Assembly (NCBI GenBank): GCA_028641055.1
Contig: CM054061.1
Span: 34,343,877 to 34,407,876 of the forward strand
Reading direction: 5' to 3'
Length of the DNA stretch: 64,000 nucleotides
Source of the DNA: Alopecurus myosuroides
Lineage: Eukaryota > Streptophyta > Magnoliopsida > Poales > Poaceae
This document shows, piece after piece, positions 1-64,000 of the stretch. Below the pieces are notes generated by a model that saw nothing but the letters and a program-made list of their open reading frames with translations, was not told the DNA's origin and searched no databases. The position numbers were made by a program, and so were the translations under genes. How positions within the stretch are numbered: position 1 is the first letter of the stretch; each line of letters begins with the position of its first letter.

Positions 1-591
1 GCAAGATTCAGAAATGAAGCAATGTTTCAGCTTTGATGTATTGAGGCGTGCATGCCATGTTGTGAGCTGCTGCTGTAGATAGAAATAGGCGTGCATGCCA
101 TGATATGCATTGTGCTGCTGTTGAGTGTACTGCTGTGAGTTATTCCGAGTACTGGTGTAGTGCTGTTGTACATTGTTCCTATTCAGCACTGTTGTGTCCT
201 TTATAATAGTGGTGTAGGGCTACTGCAGGGCTAGCAGTGGTCTCCCATGCACGCCTCGTCGTGTGTGTGGTTGTAGGCTCTGCTGCTCATGCATTTTTTT
301 TTAAATCCTTAAAATCATATCGCTGGCGCACTGAGCCTATGCGCCTGGGGTACTATAAAAATACTGCAGGCGCAAATACCTATATGGCGCATATGGATAT
401 GCGCCTGCGGTAAGCAACTTACCCCAGGCGCACAAGGCTGATTCGCCTGCGGTAGCCTGACTTACCACAGGCGCATTTTGCAGTTCGCCTGCGGTAAGTC
501 ATTACCGCTGGCGATGTGGTCCCAGGCGAACTGAAATTCGTCTGCGGTAGCCTAATTTGGTTCGCCTGCGGTAGCCTTTTCCCTAGTAGTG
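1..591. mobile_element. E1: right end of a CACTA transposon, truncated by the window edge
   Basis: The stretch ends at 591 in a sequence whose reverse complement begins CACTACTAGGGAAAAGG, a CACTA terminus. Bases 1-300 hold no convincing coding sequence and read like a 3' untranslated or spacer region with short GT-rich repeats. The left end lies outside the window. The sequence immediately right of 591 is already the subterminal repeat region of E2, so E1 probably lies nested inside the left subterminal zone of E2. The three bases after E1 are CGT; the matching target duplication would be outside the window. Confidence 0.75.
318..576. repeat. E1 subterminal repeats (CGCCTGCGGTA motif)
   Basis: About ten direct and inverted copies of a motif close to CGCCTGCGGTAA / TTACCNCAGGCG lie between 318 and 576. 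This is the usual layout of CACTA subterminal repeats, which the TNPA-type protein binds in En/Spm. The motif is different from every other CACTA family in the window. Confidence 0.8.
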
Positions 592-600
592 CGTGCGTCA

Positions 601-770
601 CAGAAAGGGCAACTTCTGTGGCGCACTGCACTTGTGTGCCACAGAAACACCATATTCTGTGGCGCATCCTGCCCAATGCGCCACAGAATATGTTGTTTCT
701 GTGGCGCACCTGTGCAGTGCGCCACAGAATAGCATACTGGTGCGCCACAGAAATATGCGCACTGTGCACA
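601..770. repeat. E2 left subterminal repeats (TTCTGTGGCGCAC)
   Basis: Alternating direct and inverted copies of TTCTGTGGCGCAC and GTGCGCCACAGAA occupy this stretch. It matches the array at 22443-22690 and so marks the left flank of the same element. Confidence 0.85.
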
Positions 771-1320
771 TAAAGGTGGCAGCCCCCTCTCCCCCCCCAC
801 TCACTTCATTGCAAGTGGATGTTGCTCACTCGCCCCCCCCCTTCTCTCCACTCTATTTTTACACATTTAGTTCTCCTTTTTAGGTAGGTGAACCTATTTA
901 TTCGATGTATAATTGTTGGTGAAGTTTGTTGTTGTTGGGGGGGCCTAATTACTTGCATCTATACTCTTTGCATCTATACTCCGGTCCCTCCCTCTCCCTC
1001 GCTCTTTTCGCGTGTCGGTATCGAATCTACTCGGTGAGTATATATAGTTGGAGGTGCATATGTCTTGTGTGGCCATCGATCGATGTGTATGGGTGTTTGT
1101 CATGCATGTGCAGGTGGACCGATCGAACCGATCGATTGTCGCGCGTGCGGGCGCGGTGGTGCATGGATGTTTGCCGAAATGTTGATTCACTTCCATTTCG
1201 GCAAACTTTTGCACCCCATATGTCCTACTTATAGGAGAGGTCATGCCGAATTTTTCCGGCGACTATGCATGCATGTTGTGGTTCTAATTTTCTGCTCTCT
1301 ATGTGTCTGTGCAGGCAACC
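771..1320 (+). promoter_or_regulatory. Leader region of the E2 Tnp2 gene, with a likely 5' UTR intron
   Basis: No coding sequence is convincing here. A candidate splice donor (TCG|GTGAGTA) ends an exon at 1033 and a pyrimidine-rich acceptor (GTCTGTGCAG) ends at 1314, six bases before the first ATG of the Tnp2 reading frame. That suggests a non-coding first exon and a 5' UTR intron at 1034-1314. No clear TATA box was assigned. Confidence 0.45.
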
Positions 1321-4300
1321 ATGGTACTAGAAATGAGCTCTGCTCGAATCGCTAGATACAAAAAAGACGCGAAGGCGGACATGATTCGGTGCAACAGGCG
1401 GCAGATAAGATGCCCGTGTCGATCATGCAAACTCGTGCGCTGGATTGACCCTGATTCCGTACAATTGGAGGAGCACCTTCTCAGACGCGGTTTCTTTGAC
1501 GACCGCAACCACGTGGCACCGCCGGCAGCAAAAGTTGTGCACGAAGAGGAGGGCGAGCGAGGATATGACGACGAACAAGATCATCATGAAGAAGGATATG
1601 TCGGCGGAGAAGATCGACATGACGATGAAGGCGAGAACACGGAGACCCCGCTAATTTCGGCCTTGCGGGACTCTCATGTTCAGGATCTGCTGCTTAAGGA
1701 GACGAGCAACGACATAGCTGCAGCTAGGGAGAAAGCCAAACTGGCGCAAATGGAGATAGACGGGGTGACTCCGTTGTTTCCTGGGTGCCGCCCCGAGGAT
1801 ACGCGGTTGCATGTAACGCTTGCTGCTCTGAAGATGAAGACGCAAAACAAATGGACCGACTCGAGCTTCAACAAGAACTTGAAATTCTGGCACGATCGCC
1901 TTCCCGAGGGGAACACATTGCCAAGCAGTATCAACGAGGCTAAGAAAGTCGTGTGCCCTCTTGACCTACCTCACGAAAAATTTCACGCCTGCATCAATGA
2001 TTGTGTAATTTATCGGGGGGAGTACAAGGACACAATCACATGTCCGAAGTGCGGCCACGGACGATACAAGTGTGGAACCAACAACAAGAAAATTCCTCGA
2101 AAAGTGGTATGGTACTTTCCTATCACTCCCCGTCTTCAACGGTACTACGTGGACCCTAAGGAAGCAAAGCTCATGCAATGGCACGCAAAAAGGGAGAAGC
2201 CGGAAGAAGATCCGGAGAAGGGCTATATCATGACACATCCTGCAGACGCTGCCCAGTGGGAAGCATTGGACATAGCTTTCCCGAGTTTTGGGGGCGACGC
2301 GAGGAACGTCAGGCTGGGTATGAGCACCGATGGACTCAATCCGTTCGGCAACCAGAGTAGCACACATAGCAGCTGGCCCGTGTTTGTATGGCCTTACAAC
2401 CTACCCCCGTGGCTGTGCACCAAGCAAAAGTACATACACTTGAGTATTCTCATCCAGGGGCCAAAACAACCAGGTGTCGACATGCATTTGTATCTCGGGC
2501 TGCTGAAAGACGAGTTAGACACGTTGTGGAAGACGCCACCCCGTACGTGGGACGCGTACACTAGAGATTATTTCCATATGAGAGCCGCGTTGCTGACGAC
2601 GGTCACAGACTATCCTGGTTACGCCTATGTATCTGCCCAGGTCGGCCACGGATTCTGCGGCTGCGTGAAGTGCATGGACGGGACCCCGCATCTCCAGCTA
2701 CCAAGGGATCCTGGGTCTTCGAAAACCGTGTACCCAGGGGCTCGAAGGTGGCTTCGCCTGGATCACCCATGGAGAAAACGCGGTGAGTTGTTCAATGGTA
2801 AAGACGAGCCCGATGGAGCCCCGCGCACGAGGAGCGGCGAAGAAATCGACGAGCTTCTGAAAAATTGGGACGAGTGGCCTTCGCCGGGAAAGAAACGGCC
2901 CAAGCCAGAGCCGCTGCTGGGTGTATGGAAAGCGAGGTCTGTTTTCCACGACTTGGAGTACTGGCCGGTCCTCCACGCGCCTCATAGCCTTGATGTGATG
3001 CACATTACGAAGAACGTTACGGAGAGTCTGCTTGGCACTATTTGCAATTCGGAGAAGTCCAAGGATGGTCCGAAAGCAAGATACGATCTAAAACATTTTG
3101 GCATTAGGAAAAATCTACAGGTCCCTGCCGATAGTGATGATGATGATGACGATGAGGATAAGACGGAAGGGACTCAACGTCCTCCCCGCAAAAAGGCTAA
3201 GAAGAACACCGTGGTGCTTCCCGCTGCCTGATTCACATTGAGTCCGCCGGAGCTTGAGCAGTTTTTCAGGTGCCTCGTAGAAGTCAAAGTTCCTCACGGG
3301 TACTCAGGGAGTCTAAGAAGATATCTGGACTTAGCGAAGAAGAGGTTCACCGGGATGAAGTCTCACGATTGTCATGTGCTCATGACGCAGATACTTCCTG
3401 TTGCGATCCGAGGGATAATGGACGAGCATGTCCGTGATACGTTGTTTGGCCTTTGCAACTTTTTCGACGTTATCACCCGGAAATCGATCGGCGTGAGGCA
3501 GCTCAAGATGCTACAGGATGAGATCGTGGTGATACTATGCGAGCTCGAGATTTACTTCCCGCCGGCATTCTGTGATATATGTGTACATCTCCTTCTCCAT
3601 GTCGTTGATGACATCAGGCATCTCGGCCCGACGTTTCTGCACTACATGATGCCGATGGAAAGGCAGAATGGTGTCCTGAAAGGATACGTTCGCAATAGGG
3701 CCCGTCCAGACGCAAGCATGGCCAAAGGATTTCTAACCAACGAGTGCATCTCTTTCTGCGAAAATTACCTAAGCACCGAAGACGATCAGGATGTCGGTTT
3801 GTCCACCAGGACGCACCGTGGCAGACTCAACGGAGTCGGTCACCGCGAGGGCTGCCGCGACGTCCATGTCGGCATTCAAAAACGACGCGACGACTTTGAT
3901 AGGGCTCACTGGGTCGTGCTACAACACTTAAAGTTGATCGAGCCTTTCGTGGAAGAGCACAAAAGCTTAATCAATCAGAATTATATTGAAATGGGCGGGC
4001 CGAGGAAGATGGGAGACGTAACCAAAGAGCACAACTCCGGCTTCACGCGTTGGTTCAAGCAAAGTCAACTGATTGAAGCACGGAGAAAAATGCCTTCTAC
4101 GGAAGATGAAAAACTCATATACATCTTATCACAGGGCCCCGGGCAGAACGTAAGGACCTATCAGGGGTACGACATCTCCGGTTACAGATTCTCCACCGAG
4201 GACAAGGACATGAGTAGCGAAAATCAAAACTCAGGAGTAACTATGCTATCATATGGCGATGCCGAGACTAATGTGGAAGAAAGATACTTTGGAAAGATCG

Positions 4301-4760
4301 AGGAGATATGGGAGCTCAACTACTGCGGAGAGACGGTGGTGCCAATGTTCCGTGTGAGATGGGCCAAGAATGTCAAGAAAGAAGGACGGTATTTCACCAC
4401 AATGGTTATACCCGATGCTAAATCGAAGAACGCATCCGCGAAAAATGAGCCATGGGTACTCGCTAGCCAAGTTGACCAATGCTTCTTCATCACCGACCCG
4501 TCAAGGCCTAGCCGTGTTGTCGTGAGGAGGGGCAAGAGGAGCATCATCGGAATGGAAGGAGACGCCAACGAGGAAGACTTCAACAAGAACGGTGATCCGA
4601 AGATCGAGAGGAGTTCGACAAGCACTTCGACATGCCTACTACTGGTAAAGTAAGAAGGAAGACATCCCTACCTACACACGGTTGTCCGTTCACGCGAAGA
4701 AATCTCAAGGTGGCCGGTATAAAGTATCCAGTCGCCAACAAAAAGGGAAAGAGACGCTAA
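1321..4760 (+). pseudogene. Tnp2-type CACTA transposase of E2, broken by one stop and one frameshift
   Basis: This is the catalytic transposase of the CACTA superfamily, which acts on the element's ends in the nucleus. The ATG at 1321 follows a splice acceptor. An N-terminal Cys-rich transposase-associated domain (CPCRSC at 1411-1428) precedes the Tnp2 core, recognised by CPLDLPHEKFHACINDC, STDGLNPFGNQSSTHSSWPV and DVMHITKNV. Frame 1321-3231 ends in TGA. The same frame resumes without a gap to 4653 with DUF4218-like (PMERQNGVLKGYVRNRARP) and DUF4216-like (YFGKIEEIWELNY) regions, so 3229-3231 is a single nonsense codon, probably Ser TCA to TGA. Near 4605 the better C-terminus continues in another frame to 4760, ending in a basic tail (KKGKRR). 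It would be about 1,100 residues if unbroken. An intron covering the TGA cannot be excluded. Confidence 0.85.
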
Positions 4761-4802
4761 TTAAGCTAGATCGGAACAGATCGAGACAAATTAAGAAGAT
4801 TT

Positions 4803-4998
4803 TTGTGTGTATATACGTGCATGTGTATGTGTATGTGTATGTGAGACAAGCACTTTTTTCTATATATATGTATGTGAGACAAGCACTTTTTTCTATATAT
4901 ATGTATGTGAGACAAGCACTTCTTTATATATGTGCATGTATGTATGTGATTCTTTATATATGTGCATGTATGTATGTATGTGTATGTGATTCTTTCTT
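4803..4998. repeat. Short AT-rich minisatellite downstream of Tnp2
   Basis: Three tandem copies of a roughly 33-bp unit (GTATGTGAGACAAGCACTTT core) are followed by two copies of a roughly 28-bp unit (TTCTTTATATATGTGCATG core). Open frames here come from the repeat and are not genes. Confidence 0.8.
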
Positions 4999-5021
4999 TC
5001 TTTATAATTAAATAAAATATT

Positions 5022-5096
5022 AAAAAATGTGGGGCAACCAGGATTCGAACCCAGGCCATTAGGCTTAAGTACCTCACAGCTAAACCAACTGGGCTA
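5022..5096 (-). other. tRNA-like Pol III remnant (A box, B box, T-run terminator)
   Basis: On the minus strand TAGCCCAGTTGG (5085-5096) fits a tRNA A box and GGTTCGAATCC (5041-5051) is a perfect B box with its T-arm. A T6 run (5022-5027) follows the acceptor-like GTTGCCCC by a few bases, as a Pol III terminator would. The 5' acceptor half does not pair with the 3' half, so this is not an intact tRNA gene. It is either a tRNA pseudogene or the head of a SINE. No anticodon could be assigned. Confidence 0.6.
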
Positions 5097-5154
5097 GTAA
5101 TAGATAGTTGTCACATATAGAGCGTTTCGTTTTTTATTTATTTACCGACCCAAT

Positions 5155-5332
5155 TCTGTGGCGCACCACTGGAAACATGCGCCATAGAAATCTCGTAGAC
5201 TCAATCACATGTGGCCCCGCACATCGTGGCCACAGAATGGGCACAGGAAATTCTGTGGCGCACTCCTTAAAGGATGCGCCATAGAATTCTTACAATTCTG
5301 TGGCGCACGGGGTCTTGGTGCGCCACAGAATC
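5155..5332. repeat. Internal cluster of E2 subterminal-type repeats
   Basis: Several direct and inverted TTCTGTGGCGCAC copies lie here, more than 4 kb from the left flank and between the two genes of E2. The stretch directly precedes a GC-rich, exon-like region at about 5400-5675, so it sits where the promoter of the second gene would be. Confidence 0.75.
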
Positions 5333-5399
5333 GTCCTCTCAGCCAATGACATGTGGCCCCCATCTCCATCTTCCACACTTAGCCAATTCGCAGTTTATC

Positions 5400-8300
5400 C
5401 ATCTCTCTCAAGCGCGCGACGACGAACCTCGATCTGGATCCCCTTCTCTTCTCCCTCGCGCTCGCCACCGTGGAGAATTCGTGTGGAGGTGCTAGGTGAA
5501 GGAGCATCGAGGAGGTGCAGGACCTAGCTAGGAGGAGGAGCGCGCGCCGTGACCTAGCCTAGGATCGAGAGGAGCCGTGCCGTTGCCATCTCATCGACCG
5601 CGGCCGCTCGACACCGCCGTCTTCCTCGACACCGCCGTTCGCCCCACCGAGGTTCCTCGCCCCGCGCCCACCCAGGTCAGTTCGCTGCTCGCCCCGCCCC
5701 GTTGCCCTATAAGGAGTACGATTTCTTGTCAGTTCTTGGTTTCTTTTTGCGAAATTCAGATCGATTGTCTAGGACTTGGCACCGGATCATGTTAGGTGTT
5801 CTTTTGTTTTGAATTGGATCCGCTTAATAATGCACATTGCCATGTGATAGTCATGAACTCGTAACCTCGTGTTCCATCGGTTTTGTCCTTCTATCAACAT
5901 TTTGTTACGCTAATGGTGGTGGAGAAGGAACACGAGCAAGTATATTGCCCTGAGAAATCATATTATCGGTTTTATTCAATGCAAACATCTGATGCTCAGC
6001 AAAGCCAGGGCAAGCTTGCTCCATAATGTGGCCCATATGATGTGTGTTCCCTAATATTTTTTCCTGGTCGGAGTCGTGAGTCATGAGGTCCACATTAACT
6101 GAAGCTAATCACATATTTTATCTGGACATTTTTTACTTTTGAGCATGGCTTGGACCGTAGCTTCGAGCTTGTTTAACAGAAATCGATACGCACTTGCAGC
6201 AGCTTGCCAGTCCTTTTGTTTTCTGTAGTCAGGCAGCTTAGATTATGCAGGTGATTGCGACAAGTTTTCTACATGTGGCTGTTATCCTCTTGCATAATTT
6301 TGAATTTTTTCGGCCGTCTAGCTAGGCTCATATACCAGAAATGTCTCAGTCTTCTGAAAGAGAGATCAGTTGACCATGCACTTTCCGACCTTGGACTGTG
6401 ATGTATTGCTAGCTTACTCAAGCCTGTTACAGCAGCAGCCGTAGAGGCCACAGTTGAGAATGTACATGTTTTTGTGCAGGTTTTTCTTTTTGAGATGCCA
6501 AAGTTTTGCGAGGAAGTTGATTTATTTCCTTCCGAGCAAATTTCTGGCACTCTTAGACATAGGAAAATTAGCAAAGGTCATGCCAAATTTTTCTATGAAT
6601 TTTTTTATACTTAGTAGTTTCACTTCTAGTTTCCTGGTGGTCAATAGCTCAGTTCAACTGTAACTGCTAGATGCAAAACCAATTTACATCTTTGGTTTTT
6701 GAATTATCCATGAGCTAGTTGTGTTAGACTTGACAACAACCAATAATGCTTGCTTCAGTCAAAAATGCACACACACATACAGAGAAAAGAAGACAAAAAT
6801 GCACTGCCAGATCTCCTGAATTCAGATTGTGCAACTAGCTCATTTGTTTCAGTCAAACCACACCATTGTGTTGTTGGCAGTAGCTAACTATATAGTTGCC
6901 TCATTTGTTTCAGATTACAAATATATAGTTAGAGACTTGTCCTTAAATCCTTAAATATATGTATGGCTAGAAAAAATATATATATAAGATAAGATTATAG
7001 AAGGAAAAGGAGAGCATGAATATAATGAAGCATACCCTTCTATACATCAGATATAGTGATATAATGGAAAAGATGCCATTTTAGAATTAGAATGTAGTCA
7101 TCCATATTAATAGTATCATCATCATCGTCATACAGCTTGCCAAATAGATCTTCTGTTAACATTTAGTGAAGGCATATGGTAATTAAAGAAACAAATACCT
7201 CCGTGTGATCACTTTGCTTATTGACTGCACTTTGTTCCCTTGCTGCTCTGCTTAGCCTTGATGACTTCTTTGATGCTTCTGGGCCATGCCCTCTGCTAGT
7301 GGCCTTTCTTCTGAAAAGAAACAAGACGTTAAATGTTCGAACAAAAGTACAATTGTTTTGCTCAACTTCAAACGAGAGAAATGTTGTTATGCTGGGATGT
7401 CCTTTACAGCTTATGAAGCATACCCTTAAGAAGCAATAATAAAGTGTAACTTATTCCTGTTAGTTGGTATGTGGTGATAGCTCATGTTATTGTCAATAAG
7501 TTGCATGATATTTCCTATAATATTTGCGAGTGTCTGATGGATTGAACTTGCATAGGACTTACATTTGAATCTAATATGTTTTGTCATGTTCAATGCCCAT
7601 ACAAGTGCAATTGCAAAGACCTGGCTACCTTTATAAGGTTTTGTGCTGCTTAAGTTTATCCCAATAGTCGTATATCTCATGTCATGATTACACAAATTTT
7701 ACATCTGGTCGGGTGAATAATAGTCATAATTGGTAGATCATAAATTTGATACTTTCAAGCGTTTGGTAGTATTTTCTCGCCAAAAGTTCCTTTAGAATAA
7801 AAAAGGAGTGCAAGTTACTAAGTTACTGAACTTTGAGCTTACAGAACAAACGGAATGTGCAAACTCTTCTTCCCATCTCACGCATATTTTCACCTTAGAT
7901 ATCTGTTTATTTATTCAAGCTAAACCCCGAATGATTATGCAAAACATCTTCATGAATAGGTGTGACTGTATGAAACAGAAGTTTTGCAAGAACTATATTG
8001 TATCACTTACTGTTTTGCAAGAACTATCTTTTCTTAGCTGCAACTTGCACTATATCCTCTATGGCCTATGGGTGTGTATGCGTTAACCTTAGGGATGTGC
8101 TACAGAGAGAATGTGCCTTGTAACAATTAACCACCTCCATCGACATACACCTCTCCTCCTCTCGACGGCCTGCAAAACGCAGATGCTCCACATTAGGGTT
8201 CAAGGAAGGAACAGAGTGTGCCTAACGAACTAGGGGGGTAAATCCTGGCTGTAACCTGCCAGTCACCAATCATCTGGTTTTTTGAAATAGGGAAAACAAT

Positions 8301-9235
8301 GAATGGAATGCTGACGACAATGTATTCCTTACAAGCAATTTGTGGAACTAAAACCACACTTTCTTCACATAGGGGTCTTAGCTGGTACTGGATAGGATAC
8401 CACTATGACAAGCTGGGAGTGCTACTAGCCACCAACAATATCTCGTATGATGCAGGTTCGTAGAGGCTTAACTAGAAAAGCTTGGTAACCATGAATTTGG
8501 AGTAACCAAGATTAATTTCAACCTAACCATGTTGAAGATCGGCATTGGTTATATACCATAATGGCACTAAAACTGAGCAGCAGTCAATCAGAGTAACACA
8601 CTCTCAGTCGGAAGAACCAATAGCTTAACAGTTAACTTCAAACAAAAAGGTGCTAACACTATCAATGGGAAGAATCAAGAGCTTTGCAGTAAAATTAAAA
8701 TTAAAAAAATGCTAATGTGGCCCATCAAACATGCTAACAATCATATAGTGCTCAGTTATGCACTTGAGCGAAGTGGGGCCATCACGTCAAGGAAATATCA
8801 GAGAGTGAAAGGGGTACTGAAATACAATGCCTTCACAAGAGATAAAGAGATCATACCATACTTCTAAACAATCTTAATACAAGAACAATGGTATCCCGTG
8901 GTCTGCAAAATTGGAATACGCAACAATATAAGCAGTATATAGTAGTACATGTTCAGTGTATAACCTCATCAGCAATTAAAAACATGACCACAAAGGCACC
9001 AGTCATAATATTCTCAGAGCCAAAGGGTGCAGTGTTCAATTCAAGTTCAGTTTAAATTCCCAGACAGTGTGCTTACTAAGGAATTTCATCATGAATCTAC
9101 ATTTTTTTTACTGTATTAGACGAGTAGAATTTCATCATGCAGTAAAAACAAGCAGGAATAATTTGAAATCCAAGCACGTCTATATTGAATAATTTGAAAT
9201 CCAACTCAAAAACTCAAATTTGAATGTTATTACAG
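5400..9235 (+). other. Putative non-coding first exon and long 5' intron of the second E2 gene
   Basis: 5400-5675 is GC- and CT-rich like a cereal 5' UTR and ends in a good donor (CCCAG|GTCAG). The next strong acceptor that makes sense is TATTACAG at 9235, four bases before the ATG of the second gene. The roughly 3.5 kb between is AT-rich, and I see no reading frame, structural RNA or repeat there that I can support. The splice model is inferred from sequence alone. Confidence 0.4.
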
Positions 9236-9239
9236 AAAC

Positions 9240-12200
9240 ATGTCTGGCTCTTCCAAGCACGTGTCCGTGCCCGAAGCCGGTGCCGAGGAAGAGGGCTGGG
9301 ATGCCCACGCTGCAACCAGAATTGAGGAAGAGGACGTTGATTGGGGGTACTTGGAGGAAGAGGACCAGGATAAGAGCACCGATGGTGGTGGCACTGACCG
9401 CACGGCGGCTGGTGGTAGCGGCGACGCCGCCCCGACGACCGATAAGAAGAATAAGAAGCCCCGGGCCCCAAGGAAGGATCGTAAGCCGCAAGTGGTCGCG
9501 AATGTCACCGATACAATCACCGAGGTCTCGCCGAGTGGCCTACCATTGGCGCCTCGATCTGTTACCTCAGGGTACGGCATGCAGCTAGGGTGCATCGTGC
9601 GGGAAAGCATGTCGATCAACACGACGGACCTTAGAAGCGACGACAACAAGGCTTTGGTCGAAATCCTTCTGAAGAAGCTTCACCAGCGATACACGTTCCC
9701 GGAGCCGTTCAACAAAATGGTGGACTCTTTAGCCATCACGAAGATGAGCACCGCGTTGAGCAGCTGGAAATCCCGGGTGAAGAAGAAGATTGAAAAAGGT
9801 AAAAGCTGGGAGGAGATCAGTCGAAAAGACCCGACGCTTCAGAAAGAAGATTTCGAGATATTTAAGGAGTACTTGAACACCGAGGAGTGTAAAAAATGGA
9901 CAAAATGGGGGAAGGATATGCGGGACCAAAACATAGGGCACCAACATCTCGGAAGCGGTGGTTACCAAGGAAAACATCCAACTTGGGAGAAGGAGGACCG
10001 CGAGATGGAACGTCTCGGAAAAGATAACCCCTGGCACAAAATCACGGATATACAAGTTAGGAACTTTGTCCGATCCCGGTACTTCTTAGACTGGAAGACG
10101 GGGGAATTCAAGACGAAAGACGAGGACGTGAAGGAATTTGAGAAACATTTGGTAAGGACACATATATCTCAAGTACATGTATATTGCATTGATCTAATAA
10201 TTAGATAATGGGCTCACCTTAATTTCCTTTTGTCCGAAGGAGAGGGAGTTGCAGAAATCCTACTCGTCCGAAGGGTCGACGAGTCGGTGGGACACGCCTT
10301 TCAACAGAGCGACGAACGCATACAAGAAAAGGCCGTTGGATGCCCCGCCGACGTCAGCTGGCCGTATCTCCGGCTTTGGGCTAAACATGAAGGTAGCCGA
10401 GTACTACTCATCAGATGCCAAGTCAAAAAAGAAGAGGAAGACGACATCGACTAAGGATGATCCTGAGGTCGCGGAGCTGAAGAAGCAGATGGCGGCTCTA
10501 GAGAAGAAACTTGAGAGCAGAGAGGTGGACCCCGACAGGCTCAACCGATTAGTGGATGAGAGGCTCAAGGAAGTCATCTCCGCTGGGCTGATGGAGGGGC
10601 TAGCTTCCTGGAATGCGGGGGGTCAAATTGGACCGATCCATCTGCCCAGCTTCATCGGCAGCAACTCAAGCATGAACCAGCAAGTGCCGCCGCAACAGCT
10701 GACCCCCCAGATGCCGGCGCCACTCCTTCTGGTCACATCGCCGCCCCCTTCGGCAGCAATGCCGAAGAATGATGGGCCGGCCACCGGCACCGTCGCCCTT
10801 GTCTCGACACCCGCCGAGCTAGACGCCATCACCAAGGTAACTAATTAGTTAATCGTGATCTAACTACGCATTCTCAAGATGACTGTCATCTCATGATGCC
10901 TGGTATGTTGCCCAACAGGACGAACCTTGCGTACTCCTGCATCGTGTGGTCCCGGGCGGAGAGTTGGTGGATGTTGCTACCGGCACTATTATACAACCCA
11001 TGCAACGCACTATGCACCACTCTCGAATGGACGAGAACGTGATGAAGGTGAAGTTGGCCAATGTAGTGCCGGAGTATCGCGACGTCCTCCCCCCCTTTCA
11101 ACCTCCAGGCTGCGACGAGGAGGACAACTTGGTACTTGGAGAGTGCACGACTTGGGTGATGCAATGGCCGAAGAGCCAGATTCGTCTTGGGGGGGGGTCT
11201 TGTGATCAAGCGCAACACCGGCGCCACATCCCCTATGGCCCCGCAGAATAAGGTTGTCCGGCCCACGAAGCAAAGAGCCCTCCAGACAGCACCCAAGGCC
11301 GCCGCCCCTCAGAAGGAAACAGTAGTCGTCACCACCACCACCCAGAAGGAACCGGCGGTTGTTGCCACCACCACCCAGAAGGAACCGGCGGTTGTTGCCA
11401 CCACAACAAGGCACAAAGTGTTGTTGGGAAATATGCCGCAACGACCGGCCAAAAGATCATCAAAAGCAGTTGTGCCTCAACCGCCGGTATCACAGCCGCC
11501 GGCATCACAGCCGCCGTCACCACCAAAGGACGTGGACAACTAGTTTGCTGGAGCCGCCGGTGTCGAAGACTATCATTACGATGACAATGTCGACATCAAT
11601 GCCTACCTCAACACGGGCTACAGCCAAGATAGGTACATGCCTGATATGAATCGTGACGATGAAGTCTTCCGCAGTCACGGCGATCAACCTAGACGTACTG
11701 AAGTCACGCAGCGCCTGACCTACCCGGAGGGTACAGTATTCAGCCCTAGCACACTGCATAAGACAATCGTAGGGTCGTCCCGAGCACCCGCACCCCCAGC
11801 TCCCTCACCCCCAGCTCCCGCAGCAGATCAAGCCACCGCCAGCAAGAAGATTAGAAAGAGACCTGCTAAAAAGATCCAGCATACTAAGATCTTGGCCGAC
11901 GCCGTGGTACGACCCCGTAAGGATGGCTTGACCCGCTTGCATGAAGCTGGGAAACCGATACTGGGTCCGGACGAGATACATGGGGCAACTGGACCGATGC
12001 TCACATTGCAGCACATTATCGTGATGCTAGAGGGCCTCCTTCTTCAAGACAAGTGTCCAAATTACCCTGTGTTCACGGTCAAGGTGCCAGAGGGCCCGGA
12101 CTTCGTCAATGAAGACCCCGCGGGACTGTTCTTCATAGCGTATGAGGATATCTTCAATCTGTTTCACTCGAGACGGCTGGACTATAACTTGGTCCGCCTA

Positions 12201-13063
12201 TACGCGCTCAATGCTCAGATGCAGATCCAGCGAGAGTTACCCCCTAACGTTATGGTAGCGGATCCCTACTACATGCGTGATAGCCAGCTGGAGGAAGGAT
12301 CAAGTACACGGACCAAGGCAGTGAAGTACCTCGAGAGCTTCATGTTGAGAAACGGTGAGAACAAGACGGACATTCTTTTGCCTGTCTTCCCCGAGTAAGT
12401 CTCGCGATCGTCTTAGCTAATGTTTTTTTTTTAGGTTTCATCCATTGCTTATCCTGGATTCAATTGCATGTGTTGAGCAGGGACACATATTGCACACTCA
12501 TCGTGCTTTGCCCACAATATTCACTTGCCCAATACTTCGACTCGTCGAATGTGACGAAGAGGAAAGACTACACCAGAATAAGGGGTGTTCTCGATGAGGC
12601 TATCAATGGCTACGCCCAAAATGGAGGCACATTCGAAAAGAAACAAGAATGTATCATGCCGGCTACTGGCAAATACGGGTTCAGGCACGTGACCGAGTTC
12701 CCCTGCATCAAGCAGCCGGCTTGGAGCACGAAAGAGGCCTTCTATGCCCTCCATCACCTCAAAGGGATTGTCCGCGATGCAAACAATTTGAATCATCCTT
12801 CTAGACTCCGAGACTGGTCCAACAAAATGGCGGGGGAAATCTCACAGGAAGATCTTATGCAAGATTTTCATCGCATCAAAGTCAAGTTGTCGGAGATAAT
12901 CATTGAAGATGTCAACAACAGGGGAGGGTCCTTGCACCAACCCATAGGGTTATGCCAGAGGGATATCCAGGAACGCCTAGAGCGGCAGGCTGATCGTAGG
13001 ACGTGGATGACCAAGGACCTATATAAGCCGTTTCCGGCGCCGCTCCAGTTGAGGTATCGTTGA
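9240..13063 (+). pseudogene. Second En/Spm-type gene of E2 (Ptta/En/Spm domain plus degenerate Ulp1-like C-terminus)
   Basis: Exon 1 (9240 to about 10151) begins with an acidic stretch and carries the plant En/Spm transposase-type domain (MSTALSSWKSRVKKKIEKG to LGSGGYQGKHPTWEKED and NFVRSRYFLDWKTGEF). It splices at GTAAGG to an exon starting about 10240 (ERELQKSYSSEGSTSRWDTP, then a Lys-rich coiled-coil segment) and again at about 10835/10920. Two lesions follow: a frame change at a run of G at about 11190-11199 and an in-frame TAG at 11541. The frame then runs to a donor at about 12395, and the last exon (12480-13063) restores a Ulp1-like fold (TLIVLCPQYSLAQYFDSS). The His and Cys expected of that protease family are not evident. 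TNPA-like DNA binding is inferred from family position only. Confidence 0.75.
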
Positions 13064-13079
13064 TCGAGGTGTGCGTAGC

Positions 13080-13231
13080 TAGCTACTATTAGTTTGTTTA
13101 ACAAAATTTGCTTAACTTATATAAGCCTAGCTACTATATTAGTTTAGCTCTAAACTTAGGCCTAGCTAGCTACTATTAGTTTGATCTAAACTTAGGCCTA
13201 GCTAGCTACTATTAGTTAGCTCTAAACTTAA
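13080..13231. repeat. Minisatellite with TAGGCCTAGCTAGCTACTAT core
   Basis: Two to three units of about 45 bp sit just after the second E2 gene. One more unit lies at 21774-21810, on the other side of the Helitron-like and E3-containing stretch, so that stretch appears to have entered or expanded within this repeat. Confidence 0.7.
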
Positions 13232-13260
13232 CTAGATGATGCCCCGCGCGTTGCTGCGGT
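13232..13260 (-). mobile_element. Helitron-like 3' terminus (hairpin plus CTAG)
   Basis: On the minus strand the sequence ends CCGCAGCAACGCGCGG, a short stem-forming GC segment, then eight bases, then CTAG at 13235-13232, flanked by T. This is the form of grass Helitron 3' ends. The matching TC-type 5' end was not identified, so only the terminus is called. Confidence 0.5.
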
Positions 13261-16056
13261 AAATTAGTCCAGTATCTTTTTGGAATGTATGTAGGCCGGA
13301 AAAAATATACATCACTATCACAATGTACAACTCCCACTGTGTTGCTCTTGAAAACACTTATTCTACAGTGTTATCAAATATCTTGCTAAAATTTGGTTGA
13401 CAGGAAAATCAATTATCATTCTTGCAAAAAAGAGAGTATCTTAGATGAAAAACGACTCAACTCGTATTTAGAAATGAAAAAGAGTACCTCCTATACTAGT
13501 TTTTGGTTGATTTCTAATAGGGCAAACATCATGCAAACACGCCACCCAGTAGTAAAAATAAGTAGCAGCCGGATCACATAATAACCATATGCCTCACCAT
13601 GATTTCACATCACCCATCGCATAGGACAAAAGGGAAGAAGAATCACAAGCTCACCTGAATCATGCAGACCAACTGGAGGCCACCCCTGCCAGCAATCTCC
13701 TTTACCTAGAAACAAAAGCAAAAAAGAGGTTGCTAGGACTCAAAAAATACTCAAAGTCAGCACCAATGTTGCGTTATGCAAAACTCATTTTCCAGCAATC
13801 TGCAGTAGGAAAGGCTAGTTACCGGAACTTGGCAAAACTGTGAGAGTTTCAGTTTCACATTTTCTTCCGGTGGCTGCCATAAAGCACAGAGCACAAACAA
13901 TGTACAAAGTTAGCATCCGAATTGACAGACTGATAACAGGGGGTAGGGCTCTAAAAGAAAGAAAATACATGTTTGATACCTTGATACTACGGCATGCCAA
14001 GATATCAGGCATAAAGCCCAGTCCTCTTTGTCCACAGACCCTATGCTGCGTAGGCTTGGTTTTCTAGATAAATGACAGTTTGCGTTATTTAAAGGAAACA
14101 ATGCAGATGAAAGTGAGTATTACTGGTGCTTCTGTATGAGTAAAAGTTACCTGTTCACCAACTACATTTAGAACCGGTACAAGACTAACATGGACCAAGC
14201 AAAAGTTTCCAGGTCCTGAAATGCATATGGAGTAAGATCATGTTAATGGAAGCTCGATTTTTCTTCAAAGATAAAAACTGAAGCTACATATTGTCAAGCA
14301 TATTGCCAAAGGAACAAGGAAAACACTCAAGGCCTTCGCTTTTTCTCACCTACGCGCTACGAAAATTGACCTAAGGCTTCGATTCAATGTCCCCTGCACC
14401 AAGAATGCCGCTGTTATTATTCAGTGAAATACTCTGTCCGCGCCCATAATGTTATTAACAAGTTTCGCAGTTCACGCAGTGGTGCAGTATGTTGTTCTTA
14501 CCTATAGTGACACCAAGTTCTTTTACACAAACATCAACTGGCTTCTATGTGCCATCAACTGGATACATCACCATAGACTCGACCACTCTTGTATTTCATT
14601 TGTAATGTGCGGTGCAACCTGATTAAAGAGACTTAGTTCAGTAAAGTCGTCAATAAAAGATGGTACTCTTTGCACAAGAACAGAGAAACAGGGAAACTCT
14701 ATCCTAATTACAAATTCGCACCTGAAACAGTTTTTCCGAGGTAGTCTCCTCTTCGTTCTTTGTCAATAACGGCCTGTAGTTTGAGCATTAGAGAGGCAAC
14801 TTTAACTGTTTGAGAAAGGAAGAAGCAAATTGCAATATACTTTTCTTGCAAAATTAGTATATGTAATAAGGAGGGTATAAAATCTAAGGTATAGCATATT
14901 CTCCATCGGTCATAATTTTCGATAGCTACAGAACTGCCAGTAACTACATTTGGCCTTTAACTGCCATCCTAGTCCTAGGCCCATCTGACCAGGCCCCTGC
15001 GCATATGACTGTCAAGGTGAAATACAAACCACAGATTCTGGTTAGGTGACAGAAGTAAATCTTTGTGGGTTCCATGGAAATTTCTGGTAATCAAGTGCCC
15101 AACTGGATATGCCTAGTTGAAGTAATACCCAAGAATTAGATCAGCATCAGACCAGGCCCCTGCGCATATGACTGTCAAGGTGAAATACAAACCACAGATT
15201 CTGGTTAGGTGACACAAGTAAATCTTTGTGGGTTCCATGGAAATTTCTGGTAATCAAGTGCCCAACTGGATATGCCAAGTTGAAGTAATACCCAAGAATT
15301 AGATCAGCATCAAAATTTCTGGTACAGACACCTGATACCTTTCCAAAGGTATGCTTTATGCATCAAAGGATGTTGGCATCAGCTACAACTTCTGCAAGAC
15401 AAATTATATATGGGCTTAGTGCACAATTTTTCTTTACTATGAAACTTGCAGTCACTGTGAATTAAGAAGTAAGAAGAATGGTAGGTCATATTAGCCATGG
15501 AAAAACGAAGGAATTGGCCTAGATTAGCATATTGCCCTTCTCTTGCTCCTAAGTGCTCTAATTATTGATACTACTAGACCATGACAGCACGCATTGCCAC
15601 GCCCGTCTATCTTACGAAAGAAAAATAAAAGCTTGAGCAAAACTGAACAATACAAATATCTGAGTAAACATTTACCATCTGTTATATTTCTATAGTCAAA
15701 TGCACAGTTAGTAATATGAGGAACGAAGTAAGCTATCTTTTAACATAGTATGCATATTTGTGAAAAACGACTCAACTCGTATTCTCCAGTTTCTGATTTG
15801 TGAAGAGCATGTGCAAGCATTCTTTGTATTTTCTGCCAGCTAGTTGTTCAGCGTGATCCTCCTATACTGTACGTGTACTATAATTTACTGCTAGGTGCTG
15901 TTGACCCTTGAGAATTAAGAAAGATGAAATACTTAGTGGTCTGCACGATACCAGGACCAACGAGTTAGTTCTGGCTATGCATGACCCGAAAGGTTGAGGC
16001 ATGGTATGTCTGTCCCCTAATAGCAGCAATCGAAAACAAATATTTCGACACACAAC
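13261..16056. other. E2 spacer, mostly non-coding, possibly Helitron-derived
   Basis: There is no supported gene. It contains a 163-bp perfect-looking tandem duplication (14987-15149 and 15150-15312) and a second Helitron-like 3' end on the minus strand (CTAG at 15574-15577 preceded by a GC-rich stem). The remainder is AT-rich and featureless to my reading. Confidence 0.5.
14987..15312. repeat. 163-bp direct tandem duplication
   Basis: Two adjacent copies start with GACCAGGCCCCTGCGCATAT at 14987 and 15150 and end at AGATCAGCATCA. They differ at only a few bases, so the duplication is young. Confidence 0.9.
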
Positions 16057-16075
16057 TAACACTACAGGAATGGGC

Positions 16076-16326
16076 CGATATGCCGACGGCCAAATCCTAT
16101 GCCGACGGCAATTTGTCGGGGCCGTCGGCATAGGCTTAGTGAGCAAATCCCAAATTGCGAAAAAAAAAAAATTGCTGTGCCGACGGCAATGCCGTCGGCC
16201 TTTTGTTTTTTTTTTTTTTTTTTTTGAGCTACGCCGACGGCTGCCGTCGGCATCGACCCTAAGAGGGAATTCAGAATTGAAAAAAAAAAAAATTGAGCTA
16301 TGCCGACGGCAAAGCCGTCGGCATAG
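16076..16326. repeat. E3 left subterminal repeats (GCCGACGGC)
   Basis: About ten copies of GCCGACGGC and GCCGTCGGC in both orientations are separated by A and T homopolymers. They match the right-end array at 20999-21190. Confidence 0.9.
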
Positions 16327-16583
16327 CCAAGCTCAAATTTTTTGTTTTTCGACTTAATCACCGTTTTGATCATAACTTTTGCGTTCCAACTCGGATTTTG
16401 ACGTTCTTTAGCTCGTTTCGAAGAGGAGAAATATATCTAAATTATCATGCATATTGTTAAAGCTAAATAATTAGATAAAAATCATAAGAAATAACGCAAC
16501 TAACAGTAATGGGTTAACAGTTTCGTCTGAGAGGATTGTGGGGCGTCTGAATCCAACCAAAATCTAGGGGACCTTAAAATCAT

Positions 16584-19500
16584 GATGAAATAGGTATTTG
16601 TGTACCTAAAAATGATTTTTTCAAAAAATTATGAGCAAACTAGGAGGCACCTGTAGTTCAAATTTGACCCGTTTCCAGCTGAATCGGCAGAAACTTGTGT
16701 TCTTCAAAAGAGGTTGATGAAAACCTTTTCAGAGGAAAATAATTGGTTATTCGTGCATATAACATGGTCTAGTATATTCAAAAAATGCAGCTCCCAGGTT
16801 TTGCAACATATTTATGGTTGATGCTTCACAAAAAAAGCCATTTTTCACACTCGGAAGATGGAAAATGGTTTTTTTATTGAATGAAAAGGAAAACTTTCTT
16901 CGGGAACATTGTCCGTGCTTCCAATATGCATGTTTGTGTGGAATATGGGCATATTTAAACAAACTATGCCATGGATTTGGCCATTACACCCGTCATTTGG
17001 CCCGAAACCCTAGAATGTTCGTAGGAGATAGCTCATTTATGTGAACATATTTTCAACACAACTGTTGTATTCCAAGTTTATTATTTTTGGTGGATACTAG
17101 GACATATATAATGACACCACGCGAAGGTCTTGCATCATTTTGAGGTTTTTTAAATTTTCTGGAATTTTCTAAGTAGGTTTCGGGAAAAAGTCAAGACGGC
17201 GGGCATGACCGTTCGTATCTAGGGCTTGAATATTGAGAAACTCTTGGTGTATCTCTGATGAAATAGGTGTTGTGTACCTAAAAATGATTTTTTCAAAAAA
17301 TTATGAGCAAACTAGGAGGCACCTGTAGTTCAAATTTGACCCGTTTCCAGCTGAATCGGCAGAAACTTGTGTTCTTCAAAAGAGGTTGATGAAAACCTTT
17401 TCAGAGGAAAATAATTGGTTATTCGTGCATATAACATGGTCTAGTATATTCAAAAAATGCAGCTCCCAGGTTTTGCAACATATTTATGGTTGATGCTTCA
17501 CAAAAAAAGCCATTTTTCACACTCGGAAGATGGAAAATGGTTTTTTTATTGAATGAAAAGGAAAACTTTCTTCGGGAACATTGTCCGTGCTTCCAATATG
17601 CATGTTTGTGTGGAATATGGGCATATTTAAACAAACTATGCCATGGATTTGGCCATTACACCCGTCATTTGGCCCGAAACCCTAGAATGTTCGTAGGAGA
17701 TAGCTCATTTATGTGAACATATTTTCAACACAACTGTTGTATTCCAAGTTTATTATTTTTGGTGGATACTAGGACATATATAATGACACCACGCGAAGGT
17801 CTTGCATCATTTTGAGGTTTTTTAAATTTTCTGGAATTTTCTAAGTCGGTTTCGGGAAAAAGTCAAGACGGCGGGCATGACCGTTCGTATCTAGGGCTTG
17901 AATATTGAGAAACTCTTGGTGTATCTCTGATGAAATAGGTATTTGTGTACCTAAAAATGATTTTTTCAAAAAATTATGAGCAAACTAGGAGGCACCTGTA
18001 GTTCAAATTTGACCCGTTTCCAGCTGAATCGGCAGAAACTTGTGTTCTTCAAAAGAGGTTGATGAAAACCTTTTCAGAGGAAAATAATTGGTTATTCGTG
18101 CATATAACATGGTCTAGTATATTCAAAAAATGCAGCTCCCAGGTTTTGCAACATATTTATGGTTGATGCTTCACAAAAAAAGCCATTTTTCACACTCGGA
18201 AGATGGAAAATGGTTTTTTTATTGAATGAAAAGGAAAACTTTCTTCGGGAACATTGTCCGTGCTTCCAATATGCATGTTTGTGTGGAATATGGGCATATT
18301 TAAACAAACTATGCCATGGATTTGGCCATTACACCCGTCATTTGGCCCGAAACCCTAGAATGTTCGTAGGAGATAGCTCATTTATGTGAACATATTTTCA
18401 ACACAACTGTCGTATTCCAAGTTTATTATTTTTGGTGGATACTAGTACATATATAATGACACCACGCGAAGGTCTTGCATCATTTTGAGGTTTTTTAAAT
18501 TTTCTGGAATTTTCTAAGTCGGTTTCGGGAAAAAGTCAAGACGGCGGGCATGACCGTTCGTATCTAGGGCTTGAATATTGAGAAACTCTTGGTGTATCTC
18601 TGATGAAATAGGTATTTGTGTACCTAAAAATGATTTTTTCAAAAAATTATGAGCAAACTAGGAGGCACCTGTAGTTCAAATTTGACCCGTTTCCAGCTGA
18701 ATCGGCAGAAACTTGTGTTCTTCAAAAGAGGTTGATGAAAACCTTTTCAGAGGAAAATAATTGGTTATTCGTGCATATAACATGGTCTAGTATATTCAAA
18801 AAATGCAGCTCCCAGGTTTTGCAACATATTTATGGTTGATGCTTCACAAAAAAAGCCATTTTTCACACTCGGAAGATGGAAAATGGTTTTTTTATTGAAT
18901 GAAAAGGAAAACTTTCTTCGGGAACATTGTCCGTGCTTCCAATATGCATGTTTGTGTGGAATATGGGCATATTTAAACAAACTATGCCATGGATTTGGCC
19001 ATTACACCCGTCATTTGGCCCGAAACACTAGAATGTTCGTAGGAGATAGCTCATTTATGTGAACATATTTTCAACACAACTGTCGTATTCCAAGTTTATT
19101 ATTTTTGGTGGATACTAGGACATATATAATGACACCACGCGAAGGTCTTGCATCATTTTGAGGTTTTTTAAATTTTCTGGAATTTTCTAAGTCGGTTTCG
19201 GGAAAAAGTCAAGACGGCGGGCATGACCGTTCGTATCTAGGGCTTGAATATTCAGAAACTCTTGGTGTATCTCTGATGAAATAGGTATTGTGTACCTAAA
19301 AATGATTTTTTCAAAAAATTATGAGCAAACTAGGAGGCACCTGTAGTTCAAATTTGACCCGTTTCCAGCTGAATCGGCAGAAACTTGTGTTCTTCAAAAG
19401 AGGTTGATGAAAACCTTTTCAGAGGAAAATAATTGGTTATTCGTGCATATAACATGGTCTAGTATATTCAAAAAATGCAGCTCCCAGGTTTTGCAACATA

Positions 19501-20366
19501 TTTATGGTTGATGCTTCACAAAAAAAGCCATTTTTCACACTCGGAAGATGGAAAATGGTTTTTTTATTGAATGAAAAGGAAAACTTTCTTCGGGAACATT
19601 GTCCGTGCTTCCAATATGCATGTTTGTGTGGAATATGGGCATATTTAAACAAACTATGCCATGGATTTGGCCATTACACCCGTCATTTGGCCCGAAACCC
19701 TAGAATGTTCATAGGAGATAGCTCATTTATGTGAACATATTTTCAACACAATTGTCGTATTCCAAGTTTATTATTTTTGGTGGATACTAGGACATATATA
19801 ATGACACCACGCGAAGGTCTTGCATCATTTTGAGGTTTTTTAAATTTTCTGGAATTTTCTAAGTCGGTTTCGGGAAAAAGTCAAGACGGCGGGCATGACC
19901 GTTCGTATCTAGGGCTTGAATATTGAGAAACTCTTGGTGTATCTCTGATGAAATAGGTATTTGTGTACCTAAAAATGATTTTTTCAAAAAATTATGAGCA
20001 AACTAGGAGGCACCTGTAGTTCAAATTTGACCCGTTTCCAGCTGAATCGGCAGAAACTTGTGTTCTTCAAAAGAGGTTGATGAAAACCTTTTCAGAGGAA
20101 AATAATTGGTTATTCGTGCATATAACATGGTCTAGTATATTCAAAAAATGCAGCTCCCAGGTTTTGCAACATATTTATGGTTGATGCTTCACAAAAAAAG
20201 CCATTTTTCACACTCGGAAGATGGAAAATGGTTTTTTTATTGAATGAAAAGGAAAACTTTCTTCGGGAACATTGTCCGTGCTTCCAATATGCATGTTTGT
20301 GTGGAATATGGGCATATTTAAACAAACTATGCCATGGATTTGGCCATTACACCCGTCATTTGGCCT
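16584..20366. repeat. Tandem array of a 673-bp unit inside E3 (5.6 copies)
   Basis: The anchor GATGAAATAGGT recurs at 16584, 17257, 17929, 18602, 19275 and 19947, spacings of 672-673 bp. The sixth unit stops about 418 bp in. Units differ by very few bases, so expansion or homogenisation is recent. Identical 71- and 76-codon frames recur in each unit only because the units are identical. The sequence just past the array (TTTCCAGCTGAATCGGC) resembles an internal part of the unit. Confidence 0.95.
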
Positions 20367-20770
20367 GTTTCCAGCTGAATCGGCAAAAACTGTCAAAATG
20401 GCCACCATGGCTATTCATCAAAAGAGTTTAATTTTTTCTAAACTATCGATGTTTTTATGATATGGATGTCATATTTGAATTTCTCTAATTTTTCTAATCG
20501 ATTTAGACATTTTATTTGTCAAATTTCGATTTACGGATTTAAAGATATAAATTATTGTATATTAAATAATTTATTCACAAAATAAAGTAATTTCTAACAT
20601 TATATTGTTATTTAGTCAATAAATATAATTATATAATCATTGTTATTTGTTCAAATATATTTTAAAATTTATACAATAGAGAAGTTTAACATCATTCCCC
20701 ACAGGTTAATATGATTGATATGATAGTAATATCAGTAAGTTCTCACATCTCATATGGAATCTAGTTTGGA
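20367..20770. other. AT-rich non-coding segment of E3
   Basis: There is no coding signal. 20707-20735 (TTAATATGATTGATATGATA core) matches the reverse complement of E6 at about 61330-61358. The shared module of E3 and E6 therefore includes some of this AT-rich flank as well as the 5S-like part. Confidence 0.6.
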
Positions 20771-20840
20771 AGGAACTCAAAGGTTAAGCGTGCTTGGGCT
20801 GGAGGAATTTCAGGATGGGTGACCGAATGGGAAGTTTGAC
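20771..20840 (+). other. 5S rRNA-derived module in E3
   Basis: GGTTAAGCGTGCTTGGGC at 20782 and AGGATGGGTGACC at 20812 followed by TGGGAAGT correspond, in order and spacing, to the A-box and C-box parts of plant 5S rRNA. The 5' third and extreme 3' end of 5S are absent. It reads toward the right terminus, about 370 bp away. A diverged counterpart lies in E6 on the minus strand. It is not a functional 5S gene. Confidence 0.75.
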
Positions 20841-20995
20841 TAAGTTAAGTATGTTGACTAGATTAATTGTGTAATTAGAGATTAGAGATTAAATATGTGG
20901 CTAAGTGAAAAATTCTGGAATAGAATGTCAAAAAAGTTCAAAAAAAAAAAAAAAATTTTTTTTTTTTTTTTCAAAATTCGAATTTTGGAAATATT

Positions 20996-21190
20996 GTGCC
21001 GACGGCTTTGCCGTCGGCATAGAGCTTAGTGTGCCGACGGCTTTGCCGTCGGCATAGCCTACGCCGACGGTTTTTTATGTGCCGACGGCCATTTGGCCAT
21101 GTGCCGACGTGGGATGTGCCGACGGCGGCCGTCGGCACAGGCTGTGCCGACGGCTTTTTAGCCTGTGCCGACGGCTTTTGGCCGTCGGCA
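20996..21190. repeat. E3 right subterminal repeats (GCCGACGGC)
   Basis: There are more than ten copies of GCCGACGGC or its complement. They are preceded at 20940-20972 by an A-run directly followed by a T-run, which could fold back. Confidence 0.9.
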
Positions 21191-21211
21191 TATGCGGCGT
21201 TTCCTGTAGTG

Positions 21212-21925
21212 TAACTACCTGTATTGTGGCATTTACCACCGTAGATGGTAGATTAATTGGTAGATAACTCTAGCGTTTACTCTGAATCTTTAGTGTCGCT
21301 TCCCGCCGATTGTCAGTAGAGAACGGCGGTTGCTCAGTTCCAGATTGTAAAATTATCTTCCATTCTTCTTTATCTTGCATCATCATGGGTTTGTGACTGC
21401 CTGATGTGCACATAAGAGGAGGATGATGAGTGAGGACTAATCAGACTTCCCTTTAATATGCTGACCAAATCAGATTTAAGAGAGTAGATTTATAATGAAT
21501 TTTTCTATTTAGCTAATTGTAAAGGCCATGTCTTCTCAAAATGCAAAGCTGCAAAGGAGTGATATAATTTTTTAACCTATGAGCTGTAATATAATTTTTT
21601 AACCTATGAGCTGTAAGAGAATTATTGTTGCGATGTAAAACTTTAGGGTATGCAATTGCATAGTGGATTTTTATAGAAGGAGAATTTTTGTTAAGCGGCA
21701 GTGAAGGTTGCAAACAACCCGCTGTGACGCATATATGCCTTAGTTGTTTTTTGCATTATACTTACTAATATTAACTTAGGCCTAGCTAGCTACTATTAGT
21801 TAGCTCTAAACTCCTAGCTATCTTTGATGTTTATTTTTTGTTTCCTTAGTTGTTTTTTATGAACATATATGACTTAGTTGTTTTTTCTTTATACTTACTA
21901 ATATGCTTTGTGTCTATCTATATAG
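21212..21925. other. E2 spacer between E3 and the RNase H1-N-like gene
   Basis: I found no gene. The stretch holds one minisatellite unit at 21774-21810 and two copies, 130 bp apart, of a CTTAGTTGTTTTTT-containing segment (about 21739 and 21869). The gene start at 21926 is preceded by TATCTATATAG, which could be a TATA-rich promoter or a splice acceptor. Confidence 0.5.
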
Positions 21926-22168
21926 ATGACGTACTATGTGGTGTTCGAGGGTCGGGTTCCAGGAGTCTATGACGAGTGGAAGGACTGCAAAGCACAGGTC
22001 GACAAGTTCAGCGGCAACTGCTATAAAGGATACGAGACTAGACACGAGGCGGTTGCGAAGTGGAGGGACCACCAGTCGAAACAGAAGAACAAGATGAAGA
22101 CCTCCATCAAGCTACCGTTCTTGCTCTCCATCATCACCGTGCTTGTAGTCTATTTCATCTTAGCTTAG
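21926..22168 (+). CDS. Small RNase H1-N / viroplasmin-like protein with a C-terminal membrane segment
   Basis: This is an intact 80-residue frame. Residues 3-45 match the RNase H1 N-terminal hybrid-binding domain, also known from caulimovirus viroplasmin: YYVVFEGRVPGVYDEW, then FSGNCYKGYETRHEA. In that family the fold binds RNA/DNA hybrids or double-stranded RNA. Residues 46-60 are Lys-rich, and the last 20 residues are strongly hydrophobic, as in a tail-anchored protein. No RNase H catalytic domain follows before the E2 terminus. It could be a final exon of the upstream gene, since AG precedes the ATG, but it lies more than 8 kb away. Its role in the element is unknown; membrane anchoring is inferred. 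Confidence 0.7.
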   Translation: MTYYVVFEGRVPGVYDEWKDCKAQVDKFSGNCYKGYETRHEAVAKWRDHQSKQKNKMKTSIKLPFLLSIITVLVVYFILA

Positions 22169-22442
22169 GCATTTGTAACTTGACAACTCGAGTAACTATG
22201 TGGTGACAATTATTGTTCGATGATGTGTTTGACAACTCGAGTAACTATGTGATCACTTTGAGACAAATTCGATACTTTGCACTATGTATCACTATTGTGA
22301 TTAAGTAACTTTGTCAAATATCAGTAATATGTTATATGTTGTCAAATATCACTGCTGTGAATAATTCCTGTATAATTCCTGTATAATTCCTGTATATTCA
22401 AACTGTATACAGCAGAAACAATTTAAATTTCGAAATATTGCA
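22169..22442. other. 3' flank of the RNase H1-N-like gene
   Basis: AT-rich, non-coding. Short direct repeats include two copies of TTGACAACTCGAGTAACTAT (22178 and 22228) and three of ATAATTCCTGT (22362-22392). No terminator or RNA was recognised. Confidence 0.5.
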
Positions 22443-22690
22443 GATGTTTCTGTGGCGCACCGTTGGACAATTCTGTGGCGCACCTTCTTCTGTGGCGCAC
22501 CAGTTGGGGATGCGCCACAGAATAGACTATTTCTGTGGCGCATGGGATAGGTGCGCCACAGAATCCACTATTTCTGTGGCGCACGGGCTGGGTGCGCCAC
22601 AGAAATTATTTTTGTGGCGTGTGTTCTGTGGCGCACCCCTGTGGCCCCAGGGTGCGCCACAGAATAGGATTTTGGTGCGCCACAGAAGAG
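22443..22690. repeat. E2 right subterminal repeats (TTCTGTGGCGCAC)
   Basis: About ten copies in both orientations run up to the terminus at 22706. Facing pairs could form hairpins. Confidence 0.9.
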
Positions 22691-22706
22691 GGTTTCCCTA
22701 CTAGTG

Positions 22707-23470
22707 TATGACTCTTGAGGAAGAGCATGATGGTGGAGTTTCTCTAGAAGATGAACTTGAATCTATTGAATCAACCCATAATGAACTTGTCTCTAAAATC
22801 ATTAAGGAACGTGATCTTGCTATTGCTAAATATAAAAAGGCTAAAAAGGATAAAGTCGAGTTTGGGGTTGGTCATGGTAAACTAACCGAGGAGTTTGAAA
22901 AGCTAACCAATGCCCACAAAGCTTTGGAGAGCCAACACTCATCCCTCAAAGAGTTGCATGAACAACTGCAAACTCAACTTACTCAATCTAACCACCCTAG
23001 CACCTCTACTTCTTCTTGTGATCATGCAAATATTATTGAGGAAAATGCTAGGTTGAAGGATGAGCTAGCAAGGATTAAGTGCAAAAGCCCTCAAGTTGAG
23101 AAGGTTGTGTTAGCCACCCCACAAGTGGTTGCCTCTAGCCCAAACGCGGTCATTGCTAGACCACAATTGAGTGCTCCAAGACAACAAGTGGGTAAGCAAG
23201 GTCTTGGCTATATAGCCAAGAAGAAGAACAAGAAGAAGAACCAACACTGTGCTTCGGGTGGTATTGTCATTAGGGACAACACTACTCGTAGCGCACCCGC
23301 TCAAGCCAACAATGATGCCTCGAGTAGTAGTGTCATGAGGGACAACACTACTCGTAGCACCTCCGCGGGAACTAACAATCCACACCATTTCTTATATGTT
23401 GATTATTATGGTGTTGTGCAAGCTAAATATGTTGGTCCAATTGAGGGGTTCATTGACTACACTAACACCG
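22707..23470 (+). pseudogene. Copia (Sirevirus-like) gag fragment interrupted by E2 and a tandem array
   Basis: About 250 codons are open. They hold a long coiled coil (ERDLAIAKYKKAKKDK; HKALESQHSSLKELHEQL), then NIIEENARLKDELARIK and a Lys/Asn-rich patch after GLGYIAKKK. This resembles the long gag region downstream of the zinc knuckle in grass Sirevirus-type copia elements; the assignment rests on resemblance only. E2 cuts its 5' side and the tandem array replaces its 3' side after FIDYTN. No protease, integrase or RT of the same element is in the window. Confidence 0.6.
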
Positions 23471-23473
23471 GGG

Positions 23474-26400
23474 CTAGGGTATCTCCGGAGAGGGGATCCG
23501 GAGCGTCGGGATCCCACCTAAACCAATGCTTTGCCATGCCATGTGTGTTACAGTGTATCATGGGTGTTGGGTGCCAAAGATACCATCACTCTCTGTGTTG
23601 GGGCCTCACCGATGTCGGATTCGCTCTCGCGGGTTCCAGGACTGCTCACACCCCGAAACTCCCGGATCTGACGTAACGGGGGGAATCTTGCAAGGAGGTG
23701 GGCCCTACCATTGTCAAGGGTGTTCCTTTGGCCTAGCATGACACAACCAAGCAACTAGTTCCACTTTTCTACCCACTTCGGGCTCACGCAGAGGGGGCTA
23801 GACGCCGGTTCCGTCTTTTTCTACACCGGGACTAGGGTATCTCCGGAGAGGGGATCCGGAGCGTCGGGATCCCACCTAAATCAATGCTTTGCCATGCCAT
23901 GTGTGTTAGAGTGTATCATGGGTGTTGGGTTCCAAAGATACCATCACTCTCTGTGTTGGGGCCTCACCGACGTCGGATTCTCTCTCGCGGGTTCTAGGAC
24001 TGCTCACACCCCTAAACACCCGGATCTGACGTAACGGGGGGATCTTGCAAGGAGGTGGGCCCTACCATTGTCAAGGGTGTTCATTGGGCCTAGCATGACA
24101 CAACCAAGCAACTAGTTCCACTTTGCTACCCACTTCCGGCTCACGCAGAGTGCGCTAGACGCCAGTTCTGTCTTTTTCTACACCGGGGCTAGGGTATCTC
24201 CGGAGAGGGGATCCGGAGCGTCGGGATCCCACCTAAACCAATGTTTTGCCATACCATGTGTGTTAGAGTGTATCATGGGTGTTGGGTTCCAAAGATACCA
24301 TCACTCTCTGTGTTGGGGGCTCATCGACGTCGGATTCTCTCTCGCGGGTTCCAGGACTGCTCACACCCCTAAACTCCCGGATCTGACGTAACGGGGGGAT
24401 CTTGCAATTAGGTGGGACCTACCATTGTCAAGTGTGTTCCTTGGGCCTATCATGACACAACCAAGAAACTAGTTCCACTTTGTTACCCACTTCCGGCTCA
24501 CGTAGAGGGGGCTAGACGTCGGTTCCGTCTTTTTCTACACCGGGGCTAGGGTATCTCCGGAGAGGGGATCCGGAGCGTCGGGATCCCACCTAAACTAATG
24601 CTTTGCCATGCCATGTGTGTTAGAGTGTATCATGGGTGTTGGGTTCCAAAGATACCATCACTCTCTGTGTTGGGGCCTCACCGACGTCGGATTCTCTCTC
24701 GCGGGTTCCAGGACTGCTCACACCCCTGAACACCCGGATCTGACGTAACGGGGGGGGGGGGATCTTGCAAGGAGGTGGGCCCTACCATTGTCAAGGGTGT
24801 TCCTTGGGCCTAGCATGACACAACCAAGCAACTAGTTCCACTTTTCTACACACTTCCGGCTCACGCAGAGGGGGCTAGACGCCGGTTCCTTCTTTTTCTA
24901 CACCGGGGCTAGGGTATCTCCGGAGAGGGGATCCGGAGCGTCGGGATCCCACCTAAACCAATGCTTTGACATGCCATGTGTGTTAGAGTGTATCATGGGT
25001 GTTGGGTGCCAAAGATACCATCACTCTCTGTGTTGGGGCCTCACCGACGTCGGATTCTCTCTCGCGGGTTCCAGGACCGCTCACACCCCGAAACTTCCGG
25101 AACGGGGGGAACCTTGAAATTAGGTGGGCCCTACCATTGTCAAGGGTGTTCCTTTGGACTAGCATGACACAACCAAGCAACTAGTTCCACTTTGCTACCC
25201 ACTTCCGGCTCACGCAGAGGGGGCTGGACGCCGGTTCCGTCTTTTTCTACACCGGGGCTAGGGTATCTCCGGAGAGGAGATCCGGAGCGTCGGGATCCCA
25301 CCTAAACCAATGTTTTGCCATGCCATGTGTGTTAGAGTGTATCATGGGTGTTGGGTTCCAAAGATACCATCACTCTCTGTGTTGGGGGCTCATCGACGTC
25401 GGATTCTCTCTCGCGGGTTCCAGGACTGCTCACACCCCTAGACTCCCGGATCTGACGTAACGGGGGGATCTTGCAATTAGGTGGGTCCTACCATTGTCAA
25501 GTGTGTTCCTTGGGCCTATCATGACACAACCAAGCAACTAGTTCCACTTTGCTACCCACTTCCGGCTCACGTAGAGGGGGCTAGACGTCGGTTTCGTCTT
25601 TTTCTACACCGGGGCTAGGGTATCTCCGGAGAGGGGATCCGGAGCGTCGGGATCCCACCTAAACTAATGCTTTGCCATGCCATGTGTGTTAGAGTGTATC
25701 ATGGGTGTTGGGTTCCAAAGATACCATCACTCTATGTGTTGGGGCCTCACCGACGTCGGATTCTCTCTCGCGGGTTCCATGACTGCTCACACCCCTAAAC
25801 ACCCGGATCTGACGTAACGGGGGGATCTTGCAAGGAGGTGGGCCCTACCATTGTCAAGGGTGTTCCTTGGGCCTAGCATGACACAACCAAGAAACTAGTT
25901 CCACTTTGCTACACACTTCCGGCTCACGCAGAGGGGGCTAGACGCCGGTTCCGTCTTTTTCTACACCGGGGCTAGGGTATCTCCGGAGAGGGGATCCGGA
26001 GCGTCGGGATCCCACCTAAACCAATGCTTTGACATGCCATGTGTGTTAGAGTGTATCATGGGTGTTGGGTGCCAAAGATACCATCACTCTCTGTGTTGGG
26101 GCCTCACCGACGTCGGATTCTCTCTCGCGGGTTCCAGGACCGCTCACACCCCGAAACTTCCGGAACGGGGGGAACCTTGCAATTAGGTGGGCCCTACCAT
26201 TGTCAAGGGTGTTCCTTTGGCCTAGCATGACACAACCAAGCAACTAGTTCCACTTTGCTACCCACTTCCGGCTCACGCAGAGGGGGCTGGACGCCGGTTC
26301 CGTCTTTTTCTACACCGGGGCTAGGGTATCTCCGGAGAGGGGATCCGGAGCGTCGGGATCCCACCTAAACCAATGCTTTGCCATGCCATGTGTGTTAGAG

Positions 26401-27475
26401 TGTATCATGGGTGTTTGGTTCCAAAGATACCATCACTCTCTGTGTTGGGGCCTCGCCGACGTCGGATTCTCTCTCGCGGGTTCCAGGACTGCTCACACCC
26501 CTAAACACCCGGATCTGACGTAACGGGGGGGGGGGATCTTGCAAGGAGGTGGGCCCTACCATTGTCAAGGGTGTTCCTTTGGCCTAGCATGACACAACCA
26601 AGCAACTAGTTCCACTTTGCTACCCACTTCCGGCTCACGCAGAGGGGGCTGGACGCCGGTTCCGTCTTTTTCTACACCGGGGCTAGGGTATCTCCGGAGA
26701 GGGGATCCGGAGCGTCGGGATCCCACCTAAACCAATTCTTTGCCATGCCATGTGTGTTAGAGTGTATCATGGGTGTTGGGTTCCAAAGATACCATCACTC
26801 TCTGTGTTGGGGCCTCACCGACGTCGGATTCGCTCTCGCGGGTTCCAGGACTGCTCACACCCCGAAACTCCCGGATCTGACGTAACGGGGGGAATCTTGC
26901 AAGGAGGTGGGCCCTACCATTGTCAAGGGTGTTCCTTTGGCCTAGCATGACACAACCAAGCAACTAGTTCCACTTTGCTACCCACTTCGGGCTCACGCAG
27001 AGGGGGCTAGACGCCGGTTCCGTCTTTTTCTACACCGGGGCTAGGGTATCTCCGGAGAGGGGATCCGGGGCGTCGGGATCCCACCTAAACCAATGCTTTG
27101 CCATGCCATGTGTTTTACAGTGTATCATGGGTGTTGGGTGCCAAAGATACCATCACTCTCTGTGTTGGGGCCTCACCGACGTCGGATTCGCTCTCGCGGG
27201 TTCTAGGACTGCTCACACCCCTAAACTCCCGGATCTGACGTAACGGGGGAAATCTTGCAAGGAGGTGGGCCCTACCATTGTCAAGGGTGTTCCTTTGGCC
27301 TAGCATGACACAACCAAGCAACTAGTTCCACTTTGCTACCCACTTCGGGCTCACGCAGAGGGGGCTAGACGCCGGTTCCGTCTTTTTCTACACCGGGGCT
27401 AGGGTATCTCACGCAGAGGGGATCCGAAGCGTCGGGATCCCACCTAAACCAATGTTTTGCCATGCCATGTGTCAA
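23474..27475. repeat. Tandem array of a 349-363 bp (modal 357) unit
   Basis: The anchor CTAGGGTATCTC recurs at 23474, 23832, 24189, 24546, 24909, 25258, 25615, 25972, 26321, 26683, 27041 and 27399, giving eleven full units and a partial one. Each unit has two GGATCC sites near its start. Units 3-5 and 6-8 share the same variants in the same order, including a 349-bp third unit, so they form a trimeric higher-order repeat. Scattered 60-70 codon frames inside are repeat artefacts. The last unit is internally deleted. Confidence 0.95.
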
Positions 27476-27641
27476 GGGTGTTCCTTGGGACTAACATGAC
27501 ACTTGAACACACACCACTACGATTATTTTTGAATTTTACGACTAGATTGAAATTCCAAGGAAGAGGGATACACGACAGTGGATCTAAACATTCTAGGATA
27601 CATGGACAAACCATTTGTCCCAGCCATCTTGTGGCTCAGGT
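27476..27641. other. Junction between the 357-bp array and E4
   Basis: There is no gene. The left terminus of E4 was not found here: the only CACTAC (about 27511) does not continue like the E4 end. The sequence is probably deletion-derived. Confidence 0.4.
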
Positions 27642-28175
27642 CTAGTCATACTCCTGCCTAGGCGTATAATACATGTACTCGTAGTCGTCGAAGTCGCCGC
27701 CGCCGTCGTCGCTGTCGTCGGATGGGGGCTGAAATGTCAATGGGGGAGCACGCCTGGACTGCGGGTAGCGCAGGCGGGGGTTATCGCCGTTCCTTATGTA
27801 GTTCATGACGCCCTGGAGAGTCCGGCCGTGCCACCACAGCCGACGACCAGCCTCGTTGAAGTTCGAAGGAGGCGGGCCGTCCCCCTCGTACCTAGCGAGC
27901 GCCCTCTCACGCCGATTGAAGAAGAAGATGTCCCAACCTGCGCGGTAGTTGGGATCCCATTGGGGATACGTCCTCTGCGCCGGTGTCAGCTCGAAGTAGT
28001 AGTGGTTCGTGATGGCCGCCCGGCGCGCCAGACCTCGAGGGACAGGAGGGACCGGCACGCCTCCGGCGCTCAGCATCCACCCGGCGGGGACGCCGTACCC
28101 GGGAGGGCAGGGGTAGTTCGAGGCGCAGAGCTCCTCCGCCTCCGAGTAGGTTATAGTGGGTACGGTGGAAGACAT
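27642..28175 (-). CDS. E4-encoded protein of unknown function (GW / VPVPPVP family)
   Basis: This is a 177-residue frame starting at the ATG 28175-28173, about 70 bp below a TATA box. I do not recognise a named domain. Residues about 26-42 (PAGWMLSAGGVPVPPVP) match a segment of the E5 protein at 48299 (PDGWHLNPQRIPVPPVP). Both then continue with Arg-rich sequence, aromatic residues (DPNYRAGWDIFFF) and an acidic tail (SDDSDDGGGDFDDYEY). The frame is uninterrupted. Its place between the element body and the subterminal repeats suggests that it is element cargo. It may be transposon-amplified rather than host-derived. Confidence 0.6.
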   Translation of the reverse strand: MSSTVPTITYSEAEELCASNYPCPPGYGVPAGWMLSAGGVPVPPVPRGLARRAAITNHYYFELTPAQRTYPQWDPNYRAGWDIFFFNRRERALARYEGDGPPPSNFNEAGRRLWWHGRTLQGVMNYIRNGDNPRLRYPQSRRAPPLTFQPPSDDSDDGGGDFDDYEYMYYTPRQEYD

Positions 28176-28243
28176 GGAAGAGTTGGCGCGAAGAAATGGA
28201 AGAGTGATGGGTTGTAGATATGTGCTAACCAAGCTAGATGCAT

Positions 28244-28260
28244 GTGTGTTTATATAGTGA
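28244..28260 (-). promoter_or_regulatory. TATA box of the E4 gene
   Basis: On the minus strand CTATATAAACACAC lies about 70-80 bp upstream of the ATG, a normal plant TATA position once a short 5' UTR is allowed. Confidence 0.6.
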
Positions 28261-28385
28261 GAAATGGAGGGAAGAAGCACACGGATCGTGTGTTTTCTTC
28301 GAGGTCTTCCGAGCCGTTGGATCTTTCAAGTGATTGTGAGCCGTTGGATCCAATGTGTGCACACGGATTGTGTGCTTCTTTCACT

Positions 28386-29070
28386 TCTTTGCCGAGTATG
28401 AGCCTGCAAGACACTCGGCAAACAGACAAACAGGACGGGGATAGTTGACGCGAAAATTTGGCCGTCTATATGCCGAGTCTCCCTTCCAGAGGCACTCGGC
28501 AAAGTTTAAACTGGGGGGCGGGAAGCAGTGGCGCGAATCGAAATGTTTGGTGCCAATATGTATGCCGAGTATCTCCTTGCAGGCACTCGGCAAAGTTTCA
28601 AACTAGGGGGCGGGGAGAAGTGGCGCGAAGCGAAATGTTTGGTGGCAATAAGTACGCCGAGTCTCCGTAACGGAGGCACTCGGCAAAGCTCCAAAATAAA
28701 AAAAACCTGTTCTTCGCCGAGTCCACGTAACGGCGACACTCGGCAAAGTACAAGCGACTGTGCTGCACGTACGGAAGCGCCACGTGGCTTTTCTTATTGC
28801 CGAGTTTGTGTCTTTGCCGAGTGTCTTTTGAACTTTGCCGATGCGTTTATTGTTTGCCGAGTGTTGGCTGCAGGGGACACTCGGCAGAGGCACGTACTGC
28901 CGAGTGACAATTGTTTGCCGAGTGCTTGTGGCAGGGTACACTCGGCAAACGATGTTAATGCCGAGTGTATTTTGTACGCCGAGTGTTTGGGTTTTCTTCT
29001 CGGCTTCGAGCCTGTTTCGCCGAGTATCCCGAGATACGGCACTCGGCATAGTGCTGGATACTCGGCGGAG
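28386..29070. repeat. E4 subterminal repeats (TGCCGAGTG / CACTCGGCAAA)
   Basis: About 20 copies in both orientations run to the terminus. Many lie as facing pairs 15-25 bp apart that could form hairpins. Confidence 0.9.
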
Positions 29071-29088
29071 TTGTATTTTCCAGTAGTG

Positions 29089-29938
29089 AGTGGGGGGTAA
29101 CTCGGTATGAAAGGTAAAGTTTTCTCCTGCTCTAATCAGCCATAGACCATTGGGAGCTACTCCTACTTTATTTTGTGATCATAAGGGGAAAAAATCGAAC
29201 TAGCATCTAATGCACCGCGTAGCAAGATTTACGTTACAAGGCAAAAAAAATCTAATGCGTATCTGGTGAAACCATAGGCCGTAGCTAGACTTTGCATCCG
29301 CCCGGGCAGTGGGTAGAGAGATGATAGGTAAACGATTAACCCTCTAAATTAGTTCTAGGATCGCCACTGCATGCATAGAGGATGGACTGAAAGTACATGC
29401 ATGGTTGGTGAGGTCAGCACACGGTCATGATGTGGAAAGCGATTTCAAATCTGCACCCCGAGCACGCCACAAAGCTACCTTCCGAATTTCTCTTGCTCGG
29501 CAACCGAGAAGTTCACAAACTTTTAACTTGGATAAAGTCCATGAGGTAAATGCACAAATCAGAGTGCTCACATCGTGAGCTACGGACCGGTCAGTTGTCT
29601 CACGTCCATGCATGCGAGTGCGACCTCATCGTTTCCCCATATGCGCGCGGTTCTTGCTGAAAATAAATCATGCGACCTCACCTTTTTCCACATAGGTACG
29701 CGTTCGAGATAAATTGAGCGTCGTGTTGCCGGTAGTTTGTACTTAATGTGTTTCTATCCAGGGAGCACCTTCTTTTAAAATTCACACATAAGATGCATTA
29801 ATTTCTTAAGCGATATCCTCGGTCTGGAAAATGACTTAATTGTAGCAGTACAATGAAGGACACCTCTTATTTAGTCTAGTAGTACAAAAAATATATGTTC
29901 TCCAATTTTCAGTGCCAATATGGAAACAGAGGGAAATT
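29089..29938. other. Upstream region of Lhcb copy A (left part)
   Basis: It matches 46217-47110, the upstream region of copy B, over most of its length with small indels. No coding content. From 29529 onward it also belongs to the 1-kb tandem duplication. It ends at the LINE1 target site AACAGAGGGAAATT (29925-29938). Confidence 0.8.
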
Positions 29939-30525
29939 TTTTTTGAGGAAAACAACGGAGGGCGAAAGGCCCACCTGAAATTTTTGTATTAATTGTAACA
30001 CAAAGGGACTTTTACAAGGGGGGGGGGGGGGGGGTGGTGGGGGTGTTCTCTTTTTTACAGTCAGCCTGACATCACATCGCACCAAGATAGGAGCGGGCTA
30101 CAGTCCAGGCTGCGGGGCGCCCTAGACACCCACAAAAGGAGGTGTTCACGGACGACCTTGAAGAATTCCGAGGTGGTTGTATCCAAGCCGTCAAACACCC
30201 GACGATTCCGGGTCTTCCAGCTGATCCAGAGCAGGAGGGCTCCGGCGGTCGAGCGTAGCGGGGTAGGCCAGCCTGCGTAGGTGGCCATGAAGTCGTCGAG
30301 TAGAGATTCCAGGTCAGGACCAGCCGATGGGATGGAGCAGGCAGCCCAAATCCTCTGCATCCGGGGACATCCAACGAACAGGTGCTGTATATCCTCCGGA
30401 ACCCCGGGGCAGAAAGGGCAGTCCGGGGATCGCAGGACCCCGAGGCGATGCAGGCGAGCCCGGGTCCTTGTCCGTTTGTGGCGAAGGATCCACACGAAGA
30501 CTCTGACTTTAACCGGACAGAAGTT
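29529..30525. repeat. 1-kb tandem duplication, first copy
   Basis: This copy runs from TGGATAAAGTCC through the LINE1 insertion site and into the LINE1 3' part, stopping at CGGACAGAAGTT. The second copy is 30528-30560 plus 36280-37237, split by LINE2. The lengths are 997 and 991 bp; the 6-bp difference equals the difference in one G-run (17 versus 11). The junction has two extra bases (TG). Confidence 0.92.
29939..30525 (-). pseudogene. LINE1 3' fragment created by the tandem duplication
   Basis: This is a duplicate of LINE1 36657-37237, holding the last 155 or so codons of ORF2 including the zf-RVT Cys residues (CPFCPGVPEDIQHLFVGC) and the 3' UTR. Because it carries no TSD of its own and ends at the duplication junction, it is not an independent 5'-truncated insertion. 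Confidence 0.9.
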
Positions 30526-30838
30526 TGTGGATAAAGTCCATGAGGTAAATGCACAAATCATTAGGACGCGCACACGTCGAGAATACGTATGACCTAACCG
30601 CCCCAGGCGATTAGGGTTTCCGACTCCGCCGGTGACTCGTCTCCGGCGTGAGATCTAGCGTTCGAAGAATCAACGGAGTCGACTCCGACCAGGTCTCGAT
30701 CGGGAGTGGAGGAGTTAAAGGCTGGTGCCCGTGGGCAAACAGAAACAGATCGGCGGAAGGCAGTTTTGATCGGGAACGGAGGAACTCTATTCTGGGTGTT
30801 CGCTGATCGCAAGGAAGTACGAGTTCGACTATTTCAAG

Positions 30839-32059
30839 ATGGCGTCCAGGTCCTCTTCGGCGGACGGAATCCATGAAGGAGGAACCAGGAAAGGAGATAG
30901 CGATGAAGCCCTAGCCCGTGCGTTACAGAATCTAGAACTACGGGAAGGGGAGTTGGATGACGTCTTCATCGGAGACGATGATCTGAAGGATCTGCAAAAG
31001 GATGCTCGATGGCTAGCGGTAGCACGGGTTCATACAGCAAAACCAGTTTCGGCAGCGGCAGTCTTCGATACCCTCAGAGGAATTTGGGGGCTAGCACATG
31101 AACCAGAGATGAGGGAAGTCGATGACAACCTTTTCACCTTCAAATTCTTCTGCTTAGGGGACTGGAACAAAGTAATGTTACAAGGCCCTTGGCTATACAA
31201 AAAATTGGTGGTGGTAATAGCTGAATATGATGGATTATGCAACCCCAAAGAAGTGAAGCTTGAGAGAGCGTTGGTCTGGGCTCAAATTCATGCAATTCCT
31301 GAATTATATCGTGTGAACAAAGTGGTTGATGAGCTTGCTAGGAGAATTGGAAAGGTTTCAAGTGTGGAGATGAAACCAACACGCTATTTTGAAGGTGATT
31401 ATGTCCGGGTTCGAGCAAGCATTGATGTTCGAGCACCGCTCATTAGATTTGTTCCGATCAATGTGGGAGGGAAGAGAGATCTCCTACATGTGAAATATGA
31501 AAAGATTGGATACTTCTGTGATGTTTGTGGAATTATGGGCCATGATATGGAGGAATGCGGTGACGGTGTTCATGATCCAGCAACACTACAATATGGCAAA
31601 TGGTTGTTTGCTAAAAGAAGAGCCCAAGTTAATCAATATGCGTATAGAGGAGGTTTTTCAGGAAGGATGGGTGGAAGAGGCAGAGGTAGAGAGACCGAAT
31701 TCTCGGCTAGAAAAAGGAGCTCCGCGGATATGGAAGAAGATATTGAGGATGTGAGTGATACAGCTTCGAGCCCACTTAAAAAAGGAGATGATATGGGTAT
31801 AGGTGCTATCTCGGCAGGAAGATCAACAGGTCCAAATGCAGCATTGAGACTCAATTTCGATGAAGTGCTACCTATCAAAGGGAAGGATACAGTGGCATGT
31901 CCGGTTGGTTCCTCCAAGGAAGCGACTCCTCCTCTACCACAAAGCTATACTGTGGTCAGACAACCGAAGAAATCTAAGAAGTCAGGTGATAACAATACCT
32001 CAGCGTCAGTGGATAGCAGATCGGCGGCTCCCTCCGAGGGAGACCGCCGGGAGCAATGA
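30839..32059 (+). CDS. LINE2 ORF1: RNA-binding protein (DUF4283-type plus zinc knuckle)
   Basis: A 406-residue protein that would bind LINE RNA in the ribonucleoprotein particle. The N-terminal half (about residues 60-200: ARVHTAKPVSAAAVFDTLRG, FKFFCLGDWNKVMLQGPW) fits the DUF4283 family of plant LINE and LINE-derived proteins. A CX2CX4HX4C knuckle starts at residue 227 (CDVCGIMGHDMEEC). The C-terminal third is Gly/Arg-rich and then Ser/Lys-rich. The frame is intact, and its stop codon overlaps the ORF2 start. Confidence 0.9.
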   Translation: MASRSSSADGIHEGGTRKGDSDEALARALQNLELREGELDDVFIGDDDLKDLQKDARWLAVARVHTAKPVSAAAVFDTLRGIWGLAHEPEMREVDDNLFTFKFFCLGDWNKVMLQGPWLYKKLVVVIAEYDGLCNPKEVKLERALVWAQIHAIPELYRVNKVVDELARRIGKVSSVEMKPTRYFEGDYVRVRASIDVRAPLIRFVPINVGGKRDLLHVKYEKIGYFCDVCGIMGHDMEECGDGVHDPATLQYGKWLFAKRRAQVNQYAYRGGFSGRMGGRGRGRETEFSARKRSSADMEEDIEDVSDTASSPLKKGDDMGIGAISAGRSTGPNAALRLNFDEVLPIKGKDTVACPVGSSKEATPPLPQSYTVVRQPKKSKKSGDNNTSASVDSRSAAPSEGDRREQ

Positions 32060-35000
32060 ATCTATTCAGTTTGAACTGTCGCGGGTGTGGGCACCCCGAG
32101 ACAGTTCAAGAAATAAGCAACTTAGTACAGTTGCACCGTCCCAATTTGGTTTTTCTCTCGGAGACCAAATTGTCAGATACGAGAGCGAGGGATTTGAGGT
32201 TTCGGCTTGGTTTTCAACATGCCTTCGCGGTGAAGAGCGAAGGATTAAGTGGTGGTCTTGCGCTCTTTTGGAACAGTGACTCAGTTGTGAATCTAAAATC
32301 CTTTAGTAAATCACACATTGATGTTTTGATCCAGAATGACTGCTTGGGACCGGTTGAGTGGAGATTTACGGGGTTTTACGGTGATCCCGTCAGGTCTCGT
32401 CGGAAAAGGAATTGGGAACTGTTAGAATTCTTGAGAAAGGAGTACGATAATCCCTGGCTGTGCGCCGGGGACTTTAATGAAACATTGGACGCAAGAGAAC
32501 AGTTTGGAGGGAAAATTCGAGAAGAGTGGATGATGGAAGGATTTCGAGATACTGCTGATTTATGTCGCTTTACCGACTTGGGTTTTAGGGGTACACCCTA
32601 TACATGGGATAATCGCCAACATGGACAGAAGAATATCAAGGTTAGGTTGGACAGAGGGTTTGGCGATGATCAATTCTTGGAAACCTTTGGAAATTCAAGT
32701 GTTACTCATATTCAAACAACCAAGTCTGACCACTGTGTTCTGCATATTTCCGTGGCGTCACATGCTTCCAACGAGAATAGGGGAGCCAGACAATTTCGTT
32801 TTGAAAATGCGTGGGTAAGACATGAGAATTATATAAAGGTGGTTGAGTCCTCTTGGGCTAGGCCGAATGGAAACTTGGCTGACGTATCGCATGCTCTAGG
32901 TGGGGTACGGAAGCAACTACAGACTTGGAGTACCACTGAATTTGGTAATGTACGTCGGCAACTCAAATCGCTGAGAGAAAGACTAGATAATCTGAGAGCT
33001 AGATCACTTGGCTCGGGTCCATCAAAAGCAGAAAGGAATATTATGATTCGTATTTCCGAACTTTTGTCTAGAGAGGAGATGATAGCCAAACAACGCTCGA
33101 GAGTACTATGGCTAAAAGAAGGAGATCGGAACACCTCTTTCTTCCACGCAAAAGCCAAGGAAAGGGCTAGGAAGAATAGGATCAGTTCACTTATTTTGGA
33201 TGATGGATCTACAGTTACATCGCAATCTGCAATTGAGGAGGCAGCAGCCGGTTTCTACCATGGCCTCTTTTCCAAAGAGGATGGAATTGAACCGGGGCTT
33301 ATTACTGAATTAGTGAATTGCAAAATTGATGCTAATATGAATGAACAATTATGCAGGGCAGTTACGGAGATGGAAATTGAACAAGCACTTTTTATGATGC
33401 ACCCGAACAAAGCGCCGGGTCCTGATGGCTTCACGGCGGGTTTCTATGTGAAGCATTGGAATATTCTGAAAACACCTATTTGCGAGGCTATTAAGGATTT
33501 CTTCGCCACTGGTTTTATGCCGGAGGAGGTAAACAAAACAGTACTGGTACTCATTCCGAAAGTGAAGGATCCGAAAACTCTTGGCCAATTTCGGCCTATT
33601 TCCTTATGCAACGTACTTTATAAAATTGCTTCCAAGGTCATGGCTATGAGGATGAGACCACTTCTGGATACGGTTATATCCGAGGAGCAAAGTGCATTTG
33701 TTCCTGGGCGGTTAATAACGGATAATGTCCTCACAGCATACGAGTGCATCCATTATCTAAAGAAAAAGAAAGGAAAGATTGGTGCATGTGCAATTAAACT
33801 TGACATGGCTAAGGCCTACGACCGTGTTGACTGGAATTATTTGAGGAAAATTATGGAGAAATTGGGATTCTCATCATGGTGGATAGAGAGAATTATGTCT
33901 TGTGTTAACTCGGCATCCTTCTCTGTTCGTGTCAATGGCGCCTATTCTGAAATTTTCAAACCATCTCGAGGGATCAGACAGGGAGACCCTATAAGCCCTT
34001 ATTTATTTCTCTTATGTTCTGAAGGCTTGACATGTCTTTTGAAATATTTTGGCGCAGGTTATCTTTCGAAGGGTATTAGAGTGGGGATCCATGCCCCCTG
34101 GATTTCTCACTTGCTGTTTGCGGATGATTGTCTGATATTTACACAGGCAAATTCTACTGGTGCTAGTCGGATTAATGACATCCTCGAGAGGTATCACAGT
34201 GGGTCTGGTCAATTGGTGAATAAATCGAAATCTGCCATATTCTTTAGCCAGAACTGTAACGAGGAGATGAAGCAGGAAGTCCACTTATTAACCAATATCA
34301 CCAAGGAAGCTCTAGTGGAAAAATATCTGGGATTACCCACTGCGGTGGGGCGGTCTTCGGATGATCAATTTGAAAGTATTCTTACAAAAATCAAGAGACT
34401 TGTAAATGGGTGGGTCTCTCAACACCTTAACAGTGCAGGAAGAGAGGTACTTATTAAAGCAATCTGCCAGGCTATTCCAACCTACTCGATGAGTTGTTTT
34501 AAATTGTCTAAAAAGCTTGTGAAGAAGATTACTGGTATTATTGCGCGCTTTTGGTGGGGAGGTGATGACAAAGTTAGGAAAATGCACTGGTGTAAATGGA
34601 GGGACATGGCTATACCAAAGTGTAACGGAGGAATGGGCTTTCGGGATCTTGAATTCTTCAACCAAGCAATGCTCGCTAAACAGGGTTGGAGGCTGCTTAC
34701 AAACCCTACCTCCCTTTGTGCTAAGATATTAAAAGGCAAATATTTCCACTCATCTGATTTTATGGCTGCAAGAAGGAAGAAGGGATCCTCGCTCACGTGG
34801 AGATCTATTCTCTACGGGAGAGAGGCTCTGAAGGTGGGACTGATTAAGAGAGTGGGGGATGGTTCTTCTATTAATGTGTGGGAGGACCCGTGGATCCCGG
34901 AGAATTTTAGTAAAAAACCTCTAAGAAGAGAGGATGATGGTAATTTATCGATGGTTCATGAGCTACTGGATCCCGGATCTAATACTTGGATCGAGGAGAA

Positions 35001-36144
35001 AGTGAGGAATTGCTTCATGCATGCTGATGCTGAAGCTATACTTCGGATACCAGTGGGTCTTTTTATGGAGGATACATGGGCATGGCAACCCGAAAAATTG
35101 GGCTTCTTTTCTGTAAGATCATGCTATAGGGCTTTAGCAAATACGAGGGACAATATGAGAATTGGAGCTTCATCGCAGAACCCACCATTATGGAAGAAAC
35201 TGTGGAAATTTCCAATTCCACCTAAGGTAAGAAACTTCTGGTGGAGAGTACTTAAGAATTATATACCAGCGAGAGATGTGCTGGCAAATAGACATATTGA
35301 GAGGCAGAGGAATTGCCACGAATGTGGTCAAGATGAGACTATTTTTCATGCACTCTTTAAGTGCACCTGGGCAAAGGTATTCTGGAAAGAAATTTTCGAC
35401 AGCACAGGGATTAAGGTACCAGATTTCCATCCTAGTAGCTGGGCTTTTGATCTCCTTGATGCCTCAAAAATACCTATTACTAGCGGCGCCACTATATTAT
35501 GCGGAGCTTGGTCGGTCTGGAGGGAGAGGAACGCAAGGAAACACGGTTCATCGCCAAGATCGTTAGCGCAATCTGTAAAATGGGCATGTGACTCAGCTAC
35601 GGACCTAAGCAGGTCGACTACTCGGGGAGCATGTTCCACTTCTAAACCGAAAAATTGGACTGCTCCGGTGGATGATATGTTAAAAGTGAATGTGGATGCG
35701 GCGTTTGATGCTCAGCTATGGCATGGTTCGACAGGGATTGCTGTCAGAGATAGGACCGGTAAGCTACAGATGGCCCAGGCCATTTGGTATTGTGATCAAG
35801 CATCGGCATTAGTTATGGAGGCTCTTGCGGTAAGAGATGGAATAAAAGTTGCCATCGACAGGGGTTTTCGGAAGATTGAAATTGAGACCGATGCGCAGGA
35901 AGTTGTTCATATGTGGAAGGAGGCGAATTTTGAGCGCTCCTTAATTGCGCCAATTCTGATGGAAATTAGCGAACTCTCAGGAAACTTTGATAGTTTTATA
36001 TTAAGCTATATCCCTAGGGAGTGTAACGTAGTAGCTCATCTTTGTGCTAAGTACTGTTCTACGGTTAGGAGGAGATGTTTGTGGGTCAACTATACCCCTA
36101 CCTTTCTTGATGCTTGTATCAGAAAGGATTGTAATCCTGACTAA
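32056..36144 (+). CDS. LINE2 ORF2: endonuclease, reverse transcriptase, RNase H
   Basis: This 1,362-residue protein carries out target-primed reverse transcription. An apurinic-type endonuclease occupies about residues 1-225 (SLNCRGCG, LSETKLSD, CAGDFNE, TKSDHCVL). The RT spans about 440-770, with NKAPGPDGF, KLDMAKAYDRVDW, GIRQGDPISPYLF and the catalytic FADD at 688-691. A zf-RVT segment has CHECGQDETIFHALFKC. The C-terminal RNase H starts near 1210 (VNVDAAF with Asp1214, MEALAVRDG, IETDAQE), and its last acidic position reads His in VVAHLCAKY, which occurs in this plant RNase H subfamily. There are no stops or frameshifts. The ATG overlaps the ORF1 stop. Confidence 0.95.
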   Translation: MNLFSLNCRGCGHPETVQEISNLVQLHRPNLVFLSETKLSDTRARDLRFRLGFQHAFAVKSEGLSGGLALFWNSDSVVNLKSFSKSHIDVLIQNDCLGPVEWRFTGFYGDPVRSRRKRNWELLEFLRKEYDNPWLCAGDFNETLDAREQFGGKIREEWMMEGFRDTADLCRFTDLGFRGTPYTWDNRQHGQKNIKVRLDRGFGDDQFLETFGNSSVTHIQTTKSDHCVLHISVASHASNENRGARQFRFENAWVRHENYIKVVESSWARPNGNLADVSHALGGVRKQLQTWSTTEFGNVRRQLKSLRERLDNLRARSLGSGPSKAERNIMIRISELLSREEMIAKQRSRVLWLKEGDRNTSFFHAKAKERARKNRISSLILDDGSTVTSQSAIEEAAAGFYHGLFSKEDGIEPGLITELVNCKIDANMNEQLCRAVTEMEIEQALFMMHPNKAPGPDGFTAGFYVKHWNILKTPICEAIKDFFATGFMPEEVNKTVLVLIPKVKDPKTLGQFRPISLCNVLYKIASKVMAMRMRPLLDTVISEEQSAFVPGRLITDNVLTAYECIHYLKKKKGKIGACAIKLDMAKAYDRVDWNYLRKIMEKLGFSSWWIERIMSCVNSASFSVRVNGAYSEIFKPSRGIRQGDPISPYLFLLCSEGLTCLLKYFGAGYLSKGIRVGIHAPWISHLLFADDCLIFTQANSTGASRINDILERYHSGSGQLVNKSKSAIFFSQNCNEEMKQEVHLLTNITKEALVEKYLGLPTAVGRSSDDQFESILTKIKRLVNGWVSQHLNSAGREVLIKAICQAIPTYSMSCFKLSKKLVKKITGIIARFWWGGDDKVRKMHWCKWRDMAIPKCNGGMGFRDLEFFNQAMLAKQGWRLLTNPTSLCAKILKGKYFHSSDFMAARRKKGSSLTWRSILYGREALKVGLIKRVGDGSSINVWEDPWIPENFSKKPLRREDDGNLSMVHELLDPGSNTWIEEKVRNCFMHADAEAILRIPVGLFMEDTWAWQPEKLGFFSVRSCYRALANTRDNMRIGASSQNPPLWKKLWKFPIPPKVRNFWWRVLKNYIPARDVLANRHIERQRNCHECGQDETIFHALFKCTWAKVFWKEIFDSTGIKVPDFHPSSWAFDLLDASKIPITSGATILCGAWSVWRERNARKHGSSPRSLAQSVKWACDSATDLSRSTTRGACSTSKPKNWTAPVDDMLKVNVDAAFDAQLWHGSTGIAVRDRTGKLQMAQAIWYCDQASALVMEALAVRDGIKVAIDRGFRKIEIETDAQEVVHMWKEANFERSLIAPILMEISELSGNFDSFILSYIPRECNVVAHLCAKYCSTVRRRCLWVNYTPTFLDACIRKDCNPD

Positions 36145-36279
36145 TTTTGGTTAAGGCGGCACGTTTCTGACGCACTCTTTTCCTCACCAGGGTACCTACG
36201 GGGACTGGGAGGTTTTTAATGAGGCGGCGTGCTGACCTAATATATTCTTGGTTTATCTCAAAAAAAAATGCACAAATCA

Positions 36280-36656
36280 GAGTGCTCACATCGTGAGCTA
36301 CGGACCGGTCAGTTGTCTCACGTCCATGCATGCGAGTGCGACCTCATCGTTTCCCCATATGCGCGCGGTTCTTGCTGAAAATAAATCATGCGACCTCACC
36401 TTTTTCCACATAGGTACGCGTTCGAGATAAATTGAGCGTCGTGTTGCCGGTAGTTTGTACTTAATGTGTTTCTATCCAGGGAGCACCTTCTTTTAAAATT
36501 CACACATAAGATGCATTAATTTCTTAAGCGATATCCTCGGTCTGGAAAATGACTTAATTGTAGCAGTACAATGAAGGACACCTCTTATTTAGTCTAGTAG
36601 TACAAAAAATATATGTTCTCCAATTTTCAGTGCCAATATGGAAACAGAGGGAAATT
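36280..36656. repeat. 1-kb tandem duplication, second copy (part after LINE2)
   Basis: Continues the duplicate interrupted by LINE2 and matches 29563-29938 base for base as far as I can see. It ends in the LINE1 target site (36643-36656). Confidence 0.9.
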
Positions 36657-36772
36657 TTTTTTGAGGAAAACAACGGAGGGCGAAAGGCCCACCTGAAATT
36701 TTTGTATTAATTGTAACACAAAGGGACTTTTACAAGGGGGGGGGGGTGGTGGGGGTGTTCTCTTTTTTACAG

Positions 36773-39700
36773 TCAGCCTGACATCACATCGCACCAAGAT
36801 AGGAGCGGGCTACAGTCCAGGCTGCGGGGCGCCCTAGACACCCACAAAAGGAGGTGTTCACGGACGACCTTGAAGAATTCCGAGGTGGTTGTATCCAAGC
36901 CGTCAAACACCCGACGATTCCGGGTCTTCCAGCTGATCCAGAGCAGGAGGGCTCCGGCGGTCGAGCGTAGCGGGGTAGGCCAGCCTGCGTAGGTGGCCAT
37001 GAAGTCGTCGAGTAGAGATTCCAGGTCAGGACCAGCCGATGGGATGGAGCAGGCAGCCCAAATCCTCTGCATCCGGGGACATCCAACGAACAGGTGCTGT
37101 ATATCCTCCGGAACCCCGGGGCAGAAAGGGCAGTCCGGGGATCGCAGGACCCCGAGGCGATGCAGGCGAGCCCGGGTCCTTGTCCGTTTGTGGCGAAGGA
37201 TCCACACGAAGACTCTGACTTTAACCGGACAGAAGTTGGTCCAGTTGAGGTCGTGCAGCGGCGGTCCACAACCGGACGAGCGGAGCAGGTGGTAGGCGTC
37301 CCTCGACCTGAACCGGGCGGAGGCGGCACCGATCAGCGTCCTGCTGTCGGGATCGGGGGCGGGGATGAATCGCGCAATGGCATCCCATGCAAGGCCCAGC
37401 TCAGCAGAAGCGACGGGGGAGAGACGGTCGCGCAAGGCGAGCGCGTCGAATCCATGTTGGAGTACCGCGCCCAAGGTGGCATGGGGGGCGAGGGAGTGCG
37501 AGTAAGCAGCGGGAAGGGCAGCTGCCAGCGACCCCGCCGAGGTCCACTTATCGTGCCAGAAGGAGGTACTCGCCCCATTCCCAACCCTGACCAAGGACAG
37601 TCCACGGAGGAGGGGGATGAGGGAGGCAAAACAACGCCACGTGGGGGTGGCTGAAGGAGGGGAGCTGCCAGAGTACCACCTCCGGACCCACACCGTCCAG
37701 GGGTTGTCCTCCCCAGACAGGAGCTTATGGGCTGTCTTAAGCAGGAGACAGGTGTTCTGGATGCCTAGGTCGAGCAAACCCAGCCCACCTTCCGACTTGA
37801 GGCGGCACGCGGTGTCCCACGACACCAGACAGTCGCCACCAGAGCACTTCTCCGCCGCTTTCCAGAACATGGCACGGCGCGGGCGATCCATCTTGGCAAC
37901 GGTACCCTTCGGAATCTCCAAGACAGACATGGCAAACGAGGGGAGGGCCGAGAGGACCGCCGAGGTGAGGGTCAAGCGACTTCCGGGGTCGAGGGTGCGC
38001 ACCCTCCAACTGGGAATCCGCCGGACAATCTTATCCGCAAGGAAGTCGAGAGCGCTTGCCGGAAGTTTGCGGTCAGACAACGGGAGCCCGAGGTACGTCT
38101 GAGGGAAGGAGGAGACGGGACATCCAAGGATTCCAGCAAGGGAGGCGGCGTCTTCCGGGGAGACACAGATCGGGACAAAGGTGCTTTTATGGTAGTTGAT
38201 GGCGAGTCCGGTCGCCGCTGAGAAAGCGTCCAGGGCACGCCGGAGGAGGGTGAGCTGCCCCCTGTCTGCACGGACCAGGATCAGTGTGTCATCGGCATAC
38301 TGGAGCACGGGGCAGGGGAGATCATCCACAAGGGGGTGAAGCAGGACGCCCTCGGGGTCCCGTTCTGCAACTCGTTGCCGGAGGAGGCTGGCCACAATTA
38401 GGAACAGGTAGGGCGAGAGGGGGTCTCCCTGGCGGAGCCCGTTCATGCACCGAATCCATCTTCCGGGAACTCCATTCAGCAAGACGGCGGCCTTCCCGGT
38501 TCGCAGGGTCTCTTGGATCCAAGATCGGAAGCGCTGTCCAAACCCGCGGGCCAAAAGAACCTCATCGAGAGCCGCCCAGCTAACGGAGTCAAACGCCTTC
38601 CGGAAGTCGAGTTTCAGGGCAATCGTGGGGGTTTTCCGGAGGTGGCAACACTGGATCAACTCTGCCGCATATAGGAAATTGTCGGAAATGCACCGCCCGG
38701 CCACGAAGCCCGATTGCTCGAGCCCCACAAGCTGACTGATGAAAGGCTGAAGCCTCGTGGTAAGGATCCGGGTGACCATCTTTATGACACAGTTCTGCAG
38801 GGAGATGGGGCGGAATCCATCAGCCGTCGTGACTAGCTCAGCCTTGGGCAACAGCGCGATAAACGCCTGGTTGAGCCCATCCAAGTGAGAGCGCCCATGA
38901 TAGAACTCTTCCAGGAACGCCAAGAGGTCGCCTTTGATCACATCCCAGAAGGCCTTGAAGAACCCAGGGCCGAAACCATCGGGGCCGGGGCTGCTGTTGG
39001 AACGCATGGAGAAGATAGCTTTCCTAAGTTCCGCCTCCGAGAAGGGAACTTCGAGAGCTTCCAAGCCAGGGACATGCGGGAGGAGCGACGCAAGGCGGGG
39101 GTCCCACCTTACATCTGGAATAGAGCCCAGGAGACCAGAGTAGAAGTCTCGCAGGATGCGCGCCTTGTCCTCATGGGTGGAGAAGGCACGGTCACCAACG
39201 TGCAGAGTCTTGATCTGGTTCCTCCTGAGTCTGGCCGAGGCATTCGCGTGGAAAAAGGATGTGTTCCCGTCTCCCAGCTTGCAAAGACGGTATGCATACC
39301 TCTGTCTCCAGTACGCGTCCAGCTTCTTGCATTCCGTCGAGAGATGGGATCGGACGTGCACACGGAGCCGCGATTCCGCAACAGTTAAGGCGCGGAGCTC
39401 TTCAATCGAGTCTAGCAGGGCGATGGCCCCCCGGCAGTTTTCCACCACCTCATGGGGCCGACGCCTAGATTTAGCCCACTTCTTGGACTCCGCTCGGGCC
39501 CATTTAAGCTTCCGTGACAAGCGACGCGCCGCCCCTTCCACCTGGTTGCTTGGTCTGGCCCAAACATCCGTAATCAGGGCTCGATACTCCGGCGAACGGG
39601 CCCAGTAATTTTCGAATCTGAAGGACCGCGAGGACGGCGCTTGTGACGAAGCCTCCACCAAGAGAGGAACATGATCCGAGGTGGTGCGGACGAGCGATCG

Positions 39701-40432
39701 GAGGGTGGAGTTGAACAGGCTGCCACCCCACTGTGGATTGATCAGTGCTCGGTCGAGGCGAACGAGCGTGGGGTTCGCCCGATTGTTCGACCAAGTGTAA
39801 AGGCGGTCGAGCAGGGGAAGTTCCTGGAGGACGAGGTCGTAGATGACGGTGTTGAAGGCGTCTGCCCCGGAGGCGTCGAAGGAGGCAGTGTTCTTGTCCT
39901 CGGGCCCGCGGACGAGGTTGAAGTCCCCCACGAGCAACCATGGAAGATCGCAACGCGGGGCAAGAGAGCGGAGCTCCTCGAGGAACGACTCCCGCTCGGA
40001 GGCAACGCACGGGGCGTAAACGTTTGTCACGGCAAAGCGCGAGCCGTCGGCCGCGAACTCGAAGAAGGAGGTAAGGGTGTACCTTAGTTCGATGTCCCGG
40101 TCGTGGGAGAAATCCGAGGGCCGCCACGCGGTAACGATCCCCCCGGAGGTTCCGGCGGCGAATTTCGCCGAGAAGTTAGAGAAGCCGGCGGGGAGGAACG
40201 AGGCAGCTTTCGAGGCGGGGACGTCACTCAATTTTGTCTCCTGGAGGCAAATGAGATTGAGACGCTGCGCGGAGAGGTTCTTCTTGACATCGAGGCACTT
40301 GTCGTGGTCATTCAGGCCTCGCGTGTTCCACGAACCCAGGAGGAGCTTCTTACTCATGGGGAACATAGGAGCACCTGGGGCGCGGGAGGGAGCGCGCCCT
40401 ACTACTATGTACACATACGCACCGGCAAGCAC
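36773..40432 (-). CDS. LINE1 ORF2: endonuclease and reverse transcriptase
   Basis: The frame is 1,219 residues; the likely start is Met23 or Met26, just before KKLLLGSWNTRGLN. The endonuclease has LQETKLSD, NVYAP, LLVGDFNLV and TTSDHVPLL. The RT has SSPGPDGFGPGFF, FRPISLQNC, KLDFRKAFDSVSW, LRQGDPLSPYLFL and the catalytic YADD at residues 712-715. The C-terminal zf-RVT domain (NFCPVKVRVFVWIL, CPFCPGVPEDIQHLFVGC) ends the protein without an RNase H. No lesions. The large plus-strand frames opposite it are antisense artefacts of GC-rich codon use. Confidence 0.95.
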   Translation of the reverse strand: MLAGAYVYIVVGRAPSRAPGAPMFPMSKKLLLGSWNTRGLNDHDKCLDVKKNLSAQRLNLICLQETKLSDVPASKAASFLPAGFSNFSAKFAAGTSGGIVTAWRPSDFSHDRDIELRYTLTSFFEFAADGSRFAVTNVYAPCVASERESFLEELRSLAPRCDLPWLLVGDFNLVRGPEDKNTASFDASGADAFNTVIYDLVLQELPLLDRLYTWSNNRANPTLVRLDRALINPQWGGSLFNSTLRSLVRTTSDHVPLLVEASSQAPSSRSFRFENYWARSPEYRALITDVWARPSNQVEGAARRLSRKLKWARAESKKWAKSRRRPHEVVENCRGAIALLDSIEELRALTVAESRLRVHVRSHLSTECKKLDAYWRQRYAYRLCKLGDGNTSFFHANASARLRRNQIKTLHVGDRAFSTHEDKARILRDFYSGLLGSIPDVRWDPRLASLLPHVPGLEALEVPFSEAELRKAIFSMRSNSSPGPDGFGPGFFKAFWDVIKGDLLAFLEEFYHGRSHLDGLNQAFIALLPKAELVTTADGFRPISLQNCVIKMVTRILTTRLQPFISQLVGLEQSGFVAGRCISDNFLYAAELIQCCHLRKTPTIALKLDFRKAFDSVSWAALDEVLLARGFGQRFRSWIQETLRTGKAAVLLNGVPGRWIRCMNGLRQGDPLSPYLFLIVASLLRQRVAERDPEGVLLHPLVDDLPCPVLQYADDTLILVRADRGQLTLLRRALDAFSAATGLAINYHKSTFVPICVSPEDAASLAGILGCPVSSFPQTYLGLPLSDRKLPASALDFLADKIVRRIPSWRVRTLDPGSRLTLTSAVLSALPSFAMSVLEIPKGTVAKMDRPRRAMFWKAAEKCSGGDCLVSWDTACRLKSEGGLGLLDLGIQNTCLLLKTAHKLLSGEDNPWTVWVRRWYSGSSPPSATPTWRCFASLIPLLRGLSLVRVGNGASTSFWHDKWTSAGSLAAALPAAYSHSLAPHATLGAVLQHGFDALALRDRLSPVASAELGLAWDAIARFIPAPDPDSRTLIGAASARFRSRDAYHLLRSSGCGPPLHDLNWTNFCPVKVRVFVWILRHKRTRTRARLHRLGVLRSPDCPFCPGVPEDIQHLFVGCPRMQRIWAACSIPSAGPDLESLLDDFMATYAGWPTPLRSTAGALLLWISWKTRNRRVFDGLDTTTSEFFKVVREHLLLWVSRAPRSLDCSPLLSWCDVMSG

Positions 40433-40605
40433 CTAAGACTATACATCGAGGCAAAAGAGCCGGCGCCCTGAAACACACGCTAGGGGGGGGAACTACTCGA
40501 CGACCCAGTTCGACGCTCACCACAACGCACTCGCGGGACAGCACGTCGGGGCGAAGAACGAAACAAAACGGGGCGGGGGTCGCCGTAGGCAGGCGATCAA
40601 CGAAC

Positions 40606-43600
40606 TCACTCATTGGCACCGTTAGGCACCAGGAGGGCGTCGTTGACGTCGTCCGCTGCGTCCTGCGGGAGCTGACAGGCGGCCACGATCGCTCTGATTT
40701 CCAGAGCCGAGAGCGGGGGCGGAGCGTCGCGAGCACGGCTGCCGTCGCCCATCTTCGAGTTCTTCAGCGCCACCGCCCGGTCGAGCATGCTGTGGAAGAC
40801 GGCGGGGGCGCGTTCCTTGAGACGCGCACTCGCGCGGGCTGGAGCAGGGGCCTCCGCGGCGGGGCGCTTGCCCCTACTCGCTGGGACGACGGCGCACAGG
40901 CTGTCACCTCCGTCCGCCCGGGCCGGACACGGCGGCTGCGCAGCGAGGGAGGGCGCCTGCGTGGCTGGAGCCTCCGAGACCACCGCGTCCGCGAGGACGT
41001 CCACAGACACCACGGTACCAGTGCCGCGCACCGCGGTGATCTTGTCGATGACCCCCACAGCTCCGGAGGCGAGGTTGACGTGGGCAAGGCCGCGCGGGCC
41101 GTGGGAGTCGGAGCACGCAAGGCGCCTGGGGACTCGGAAGTAGCCAGCTCCACTCGCGCCACGGACGAAGAGGTGGAAGAAGGTATCGCACGCGGCGACC
41201 TCCACCTCGGGCTCGCCATGGATGCCGCCCTCGGTGATGGAGGCGAACGGCTCCCCTTCAGCGCCCGAGGCGTCCGGCACCAGGAGGTACTCCTCCTCGA
41301 CGACGGCGGGCTGACGACCGCGGCTGCTCCCCGCTCCCGGAGTTCCGGCCGCGCCGAGCGGCATCAGCAGGCCGGGCATGGAGAACGCCGCGGAGCGGCT
41401 GGGTCCGCGCGGGGGACCACCGGGCCCACCTGGGGGGCCACGGGGGCCGTCAGACGGACCACCTGGGGGGCCGCCACCAGGGCCGTGGGGTGGTGGGGGC
41501 GGCGGCGGCGGAGCGGCGCCTTGGTCGAACGTCCACCGGCGGAGGCGCTTGACGGTGACAGCGGTGGCGTCCCCGTCCGCGTTCTTGACGTGCAGCACCT
41601 GCGGGATACAACAAAAGCGCTCATATTTGCACACGACCAGAACGGAGATGAATTCATTCCCGGCCATGCAAATCTCGGCGATCTCCATGGGATTGCCAAT
41701 GCCGACGACGGACGCGCGGATATGCGGGCGATTCCAGTGTTCCAGCGGGTAGGCGACGAGGGAGAGTGCGACGTAGCCTTCGTGGACGAACCGGAAGCGA
41801 TTAGGGGCATCCTCATGCCGCTCGAAGAAGACGCTGTGCTCCTGCACCTGGAACGGGCTCTCTTCCACAGCGAAGGCGCGGGACGCGGGCGTGCGGAACC
41901 GCACCAGCGTGGTGCCGTGGGCACTGGTCGCCGTCCGCGCCTCCATGCCGAGAGGGACTTGGAGGAAGAGAGCTTCCTGGACGAGGGGACCCGGCGAGGT
42001 GGCCTCCGGATCGACGTACGCGAATCCGAATTGCTCGAACGCGTGCATGTCGACGGGCGGCATGTAGACGTCGAGGTGCGCCGGGTGCACGAAGCCGTGG
42101 GGGAGATCACTCTCCGTCGAGCCGCCATCAGAGGATGCGCCGCCCAGATCGAAATGCGAGATTGGGGAGAAGCAGCCGGAGGGCGGCGGCTGCGCGGTTG
42201 CGGGAGGGGGTGGGGGTGGTGGCGGCGGCTGCGCGGGGGCTGCCGCGGGGGCGAACGGGTGGGGGGTGACGGGGAAGCGGTTGCTGGGTGGGTGGCGACG
42301 GGGCGGTGGCGTGATGTCGGGGTACGAAGGACGGCGGCGGTCCGCCATGGCCGCGGGGGGCGCCGAGCGACCTCGGGCAGGGTTGTCGGGGCAGTCGTTC
42401 GCCCGGTGGCCTGAGACCTTGCACAGGAGGCAGGTGATTGGGTCACGGCACTCGCGGAGGAGATGTCTTCGTGACAAGCAGCGGTAGCAGCGGCGGTGGA
42501 AGTTAAAGGGCGGGCGGAGAGGCGCAGGCGGAGAGGCCGGGGTGGAGGAATTTTCGAGACGAAGGGGGGTGAACGGGGAGGGGTTTGACTTCAGGGCTCT
42601 GGCAATGTCAACCCACGTCCTGCCCGTGCGATCTAGATCGGACGGCGGGAAGGACTGGAAGGCGGGGTCGGCGCGGGGCGACGTGGCAAGCGGGGGTGGG
42701 GATTTTTCACCGCGTGGCTCGGGCGAGGCGGACAGCTGTGGTGGGGGCGACACGGCAGAGGTAGATCGAGCGGGGCGAGCGGCTGTTGGCGCAGCACGTG
42801 TAGCTGGGGTAGGGCAACGGGCCCCAAAGGTAAGCGGCAGGTGGGGGAAGCTGCTTTCCGCGTCTGGGTGTGGAAAGGTCAACTGACCAAACGCCCACGT
42901 CAGCGGAGCGGTTTGAACATCCGACCGTTGGGGGCAGACCGCGAGCGCACGCCGGAAGCGGAAAAGGACGCCGGCGAAGACGAACGCACGCCGACGCAGG
43001 AGAGCCGCCGCGACCTGGGGGGAGGCGACGGTGGTGCGGAACACACCGGGGGCTACTTCCTCCGCGCGGAATCGATCGGAGAAGGAGGAGAATAAGTACG
43101 TGAGGCCGTTGGCGACGACGAACTTGTTCACAGGGCGGTCCGCCGGATCGCGTACGACAAAGACGGCGACCGGCACGCAAGAGGGGGAGGGATGCGGCCA
43201 GGAGCAAACGGGGGAGGCAAAGCGGCGGCGGATGCGCGCGGCGAAGATCTCACCGGGCCGCTTGGAGAAGACACGGCGGAACGCGCGCGGGGACACCTTC
43301 CCCGGACCAGCCTCGGGGGCGGTGAGCCAGGACGGCGGCAGGACGCGGGGTGAGGTAGGCCGACACGGGGTGGGGTGGGACGAGTACCTGCGTGCGGCGG
43401 AAGGCGGGGCCACGGGGGGAGAGGTGCTCCCGCGGGGCGCGGTCGCCGGGACGAATGGAACAGAGGCCACGGCCGCCGGCGCGCCTGAAGCAGGGGACGC
43501 GCCCCTACCGTCGGACCGCGGGGGAACTGGGCCACAGATGCCGGGGGGCGGGGTGTGGTCTTGGCTTTTGGTGTCGCCCTCGCCGGCGGAGGCGACGGGG

Positions 43601-43659
43601 ACGGGCTTGATGTGGCTACGGGGTCGCCGGCGAGCGCGGCTGCGAGAGCTCCGCCTCAT
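40606..43659 (-). CDS. LINE1 ORF1: Pro-rich nucleic-acid-binding protein with two zinc knuckles
   Basis: A 1,017-residue frame, long for an ORF1. An Arg/Pro-rich N-terminus precedes a globular segment (VAVFVVRDPADRPVNKFVVA, FAGVLFRFRRALAVC). Then come two CX2CX4HX4C knuckles (CYRCLSRRHLLREC, CLLCKVSGHRANDC), a long Pro-rich linker, a second globular segment (FVHEGYVALSLVAYPLEHWN, YERFCCIPQVLHV) and a Ser/Ala-rich tail. Binding of LINE RNA is inferred from the knuckles. The ATG lies 24 nt from the element's 5' end. Base composition is strongly GC-rich. The 540-codon frame on the opposite strand is rejected. Confidence 0.88.
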   Translation of the reverse strand: MRRSSRSRARRRPRSHIKPVPVASAGEGDTKSQDHTPPPGICGPVPPRSDGRGASPASGAPAAVASVPFVPATAPRGSTSPPVAPPSAARRYSSHPTPCRPTSPRVLPPSWLTAPEAGPGKVSPRAFRRVFSKRPGEIFAARIRRRFASPVCSWPHPSPSCVPVAVFVVRDPADRPVNKFVVANGLTYLFSSFSDRFRAEEVAPGVFRTTVASPQVAAALLRRRAFVFAGVLFRFRRALAVCPQRSDVQTAPLTWAFGQLTFPHPDAESSFPHLPLTFGARCPTPATRAAPTAARPARSTSAVSPPPQLSASPEPRGEKSPPPLATSPRADPAFQSFPPSDLDRTGRTWVDIARALKSNPSPFTPLRLENSSTPASPPAPLRPPFNFHRRCYRCLSRRHLLRECRDPITCLLCKVSGHRANDCPDNPARGRSAPPAAMADRRRPSYPDITPPPRRHPPSNRFPVTPHPFAPAAAPAQPPPPPPPPPATAQPPPSGCFSPISHFDLGGASSDGGSTESDLPHGFVHPAHLDVYMPPVDMHAFEQFGFAYVDPEATSPGPLVQEALFLQVPLGMEARTATSAHGTTLVRFRTPASRAFAVEESPFQVQEHSVFFERHEDAPNRFRFVHEGYVALSLVAYPLEHWNRPHIRASVVGIGNPMEIAEICMAGNEFISVLVVCKYERFCCIPQVLHVKNADGDATAVTVKRLRRWTFDQGAAPPPPPPPPHGPGGGPPGGPSDGPRGPPGGPGGPPRGPSRSAAFSMPGLLMPLGAAGTPGAGSSRGRQPAVVEEEYLLVPDASGAEGEPFASITEGGIHGEPEVEVAACDTFFHLFVRGASGAGYFRVPRRLACSDSHGPRGLAHVNLASGAVGVIDKITAVRGTGTVVSVDVLADAVVSEAPATQAPSLAAQPPCPARADGGDSLCAVVPASRGKRPAAEAPAPARASARLKERAPAVFHSMLDRAVALKNSKMGDGSRARDAPPPLSALEIRAIVAACQLPQDAADDVNDALLVPNGANE

Positions 43660-43683
43660 TCCTGGTGCCTAACGGTCGTTGCC

Positions 43684-44086
43684 AACAGAGGGAAATTCAT
43701 TGTATATCTGTCCTCAAAGTGTTCACGCAAGCCAAACTTCCACTACCAACTTCATGCGCCGAGAGAAAAGTTCCACTCGTTGGATGCTAGCTGAGCAGAT
43801 CTCACTCAACATGTGATGATGCGATCCATTCTCCAACGACATCCCTAGGTCTAGCCACACCTATGTACCACCCATGTCACCCACCTCTCCACACGTGTGC
43901 AGACATGACAGAACTATGCTGAACCAATGGCATCAAAGATTCCTCTCTCTTTCTTGTCGGTACAGACGGCAAGCTCAGCTCACTGCACTGCCTTAAATAG
44001 GTCCAAACTCATCACCTTTAAACCATCTCCATGCACACTTCTCGCCCTTTGAAGAGCACAAAACACACCTCACAATGTGCAGTCTG
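43684..44086 (+). promoter_or_regulatory. Promoter-proximal region of Lhcb copy A
   Basis: A G-box core CACGTG (43892-43897), a CCAAT box (43924-43928) and a TATA-like TTAAATAG (43993-44000, 94 bp before the ATG) are present. The same three sites occur at the same TATA-to-ATG spacing in copy B. G-box and CCAAT motifs are common in light-regulated Lhcb promoters. LINE1 separates this part from the distal upstream region. Confidence 0.6.
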
Positions 44087-44936
44087 ATGACAACCACCAC
44101 CATGTTCCTCTCCTCTTCGGTTTTTGCCGACACGGCGGTAAAGAATGTGGTGTCATATGCTCTCTTCGGTGAGGCCCGTGTCACCATGCGCAAGGCTGCG
44201 ACGCAGGCCAACCAAATTTGCTCGAGCTGCCCGTGGTATGGTGTATACCGTGTGCTCTACCTTGGCCCGCTTTCCGACGAAGCCCCAATCTATTTGACTG
44301 ACAAGTTCCCCGACGACTATAGGTGGGACACTATTGGGCACTCGGCTGACCCCGAGATCTTCGCCAAGAACCATGAGCTGGAGGCGATGATCCGCTATCG
44401 GTGGGATATGCTCGGTGCGCTCGGTGGCGTCTTCCCTAGCCAACTTGCCTGATGTCGTCAAGTTTGGCGAGGCTCTCTAGTTCAAGGTCGGTTCCCAAAT
44501 CTTCAGCAAGGGTGGTATTGACCACCTCCGAAACCCCAACCTCGTGCACGCGCAGAACATCCTTGCTATCTGGGTTTGGTAGGTTGTGCTAAATGGAGCC
44601 GTCGAGGGAATCCTCATTGCCGGTGGCCCTCTTGGTGAGATAGTCAACCCACTCTTCCCCAGTGGAAGATTTGACCCCCTCGGCCTTGCCGATGACCACG
44701 AGGTGTTAGTGGAGCTCAAGATCAAGGTGATCAAGAATGGACTCCTCGTCGTGTTCTCCATGTTTGGCTGCTTCGTGTAGGCTATCGTCGCCAGTAAGGG
44801 CCTGCTTGAGAACCTCCCTGGCCACATCACTGGCCATGTCAACAACAATGCATGGGCGTTTGCCACCAACTTTGTTCCTCATAAGCGAAGAGTGCATGAG
44901 GCTCAAGCTATAGTTGTATCAATTGTACTCACGTGA
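44087..44936 (+). pseudogene. Lhcb1-like chlorophyll a/b-binding protein pseudogene, copy A
   Basis: The parent gene encodes a PSII light-harvesting antenna protein of the thylakoid. The start [11 protein letters not shown] at 44087 and the blocks [92 protein letters not shown] and [13 protein letters not shown] cover a full-length Lhcb1. Lesions are a +1 frame change after about 44449 (TGA 44450-44452) and in-frame TAG at 44478, 44580 and 44778, plus loss of the normal stop (CGA for TGA) that extends the frame to 44936. Several chlorophyll-ligand neighbourhoods are altered (for example [13 protein letters not shown]). It is intronless, as usual for Lhcb1. Confidence 0.93.
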
Positions 44937-46216
44937 AATTCGCGCAGTTCTGTTTGAATTGTACTAGCATGATGTAAATTATGATGATTATTTGCGAATA
45001 AATGCCACTTTATGAAGCTCTTTGTGCAATTTGATTTTTCACGATAGAAAATTTTAATTGTTTCACGTATCCATAATTCGGAGAGGCCTGCTCATTCACC
45101 TTTTTTGGAAGAAAGAAAAAACAAGAGAACCATTTCATTTTTAATTTACATGTAATGTTCTTCCAATTTTCGAATTGTATTTGAGTAACTTTTGCATATA
45201 TATGACATTAAACCATGCAACAAATATTTATATCCAGATCCAGTTTGCAGTTTGGGTAATAGAAAATAAAGCATAAAAAGCAATGTTATTAGCGGTAATT
45301 ACCGGAGTTTACAATACATTCACCACAATACATAATTAACTTTTGGTCTCTTGATAAGCATAGTGAATTTCCGTTTGATTTTTTTTTTACACGGTAGACA
45401 CATATCACATCATTTTCGGAAGTTGCATTTGGCGTCCGAGTAGAAAACATAGGCCCTTGCAACGTAGTTCAATATTGTTTTTTTTAGGGCTATCCAATAC
45501 TGTTGTGTGGACACAGATCGCAGAGCATATGTGACTCTCTGCGACAACTCCAAGAGGACAAACATGTTTTACAGAAAACATATTCTAAAGGGACGCACTG
45601 CTTTTGCCAAAAATAATAATCCCTCTGTCTCATATTAAGTGTCGTCAAAATGAAAGAAAATTGGATGTATCTAACACTAAAAAATGTCTAGATACATCTA
45701 TTTTTATTCAGTTTTACGGCACTTAATGTGATACGAAGAGAGTACTAGGCACTTTAATGTTTAGAAGTGTATCACACCAATCATTGGATGTTAGGATTTC
45801 TCGGTATGAAAGGTAAGTTTTCTCCTACTCTTATCAGCCGTAGATCACTGGGAGCTACTCCTAGCTACTTTAAGGTAAGCATAAAAATAATTTAGCATTT
45901 GGAGCCCGGGCAGCCGCCCAAGCATGCCGGGTTGAAGCTCCGCAACTGAAGGCAATGCCGTCAGCGTAGCTCAAAATAGAGCTAGGCGGACCAACACTTG
46001 GAGATGTTGCTCGCTCCTGCACTACTACACGCCAGCTCATTCGCGCGCCTCGGTTGAGTCTTCCCATAGATTCTGCAAGGTTTCAGACATTTAATTGGTT
46101 GTGCACCTTGGCGCTCTGGCCTAGGTGATTCTGATGTGCTAGATGCAGCTCGATCCACGACATGCATGTCTCTTCGCGGCTGCTGATCGACTTCACCGAC
46201 GTGTCCACGAGCATGA
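44937..46216. other. Spacer between the two Lhcb copies
   Basis: AT-rich and non-coding. It contains a Stowaway MITE at 45619-45742. A short extra copy of the motif that begins each upstream region (TCGGTATGAAAGGTAAGTTT) lies near 45800-45866, so the duplication history is more complex than one event. Confidence 0.6.
45619..45742. mobile_element. Stowaway-like MITE
   Basis: The ends CCCTCTGTCTCATATTAAGTG and the complement of CACTTAATGTGATACGAAGAG form imperfect inverted repeats of the Stowaway type. TA lies at both borders (45617-45618, 45743-45744). No coding capacity. Confidence 0.75.
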
Positions 46217-47459
46217 TACCGCCAGTAGTGGGGGGTAACTCGATATGAAAGGTAAAGTTTTCTCCTACTCTAATCAGCCGTAGATCACTGGGAGCTACTT
46301 TTGCTACTTTATTTGGGCGTACGTGGAGGTACCGACACCTTCCGAGCTAGTATATATACGCTATAAAAGTTATTATGATCAGAAGGGAAAAAATCGAACT
46401 AGCACCTAATTCACCGCGTAGCAAGTTTTGCATTACAAGGGAAAAAATCTAATGCGTATATGGTGCAACCCGTAGGCAAGACTTTGCATCCGCCCGGGCG
46501 GTGGGTGCCTGCTGGCTTGGGTAGAGAGATGATAGGTAACCGATTTATGCCGCAGGGAACGAAAATAGAATCCCATCTATATTGGACTATACCCGTGCAG
46601 TGCATGCATAGAGGATGGACTGAAAGTTCATGGTTGGTGAGGGCAGTACACGGTCATGATGTGGAAAGCGATTCCAAATCTGCACCCCGATCGATCGTGT
46701 CCGTACATCGTGAGTCCGTGACTGCTCTAGGTGCTACGGACCGGTCGATTAGTTGTCTAGCTGACGTCCATGCATGCGGCCTCATCTTTTCACCATACGC
46801 GCGCGGTTCTTGCTGAAAATAAAGCTTGCGACCTCGCCTTTTTCCACATAGGTATGCGTTCGAGATAAATTACCCTATAGATTGAGCACCGTGTTGCCGG
46901 TAGTTTGTAGTACTTAATGTGTTTCTATGCAGGGAGCACCTTCTTTTAAAGTTCACACGTAAGATGCATTAATTTCTTAAGCGATGTCTCGGTCTGGAAA
47001 ATGGCTTAATTGTAGCAGTACAATGAAAGACACCTCTTATTTACTCTAGTAGTAGTACAAAATTTATATGTTCTCCAATTTTCAGTGCCAATATGGAAAC
47101 AGAGGGAAAAGCATTCTATATACTATGTCCTCAAATTGTTCACGCAAGCCAAACTTCCACTACCAACTTCATGCAGAGAGAAAAGTTCCACTCGTTGGAT
47201 ACCGAGCAGATCTCACTCGTTGTCTAGCCACAACAATGTACCACCCATGTCACTCACCTTTCCACACGTGTGCAGACATGACAGATCTCTGCTGAACCAA
47301 TGGCATCAAAGGTTCCTCTCTCTATCTTGTCTGTACAGATGGGAAGCTCAGCTCAGTGCACTGCCTTAAATAGGTCCAAACTCATCACATTTGAACCATC
47401 TCTACGCACACTTCTCGAATTTTGAAGAGCACAAAACACACCTCACATTTTGAAGTTTG
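46217..47459 (+). promoter_or_regulatory. Upstream region of Lhcb copy B
   Basis: It is collinear with 29089-29938 and 43684-44086 of copy A, without the LINEs, so it shows the pre-insertion state. The same sites are present: CACGTG (47265-47270), CCAAT (47297-47301) and TTAAATAG (47366-47373), again 94 bp before the ATG. Confidence 0.75.
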
Positions 47460-47472
47460 ATGACAACCACCA
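47460..47472 (+). pseudogene. Lhcb copy B, first four codons
   Basis: ATG ACA ACC ACC followed by A is the start of copy B. It is cut here by the copia element, whose 5-bp duplication CACCA is 47468-47472. The gene resumes at 60529. Confidence 0.9.
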
Positions 47473-47540
47473 TGTTAACTAACAGGCTAGATACGGCTAG
47501 TTAGGTAACACCGTGCAGAGTACTTTCACTAGTGGAAACA

Positions 47541-47735
47541 GTGCCTTTTGTCCCGGGTCGTAAGGGCCAGTTGTCCCGGTTGTGCAACCGGGATGGGCTG
47601 GCCGGGACAAATGGCCCTCCCATTGGTCCCGGTTGTGACAGGACTCGGGATGGTAAGGATAGGCCACGTGGCGAACCTGGGCCAGGGAGTTCGTCCCGGT
47701 TCGTTCAAGGGACCGGGATGGATACTTTTTTGACA
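47541..47735. repeat. E5 left subterminal repeats (GTCCCGGTT)
   Basis: Direct and inverted copies of TTGTCCCGGTT / AACCGGGA(C/T) run through this stretch, matching 55610-55830. Confidence 0.85.
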
Positions 47736-47769
47736 AAAAAATATATATAATCGTTCAATTTCCGCGTCC

Positions 47770-48005
47770 AGGCCCACGTCTTTTGGGCTCCTGTCTCCCA
47801 ATCCCGAGCCGGCCTCCCCTTCCCCAACCGCGTCCAGGCCCACGTCTTTTATTAAGCCCACTGGTCACATTTTTTTGTCAAAAGGGCCCACTGGCCCGCG
47901 TCTTTTGTTATGGTCAGTCAACGGTTCGAAGGGCCCACTGGCCAGCGTCTTTTATTATGGTCAGTCAATGGTTCGAAGGGGCCACTGGCCAGCGGCCGTT
48001 GGCTG
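47770..48005. repeat. Short tandem repeats before the Pro-rich gene
   Basis: Two to three imperfect 50-60 bp units share GGCCCACTGGCC, GCGTCTTTT and TATGGTCAGTCAA. They lie in the region that would hold the promoter of the 48299 gene. Confidence 0.7.
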
Positions 48006-48298
48006 GCTCGCCTGCTCCCTTAAATTAAGACCACAGGACGGTCAAAGGGCCACTGTCGCCTCGTCTTCCCGCCCCGCCTCGGCTTCCCGCGCCCCCGCTT
48101 CCCCACGCGCGCGTGCCACAGCTGCAACCGCCGCCCACGCCTCGGCTCCTGCCCGCATTCATGGCCGCCTGCAACCGCCGCCACGTTCAGCCCGCCGGTT
48201 GGCATGCCAGCCCACCCCGAGTCCTTTTTAAAGGCCCCCCGCCGCCCGTACAACCCATCCACCCCGGCCGCGCCCAAGGCAGAGCAACCATAGCCACC

Positions 48299-49366
48299 AT
48301 GTCCCGCTGGTTCGGCAGCGGCTCCGGCAAGCGCCCCAGGAACGACCACGAAGGCTCCTCGAGCGGCGCCGGCCGCGTCCCACCACCGCCGGCGGAGGCC
48401 TTCGGCTACGGCCCTGGAGGTGTCCGCCTCGGCGGGGCGCCGCGCGTCCCCGCGCCACCTCCGGCTGCACGCCCGCCGCCCAGCGCCGCGCCCAAGGGCA
48501 AGAGGTTCCGCCGGTACGTCCGGGGGGATGAGGCCGAGTGGCACTGGAACAACGCCACGCCGGTGTTCTATGCTGACGTCCACCTCCCGGACGGCTGGCA
48601 CCTGAACCCCCAGCGGATCCCTGTGCCGCCGGTCCCGACCGGCCAGGCGCTGCTCGAGGAGATCGACCGCCGGCGCGCGCTCCTGCCGGCCCCCGTCCGC
48701 AGGGAGCGCGCGTACGCGCGCAGCTCCCCCTACTGGGCCGCCTGGCTCGAGCAGGAGCACGAGCAGCGCCGGCGCTCCTTCATCCCCGCCCCCCACGAGG
48801 TGGACGTCGCGGACTACCCGCCGCCACCGCCCGGCCGGGAGAGGGAGCTGTGGCTCCTGGAGGACATCCCGGAGGACTTCTCCGGGGAGGAGGACCCCGT
48901 GCTCCGGGCCGCCATGGAGGAGGCCTGCGAGGCCTCCCGCCGCTCACTCGTCGAGGACGAAATCAAGCGGTAGGAGCGGGTCGTGGCCGCCGCCGCCGCC
49001 GACGCCGCCGCCATGCCGCCGCCGCCGTCCCCTAACGAGCCTACCCCCTGGTGGCAGCAGATGTACGCCGACTGGGAGGCGTCCGAGGACAAACCACCGC
49101 ATCAGCCGCTCCCCCCAGGCCTGGAGTACGGCATGTCCTGGGCCTGGACCGGCGGCGCTTGGGCGCCGGAGCAGGAGGAGCTGCCCCCACCACCACCGCC
49201 GCAGGAGGCGCTTCCCCCGCCACCGATGTACGCGCCTCCGATGCCCCCGATGCCTCCACCCCCGGCGAGCCCGGCCCAGCCGCCTGCCCACCTGTGGAAG
49301 CCGCCCCCTACCAGTGCATCTCCTCCGACGAGGAGGACGACTAGATCTGTGCGCCCCCTAGACTAA
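48299..49366 (+). pseudogene. E5-encoded Pro-rich protein of unknown function (GW / IPVPPVP family), with an internal stop
   Basis: The ATG at 48299 has a good plant context (GCCACCATGTC). The first 224 codons end in TAG at 48971-48973; the same frame continues without break to 49366 (WWQQMYADWEASEDKPP, then Pro-rich), so the TAG probably replaces a sense codon. No named domain is recognised. Residues about 90-107 (PDGWHLNPQRIPVPPVP) match the E4 protein. Downstream are EIDRRRALLP, an Arg/Glu helix and an acidic DIPEDFSGEEDP segment. Near 49300 a second frame offers an acidic tail (ISSDEEDD) that looks more natural, so a frameshift is possible. The N-terminus is basic (GKRPRNDH), possibly a nuclear signal. 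Confidence 0.6.
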
Positions 49367-49682
49367 GCTACCCCCCCCCCAAGAAAACGGCCGGCCACCT
49401 GTGGCCGCGCCGCCGCCCCCTTTAATTATGCAAGTCCGGCCGGCCGCCTGTGGCCGCGCCGCCCCTACCTATGTAAGCAAGGCCCCTGGCCCCCTTTTTT
49501 AATATAAAGTTGTGTGCCCAAGCCTACCGTGTCCCTAGCCCATCCCCGCCGGCGATCCGCCGGCGGGATCTGTCTACTCGTTCCCGCCGCCGGCAGGGCT
49601 TCGCCGAGCCATGTCCACTCGTACCCGCCGCCTGGGGTGTTCGTTCGGCCTGGAGAGAGGGCCGCGATTTTTATACACCTGT
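49367..49682. other. GC-rich 3' flank of the E5 Pro-rich gene
   Basis: There is no gene. Two copies of a CTGTGGCCGCGCCGCC-containing segment (about 49397 and 49450) are seen. The rest looks like a 3' untranslated region. Confidence 0.5.
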
Positions 49683-49768
49683 GCCTATAGTCCCGGCCCG
49701 TGCCACCAACCGGGACTAGAGCCCCTTTGGTCCCGGTTGGTACCACGGCCCGGGACCAAAAACTAATT
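49683..49768. repeat. Internal cluster of E5 subterminal-type repeats
   Basis: Copies of TAGTCCCGG, CCGGGACTA and TTTGGTCCCGGTTGG lie well inside E5, between the plus-strand and minus-strand gene blocks. This is analogous to the internal cluster of E2 at 5155-5332. Confidence 0.75.
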
Positions 49769-50005
49769 TCGAATTTCGGTGCACCCCTGCGCGCCCAAAA
49801 TTTTTTAGCGCCAAAATTTGAAAAGGGTTAAGTTTGCACATTAACAACTTCTATATACTTTCAAATTTGACAAAAATTCCAACATGAAAAATGCTAGAAT
49901 TTGCAAAACTAATTTAAATCCATTTTTCGTTTAACTAAATAATTATTCTAACTATTGAAACTATTAATTATTTTTTCATTTGTATATAATTTGAATATAA
50001 AAATG
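49769..50005. other. AT-rich segment of E5
   Basis: No coding sequence. It lies beyond the stop of the minus-strand DRM-like gene and so may serve as its 3' flank. Confidence 0.4.
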
Positions 50006-51172
50006 TTACAATTTTTTATTTCTCTCGTGATCTTCCGAGTTAGTCCAGAGCATACAAGGCATCCTGGGTGATTTATATAAAGTTCGACAAAGCGAGTTGT
50101 ACCTTATTGACACGGTGAATTTGAGATCTTCGTCTACAACAGAAAAACCATAGTTTTCCTTCGAAGGTTTACTCTGCGCATCCACACGTATTTTCCCTTT
50201 ATCCCGACCCCCGCTTGAAAACATAGTAACTTCCGTGTACGCGGCAAGCCGCAGCGGGAGCATCAGACTTGTTGTAGATGACTTAACGGCTTTCAAGATT
50301 CTAGAATAGTGGTAGAATAAAGCAGGTTGCTCGCCCTCCAGACCCCCAATCACAAAGTCAAAGCGACCATATCTAGCAATAAATGATGCAATTCTATCAT
50401 TAGTGAGAGACTTCACGTCGGCAATCTCAATTAAAGTGCCAGTTTGTGTCTGATCCCACCAACCCCTCAGAATCCTCCTATTAACTTCACCTATCTCAAC
50501 TGAAATCATTGTCTTCATGTGGATGCCAAGCCTGTGCAAAGCTATCTCTCCTCCTCCAATACCGGAGAATAAGGACACCACATTAACACCATTGGGAAAC
50601 ATGTTCTTCAACACCGACAAGTGGCAACCCACAGTATCAATTTGGAATGAATTGCCAAGAGATTTGTACCTCTCTCTCTTGGCGACTCCCCTTGTGTGGT
50701 TTCTTGGGAGACCGAGTAAAAATTCCATCTCATCTGGCTCTAGAGGGGCAACCTTGTTCTTTCCAACCCAAACAAGGTTCCATCTTCTGCACTCGTCCAT
50801 AACATACCTCTGAACAGTTAGAGGTGGTGGATTACTTGAGCCTGCAAGAGTACGTTCGATCTGTTTTATCAGAATTGGACTTGCCACACGGGTTTGCAAG
50901 CAATCGAGCTGCTTTCTAGGATCCCAGGAAGGCCACCAGTTCTCATAATGAGGGAATGCCTCAAATATGGTCTTTGGAGCGAGAGGAAGGAGACGTGACC
51001 TATTCTCAATTGGCAAATTATGGATGTAGCCTCTTTCTTGAGCAGCTGCATAGAAGTGCTTAGAATCCACAAACTCCGGCTCTATGTCATACAAATTTCT
51101 GGAAATTTCCACCCATACACTTTTTGGAGCTAGGGCCTCATTTTCATAGTAGAAGTAGGGTGGCTTGTTCAT
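50006..51172 (-). CDS. DRM-type DNA cytosine methyltransferase domain captured by E5, catalytic motif missing
   Basis: An intact 388-residue frame. DRM enzymes do RNA-directed de novo cytosine methylation and carry permuted motifs, and that order is visible: IEPEFVDSKHFYAAAQERGY (31-50), WVGKNKVAPLEPDEMEFLLG (135-154), motif X SLGNSF (171-176), then motif I SLFSGIGGGEIALHRLG (200-216) and DQTQTGTLIEIADV (240-253). At 271-280 FDFVIGG runs straight into LEGEQPALF. In active DRM2 a stretch with the catalytic Pro-Cys lies between GG and LEG, so it has been lost or was absent in a DRM3-like donor. UBA domains are absent, and residues after about 300 no longer resemble DRM. DRM genes have introns but this copy has none, suggesting capture from a spliced copy. 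Enzymatic activity is not expected. Confidence 0.88.
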   Translation of the reverse strand: MNKPPYFYYENEALAPKSVWVEISRNLYDIEPEFVDSKHFYAAAQERGYIHNLPIENRSRLLPLAPKTIFEAFPHYENWWPSWDPRKQLDCLQTRVASPILIKQIERTLAGSSNPPPLTVQRYVMDECRRWNLVWVGKNKVAPLEPDEMEFLLGLPRNHTRGVAKRERYKSLGNSFQIDTVGCHLSVLKNMFPNGVNVVSLFSGIGGGEIALHRLGIHMKTMISVEIGEVNRRILRGWWDQTQTGTLIEIADVKSLTNDRIASFIARYGRFDFVIGGLEGEQPALFYHYSRILKAVKSSTTSLMLPLRLAAYTEVTMFSSGGRDKGKIRVDAQSKPSKENYGFSVVDEDLKFTVSIRYNSLCRTLYKSPRMPCMLWTNSEDHERNKKL

Positions 51173-52020
51173 CCTCTAGAGTCGATGTCAGTCCTGGCTG
51201 CTTGTCCATCCTCTAGAGTCTGCTCTGCTCTGCTCTACTGCTCCTTGTGGCTTTGTGAACTTATGGTTTGATTTGAGAATTTCAAAACTTTGATTTGATA
51301 ATCTTTTGGCCGGAAGCACCTAGCAATATCTTTTAAACCTTGTTTCTCTCCATATGCTATTTGTACTTCTCATCGGCTCTAATGTTTCTCTACCTGATTC
51401 TACTTCTCCTCTGCCTAGTTTGGGTTGTTTATGGTGGTTAACTCCAATGAATAACAATAGAGGCCTGCCATAATCACTTGTTCTATACCGTGTGTCAACA
51501 CATACTACATCTCGAAAGTAGTTATAATCCTGCAATATCTGTCAGGATGGTATCCGTACTATCACTTCGAAATGTTCCTGCAATATCTGCCTACAGTTAT
51601 CTCATACTCGGATATGGGTCATAGTTGTCAGCTTTTTACCGGTCAATACAAAATACTGATCAAACAGAACTATATGATCATGTATTCCACGCTTATTATT
51701 ACACATCACCAACATACGGAGGAGAGAGAAACAGAAAAGTGGGTGGGTGTGTGCCGCTGGTTGGAATAATAATGAAGTCAGACTGGTCATAGTTGTCAAG
51801 CACTCAATGCTTGCCAGCTTTTGACCGATCAATACAAATTATTGGTCAAACTTGCACCTACTCCATTCATAATCACATAATATGTATAAATATCGTTTTG
51901 GCTAACAAAATCTCGTTCATACTACGTTATAAGAACTATGATCATGTATTCCACGTTTATTATTACACATCACCAACAACATCCCTATCTAGTCTTCTGA
52001 ATTTTCTTCGTGTCCCTTGC
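51173..52020. other. E5 spacer between the DRM-like gene and Tnp2
   Basis: No gene is supported. CATCCTCTAGAGTC occurs twice (about 51170 and 51208), and ACTGGTCATAGTTGTCA resembles GGGTCATAGTTGTCA 170 bp earlier. Both genes read leftward, so this would hold the promoter of the DRM-like gene; no TATA box stood out. Confidence 0.45.
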
Positions 52021-55000
52021 TTATGATCGCTTCAGCCGTAACCATGGAGCATCTTCATTATTTAACGGGATGGTGGGGTCAGCTTTCACTGTGAAGGGTG
52101 GAATTTCAACAAACTTATTATAATCTTCTGACATGTCTGTCGTGTCCTCGATTCCCACGATGTTTCTTTTTCCTGAGAGAACTATGTGACGCTTCGGCTC
52201 ATCGTATGATGAAATTGTTCCCTTATTTTTTCTTTTCTTCGGTCTGGAAGACATGTCCTTCACATAGAAGACCTGGGCCACATCCTTGGCTAGAACGAAT
52301 GGTTCGTCATTGTAACCAATATTGTGGAGATCCACTGTTGTCATTCCATAAAGCGGGTCTACCTTTACCCCTTCTCCATTCAGGTTGACCCATTTGCACT
52401 TGAACAAAGGGACCTTAAAAGAAGCTCCATAGTCAAGTTCCCATATCTCCTCTATGTAACCATAGTATGTGTCATTTTTTCCATTCTCGTTTGTTGTATC
52501 AAAGCGGACACCACTGTTTTGGTTGGTGCTCTTCTTATCTTGGGAGCTCGTGTAAAATGTATTCCCATTTATCTCGTACCCTTGAAAACTCCCAATAGTC
52601 GAAGATGGTGACCCTGCCAACATGTACAGCTGATCTTCAACAGTGGTGTCATTTATAAGATGTGTTTGCAACCAACTTCCGAAAGTCTCCATGTGTTCGC
52701 GTTTAATCCATGAGTCATCCTTCCCCGGGTTTGCAGACCGTACAATATTCTTGTGTTCCTCGACATACGTAGCCATGAACATAGAATTTTGTAGAACTGT
52801 GTAGTGTGCTTTGGTCAAAGAATGCCCGTCCCTAGGTATCATTGTTTTCTTTCCCAGCGTTCCTTTTCCCCTCAGTCTCCCCTCATGCCGCGATTCAGGA
52901 ACACCAATTGTCTTAAGGTCAGGAATAAAGTCAACACAGAACCCAATGACCTCCCCTGTTCCATAGCCCTTCGAGATGCTTCCTTCTGGCCTAGCACGGT
53001 TATGAACATATTTCTTCAAGACTCCCATGAACCTCTCAAAGGGGAACATATTGTGTAGAAATACCGGACCGAGAATATGAATCTCTTCACATAGGTGAAC
53101 AAGGAGATGAGTCATAATGTTGAAGAAGGATGGTGGGAACACCAACTCAAAACTAACAAGACACTGGACCACATCCCTCTGTAATCTTGTCAGAATTTCT
53201 GGATCGATTACCTTCTGAGATATTGCGTTCATGAATGCACATAGCTTCACAATGGGTACTCGAGCATTTTCCGGTAGAAGCCCCCTCAATGCAATCGGAA
53301 GCAACTGCGTCATAATCACGTGGCAGTCATGAGACTTCAGGTTTTGGAATTTTTTCTCTGCCATGTTTATTATCCCCTTTATATTCGACGAGAAGCCAGA
53401 CGGAACCTTGATACTGTAAAGGACTTCAAAGAATATTTCCTTCTTTGCTTTAGTAAGAGCGTAGCTGCTTAAGGAATGGCGCCCTGTATCTGTGTGCTTG
53501 TTGCTTGGGTCTTTCATACGTTGCTGGTCCTCCCGTGCTTCAGGCGTATCTTTTGACTTCCCATACACGCCCAGGAAGCATAGCAGATTGATACAGAGAT
53601 TCTTTGTCACGTGCATCACGTCGATCGAAGACCGGACCTCTAAAACTTTCCAATAGGGTAGCTCCCAAAATATAGATTTCTTCTTCCACATGGGTGCCGC
53701 TTATCAGGGCCGTACGGAACTGGTTGGCTGCCAGCAGCCTTACCAAAGATTACTTCTAGGTCCTTGACCATATCGAATATATCATTACCACTACGGAGCT
53801 CAGGCTTCTTTCGGTTATCTGCCTCACCTCTGAAATGCTTCCCTCCTTTTTTCCTTAAGGGATGCTTGATCGGAAGAAATCTACTATGCCCCAGGTATAC
53901 AACCTTTTTACATTTATCCAAAAAAACACTGTCAGTCTTATCTAAACAGTGTGTGCATGCATTGTATCCCTTGTTTGTATGACCGGAAATGTTACTAAGA
54001 GCAGGCCAATCATTGATGGTCACGAAAAGCAACGCCCGTAGGTCAAATGGCTTTTGTTCGTTCTCATCCCACACACGTACACCTGGTTTGCCCCACAGTT
54101 CTAAGAGTTCTTCCACTAATGGCCTTAGATACACATCAATGTCGTTGCCAGGTTGCCTCGGGCCTTGGATGAGAACTGGCATCATAATGAACTTGCGCTT
54201 CATGCACAACCAAGGAGGAAGGTTGTACATACATAGAGTTACAGGCCAAGTGCTATGACTGGAGCTCTGCTCCCCAAAAGGATTAAAGCCATCTGTACTT
54301 AGACCAAACCATAAGTTTCTCGCCTCTCCTGCAAAGTCTGGAAAGTCTCTCTCGATCTTTCTCCACTGCGATCCATCGGCGGGGTGCCTCAACTTTCCAT
54401 CTTTCTTACGGTCGTCGTTGTGCCATCGCAACAACCTAGCATGCTCTTTGTTTCTAAACAGACGTTTCAGCCGTGGTATTATAGGAGCATACCACATCAC
54501 CTTAGCAGGAACCCTCTTATGGGGGGGCTCGCCGTCAACATCACCAGGATCATCTGCTCTGATCTTATACCGCAGTGCAGTGCATATCGGACATTCATCC
54601 AAATTCTCGTACTTCTCACCGCGGAAGAGAATGCAGTCATTAATGCATGCATGTATCTTCTGCACATCTAATCCTAGAGGGCAGAGAGCTTTCTTTGCTT
54701 CGTACGTACTCTCAGGCAATTCGTTATCCTTTGGAAGTTTTGGCTTCATTAGTTGAAGTAAACTCTCAAATGCCTTGTCAGTCACATCGTTTTGTGCCTT
54801 CCATTTCAGCAACTCCAGTGTGGTACCGAGCTTTGTGCTACCATCTTCGCAATTTGGGTACAACAATTTTTTGTGATCCTGTAACATGTTGTCCAGCTTC
54901 AACCTCTCCAATTTATTTTCACAGTCTTCCCTTGCATCAGCAATAACTCGGCCAAGATCATCATCGGGCTCTTCTGATGCCTGTTCTTGATTACCTCCTT

Positions 55001-55321
55001 CTTCTGCATTCTCTTCCATTGCAGTATCTCGTATTCAGGGAACAAAGGATCTTCTTCTTCTTCATCATCGTCTTCCATCACAACCCCTTTTTCTCCATGC
55101 TTGGTCCAGCAATTATAGCTGGGCATGAAACCTCTCCGAAGTAGATGGCCGTGAAGGATTCTTTCGGAAGAATGTTCTCTGACGTTCCGACAATCAACAC
55201 ATGGGCAACACCTGAAGCCATTATCTTTGTTCGCCTGAGCTACAGCAAGAAATGCATTCAGGCCTGCCATATACTCGGAAGTGCGTCGGTCACCGTACAT
55301 CCATCGCTGCCGTGCATCCAT
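52021..55321 (-). pseudogene. Tnp2-type CACTA transposase of E5, frameshifted
   Basis: The likely start is ATG 55321-55319 (MDARQRWMYGDRRT), right after an AG acceptor, opening the transposase-associated domain (CCPCVDCRN, HLLRRGF). The frame is lost near 55030, where one base appears deleted. It resumes at 55019 (EENAEEGG) through the Tnp2 core (CPLGLDVQKIHACINDCILF, LSTDGFNPFGEQSSSHSTWP, YNLPPWLCMKRKF). It shifts again near 53700, resuming at APMWKKKSIFWELPYWK, IDVMHVTKN, DUF4218 (FPFERFMGVLKKYVHNRARP) and DUF4216 (YYGYIEEIWELDY) to TAA at 52021. Without the two shifts it would be a full-length transposase of about 1,080 residues. It is a different lineage from the E2 transposase. Confidence 0.88.
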
Positions 55322-55584
55322 CTGCATCATATAATTAAGTTTATCAAAATACATATTAATACAGAGATGACCACAGTACATCGACAAATAATACTTTTTT
55401 ATGTATCAGTTACAGATGAAAAAGATAATTTGTTAACCTCGGTCGAAGATACCATTTTCAGTGAGCTTGTGTGCGTCTCGGGAATTTCGTCGAACACCTC
55501 GTGTGCATAGTAAAAAAAACACACTATAACACCACACTCTCTCACACCTCCAAGGAAAAAAAAGATGGAAGGAGGGGGGGCTGG

Positions 55585-55604
55585 GGCAGTATATATAGGG
55601 GAAG
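55585..55604 (-). promoter_or_regulatory. Candidate TATA box of the E5 Tnp2 gene
   Basis: On the minus strand CCCTATATATACTGCC lies between the subterminal repeats and the gene, about 270 bp before the proposed ATG. Transcription would start inside the element, and a 5' UTR intron is likely because an acceptor precedes the ATG. Confidence 0.5.
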
Positions 55605-55607
55605 GGG

Positions 55608-55832
55608 GCATTGGTCCCGGTTCGTGGACTGAACCGGGACAACAGGTCATGCGCGTGCCACGTGGCCTGTGGCTAGGCATTGGTCCCGGTCCGTGGCAAG
55701 AGACGGGACCGATATGCCCCCCACGAACCGGGACCAATGCGCCCAGGCGATTCCTGTTGCCCCGGGCGCACGAACCGGGACCAATGCAGGGCATTTGTCC
55801 CGGATTTGGTTGCAACCGGGACAGCTGCCCCC
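55608..55832. repeat. E5 right subterminal repeats (GTCCCGGTT)
   Basis: About nine copies of TTGGTCCCGGT / AACCGGGACCAA in both orientations run up to the terminus at 55863. Confidence 0.88.
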
Positions 55833-55866
55833 CGGCCCCCTGGACGAGAGGGTTCCACCAGTGTTT

Positions 55867-55995
55867 AGCTTATTCTGCACGTCATGCATATAACAGATTA
55901 ACACCTCTGTATTTGTATCTATCTTATCCCTACGTGGGCTATATAAACATGATGAGGCCGGTGGGTGTTCACCACGGCAAAACCTCAGTTTGACT
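55867..55995 (+). repeat. Copia 5' LTR, right part
   Basis: Matches 60400-60528 of the 3' LTR with one difference seen (CATGATG against CATAATG). It contains TATATAAAC near 55939, a possible LTR TATA box. Confidence 0.9.
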
Positions 55996-56032
55996 TGGTA
56001 TCAGAGCCTAGATCCCATCTACCTTCGCCACC

Positions 56033-59000
56033 ATGACACCGCCTGCCGCCGCTGCCTCCACGGTGACGATCTTGTCCATCGCCAACCTCATCACGATCCA
56101 GCTCACCCGCAACAACTTCCTGCTCTGGAAGACCCAGGCAGCACCAGCGCTGCGCGCGGCTCATCTGTACGGCTACGTCGAGGGCACCATCCCCGCGCCT
56201 ACGCCCACGATCACCGAGGGCACCGGCGCCAGTGCCAAGCAGGTGGCAAACCCGGAGTTTCTCCAGTGGTACCAGCAAGATCAGCTGGTATTGATTGCCC
56301 TCCTCGGCTCCATGTCCGAGGACATAGTTGGGCAGCTGACGCAGATTCACACGTCGGCCGGCGTGTGGGATGCACTCCACGCCATGTCGGCTCGCAGAAT
56401 CGAGCCCGGGTAATGCAACTGCGTTACCAACTCTCCAACTTCAAGAAGAAGGACATGCCCGCCTCCGAGTACTTCAATCGGATGAAGGGCTACGCGGACG
56501 CCATGGCCTCCGTCGGGAAGCCTCTCAATGACGAGGAAACTCTTGGCTATATCCTCTCCGGTCTTGGACCGGAATACGAGCCCCTCGTCGCCTCCATCAC
56601 CGCCTGCGACGACCCGGTGACCCTCAACAATTTTTATGCATATTTTCTGAGTGCAGAGCTTCGTCTTGAGCAGCAGGCTTCGGTTGGAGAGATTCATCCA
56701 TCGGCAACGCTGCTGACACCCGCCCTGGCAACGGCGGGCAGGGAAATGCTGGCCACCGTGGCGGAGGACGCCACAACGGTGGAGGGCAAGGCGATCGTGG
56801 TGGCCGCGGTGGCGGCCGTGGGCGGGGCAATGGGCGCAACACGGGAGGTGGTGGCTCCCGGCCTATCTGCCAAATCTGTGGCAAGTTTGGCCACGACGCA
56901 CTACGATGCCGCAACCGCTTCAACCATGCGTTCCAGCCCGACGAGCCTCGCCCTCGCAACGCGAACGCGGCCAACTCCAGCAACTCTGACGGCGGCGGCA
57001 ACTGGATCTTTGATTCTGGTGCCACGGACCACCTGACGTCCGATCTCGACCGCCTCAGCATTCAGGAACGCTACCATGGGAAGGAATCCGTCCAGGTCGC
57101 CAACGGTGCAGGTCTGAAAATTACACATATTGGTCATTCCCAAATTACTGGCTCATCTAGACCTCTGTTTCTTAAAAATATTCTTCGCGTTCCATCAATG
57201 TCCAACAATCTGCTATCGGTGCACAAGTTTCTACTTGACAACCATGCGTTTGCTGAATTTTATCCCTCTCACTTTGATGTGAAGGATCAGGCAACGAAGG
57301 ACCTTCTTCTTCGGGGTAGATGCCAAGGGGGACTTTATCCAGTGCCAAGCGACCTCATTTCGTCTTCCGCGTCTCGTCGCCATGGCCTTGCCAGTACAAA
57401 GCTCACCGCCGATCATTGGCATCACCGGCTAGGGCACCCTTCAGTTAGTGTCGTTGAGTCTGTCTTTAGAACAAATAAAATCGCTTGTGCACTTCCGTCG
57501 CAGTCTTTAGTTTGTGATTCGTGTCAGCGTGCCAAGGTGCACCAATTACCCTATTCTAGGTCATCACACTCTACCAATTCACCTCTCGAGCTTGTGCACT
57601 CCGATGTGTGGGGGCCAGCTCTACCATCTGTGGGAGGGTTTCGGTATTATGTGAGTTTCGTCGATGATTACAGTCGTTATACTTGGATTTATCTCATTAA
57701 ACGTAAGTCAGACGTTGAGAAATCTTTTCACCACTTTCAAACTCATGTCGAGAGGTTACTTGAAACCAAGATTCGTGCGGTGCAATCAGATTGGGGAGGC
57801 GAGTATCGCCGCCTATCTCGCTACTTCGATCGTACCGGTATCCAGCATCGCCTCACATGTCCTCATACATCCAAGAAAAACGGCATTGCCGAGAGGAAAC
57901 ACAGGCACATCGTCGAGACTGGCATTTCCCTTCTCGCTCACTCCTCTCTCCCCGTACGTTTTTGGGACGAAGCCTTCTTGACTGTTGTTTATTTGATCAA
58001 CAGAATGCCCACTCGTAATCTTCAGAATTCTGCCCCGATCACATGTCTTCGGGGAGAACTTCCTGATTACTCGTTCCTGCGTTCCTTTGGCTGCGCATGT
58101 TGGCCCAACTTGCGCCCATATAACAGTCGAAAGTTAGAGTTCCGCTCTCGTATTTGTGTCTTCCTCGGTTACAGCCAGCAGCACAAGGGATACAAATGCT
58201 TGGATAGAACATCTGGGCGCATCTTTATTTCTCGCGACGTCGTTTTCGACGAGAACCTTTTTCCCTATGCCACAACAACACCCGCCTCACCACCACCAGC
58301 ACCCCTCTCTGCACCTACCATTTTTCCAATTTTTGAGCCGGTAGTGCAGGATAACCGTATGCGTAATTATGATTTGCATTTGTTGCCTCACACTCCTGCC
58401 ACGAGCAGTTCTCTTGATGCAGGCTTCTCTGGTGGTGGCTCTATGGATGACACTGACATAGGATCTCCGCGCACCCCCGGGAGCACGGCTCACTCTGGCG
58501 AGGTAAACTTCCCCGCCACTGCAGCGTCGCAGCCTGCCGCGAGTCATTCTCCTGCCGCGACACCGGATTCTACCGCGAGCTCTTCTCCTGCCACGTCCTC
58601 GACAGCGACACCTGACGCACCTGCTGCCTCGCCTCGCCAGCCCGCCGCGGCAGCTTCGCGCCCTGATGTTGACACAGCTGCGTCGGCACCACGTCACCAC
58701 ATGCTGACGAGAACCCGCGACGCCACCGTCAAGCCTCTCGTCCCCACGGACGGTACCATCCGCTACGACTACAAGCGTAGGGCATTCGCTGCAGAACCTG
58801 CTTCCTATCGGCGTGCCCTTGCCGATTCTCAATGGCGCGCTGCCATGGAGGATGAGCACACGACACTTCTCCGCAACAGTACGTGGTCTCTTGTGCCTCG
58901 TCCACCCGGTCAGAACGTGATCGGGAGTCGCTGGGTGTTCAAGGTGAAGCATAAAGCCGATGGCTCCATTGACAAATACAAAGCTCGACTCGTAGCTCAG

Positions 59001-60332
59001 GGGTTTACTCAACGCTACGGCATTGATTACCTTGACACATACAGCCCTGTCGTCAAGCCGGCCACGGTCCGTCTCGTGCTCGCCATTGCCATGTCTCGTA
59101 ATTGGAGTGTCCGACAACTTGACGTGAGCAACGCATTCCTGCACGGTGTGTTGCAAGAGACAGCTTATATGCGGCAGCCCCCAGGATTTGAAGATTCCAA
59201 GCATCCTGACTATGTTTGGAAGCTGCACAAGTCGATATATGGGCTCAAACAGTCGCCTCGTGCCTGGTACTCCCGGCTCAGTGATATGCTACAGCAGCTT
59301 GGGTTTGTTGCCGCCAAGACCGACACATCTCTGTTCGTGTTCTTGCATGCCGGCATCACCATTTACATGCTCGTCTATGTCGACGACATCGTCGTTGTCA
59401 GTTCGTGCCCAGCTGCATCGGCCAAACTTATTCAGCGCCTTGGTGCTGTTTTTCCAGTCAAGGACTTGGGCCCCCTTCACTACTTTCTTGGCATTGAGGC
59501 ATCTCGTGACCCAGGGGGAATGAACCTATCGCAAAGCAAGTACGCCATGGATCTTCTTCGCCGCACAAAGATGGATAAGTCCAAGGTTGTGTCCACTCCT
59601 ATGTCTGTCCAAGACAAGCTTGCAGCTGATCAAGGTACTCCACTCACTGGCGATGCAGTGTTTGATTACAGGAGCACTGTTGGCGGTCTCCAATATCTGA
59701 CTCTCACTCGGCCCGACATTTCGTTCGCTGTCAACAAGGTTTGTCAGTACCATGCAAATCCTACTACGGTGCACTGGGAAGCAGTAAAGAGGATATTACG
59801 TTATGTGAAAGGGACAGTTGACACAGGGCTACGGCTGCGCAAGTCCTCCTCTATGTTGCTTAGTGTTTTCACCGATGCAGATTGGGCCGGTAGTGCGGAC
59901 GATCGGCGCTCCACCGGAGGGTTCGCTGTCTTCTTTGGACCAAGCTTGATATCCTGGAGTGCTCGCAAGCAACCCACCGTCTCACGATCATCAACTGAAG
60001 CTGAATATAAGGCTCTAGCAAATGGAACAGCAGAGGCTATGTGGATTCAGACACTTCTTCGAGAGCTTCATGTTCCTGAAGCCCGGCCACCTGTGTTGTG
60101 GTGTGACAACCTCGGGGCCACTTATTTGACTGCTAACCCAGTCTTTCATGCGCGGACAAAACACATCGAAGTCGACTTTCATTTTGTCCGGGAAAAGGTG
60201 GCTCAAGGTGCACTTGATGTACGTTTTGTGTCTTCGGCTGATCAGGTAGCTGACGCCTTTACCAATCCTTCGACCAAGCAAATGCTAGAGCAGCTATTCT
60301 CCAACCTCAACTTAGTACATGTACTACGATGA
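56033..60332 (+). pseudogene. Copia gag-pol polyprotein with two frameshifts in gag
   Basis: The ATG at 56033 starts gag (NNFLLWKTQAAPALRA). The frame shifts near 56395 to NRARVMQLRYQLSNF and again near 56695. The third frame then stays open to the stop at 60332. It carries a zinc knuckle ([14 protein letters not shown]), protease ([14 protein letters not shown]), GAG-pre-integrase ([18 protein letters not shown]), integrase core ([29 protein letters not shown]), RT ([34 protein letters not shown] at 59377) and RNase H ([27 protein letters not shown]). The pol part is intact, but synthesis from gag would need both shifts corrected or recoded. Confidence 0.92.
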
Positions 60333-60345
60333 GTTTGAGGGGGAA

Positions 60346-60528
60346 TGTTAACTAACAGGCTAGATACGGCTAGTTAGGTAACACCATGCAGAGTACTTTA
60401 GCTTATTCTGCACGTCATGCATATAACAGATTAACACCTCTGTATTTGTATCTATCTTATCCCTACGTGGGCTATATAAACATAATGAGGCCGGTGGGTG
60501 TTCACCACGGCAAAACCTCAGTTTGACT
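60346..60528 (+). repeat. Copia 3' LTR (183 bp)
   Basis: Begins TGTTAACTAACAGG directly after the purine tract and ends TTTGACT before the CACCA duplication. It is uninterrupted and so defines where E5 entered the 5' LTR. Confidence 0.92.
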
Positions 60529-60767
60529 CACCACCATGTTCCTCTCCTCATTGGGTTTTGCTGACACGGCGTAAAGAATTTGGCATCATATGCTCTCTTC
60601 GATGAGGCCCGTGTCACCATGCACAAGACTGCGACGCAGGCGAAGCAAATTTTCTCGAGCTTCCCGTGGTATGGTGTATACCGTGTGCTCTACCTTGGAC
60701 CGCTTTCCGACGAACCCCCAATCTACTTGACTGACAAGTTCCCCGACGACTATGGGTGGGGACACTA
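60529..60767 (+). pseudogene. Lhcb copy B, N-terminal part
   Basis: Continues from 47472 ([12 protein letters not shown]) through [25 protein letters not shown] base is missing near 60570 (ACGGCGTAAAG against ACGGCGGTAAAG in copy A), so the transit-peptide region is frameshifted. The fragment stops at the CTA duplicated by E6 (60765-60767). Confidence 0.9.
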
Positions 60768-60782
60768 CACTGGTAGAAAATA

Positions 60783-60975
60783 GGCCTATAGTCCCGGTTC
60801 GCAAAGGCCAATAATCCCGGTCGCGCAACCGGGACTAAATATGCGCGACTAAAGGGCCCCCCTTTAGTCGCCCCTCTTATGAACCGCGGCTAAAGGCCCG
60901 TCCACGTAGGCGGGTGGCGTGCGCCGAGGGCGGAGGACCTTTAGTCCCGGCTGGCCACACGAACCGGGACTACAT
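60783..60975. repeat. E6 left subterminal repeats (TAGTCCCGGTT)
   Basis: Direct and inverted TAGTCCCGG and CCGGGACTA copies. The right-end counterpart is 63178-63360, where TTAGTCGCGGGT variants dominate. Confidence 0.85.
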
Positions 60976-60978
60976 GCT

Positions 60979-61085
60979 ACTCCCTCCGTATCAAAATATA
61001 AGATGTTTTAGCCATTTCTAGACAACATGCATCTAGACATGTTTTAGTGTGTGATTCTCTTTTATTCATTTGGGTTTCTAATTAT
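60979..61085. mobile_element. Stowaway fragment (one end only)
   Basis: TACTCCCTCCGTATCAAAATA starts a typical grass Stowaway. The sequence continues with a Stowaway-like interior (CATCTAGACATGTTTTAGTG), but no matching second end follows. Confidence 0.6.
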
Positions 61086-61220
61086 TTTTCACTCCAATTT
61101 TTGACTCCCATTTTTCCACTCCCTTTTTTCGCTCCAATTTTTCACTCCCTTTTTTTTCAGAATTTTTATTATTTGCTTAGTGTCTAACTACAATTATCTT
61201 TAGTCAAATTTCTTACTCGT

Positions 61221-61291
61221 GGTCAAACTTCTCGCTCGGTCACCCATCCTCCCACTACTCTAGCACTAGCACGCTTAACTTCCGAGTTCCA
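61221..61291 (-). other. 5S rRNA-derived module in E6
   Basis: On the minus strand GGAACTCGGAAGTTAAGCGT, then a gap and AGGATGGGTGACC, match the A-box and C-box halves of plant 5S rRNA. It reads toward the left terminus, about 450 bp away. The AT-rich flank (61330-61358) also matches the flank of the E3 module. Confidence 0.75.
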
Positions 61292-61369
61292 TCCCGTCCC
61301 GCATCCAAGTATTTCGCACGCATGTATGTGATACTAGTATCATATCAATCCTATTAACAAGTTGGTCGA

Positions 61370-62318
61370 TGCCACATTTCTTTATTATCTGAATTTCAAA
61401 TAAATCTTTTAATAAACAAAAGTAATGATGTAATTAATAATTTTGAATAAATAAATAAACATTAACTTTTTAATTTGTATTGTTTCTAAAAAAATATTCA
61501 GAAAAATAAAACTAATTCATTTTAAAATCTTAAAAATACAAATAATATATCAAAATATTCAGAAAAATAATACTAATTAATTTTAAAATCTTAAAAATAC
61601 AAATAATATATCAAAAAATTCAGAAAAATAAAACTAATTCATTTTCCCCTTTCCTAAATGCAAAATAAAATCTAATAAAATTCATGAACCAAACCATATG
61701 AAATCTAAACCATATTAAATTTGCAGATCCAAGTTTCGACTATTATTTTGGACACAAGAACTGTTTTGGCAATGACTATCTGTGAGAATGATTTGAACCT
61801 AACTTTTAAAATACATAACCAAAATGGACAAAATAAAATATTCTGGATAGATATTGAAAAGATCTATCCATAGCACTTAGCCTCACATCAAGGTCAACAA
61901 TCAAATGAAAATACCATCCTTTTTAATAAAAGACCAGTAGGCTCTTCTATGATGTTTTAGAATGAGTTCAAAAATGAATTTCGAAGTAAATCCAACTGGA
62001 TGAGTTTGGTATTGACTAGATCTATGTTTTCCTGGCTTAGATTAATTTTTTGACCTCTAGATTTATTTTTGGTGAACAGATATAGAAACAGTAGTTTTTG
62101 GTGAACAGATATATAAACGGTAGTTTTTCTGTTTTGTTTTATTGATGTGTTTTTGTTTGTTTTCTTGATGTGTTTTTGTTTGTTTGTTTTGAAATGTGTG
62201 TTTGACATAATATAGAAATAATATAGCTAGAAATTAATTTAGAAATAATATAGAAATTAATAGAAAGACATATATCCATTACATATATCGAACGCAAGAT
62301 GCGGTACACAAACAACAT
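61370..62318. other. AT-rich non-coding interior of E6
   Basis: No gene. Local direct repeats are present, for example two near-identical 60-bp stretches with TTCAGAAAAATAA and TTAAAATCTTAAAAATACAA (about 61497 and 61557), and two copies of GGTGAACAGATATA (62071 and 62100). Low complexity explains the open frames seen. Confidence 0.55.
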
Positions 62319-63049
62319 CTACTCAAGCTCCGAAGAGTAGATGCGGAACCACTCGAAGGCAACGTATGCATCTATTGCTGCATAATCGAGATTGATCCGG
62401 TCCAGTGGGTTCTTCCCCCAATACATGTGATTCTTCGAGGGGAAACGAGTCTTCATGGTTTTGTAGTCGGCGTGGATGAAGGCAGTTGCCATCGGAGCCA
62501 TCCCGGTCTTGTGCCCGTACAGCTCATCAAAATGGATAAGGTCCTGAAGATCAATGTAGTGATCTTCAGGTATCTAAATACCCAAACGCATCAACTTCTG
62601 CCGGTCTTGAGTGATGTCAACGCTACAGAAGTTGTACCTCTTGTTAACAAGAAAATCAACAAGTTCTGGAGATTGCTTTCAACTACTGCAACAACAAAAA
62701 TAGAACACGTGTTTGATATGTTGCAACACGTGTATTCTTCCAATGCAACAAACAAATAAAAAATGCAACACTATCCTACAAGAGAGATTGTACGTGTGCG
62801 TTACCTTGCCCATTGGAAGACGAAAACGATCTCCTTGAAGGCAATCTGGATGACGGCAACATCCCGTTGATTCGCCGTGTACTCTAGATCAAGCCCGAAG
62901 AACTTATGGTGTTCATCGGCTTCTTCATAGAGATTGCTCAAATGCTTAAGAGCACCGGGGAGCCTCTGGCACATATTGGTGTAGGCCACGTCGAGATTCT
63001 TGCGGCATGGTGTGGACACACGCAGAAGGTTCCAAACGGGAGAACCCAT
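62319..63049 (-). pseudogene. Decayed 3'-5' exonuclease (WRN/RNase D-like) gene captured by E6
   Basis: Exon 1 (63049-62815) has the first exonuclease motif as FFGLDLEYTANQRDVAVIQI (Asp-x-Glu). A canonical intron (GT at 62814, AG at 62686) follows. Exon 2 (62685-62319) reads SPELVDFLVNKRYNFCSVDI, a TAG, then IPEDHYIDLQDLIHFDELYG, MATAFIHADYKTMKTRF and DYAAIDAYVAFEWFRIYSSE. The last has the Tyr-x3-Asp third motif. A TGA just after the splice junction and the TAG before IPEDH break the frame. The family trims nucleic acid 3' ends using two metal ions. The retained intron indicates capture of genomic DNA, unlike the intronless gene in E5. Confidence 0.8.
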
Positions 63050-63177
63050 GGGTGCTTGGTGGAGGAAGAAGAGAAGAGAGGAAGAAGAAACAGAGAGTCT
63101 CGGGTGCGTACTGTAGCAATGGCCTTCTGCCTCTCGCTCTCAAAATAAAACCAAGCGGGAGACGAGCAGTTTGGATC

Positions 63178-63360
63178 TTTAGTCGCGGGTGGCCAGGCTA
63201 ACCGGGACTAAAGACAGGGAGGCCAGCAGTTTGGATCATTAGTCGCGGGTGGCCAGGCCAACCGGAATTAAAGCCCTCCACGCGCTTCCCAAACCGCGGC
63301 GCATGACCTTCAGTCGCGGGTCGCCTCCCGAACCGGGACTAAAACCCCTTTAGTCATGGT
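63178..63360. repeat. E6 right subterminal repeats
   Basis: Copies of TTAGTCGCGGGT, ACCGGGACTAAA and related forms run toward the terminus at 63414. Confidence 0.85.
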
Positions 63361-63417
63361 GCGCATAATTTGGGGACTGAAGGGGGCGTATGGAAAGCCT
63401 TTTTTCTACCAGTGCTA

Positions 63418-63983
63418 CTGGGCACTCGGCTGACCCCCCGAGATCTTCACCAAGAACCATGAGGTGGAGGCGATGATCCGCTATCGGTGGGATATGCTCG
63501 GTGCGCTCGGTGGCGGCTTCCCTGGCCAACTTGCCTGATGTCGTCAAGTTTGGCGAGGCTCTCTAGTTCAAAGTCAGTTCCCAAATATTCAGCAAGGGTG
63601 GCATTGACCACCTCACAAACCCCAACCTCGTGCACGCGTAGAACATCCTTGCTATCTGGGTTTGGTAGGTTGTGCTAAATGGAGCCGTGGAGGGAATCCT
63701 CATTGCCGGTCGCCCTCTTGGTGAGATAGTCAACCCACTCTAACCCAGTGGAAGATTTGACCCCCTTGGGCATTGCCGATGACCACGGGGCGTTAGTGGA
63801 GCTGTGGAGCTCAAGATCAAGGTGATCAAGAATGGACTCCTCGCCATGTTCTCCATGTTTGGCTGCTTCGTGCAGGCTATCGTCGCCAGTAAGGGCCTGC
63901 TTGAGAACCTCGCTTGCTACATCACCGGCCATGTCAACAACAATGCATGGGCGTTTGCCACCAACTTTCTTCCTCGTAAGTGA
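63418..63983 (+). pseudogene. Lhcb copy B, main and C-terminal part
   Basis: Resumes after E6 with GHSADP through [11 protein letters not shown] and a normal Lys-stop end (AAG TGA, 63978-63983). Lesions shared with copy A are the frame change after the segment ending CTTGCC and the TAG codons at 63564 and 63666. Lesions private to copy B are TAG at 63639 and small insertions near 63770 and 63800. At the position of copy A's third TAG (44778), copy B still has CAG. Confidence 0.92.
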
Positions 63984-64000
63984 AGATTGCATGAGGCTCA

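Follow-up and report, generated by a model that had tools for sequence, protein, structure and literature searches.

Plant CACTA transposons are known to carry pieces of host genes, and such captures are common in wheat. On wheat 3B, as set out in the accessible text of PMC4290129, 140 CACTA capture events involve 145 genes, mostly as gene fragments; 38 of the 145 are transcribed, 19 of the 145 are expressed with dN/dS < 0.4, and the captures judged likely functional have dN/dS values mostly between 0.2 and 0.6. By these figures, as far as that text gives them, the base rate of kept function is not negligible, which argues somewhat against a blanket view of captured genes as passengers. The element described here, referred to as E5, resembles these and other plant CACTA captures in that a host coding fragment lies within CACTA ends and a TSD (PMC4290129 and PMC13317346, in their accessible portions). 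It differs from them in holding most of a transposase and in its payload, a domain from an enzyme of RNA-directed DNA methylation (RdDM). E5 is also distinct from a Pack-CACTA, which is non-autonomous and has no transposase, whereas transposase sequence is present in E5, though broken. Capture of a host gene in a CACTA element is thus of a known kind, while an RdDM-enzyme payload is unusual, and E5 provides a clean example of it.

VANC of the VANDAL elements is a transposon-borne anti-silencing protein that counters host methylation. E5 would, hypothetically, be like it in bearing a factor directed against methylation, and it is unlike it in both the protein and the transposon superfamily. A further point of comparison is DNMT3L, which we take to be unpermuted and to have no UBA domains. 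Judging from the available part of PMC2965745, DNMT3L is comparable to E5 as a non-catalytic, partner-type DNMT3 domain, by analogy only, and it differs in being an animal family that diverged independently. According to the same portion, DRM3 is a clade found throughout the angiosperms, and in Arabidopsis it supports RdDM (Henderson et al., PMC2965745). Like E5, DRM3 has a DRM fold and an altered motif IV region; unlike E5, it forms a separate ancient clade, its loop is present but altered, and E10, E148, and G173 are gone.

A CACTA element within a copia LTR

E5 occupies positions 47527-55863 (8,337 bp) of the window, the 64,000-nucleotide stretch of DNA analyzed here, and is oriented on the minus strand by its transposase. 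Its TIRs, CACTAGTGGAAAC / CACTGGTGGAACC, are of the CACTA/CACTG type and identical at 11 of 13 terminal bases, GTCCCGG-type subterminal repeats are found at both ends, and a TTT TSD is located at 47524-47526 and 55864-55866. The element interrupts the 5′ LTR of a copia element (47473-47526 and 55867-55995), and the copia 3′ LTR (60345-60528, plus strand) represents the empty site, with a gap-free match of 98.9% to the joined flanks. Together with the TTT duplication, this match fixes both boundaries of E5. The copia LTR pair shows 2 differences in 178 sites, corresponding to an age of ~0.44 My (count-based 95% range, 0.05-1.6 My) at 1.3e-8 substitutions per site per year, the rate that we assumed for LTR dating. 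Since E5 arrived after this young copia element, its insertion is young and the element has been recently mobile. The copia element itself has CACCA on both flanks and one open internal ORF of 1,044 codons. Another short CACTA-type element lies at 60768-63414, where CTA borders the matching CACTGGTAGAAA ends on each side; no ORFs of at least 150 aa were listed inside it.

A tnp2-type transposase was found in E5 with a broken reading frame. It is spread over three minus-strand ORFs: the Transpos_assoc part at 54899-55387 in a third frame, the tnp2 catalytic part at 53640-55019 (Transposase_21, 9e-85), and a DUF4218 plus DUF4216 part at 52021-53691, whose frame differs from that of the next ORF. 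We read these overlapping ORFs in three frames as the outcome of two or more changes of frame, which disrupt the transposase. Probably, E5 moved in trans or its transposase broke after insertion. In the interval that separates the DRM segment from the outer 3′ end, an internal fold-back (49684-49759, no strand assigned) consists of repeats of the CACTA-end type. It suggests that two CACTA ends were fused to form E5 or that E5 contains a nested remnant, possibly of a second CACTA end. A GC-rich ORF of 286 aa (48113-48973, plus strand) runs convergent with the transposase and has no Pfam match.

A DRM-type domain without its catalytic loop

The sequence-only reading of this locus had reported 388 open codons in E5, in the same direction as the transposase, and the ORF list agrees: a DRM-domain ORF of 388 aa runs from ATG to stop on the minus strand (50006-51172), and the transposase ORFs are on the same strand. 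Frame 1 of the plus strand over 50006-51172 contains many stops. In 200 first-order resamples of E5, the longest chance ORF was 338 codons (mean, 139) versus the 388 found, and an origin by chance is excluded by the 95% identity of the product to a host protein.

Residues 4-298 of the ORF (50279-51163, minus strand) form a DRM-type methyltransferase domain, which matches tobacco DRM 4onj at E = 2e-124 and Arabidopsis DRM2 at E of about 1e-114 to 1e-115; its match to the Pfam DNA_methylase family is weak (9e-06), barely over the cut-off. YYEN (containing Glu 10) and LGNSF (172-176), which we take to be motifs VI and X, are N-terminal of LFSGIGGG (201-208), presumably motif I. By this order, the domain is clearly assignable to the permuted DRM type, with motifs VI-X ahead of I-V, as the earlier reading had proposed and as the match to 4onj supports. 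Also upheld is its claim that the Pro-Cys loop is absent. FDFVIGG directly abuts LEGEQPALF in E5, whereas in grass DRM2 the 16 residues SPCNNLAGSNRHHRDG lie between them. All 16 are missing from E5 in the alignment, including the motif IV Pro-Cys nucleophile that characterizes catalytically active DRM2.

The N-terminal UBA domains of the DRM family are absent from E5. Homology to the Alopecurus protein P0002 begins at residue 264 of that protein and continues to its last residue; P0002 264-563 aligns to 51163-50264 with 94.7% identity by tblastn and so reaches past the domain end at 50279. The reading frame then continues into 85 codons of non-DRM sequence and a stop (50006-50263, minus strand). 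Consequently, the word "intact" in the earlier reading is correct for residues 4-298 and not for the whole frame, to which the 85 non-DRM codons are appended. For tail residues 300-388, six word-sharing candidates were retrieved and none had E ≤ 1; the sole Pfam match was to Acb3 (E 0.016, 15.5 bits versus a cut-off of 27) and was disregarded. AlphaFold2 predicts residues 314-388 to be disordered, with pLDDT < 50. At the other end, the 5′ capture junction (51163-51220, minus strand) falls in a 21-bp duplication, 51163-51183 / 51200-51220, whose copies are 95% identical. The start codon of the ORF is located within this duplication; it is therefore probably not derived from the host gene and is probably TE-derived.

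Loop-less DRM2 paralogues and the source of the domain

We analyzed protein relatives among the best 120 of 1,046 matches at E ≤ 0.001. The closest relative among the matches listed is P0002 of Alopecurus aequalis (563 aa, 95% identity to E5), followed by a Puccinellia protein at 89% and then by proteins of Alopecurus, Lolium, Avena, and Festuca and one JGI metagenome protein. Alopecurus and Puccinellia belong to Poeae, in which we also place Lolium, Avena, and Festuca. The eight closest among the matches listed, P0002-P0009, have domain identities of 79-95% to E5, and all eight are without the identical 16 residues, with the junction as in E5. Seven of them are full-length annotated proteins from five genera, and the eighth, P0005, is the JGI metagenome protein. 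The seven host proteins have lengths of 549-585 aa, carry a UBA region at the N terminus, and end at a natural stop (P0005 has 311 aa), whereas E5 has the domain only, preceded by a start that is probably TE-derived and followed by a foreign tail. UBA was scored over the Pfam cut-off in five of six scanned loop-less host proteins and under it in P0003. Across the 120 best matches, [ST]PC is retained in 110, one of which (P0012) is aberrant just after it; the 10 without it are P0002-P0009, P0054, and P0062, which fall into two Pooideae groups.

An annotation artifact in the host proteins is disfavored, as E5 lacks the loop in its own DNA and, within the best 120, only two groups show the loss. 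The E5 DNA thereby shows that the deletion is real and suggests the existence of a Poeae DRM2 lineage in which the catalytic loop is gone and the fold and SAM-site residues are conserved. Our literature search found no loop-less grass DRM2 or CACTA-borne DRM, which is weak evidence, with most subscription papers outside its scope. Among viral contigs, one stretch fitted a pattern and none encoded a relative.

The sequence-only reading had called for a tree containing both DRM2 and DRM3. In our tree of 59 rows, from which the loop columns were removed, E5 is sister to P0002 (100/99) and nests within a 9-row clade of loop-less Poeae DRM2 paralogues (100/99). The neighbors of this clade are DRM2 proteins from Alopecurus, Lolium, Avena, and Festuca that have the loop, and DRM3 lies far from it. 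The deletion common to the host proteins, together with this tree position, implies that the loss of the loop took place in the host gene and preceded capture. Because the host proteins have the same deletion, the absence of the loop is no sign of transposon adaptation. Most likely, on these alignments, the transposon copied an already loop-less and presumably inactive gene.

The earlier reading had offered a domain taken from host DRM3, the angiosperm-wide inactive paralogue, as an alternative source, and the available portion of PMC2965745 does describe DRM3 as lacking the motif IV Pro-Cys. The part of this proposal that stands is the copying of a dead host paralogue, in that the source was an already loop-less DRM2; the DRM3 part is not borne out. 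When E5 was forced together with seven DRM3 rows, the arrangement was rejected (AU p = 9.5e-5), and this result and the position of E5 outside the DRM3 clade rule out a DRM3 origin, to which we assign next to no probability. Moreover, in all 11 DRM3-type rows (eight of them named DRM3), altered sequence occupies the loop columns, and E10, E148, and G173, all kept in E5, are missing. We also considered whether the piece came from a reverse-transcribed, spliced mRNA, since it contains no intron and had been called "intronless." The term holds for the piece, but it is no sign of a retrocopy and is uninformative because one exon seems to encode the whole domain in the DRM2 genes of grasses. This exon structure is suggested by ORF starts and contigs of loop-bearing relatives rather than of the donor: the whole domain is in a single frame in P0033 (375 aa, 10,277-bp contig) and P0037 (5,901-bp contig), both grass-like and from JGI data, and P0038, P0057, and P0067 open with an apparent translated splice acceptor just upstream of the domain. 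As tblastn found no upstream DRM exons beside the piece within the window and the end of homology shows no clear poly-A tract in the sequence, a retrocopy is disfavored and, in our estimate, very improbable.

The 11 DRM3-type rows include P0194, P0203, and P0223, and Pro-Cys in motif IV is still present in seven of the 11, which is a misfit with the description of DRM3 in the accessible part of PMC2965745.

We therefore return to capture by a CACTA element of part of a loop-less host DRM2 paralogue, now carried as a passenger, which we regard as the probable account of E5. In this sequence of events, a CACTA element of a Poeae grass, in a host close to Alopecurus, would have taken up a segment of a single exon from a host DRM2 paralogue, spanning the first methyltransferase-domain residues to about the stop codon. 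The donor lineage would have lost its 16-residue loop beforehand and kept its N-terminal UBA region. A start codon at the junction, probably TE-derived, would then have opened a frame that reads on into non-DRM sequence, and E5 would recently have inserted into the LTR of the young copia element with the piece carried along. The passenger reading is favored by the broken frame of the transposase and by the non-DRM nature of the last 85 codons. If the piece acts at all, it would likeliest do so not as a protein but as a source of small RNAs that match the host gene.

Constraint, predicted fold, and possible roles

Over residues 4-298, six changes are private to E5, six are private to P0002, and two are undecided; with equal private changes, youth and selection cannot be told apart. 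Three of the six E5 changes (C41Y, N90D, and L273F) are at sites at least 95% conserved, compared to one of six in P0002 (I248V), a hint of relaxed constraint in this small set of substitutions. Faster decay of E5 was not seen in the change counts over residues 4-298, a comparison of little power. No stop or frameshift occurs over the same residues, and the open domain frame and the fact that changes in E5 do not exceed those in P0002 are compatible with constraint. However, 6-14 neutral missense changes predict 0.34-0.79 stops, so that a neutral sequence would have a 45-71% chance of showing zero stops (counting stops only), and the open frame is on that account no evidence of selection.

An AlphaFold2 model built from 43 sequences gave pLDDT values of 75-98 for residues 1-310 in 10-residue blocks, including 79 for block 281-290, which adjoins the deletion junction, and superimposed on eight solved DRM chains with rmsd values of 0.9-1.7 Å. 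As modeled, a stable E5 protein is possible. SAM-site and other conserved-motif residues are kept in E5 (G204, G206, G207, E226, G173, E10, and E148). We also mapped the five positions that are mutated in 4onq, an ntDRM mutant, and that presumably have an interface role. By this inferred mapping, R309 and Y590 are kept in E5 and E283 is outside the captured piece. F310 is N in E5; F occupies this position in 84 of 110 loop-bearing rows and in one of eight loop-less host rows. D591 is H in E5, and H is also the commonest residue here (77 of 110 loop-bearing rows).

Next most likely after a passenger is an effect through small RNAs on the donor gene, in which transcripts or siRNAs of E5 hit the host loop-less DRM2 gene in an epigenetic conflict at the RNA level. 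Captured sequences are siRNA reservoirs able to silence the donor gene, according to the part of a review available (PMC13317346, citing a maize study), and the 95% identity of E5 to the closest host protein among the matches listed, measured at the protein level, is consistent with this effect, which we nevertheless consider unlikely. The sequence-only reading had raised the possibility of a decoy or modulator. In this proposal, the UBA-less, loop-less domain would pair with DRM2 or occupy DNA, SAM, or RdDM partners and so dampen methylation of E5. The kept SAM-site and conserved-motif residues, the confident predicted fold, the retention of R309 and Y590, and a frame that is open in a recently mobile element are compatible with such a role, and inactive DRM/DNMT3 paralogues modulate active ones (PMC2965745, accessible portion). 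Expression of the UBA-less domain from E5-type copies, should it occur, would constitute a natural dominant-negative test of RdDM. Against a decoy, the loop loss is common to host proteins, E283 is outside the piece, F310 and D591 are replaced, the tail is mostly disordered and non-DRM, the transposase is broken, and the UBA domains, which DRM2 needs in vivo (PMC2965745, same portion), are gone. Hence, the decoy claim found no positive support; going by the model, an E5 protein decoy is possible, and we judge it quite improbable. The broader proposal is that loop-less Poeae DRM2 is a counterpart of DNMT3L that arose independently of DRM3, possibly twice, with the UBA-less CACTA copy as a recently moved decoy that blunts RdDM. 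We give this proposal, too, only a slim chance.

The loop-less host DRM2 clade is the more interesting by-product of this analysis, as it may represent a DRM clade that is non-catalytic and separate from DRM3. If its proteins modulate active DRM2, they would represent an independent origin of a regulator like DNMT3L or DRM3. P0002-P0009 keep E10, E148, G173, and the SAM-site residues, as E5 does, and motif X N174 is changed to D in two of the eight loop-less host rows. Root-to-tip distances are 0.22-0.29 in the loop-less clade versus 0.18-0.25 in its loop-bearing sister, suggesting at most mild relaxation, not collapse. P0054 (Triticum dicoccoides) and P0062 make up another type of loop-less DRM2, whose deletion junction differs. 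They are placed apart from the 9-row clade in the tree, but a single loop-less clade was not rejected (p = 0.08), so that two independent losses of the loop are favored rather than shown. P0054 and P0062 also have Q for E10 and A for G173.
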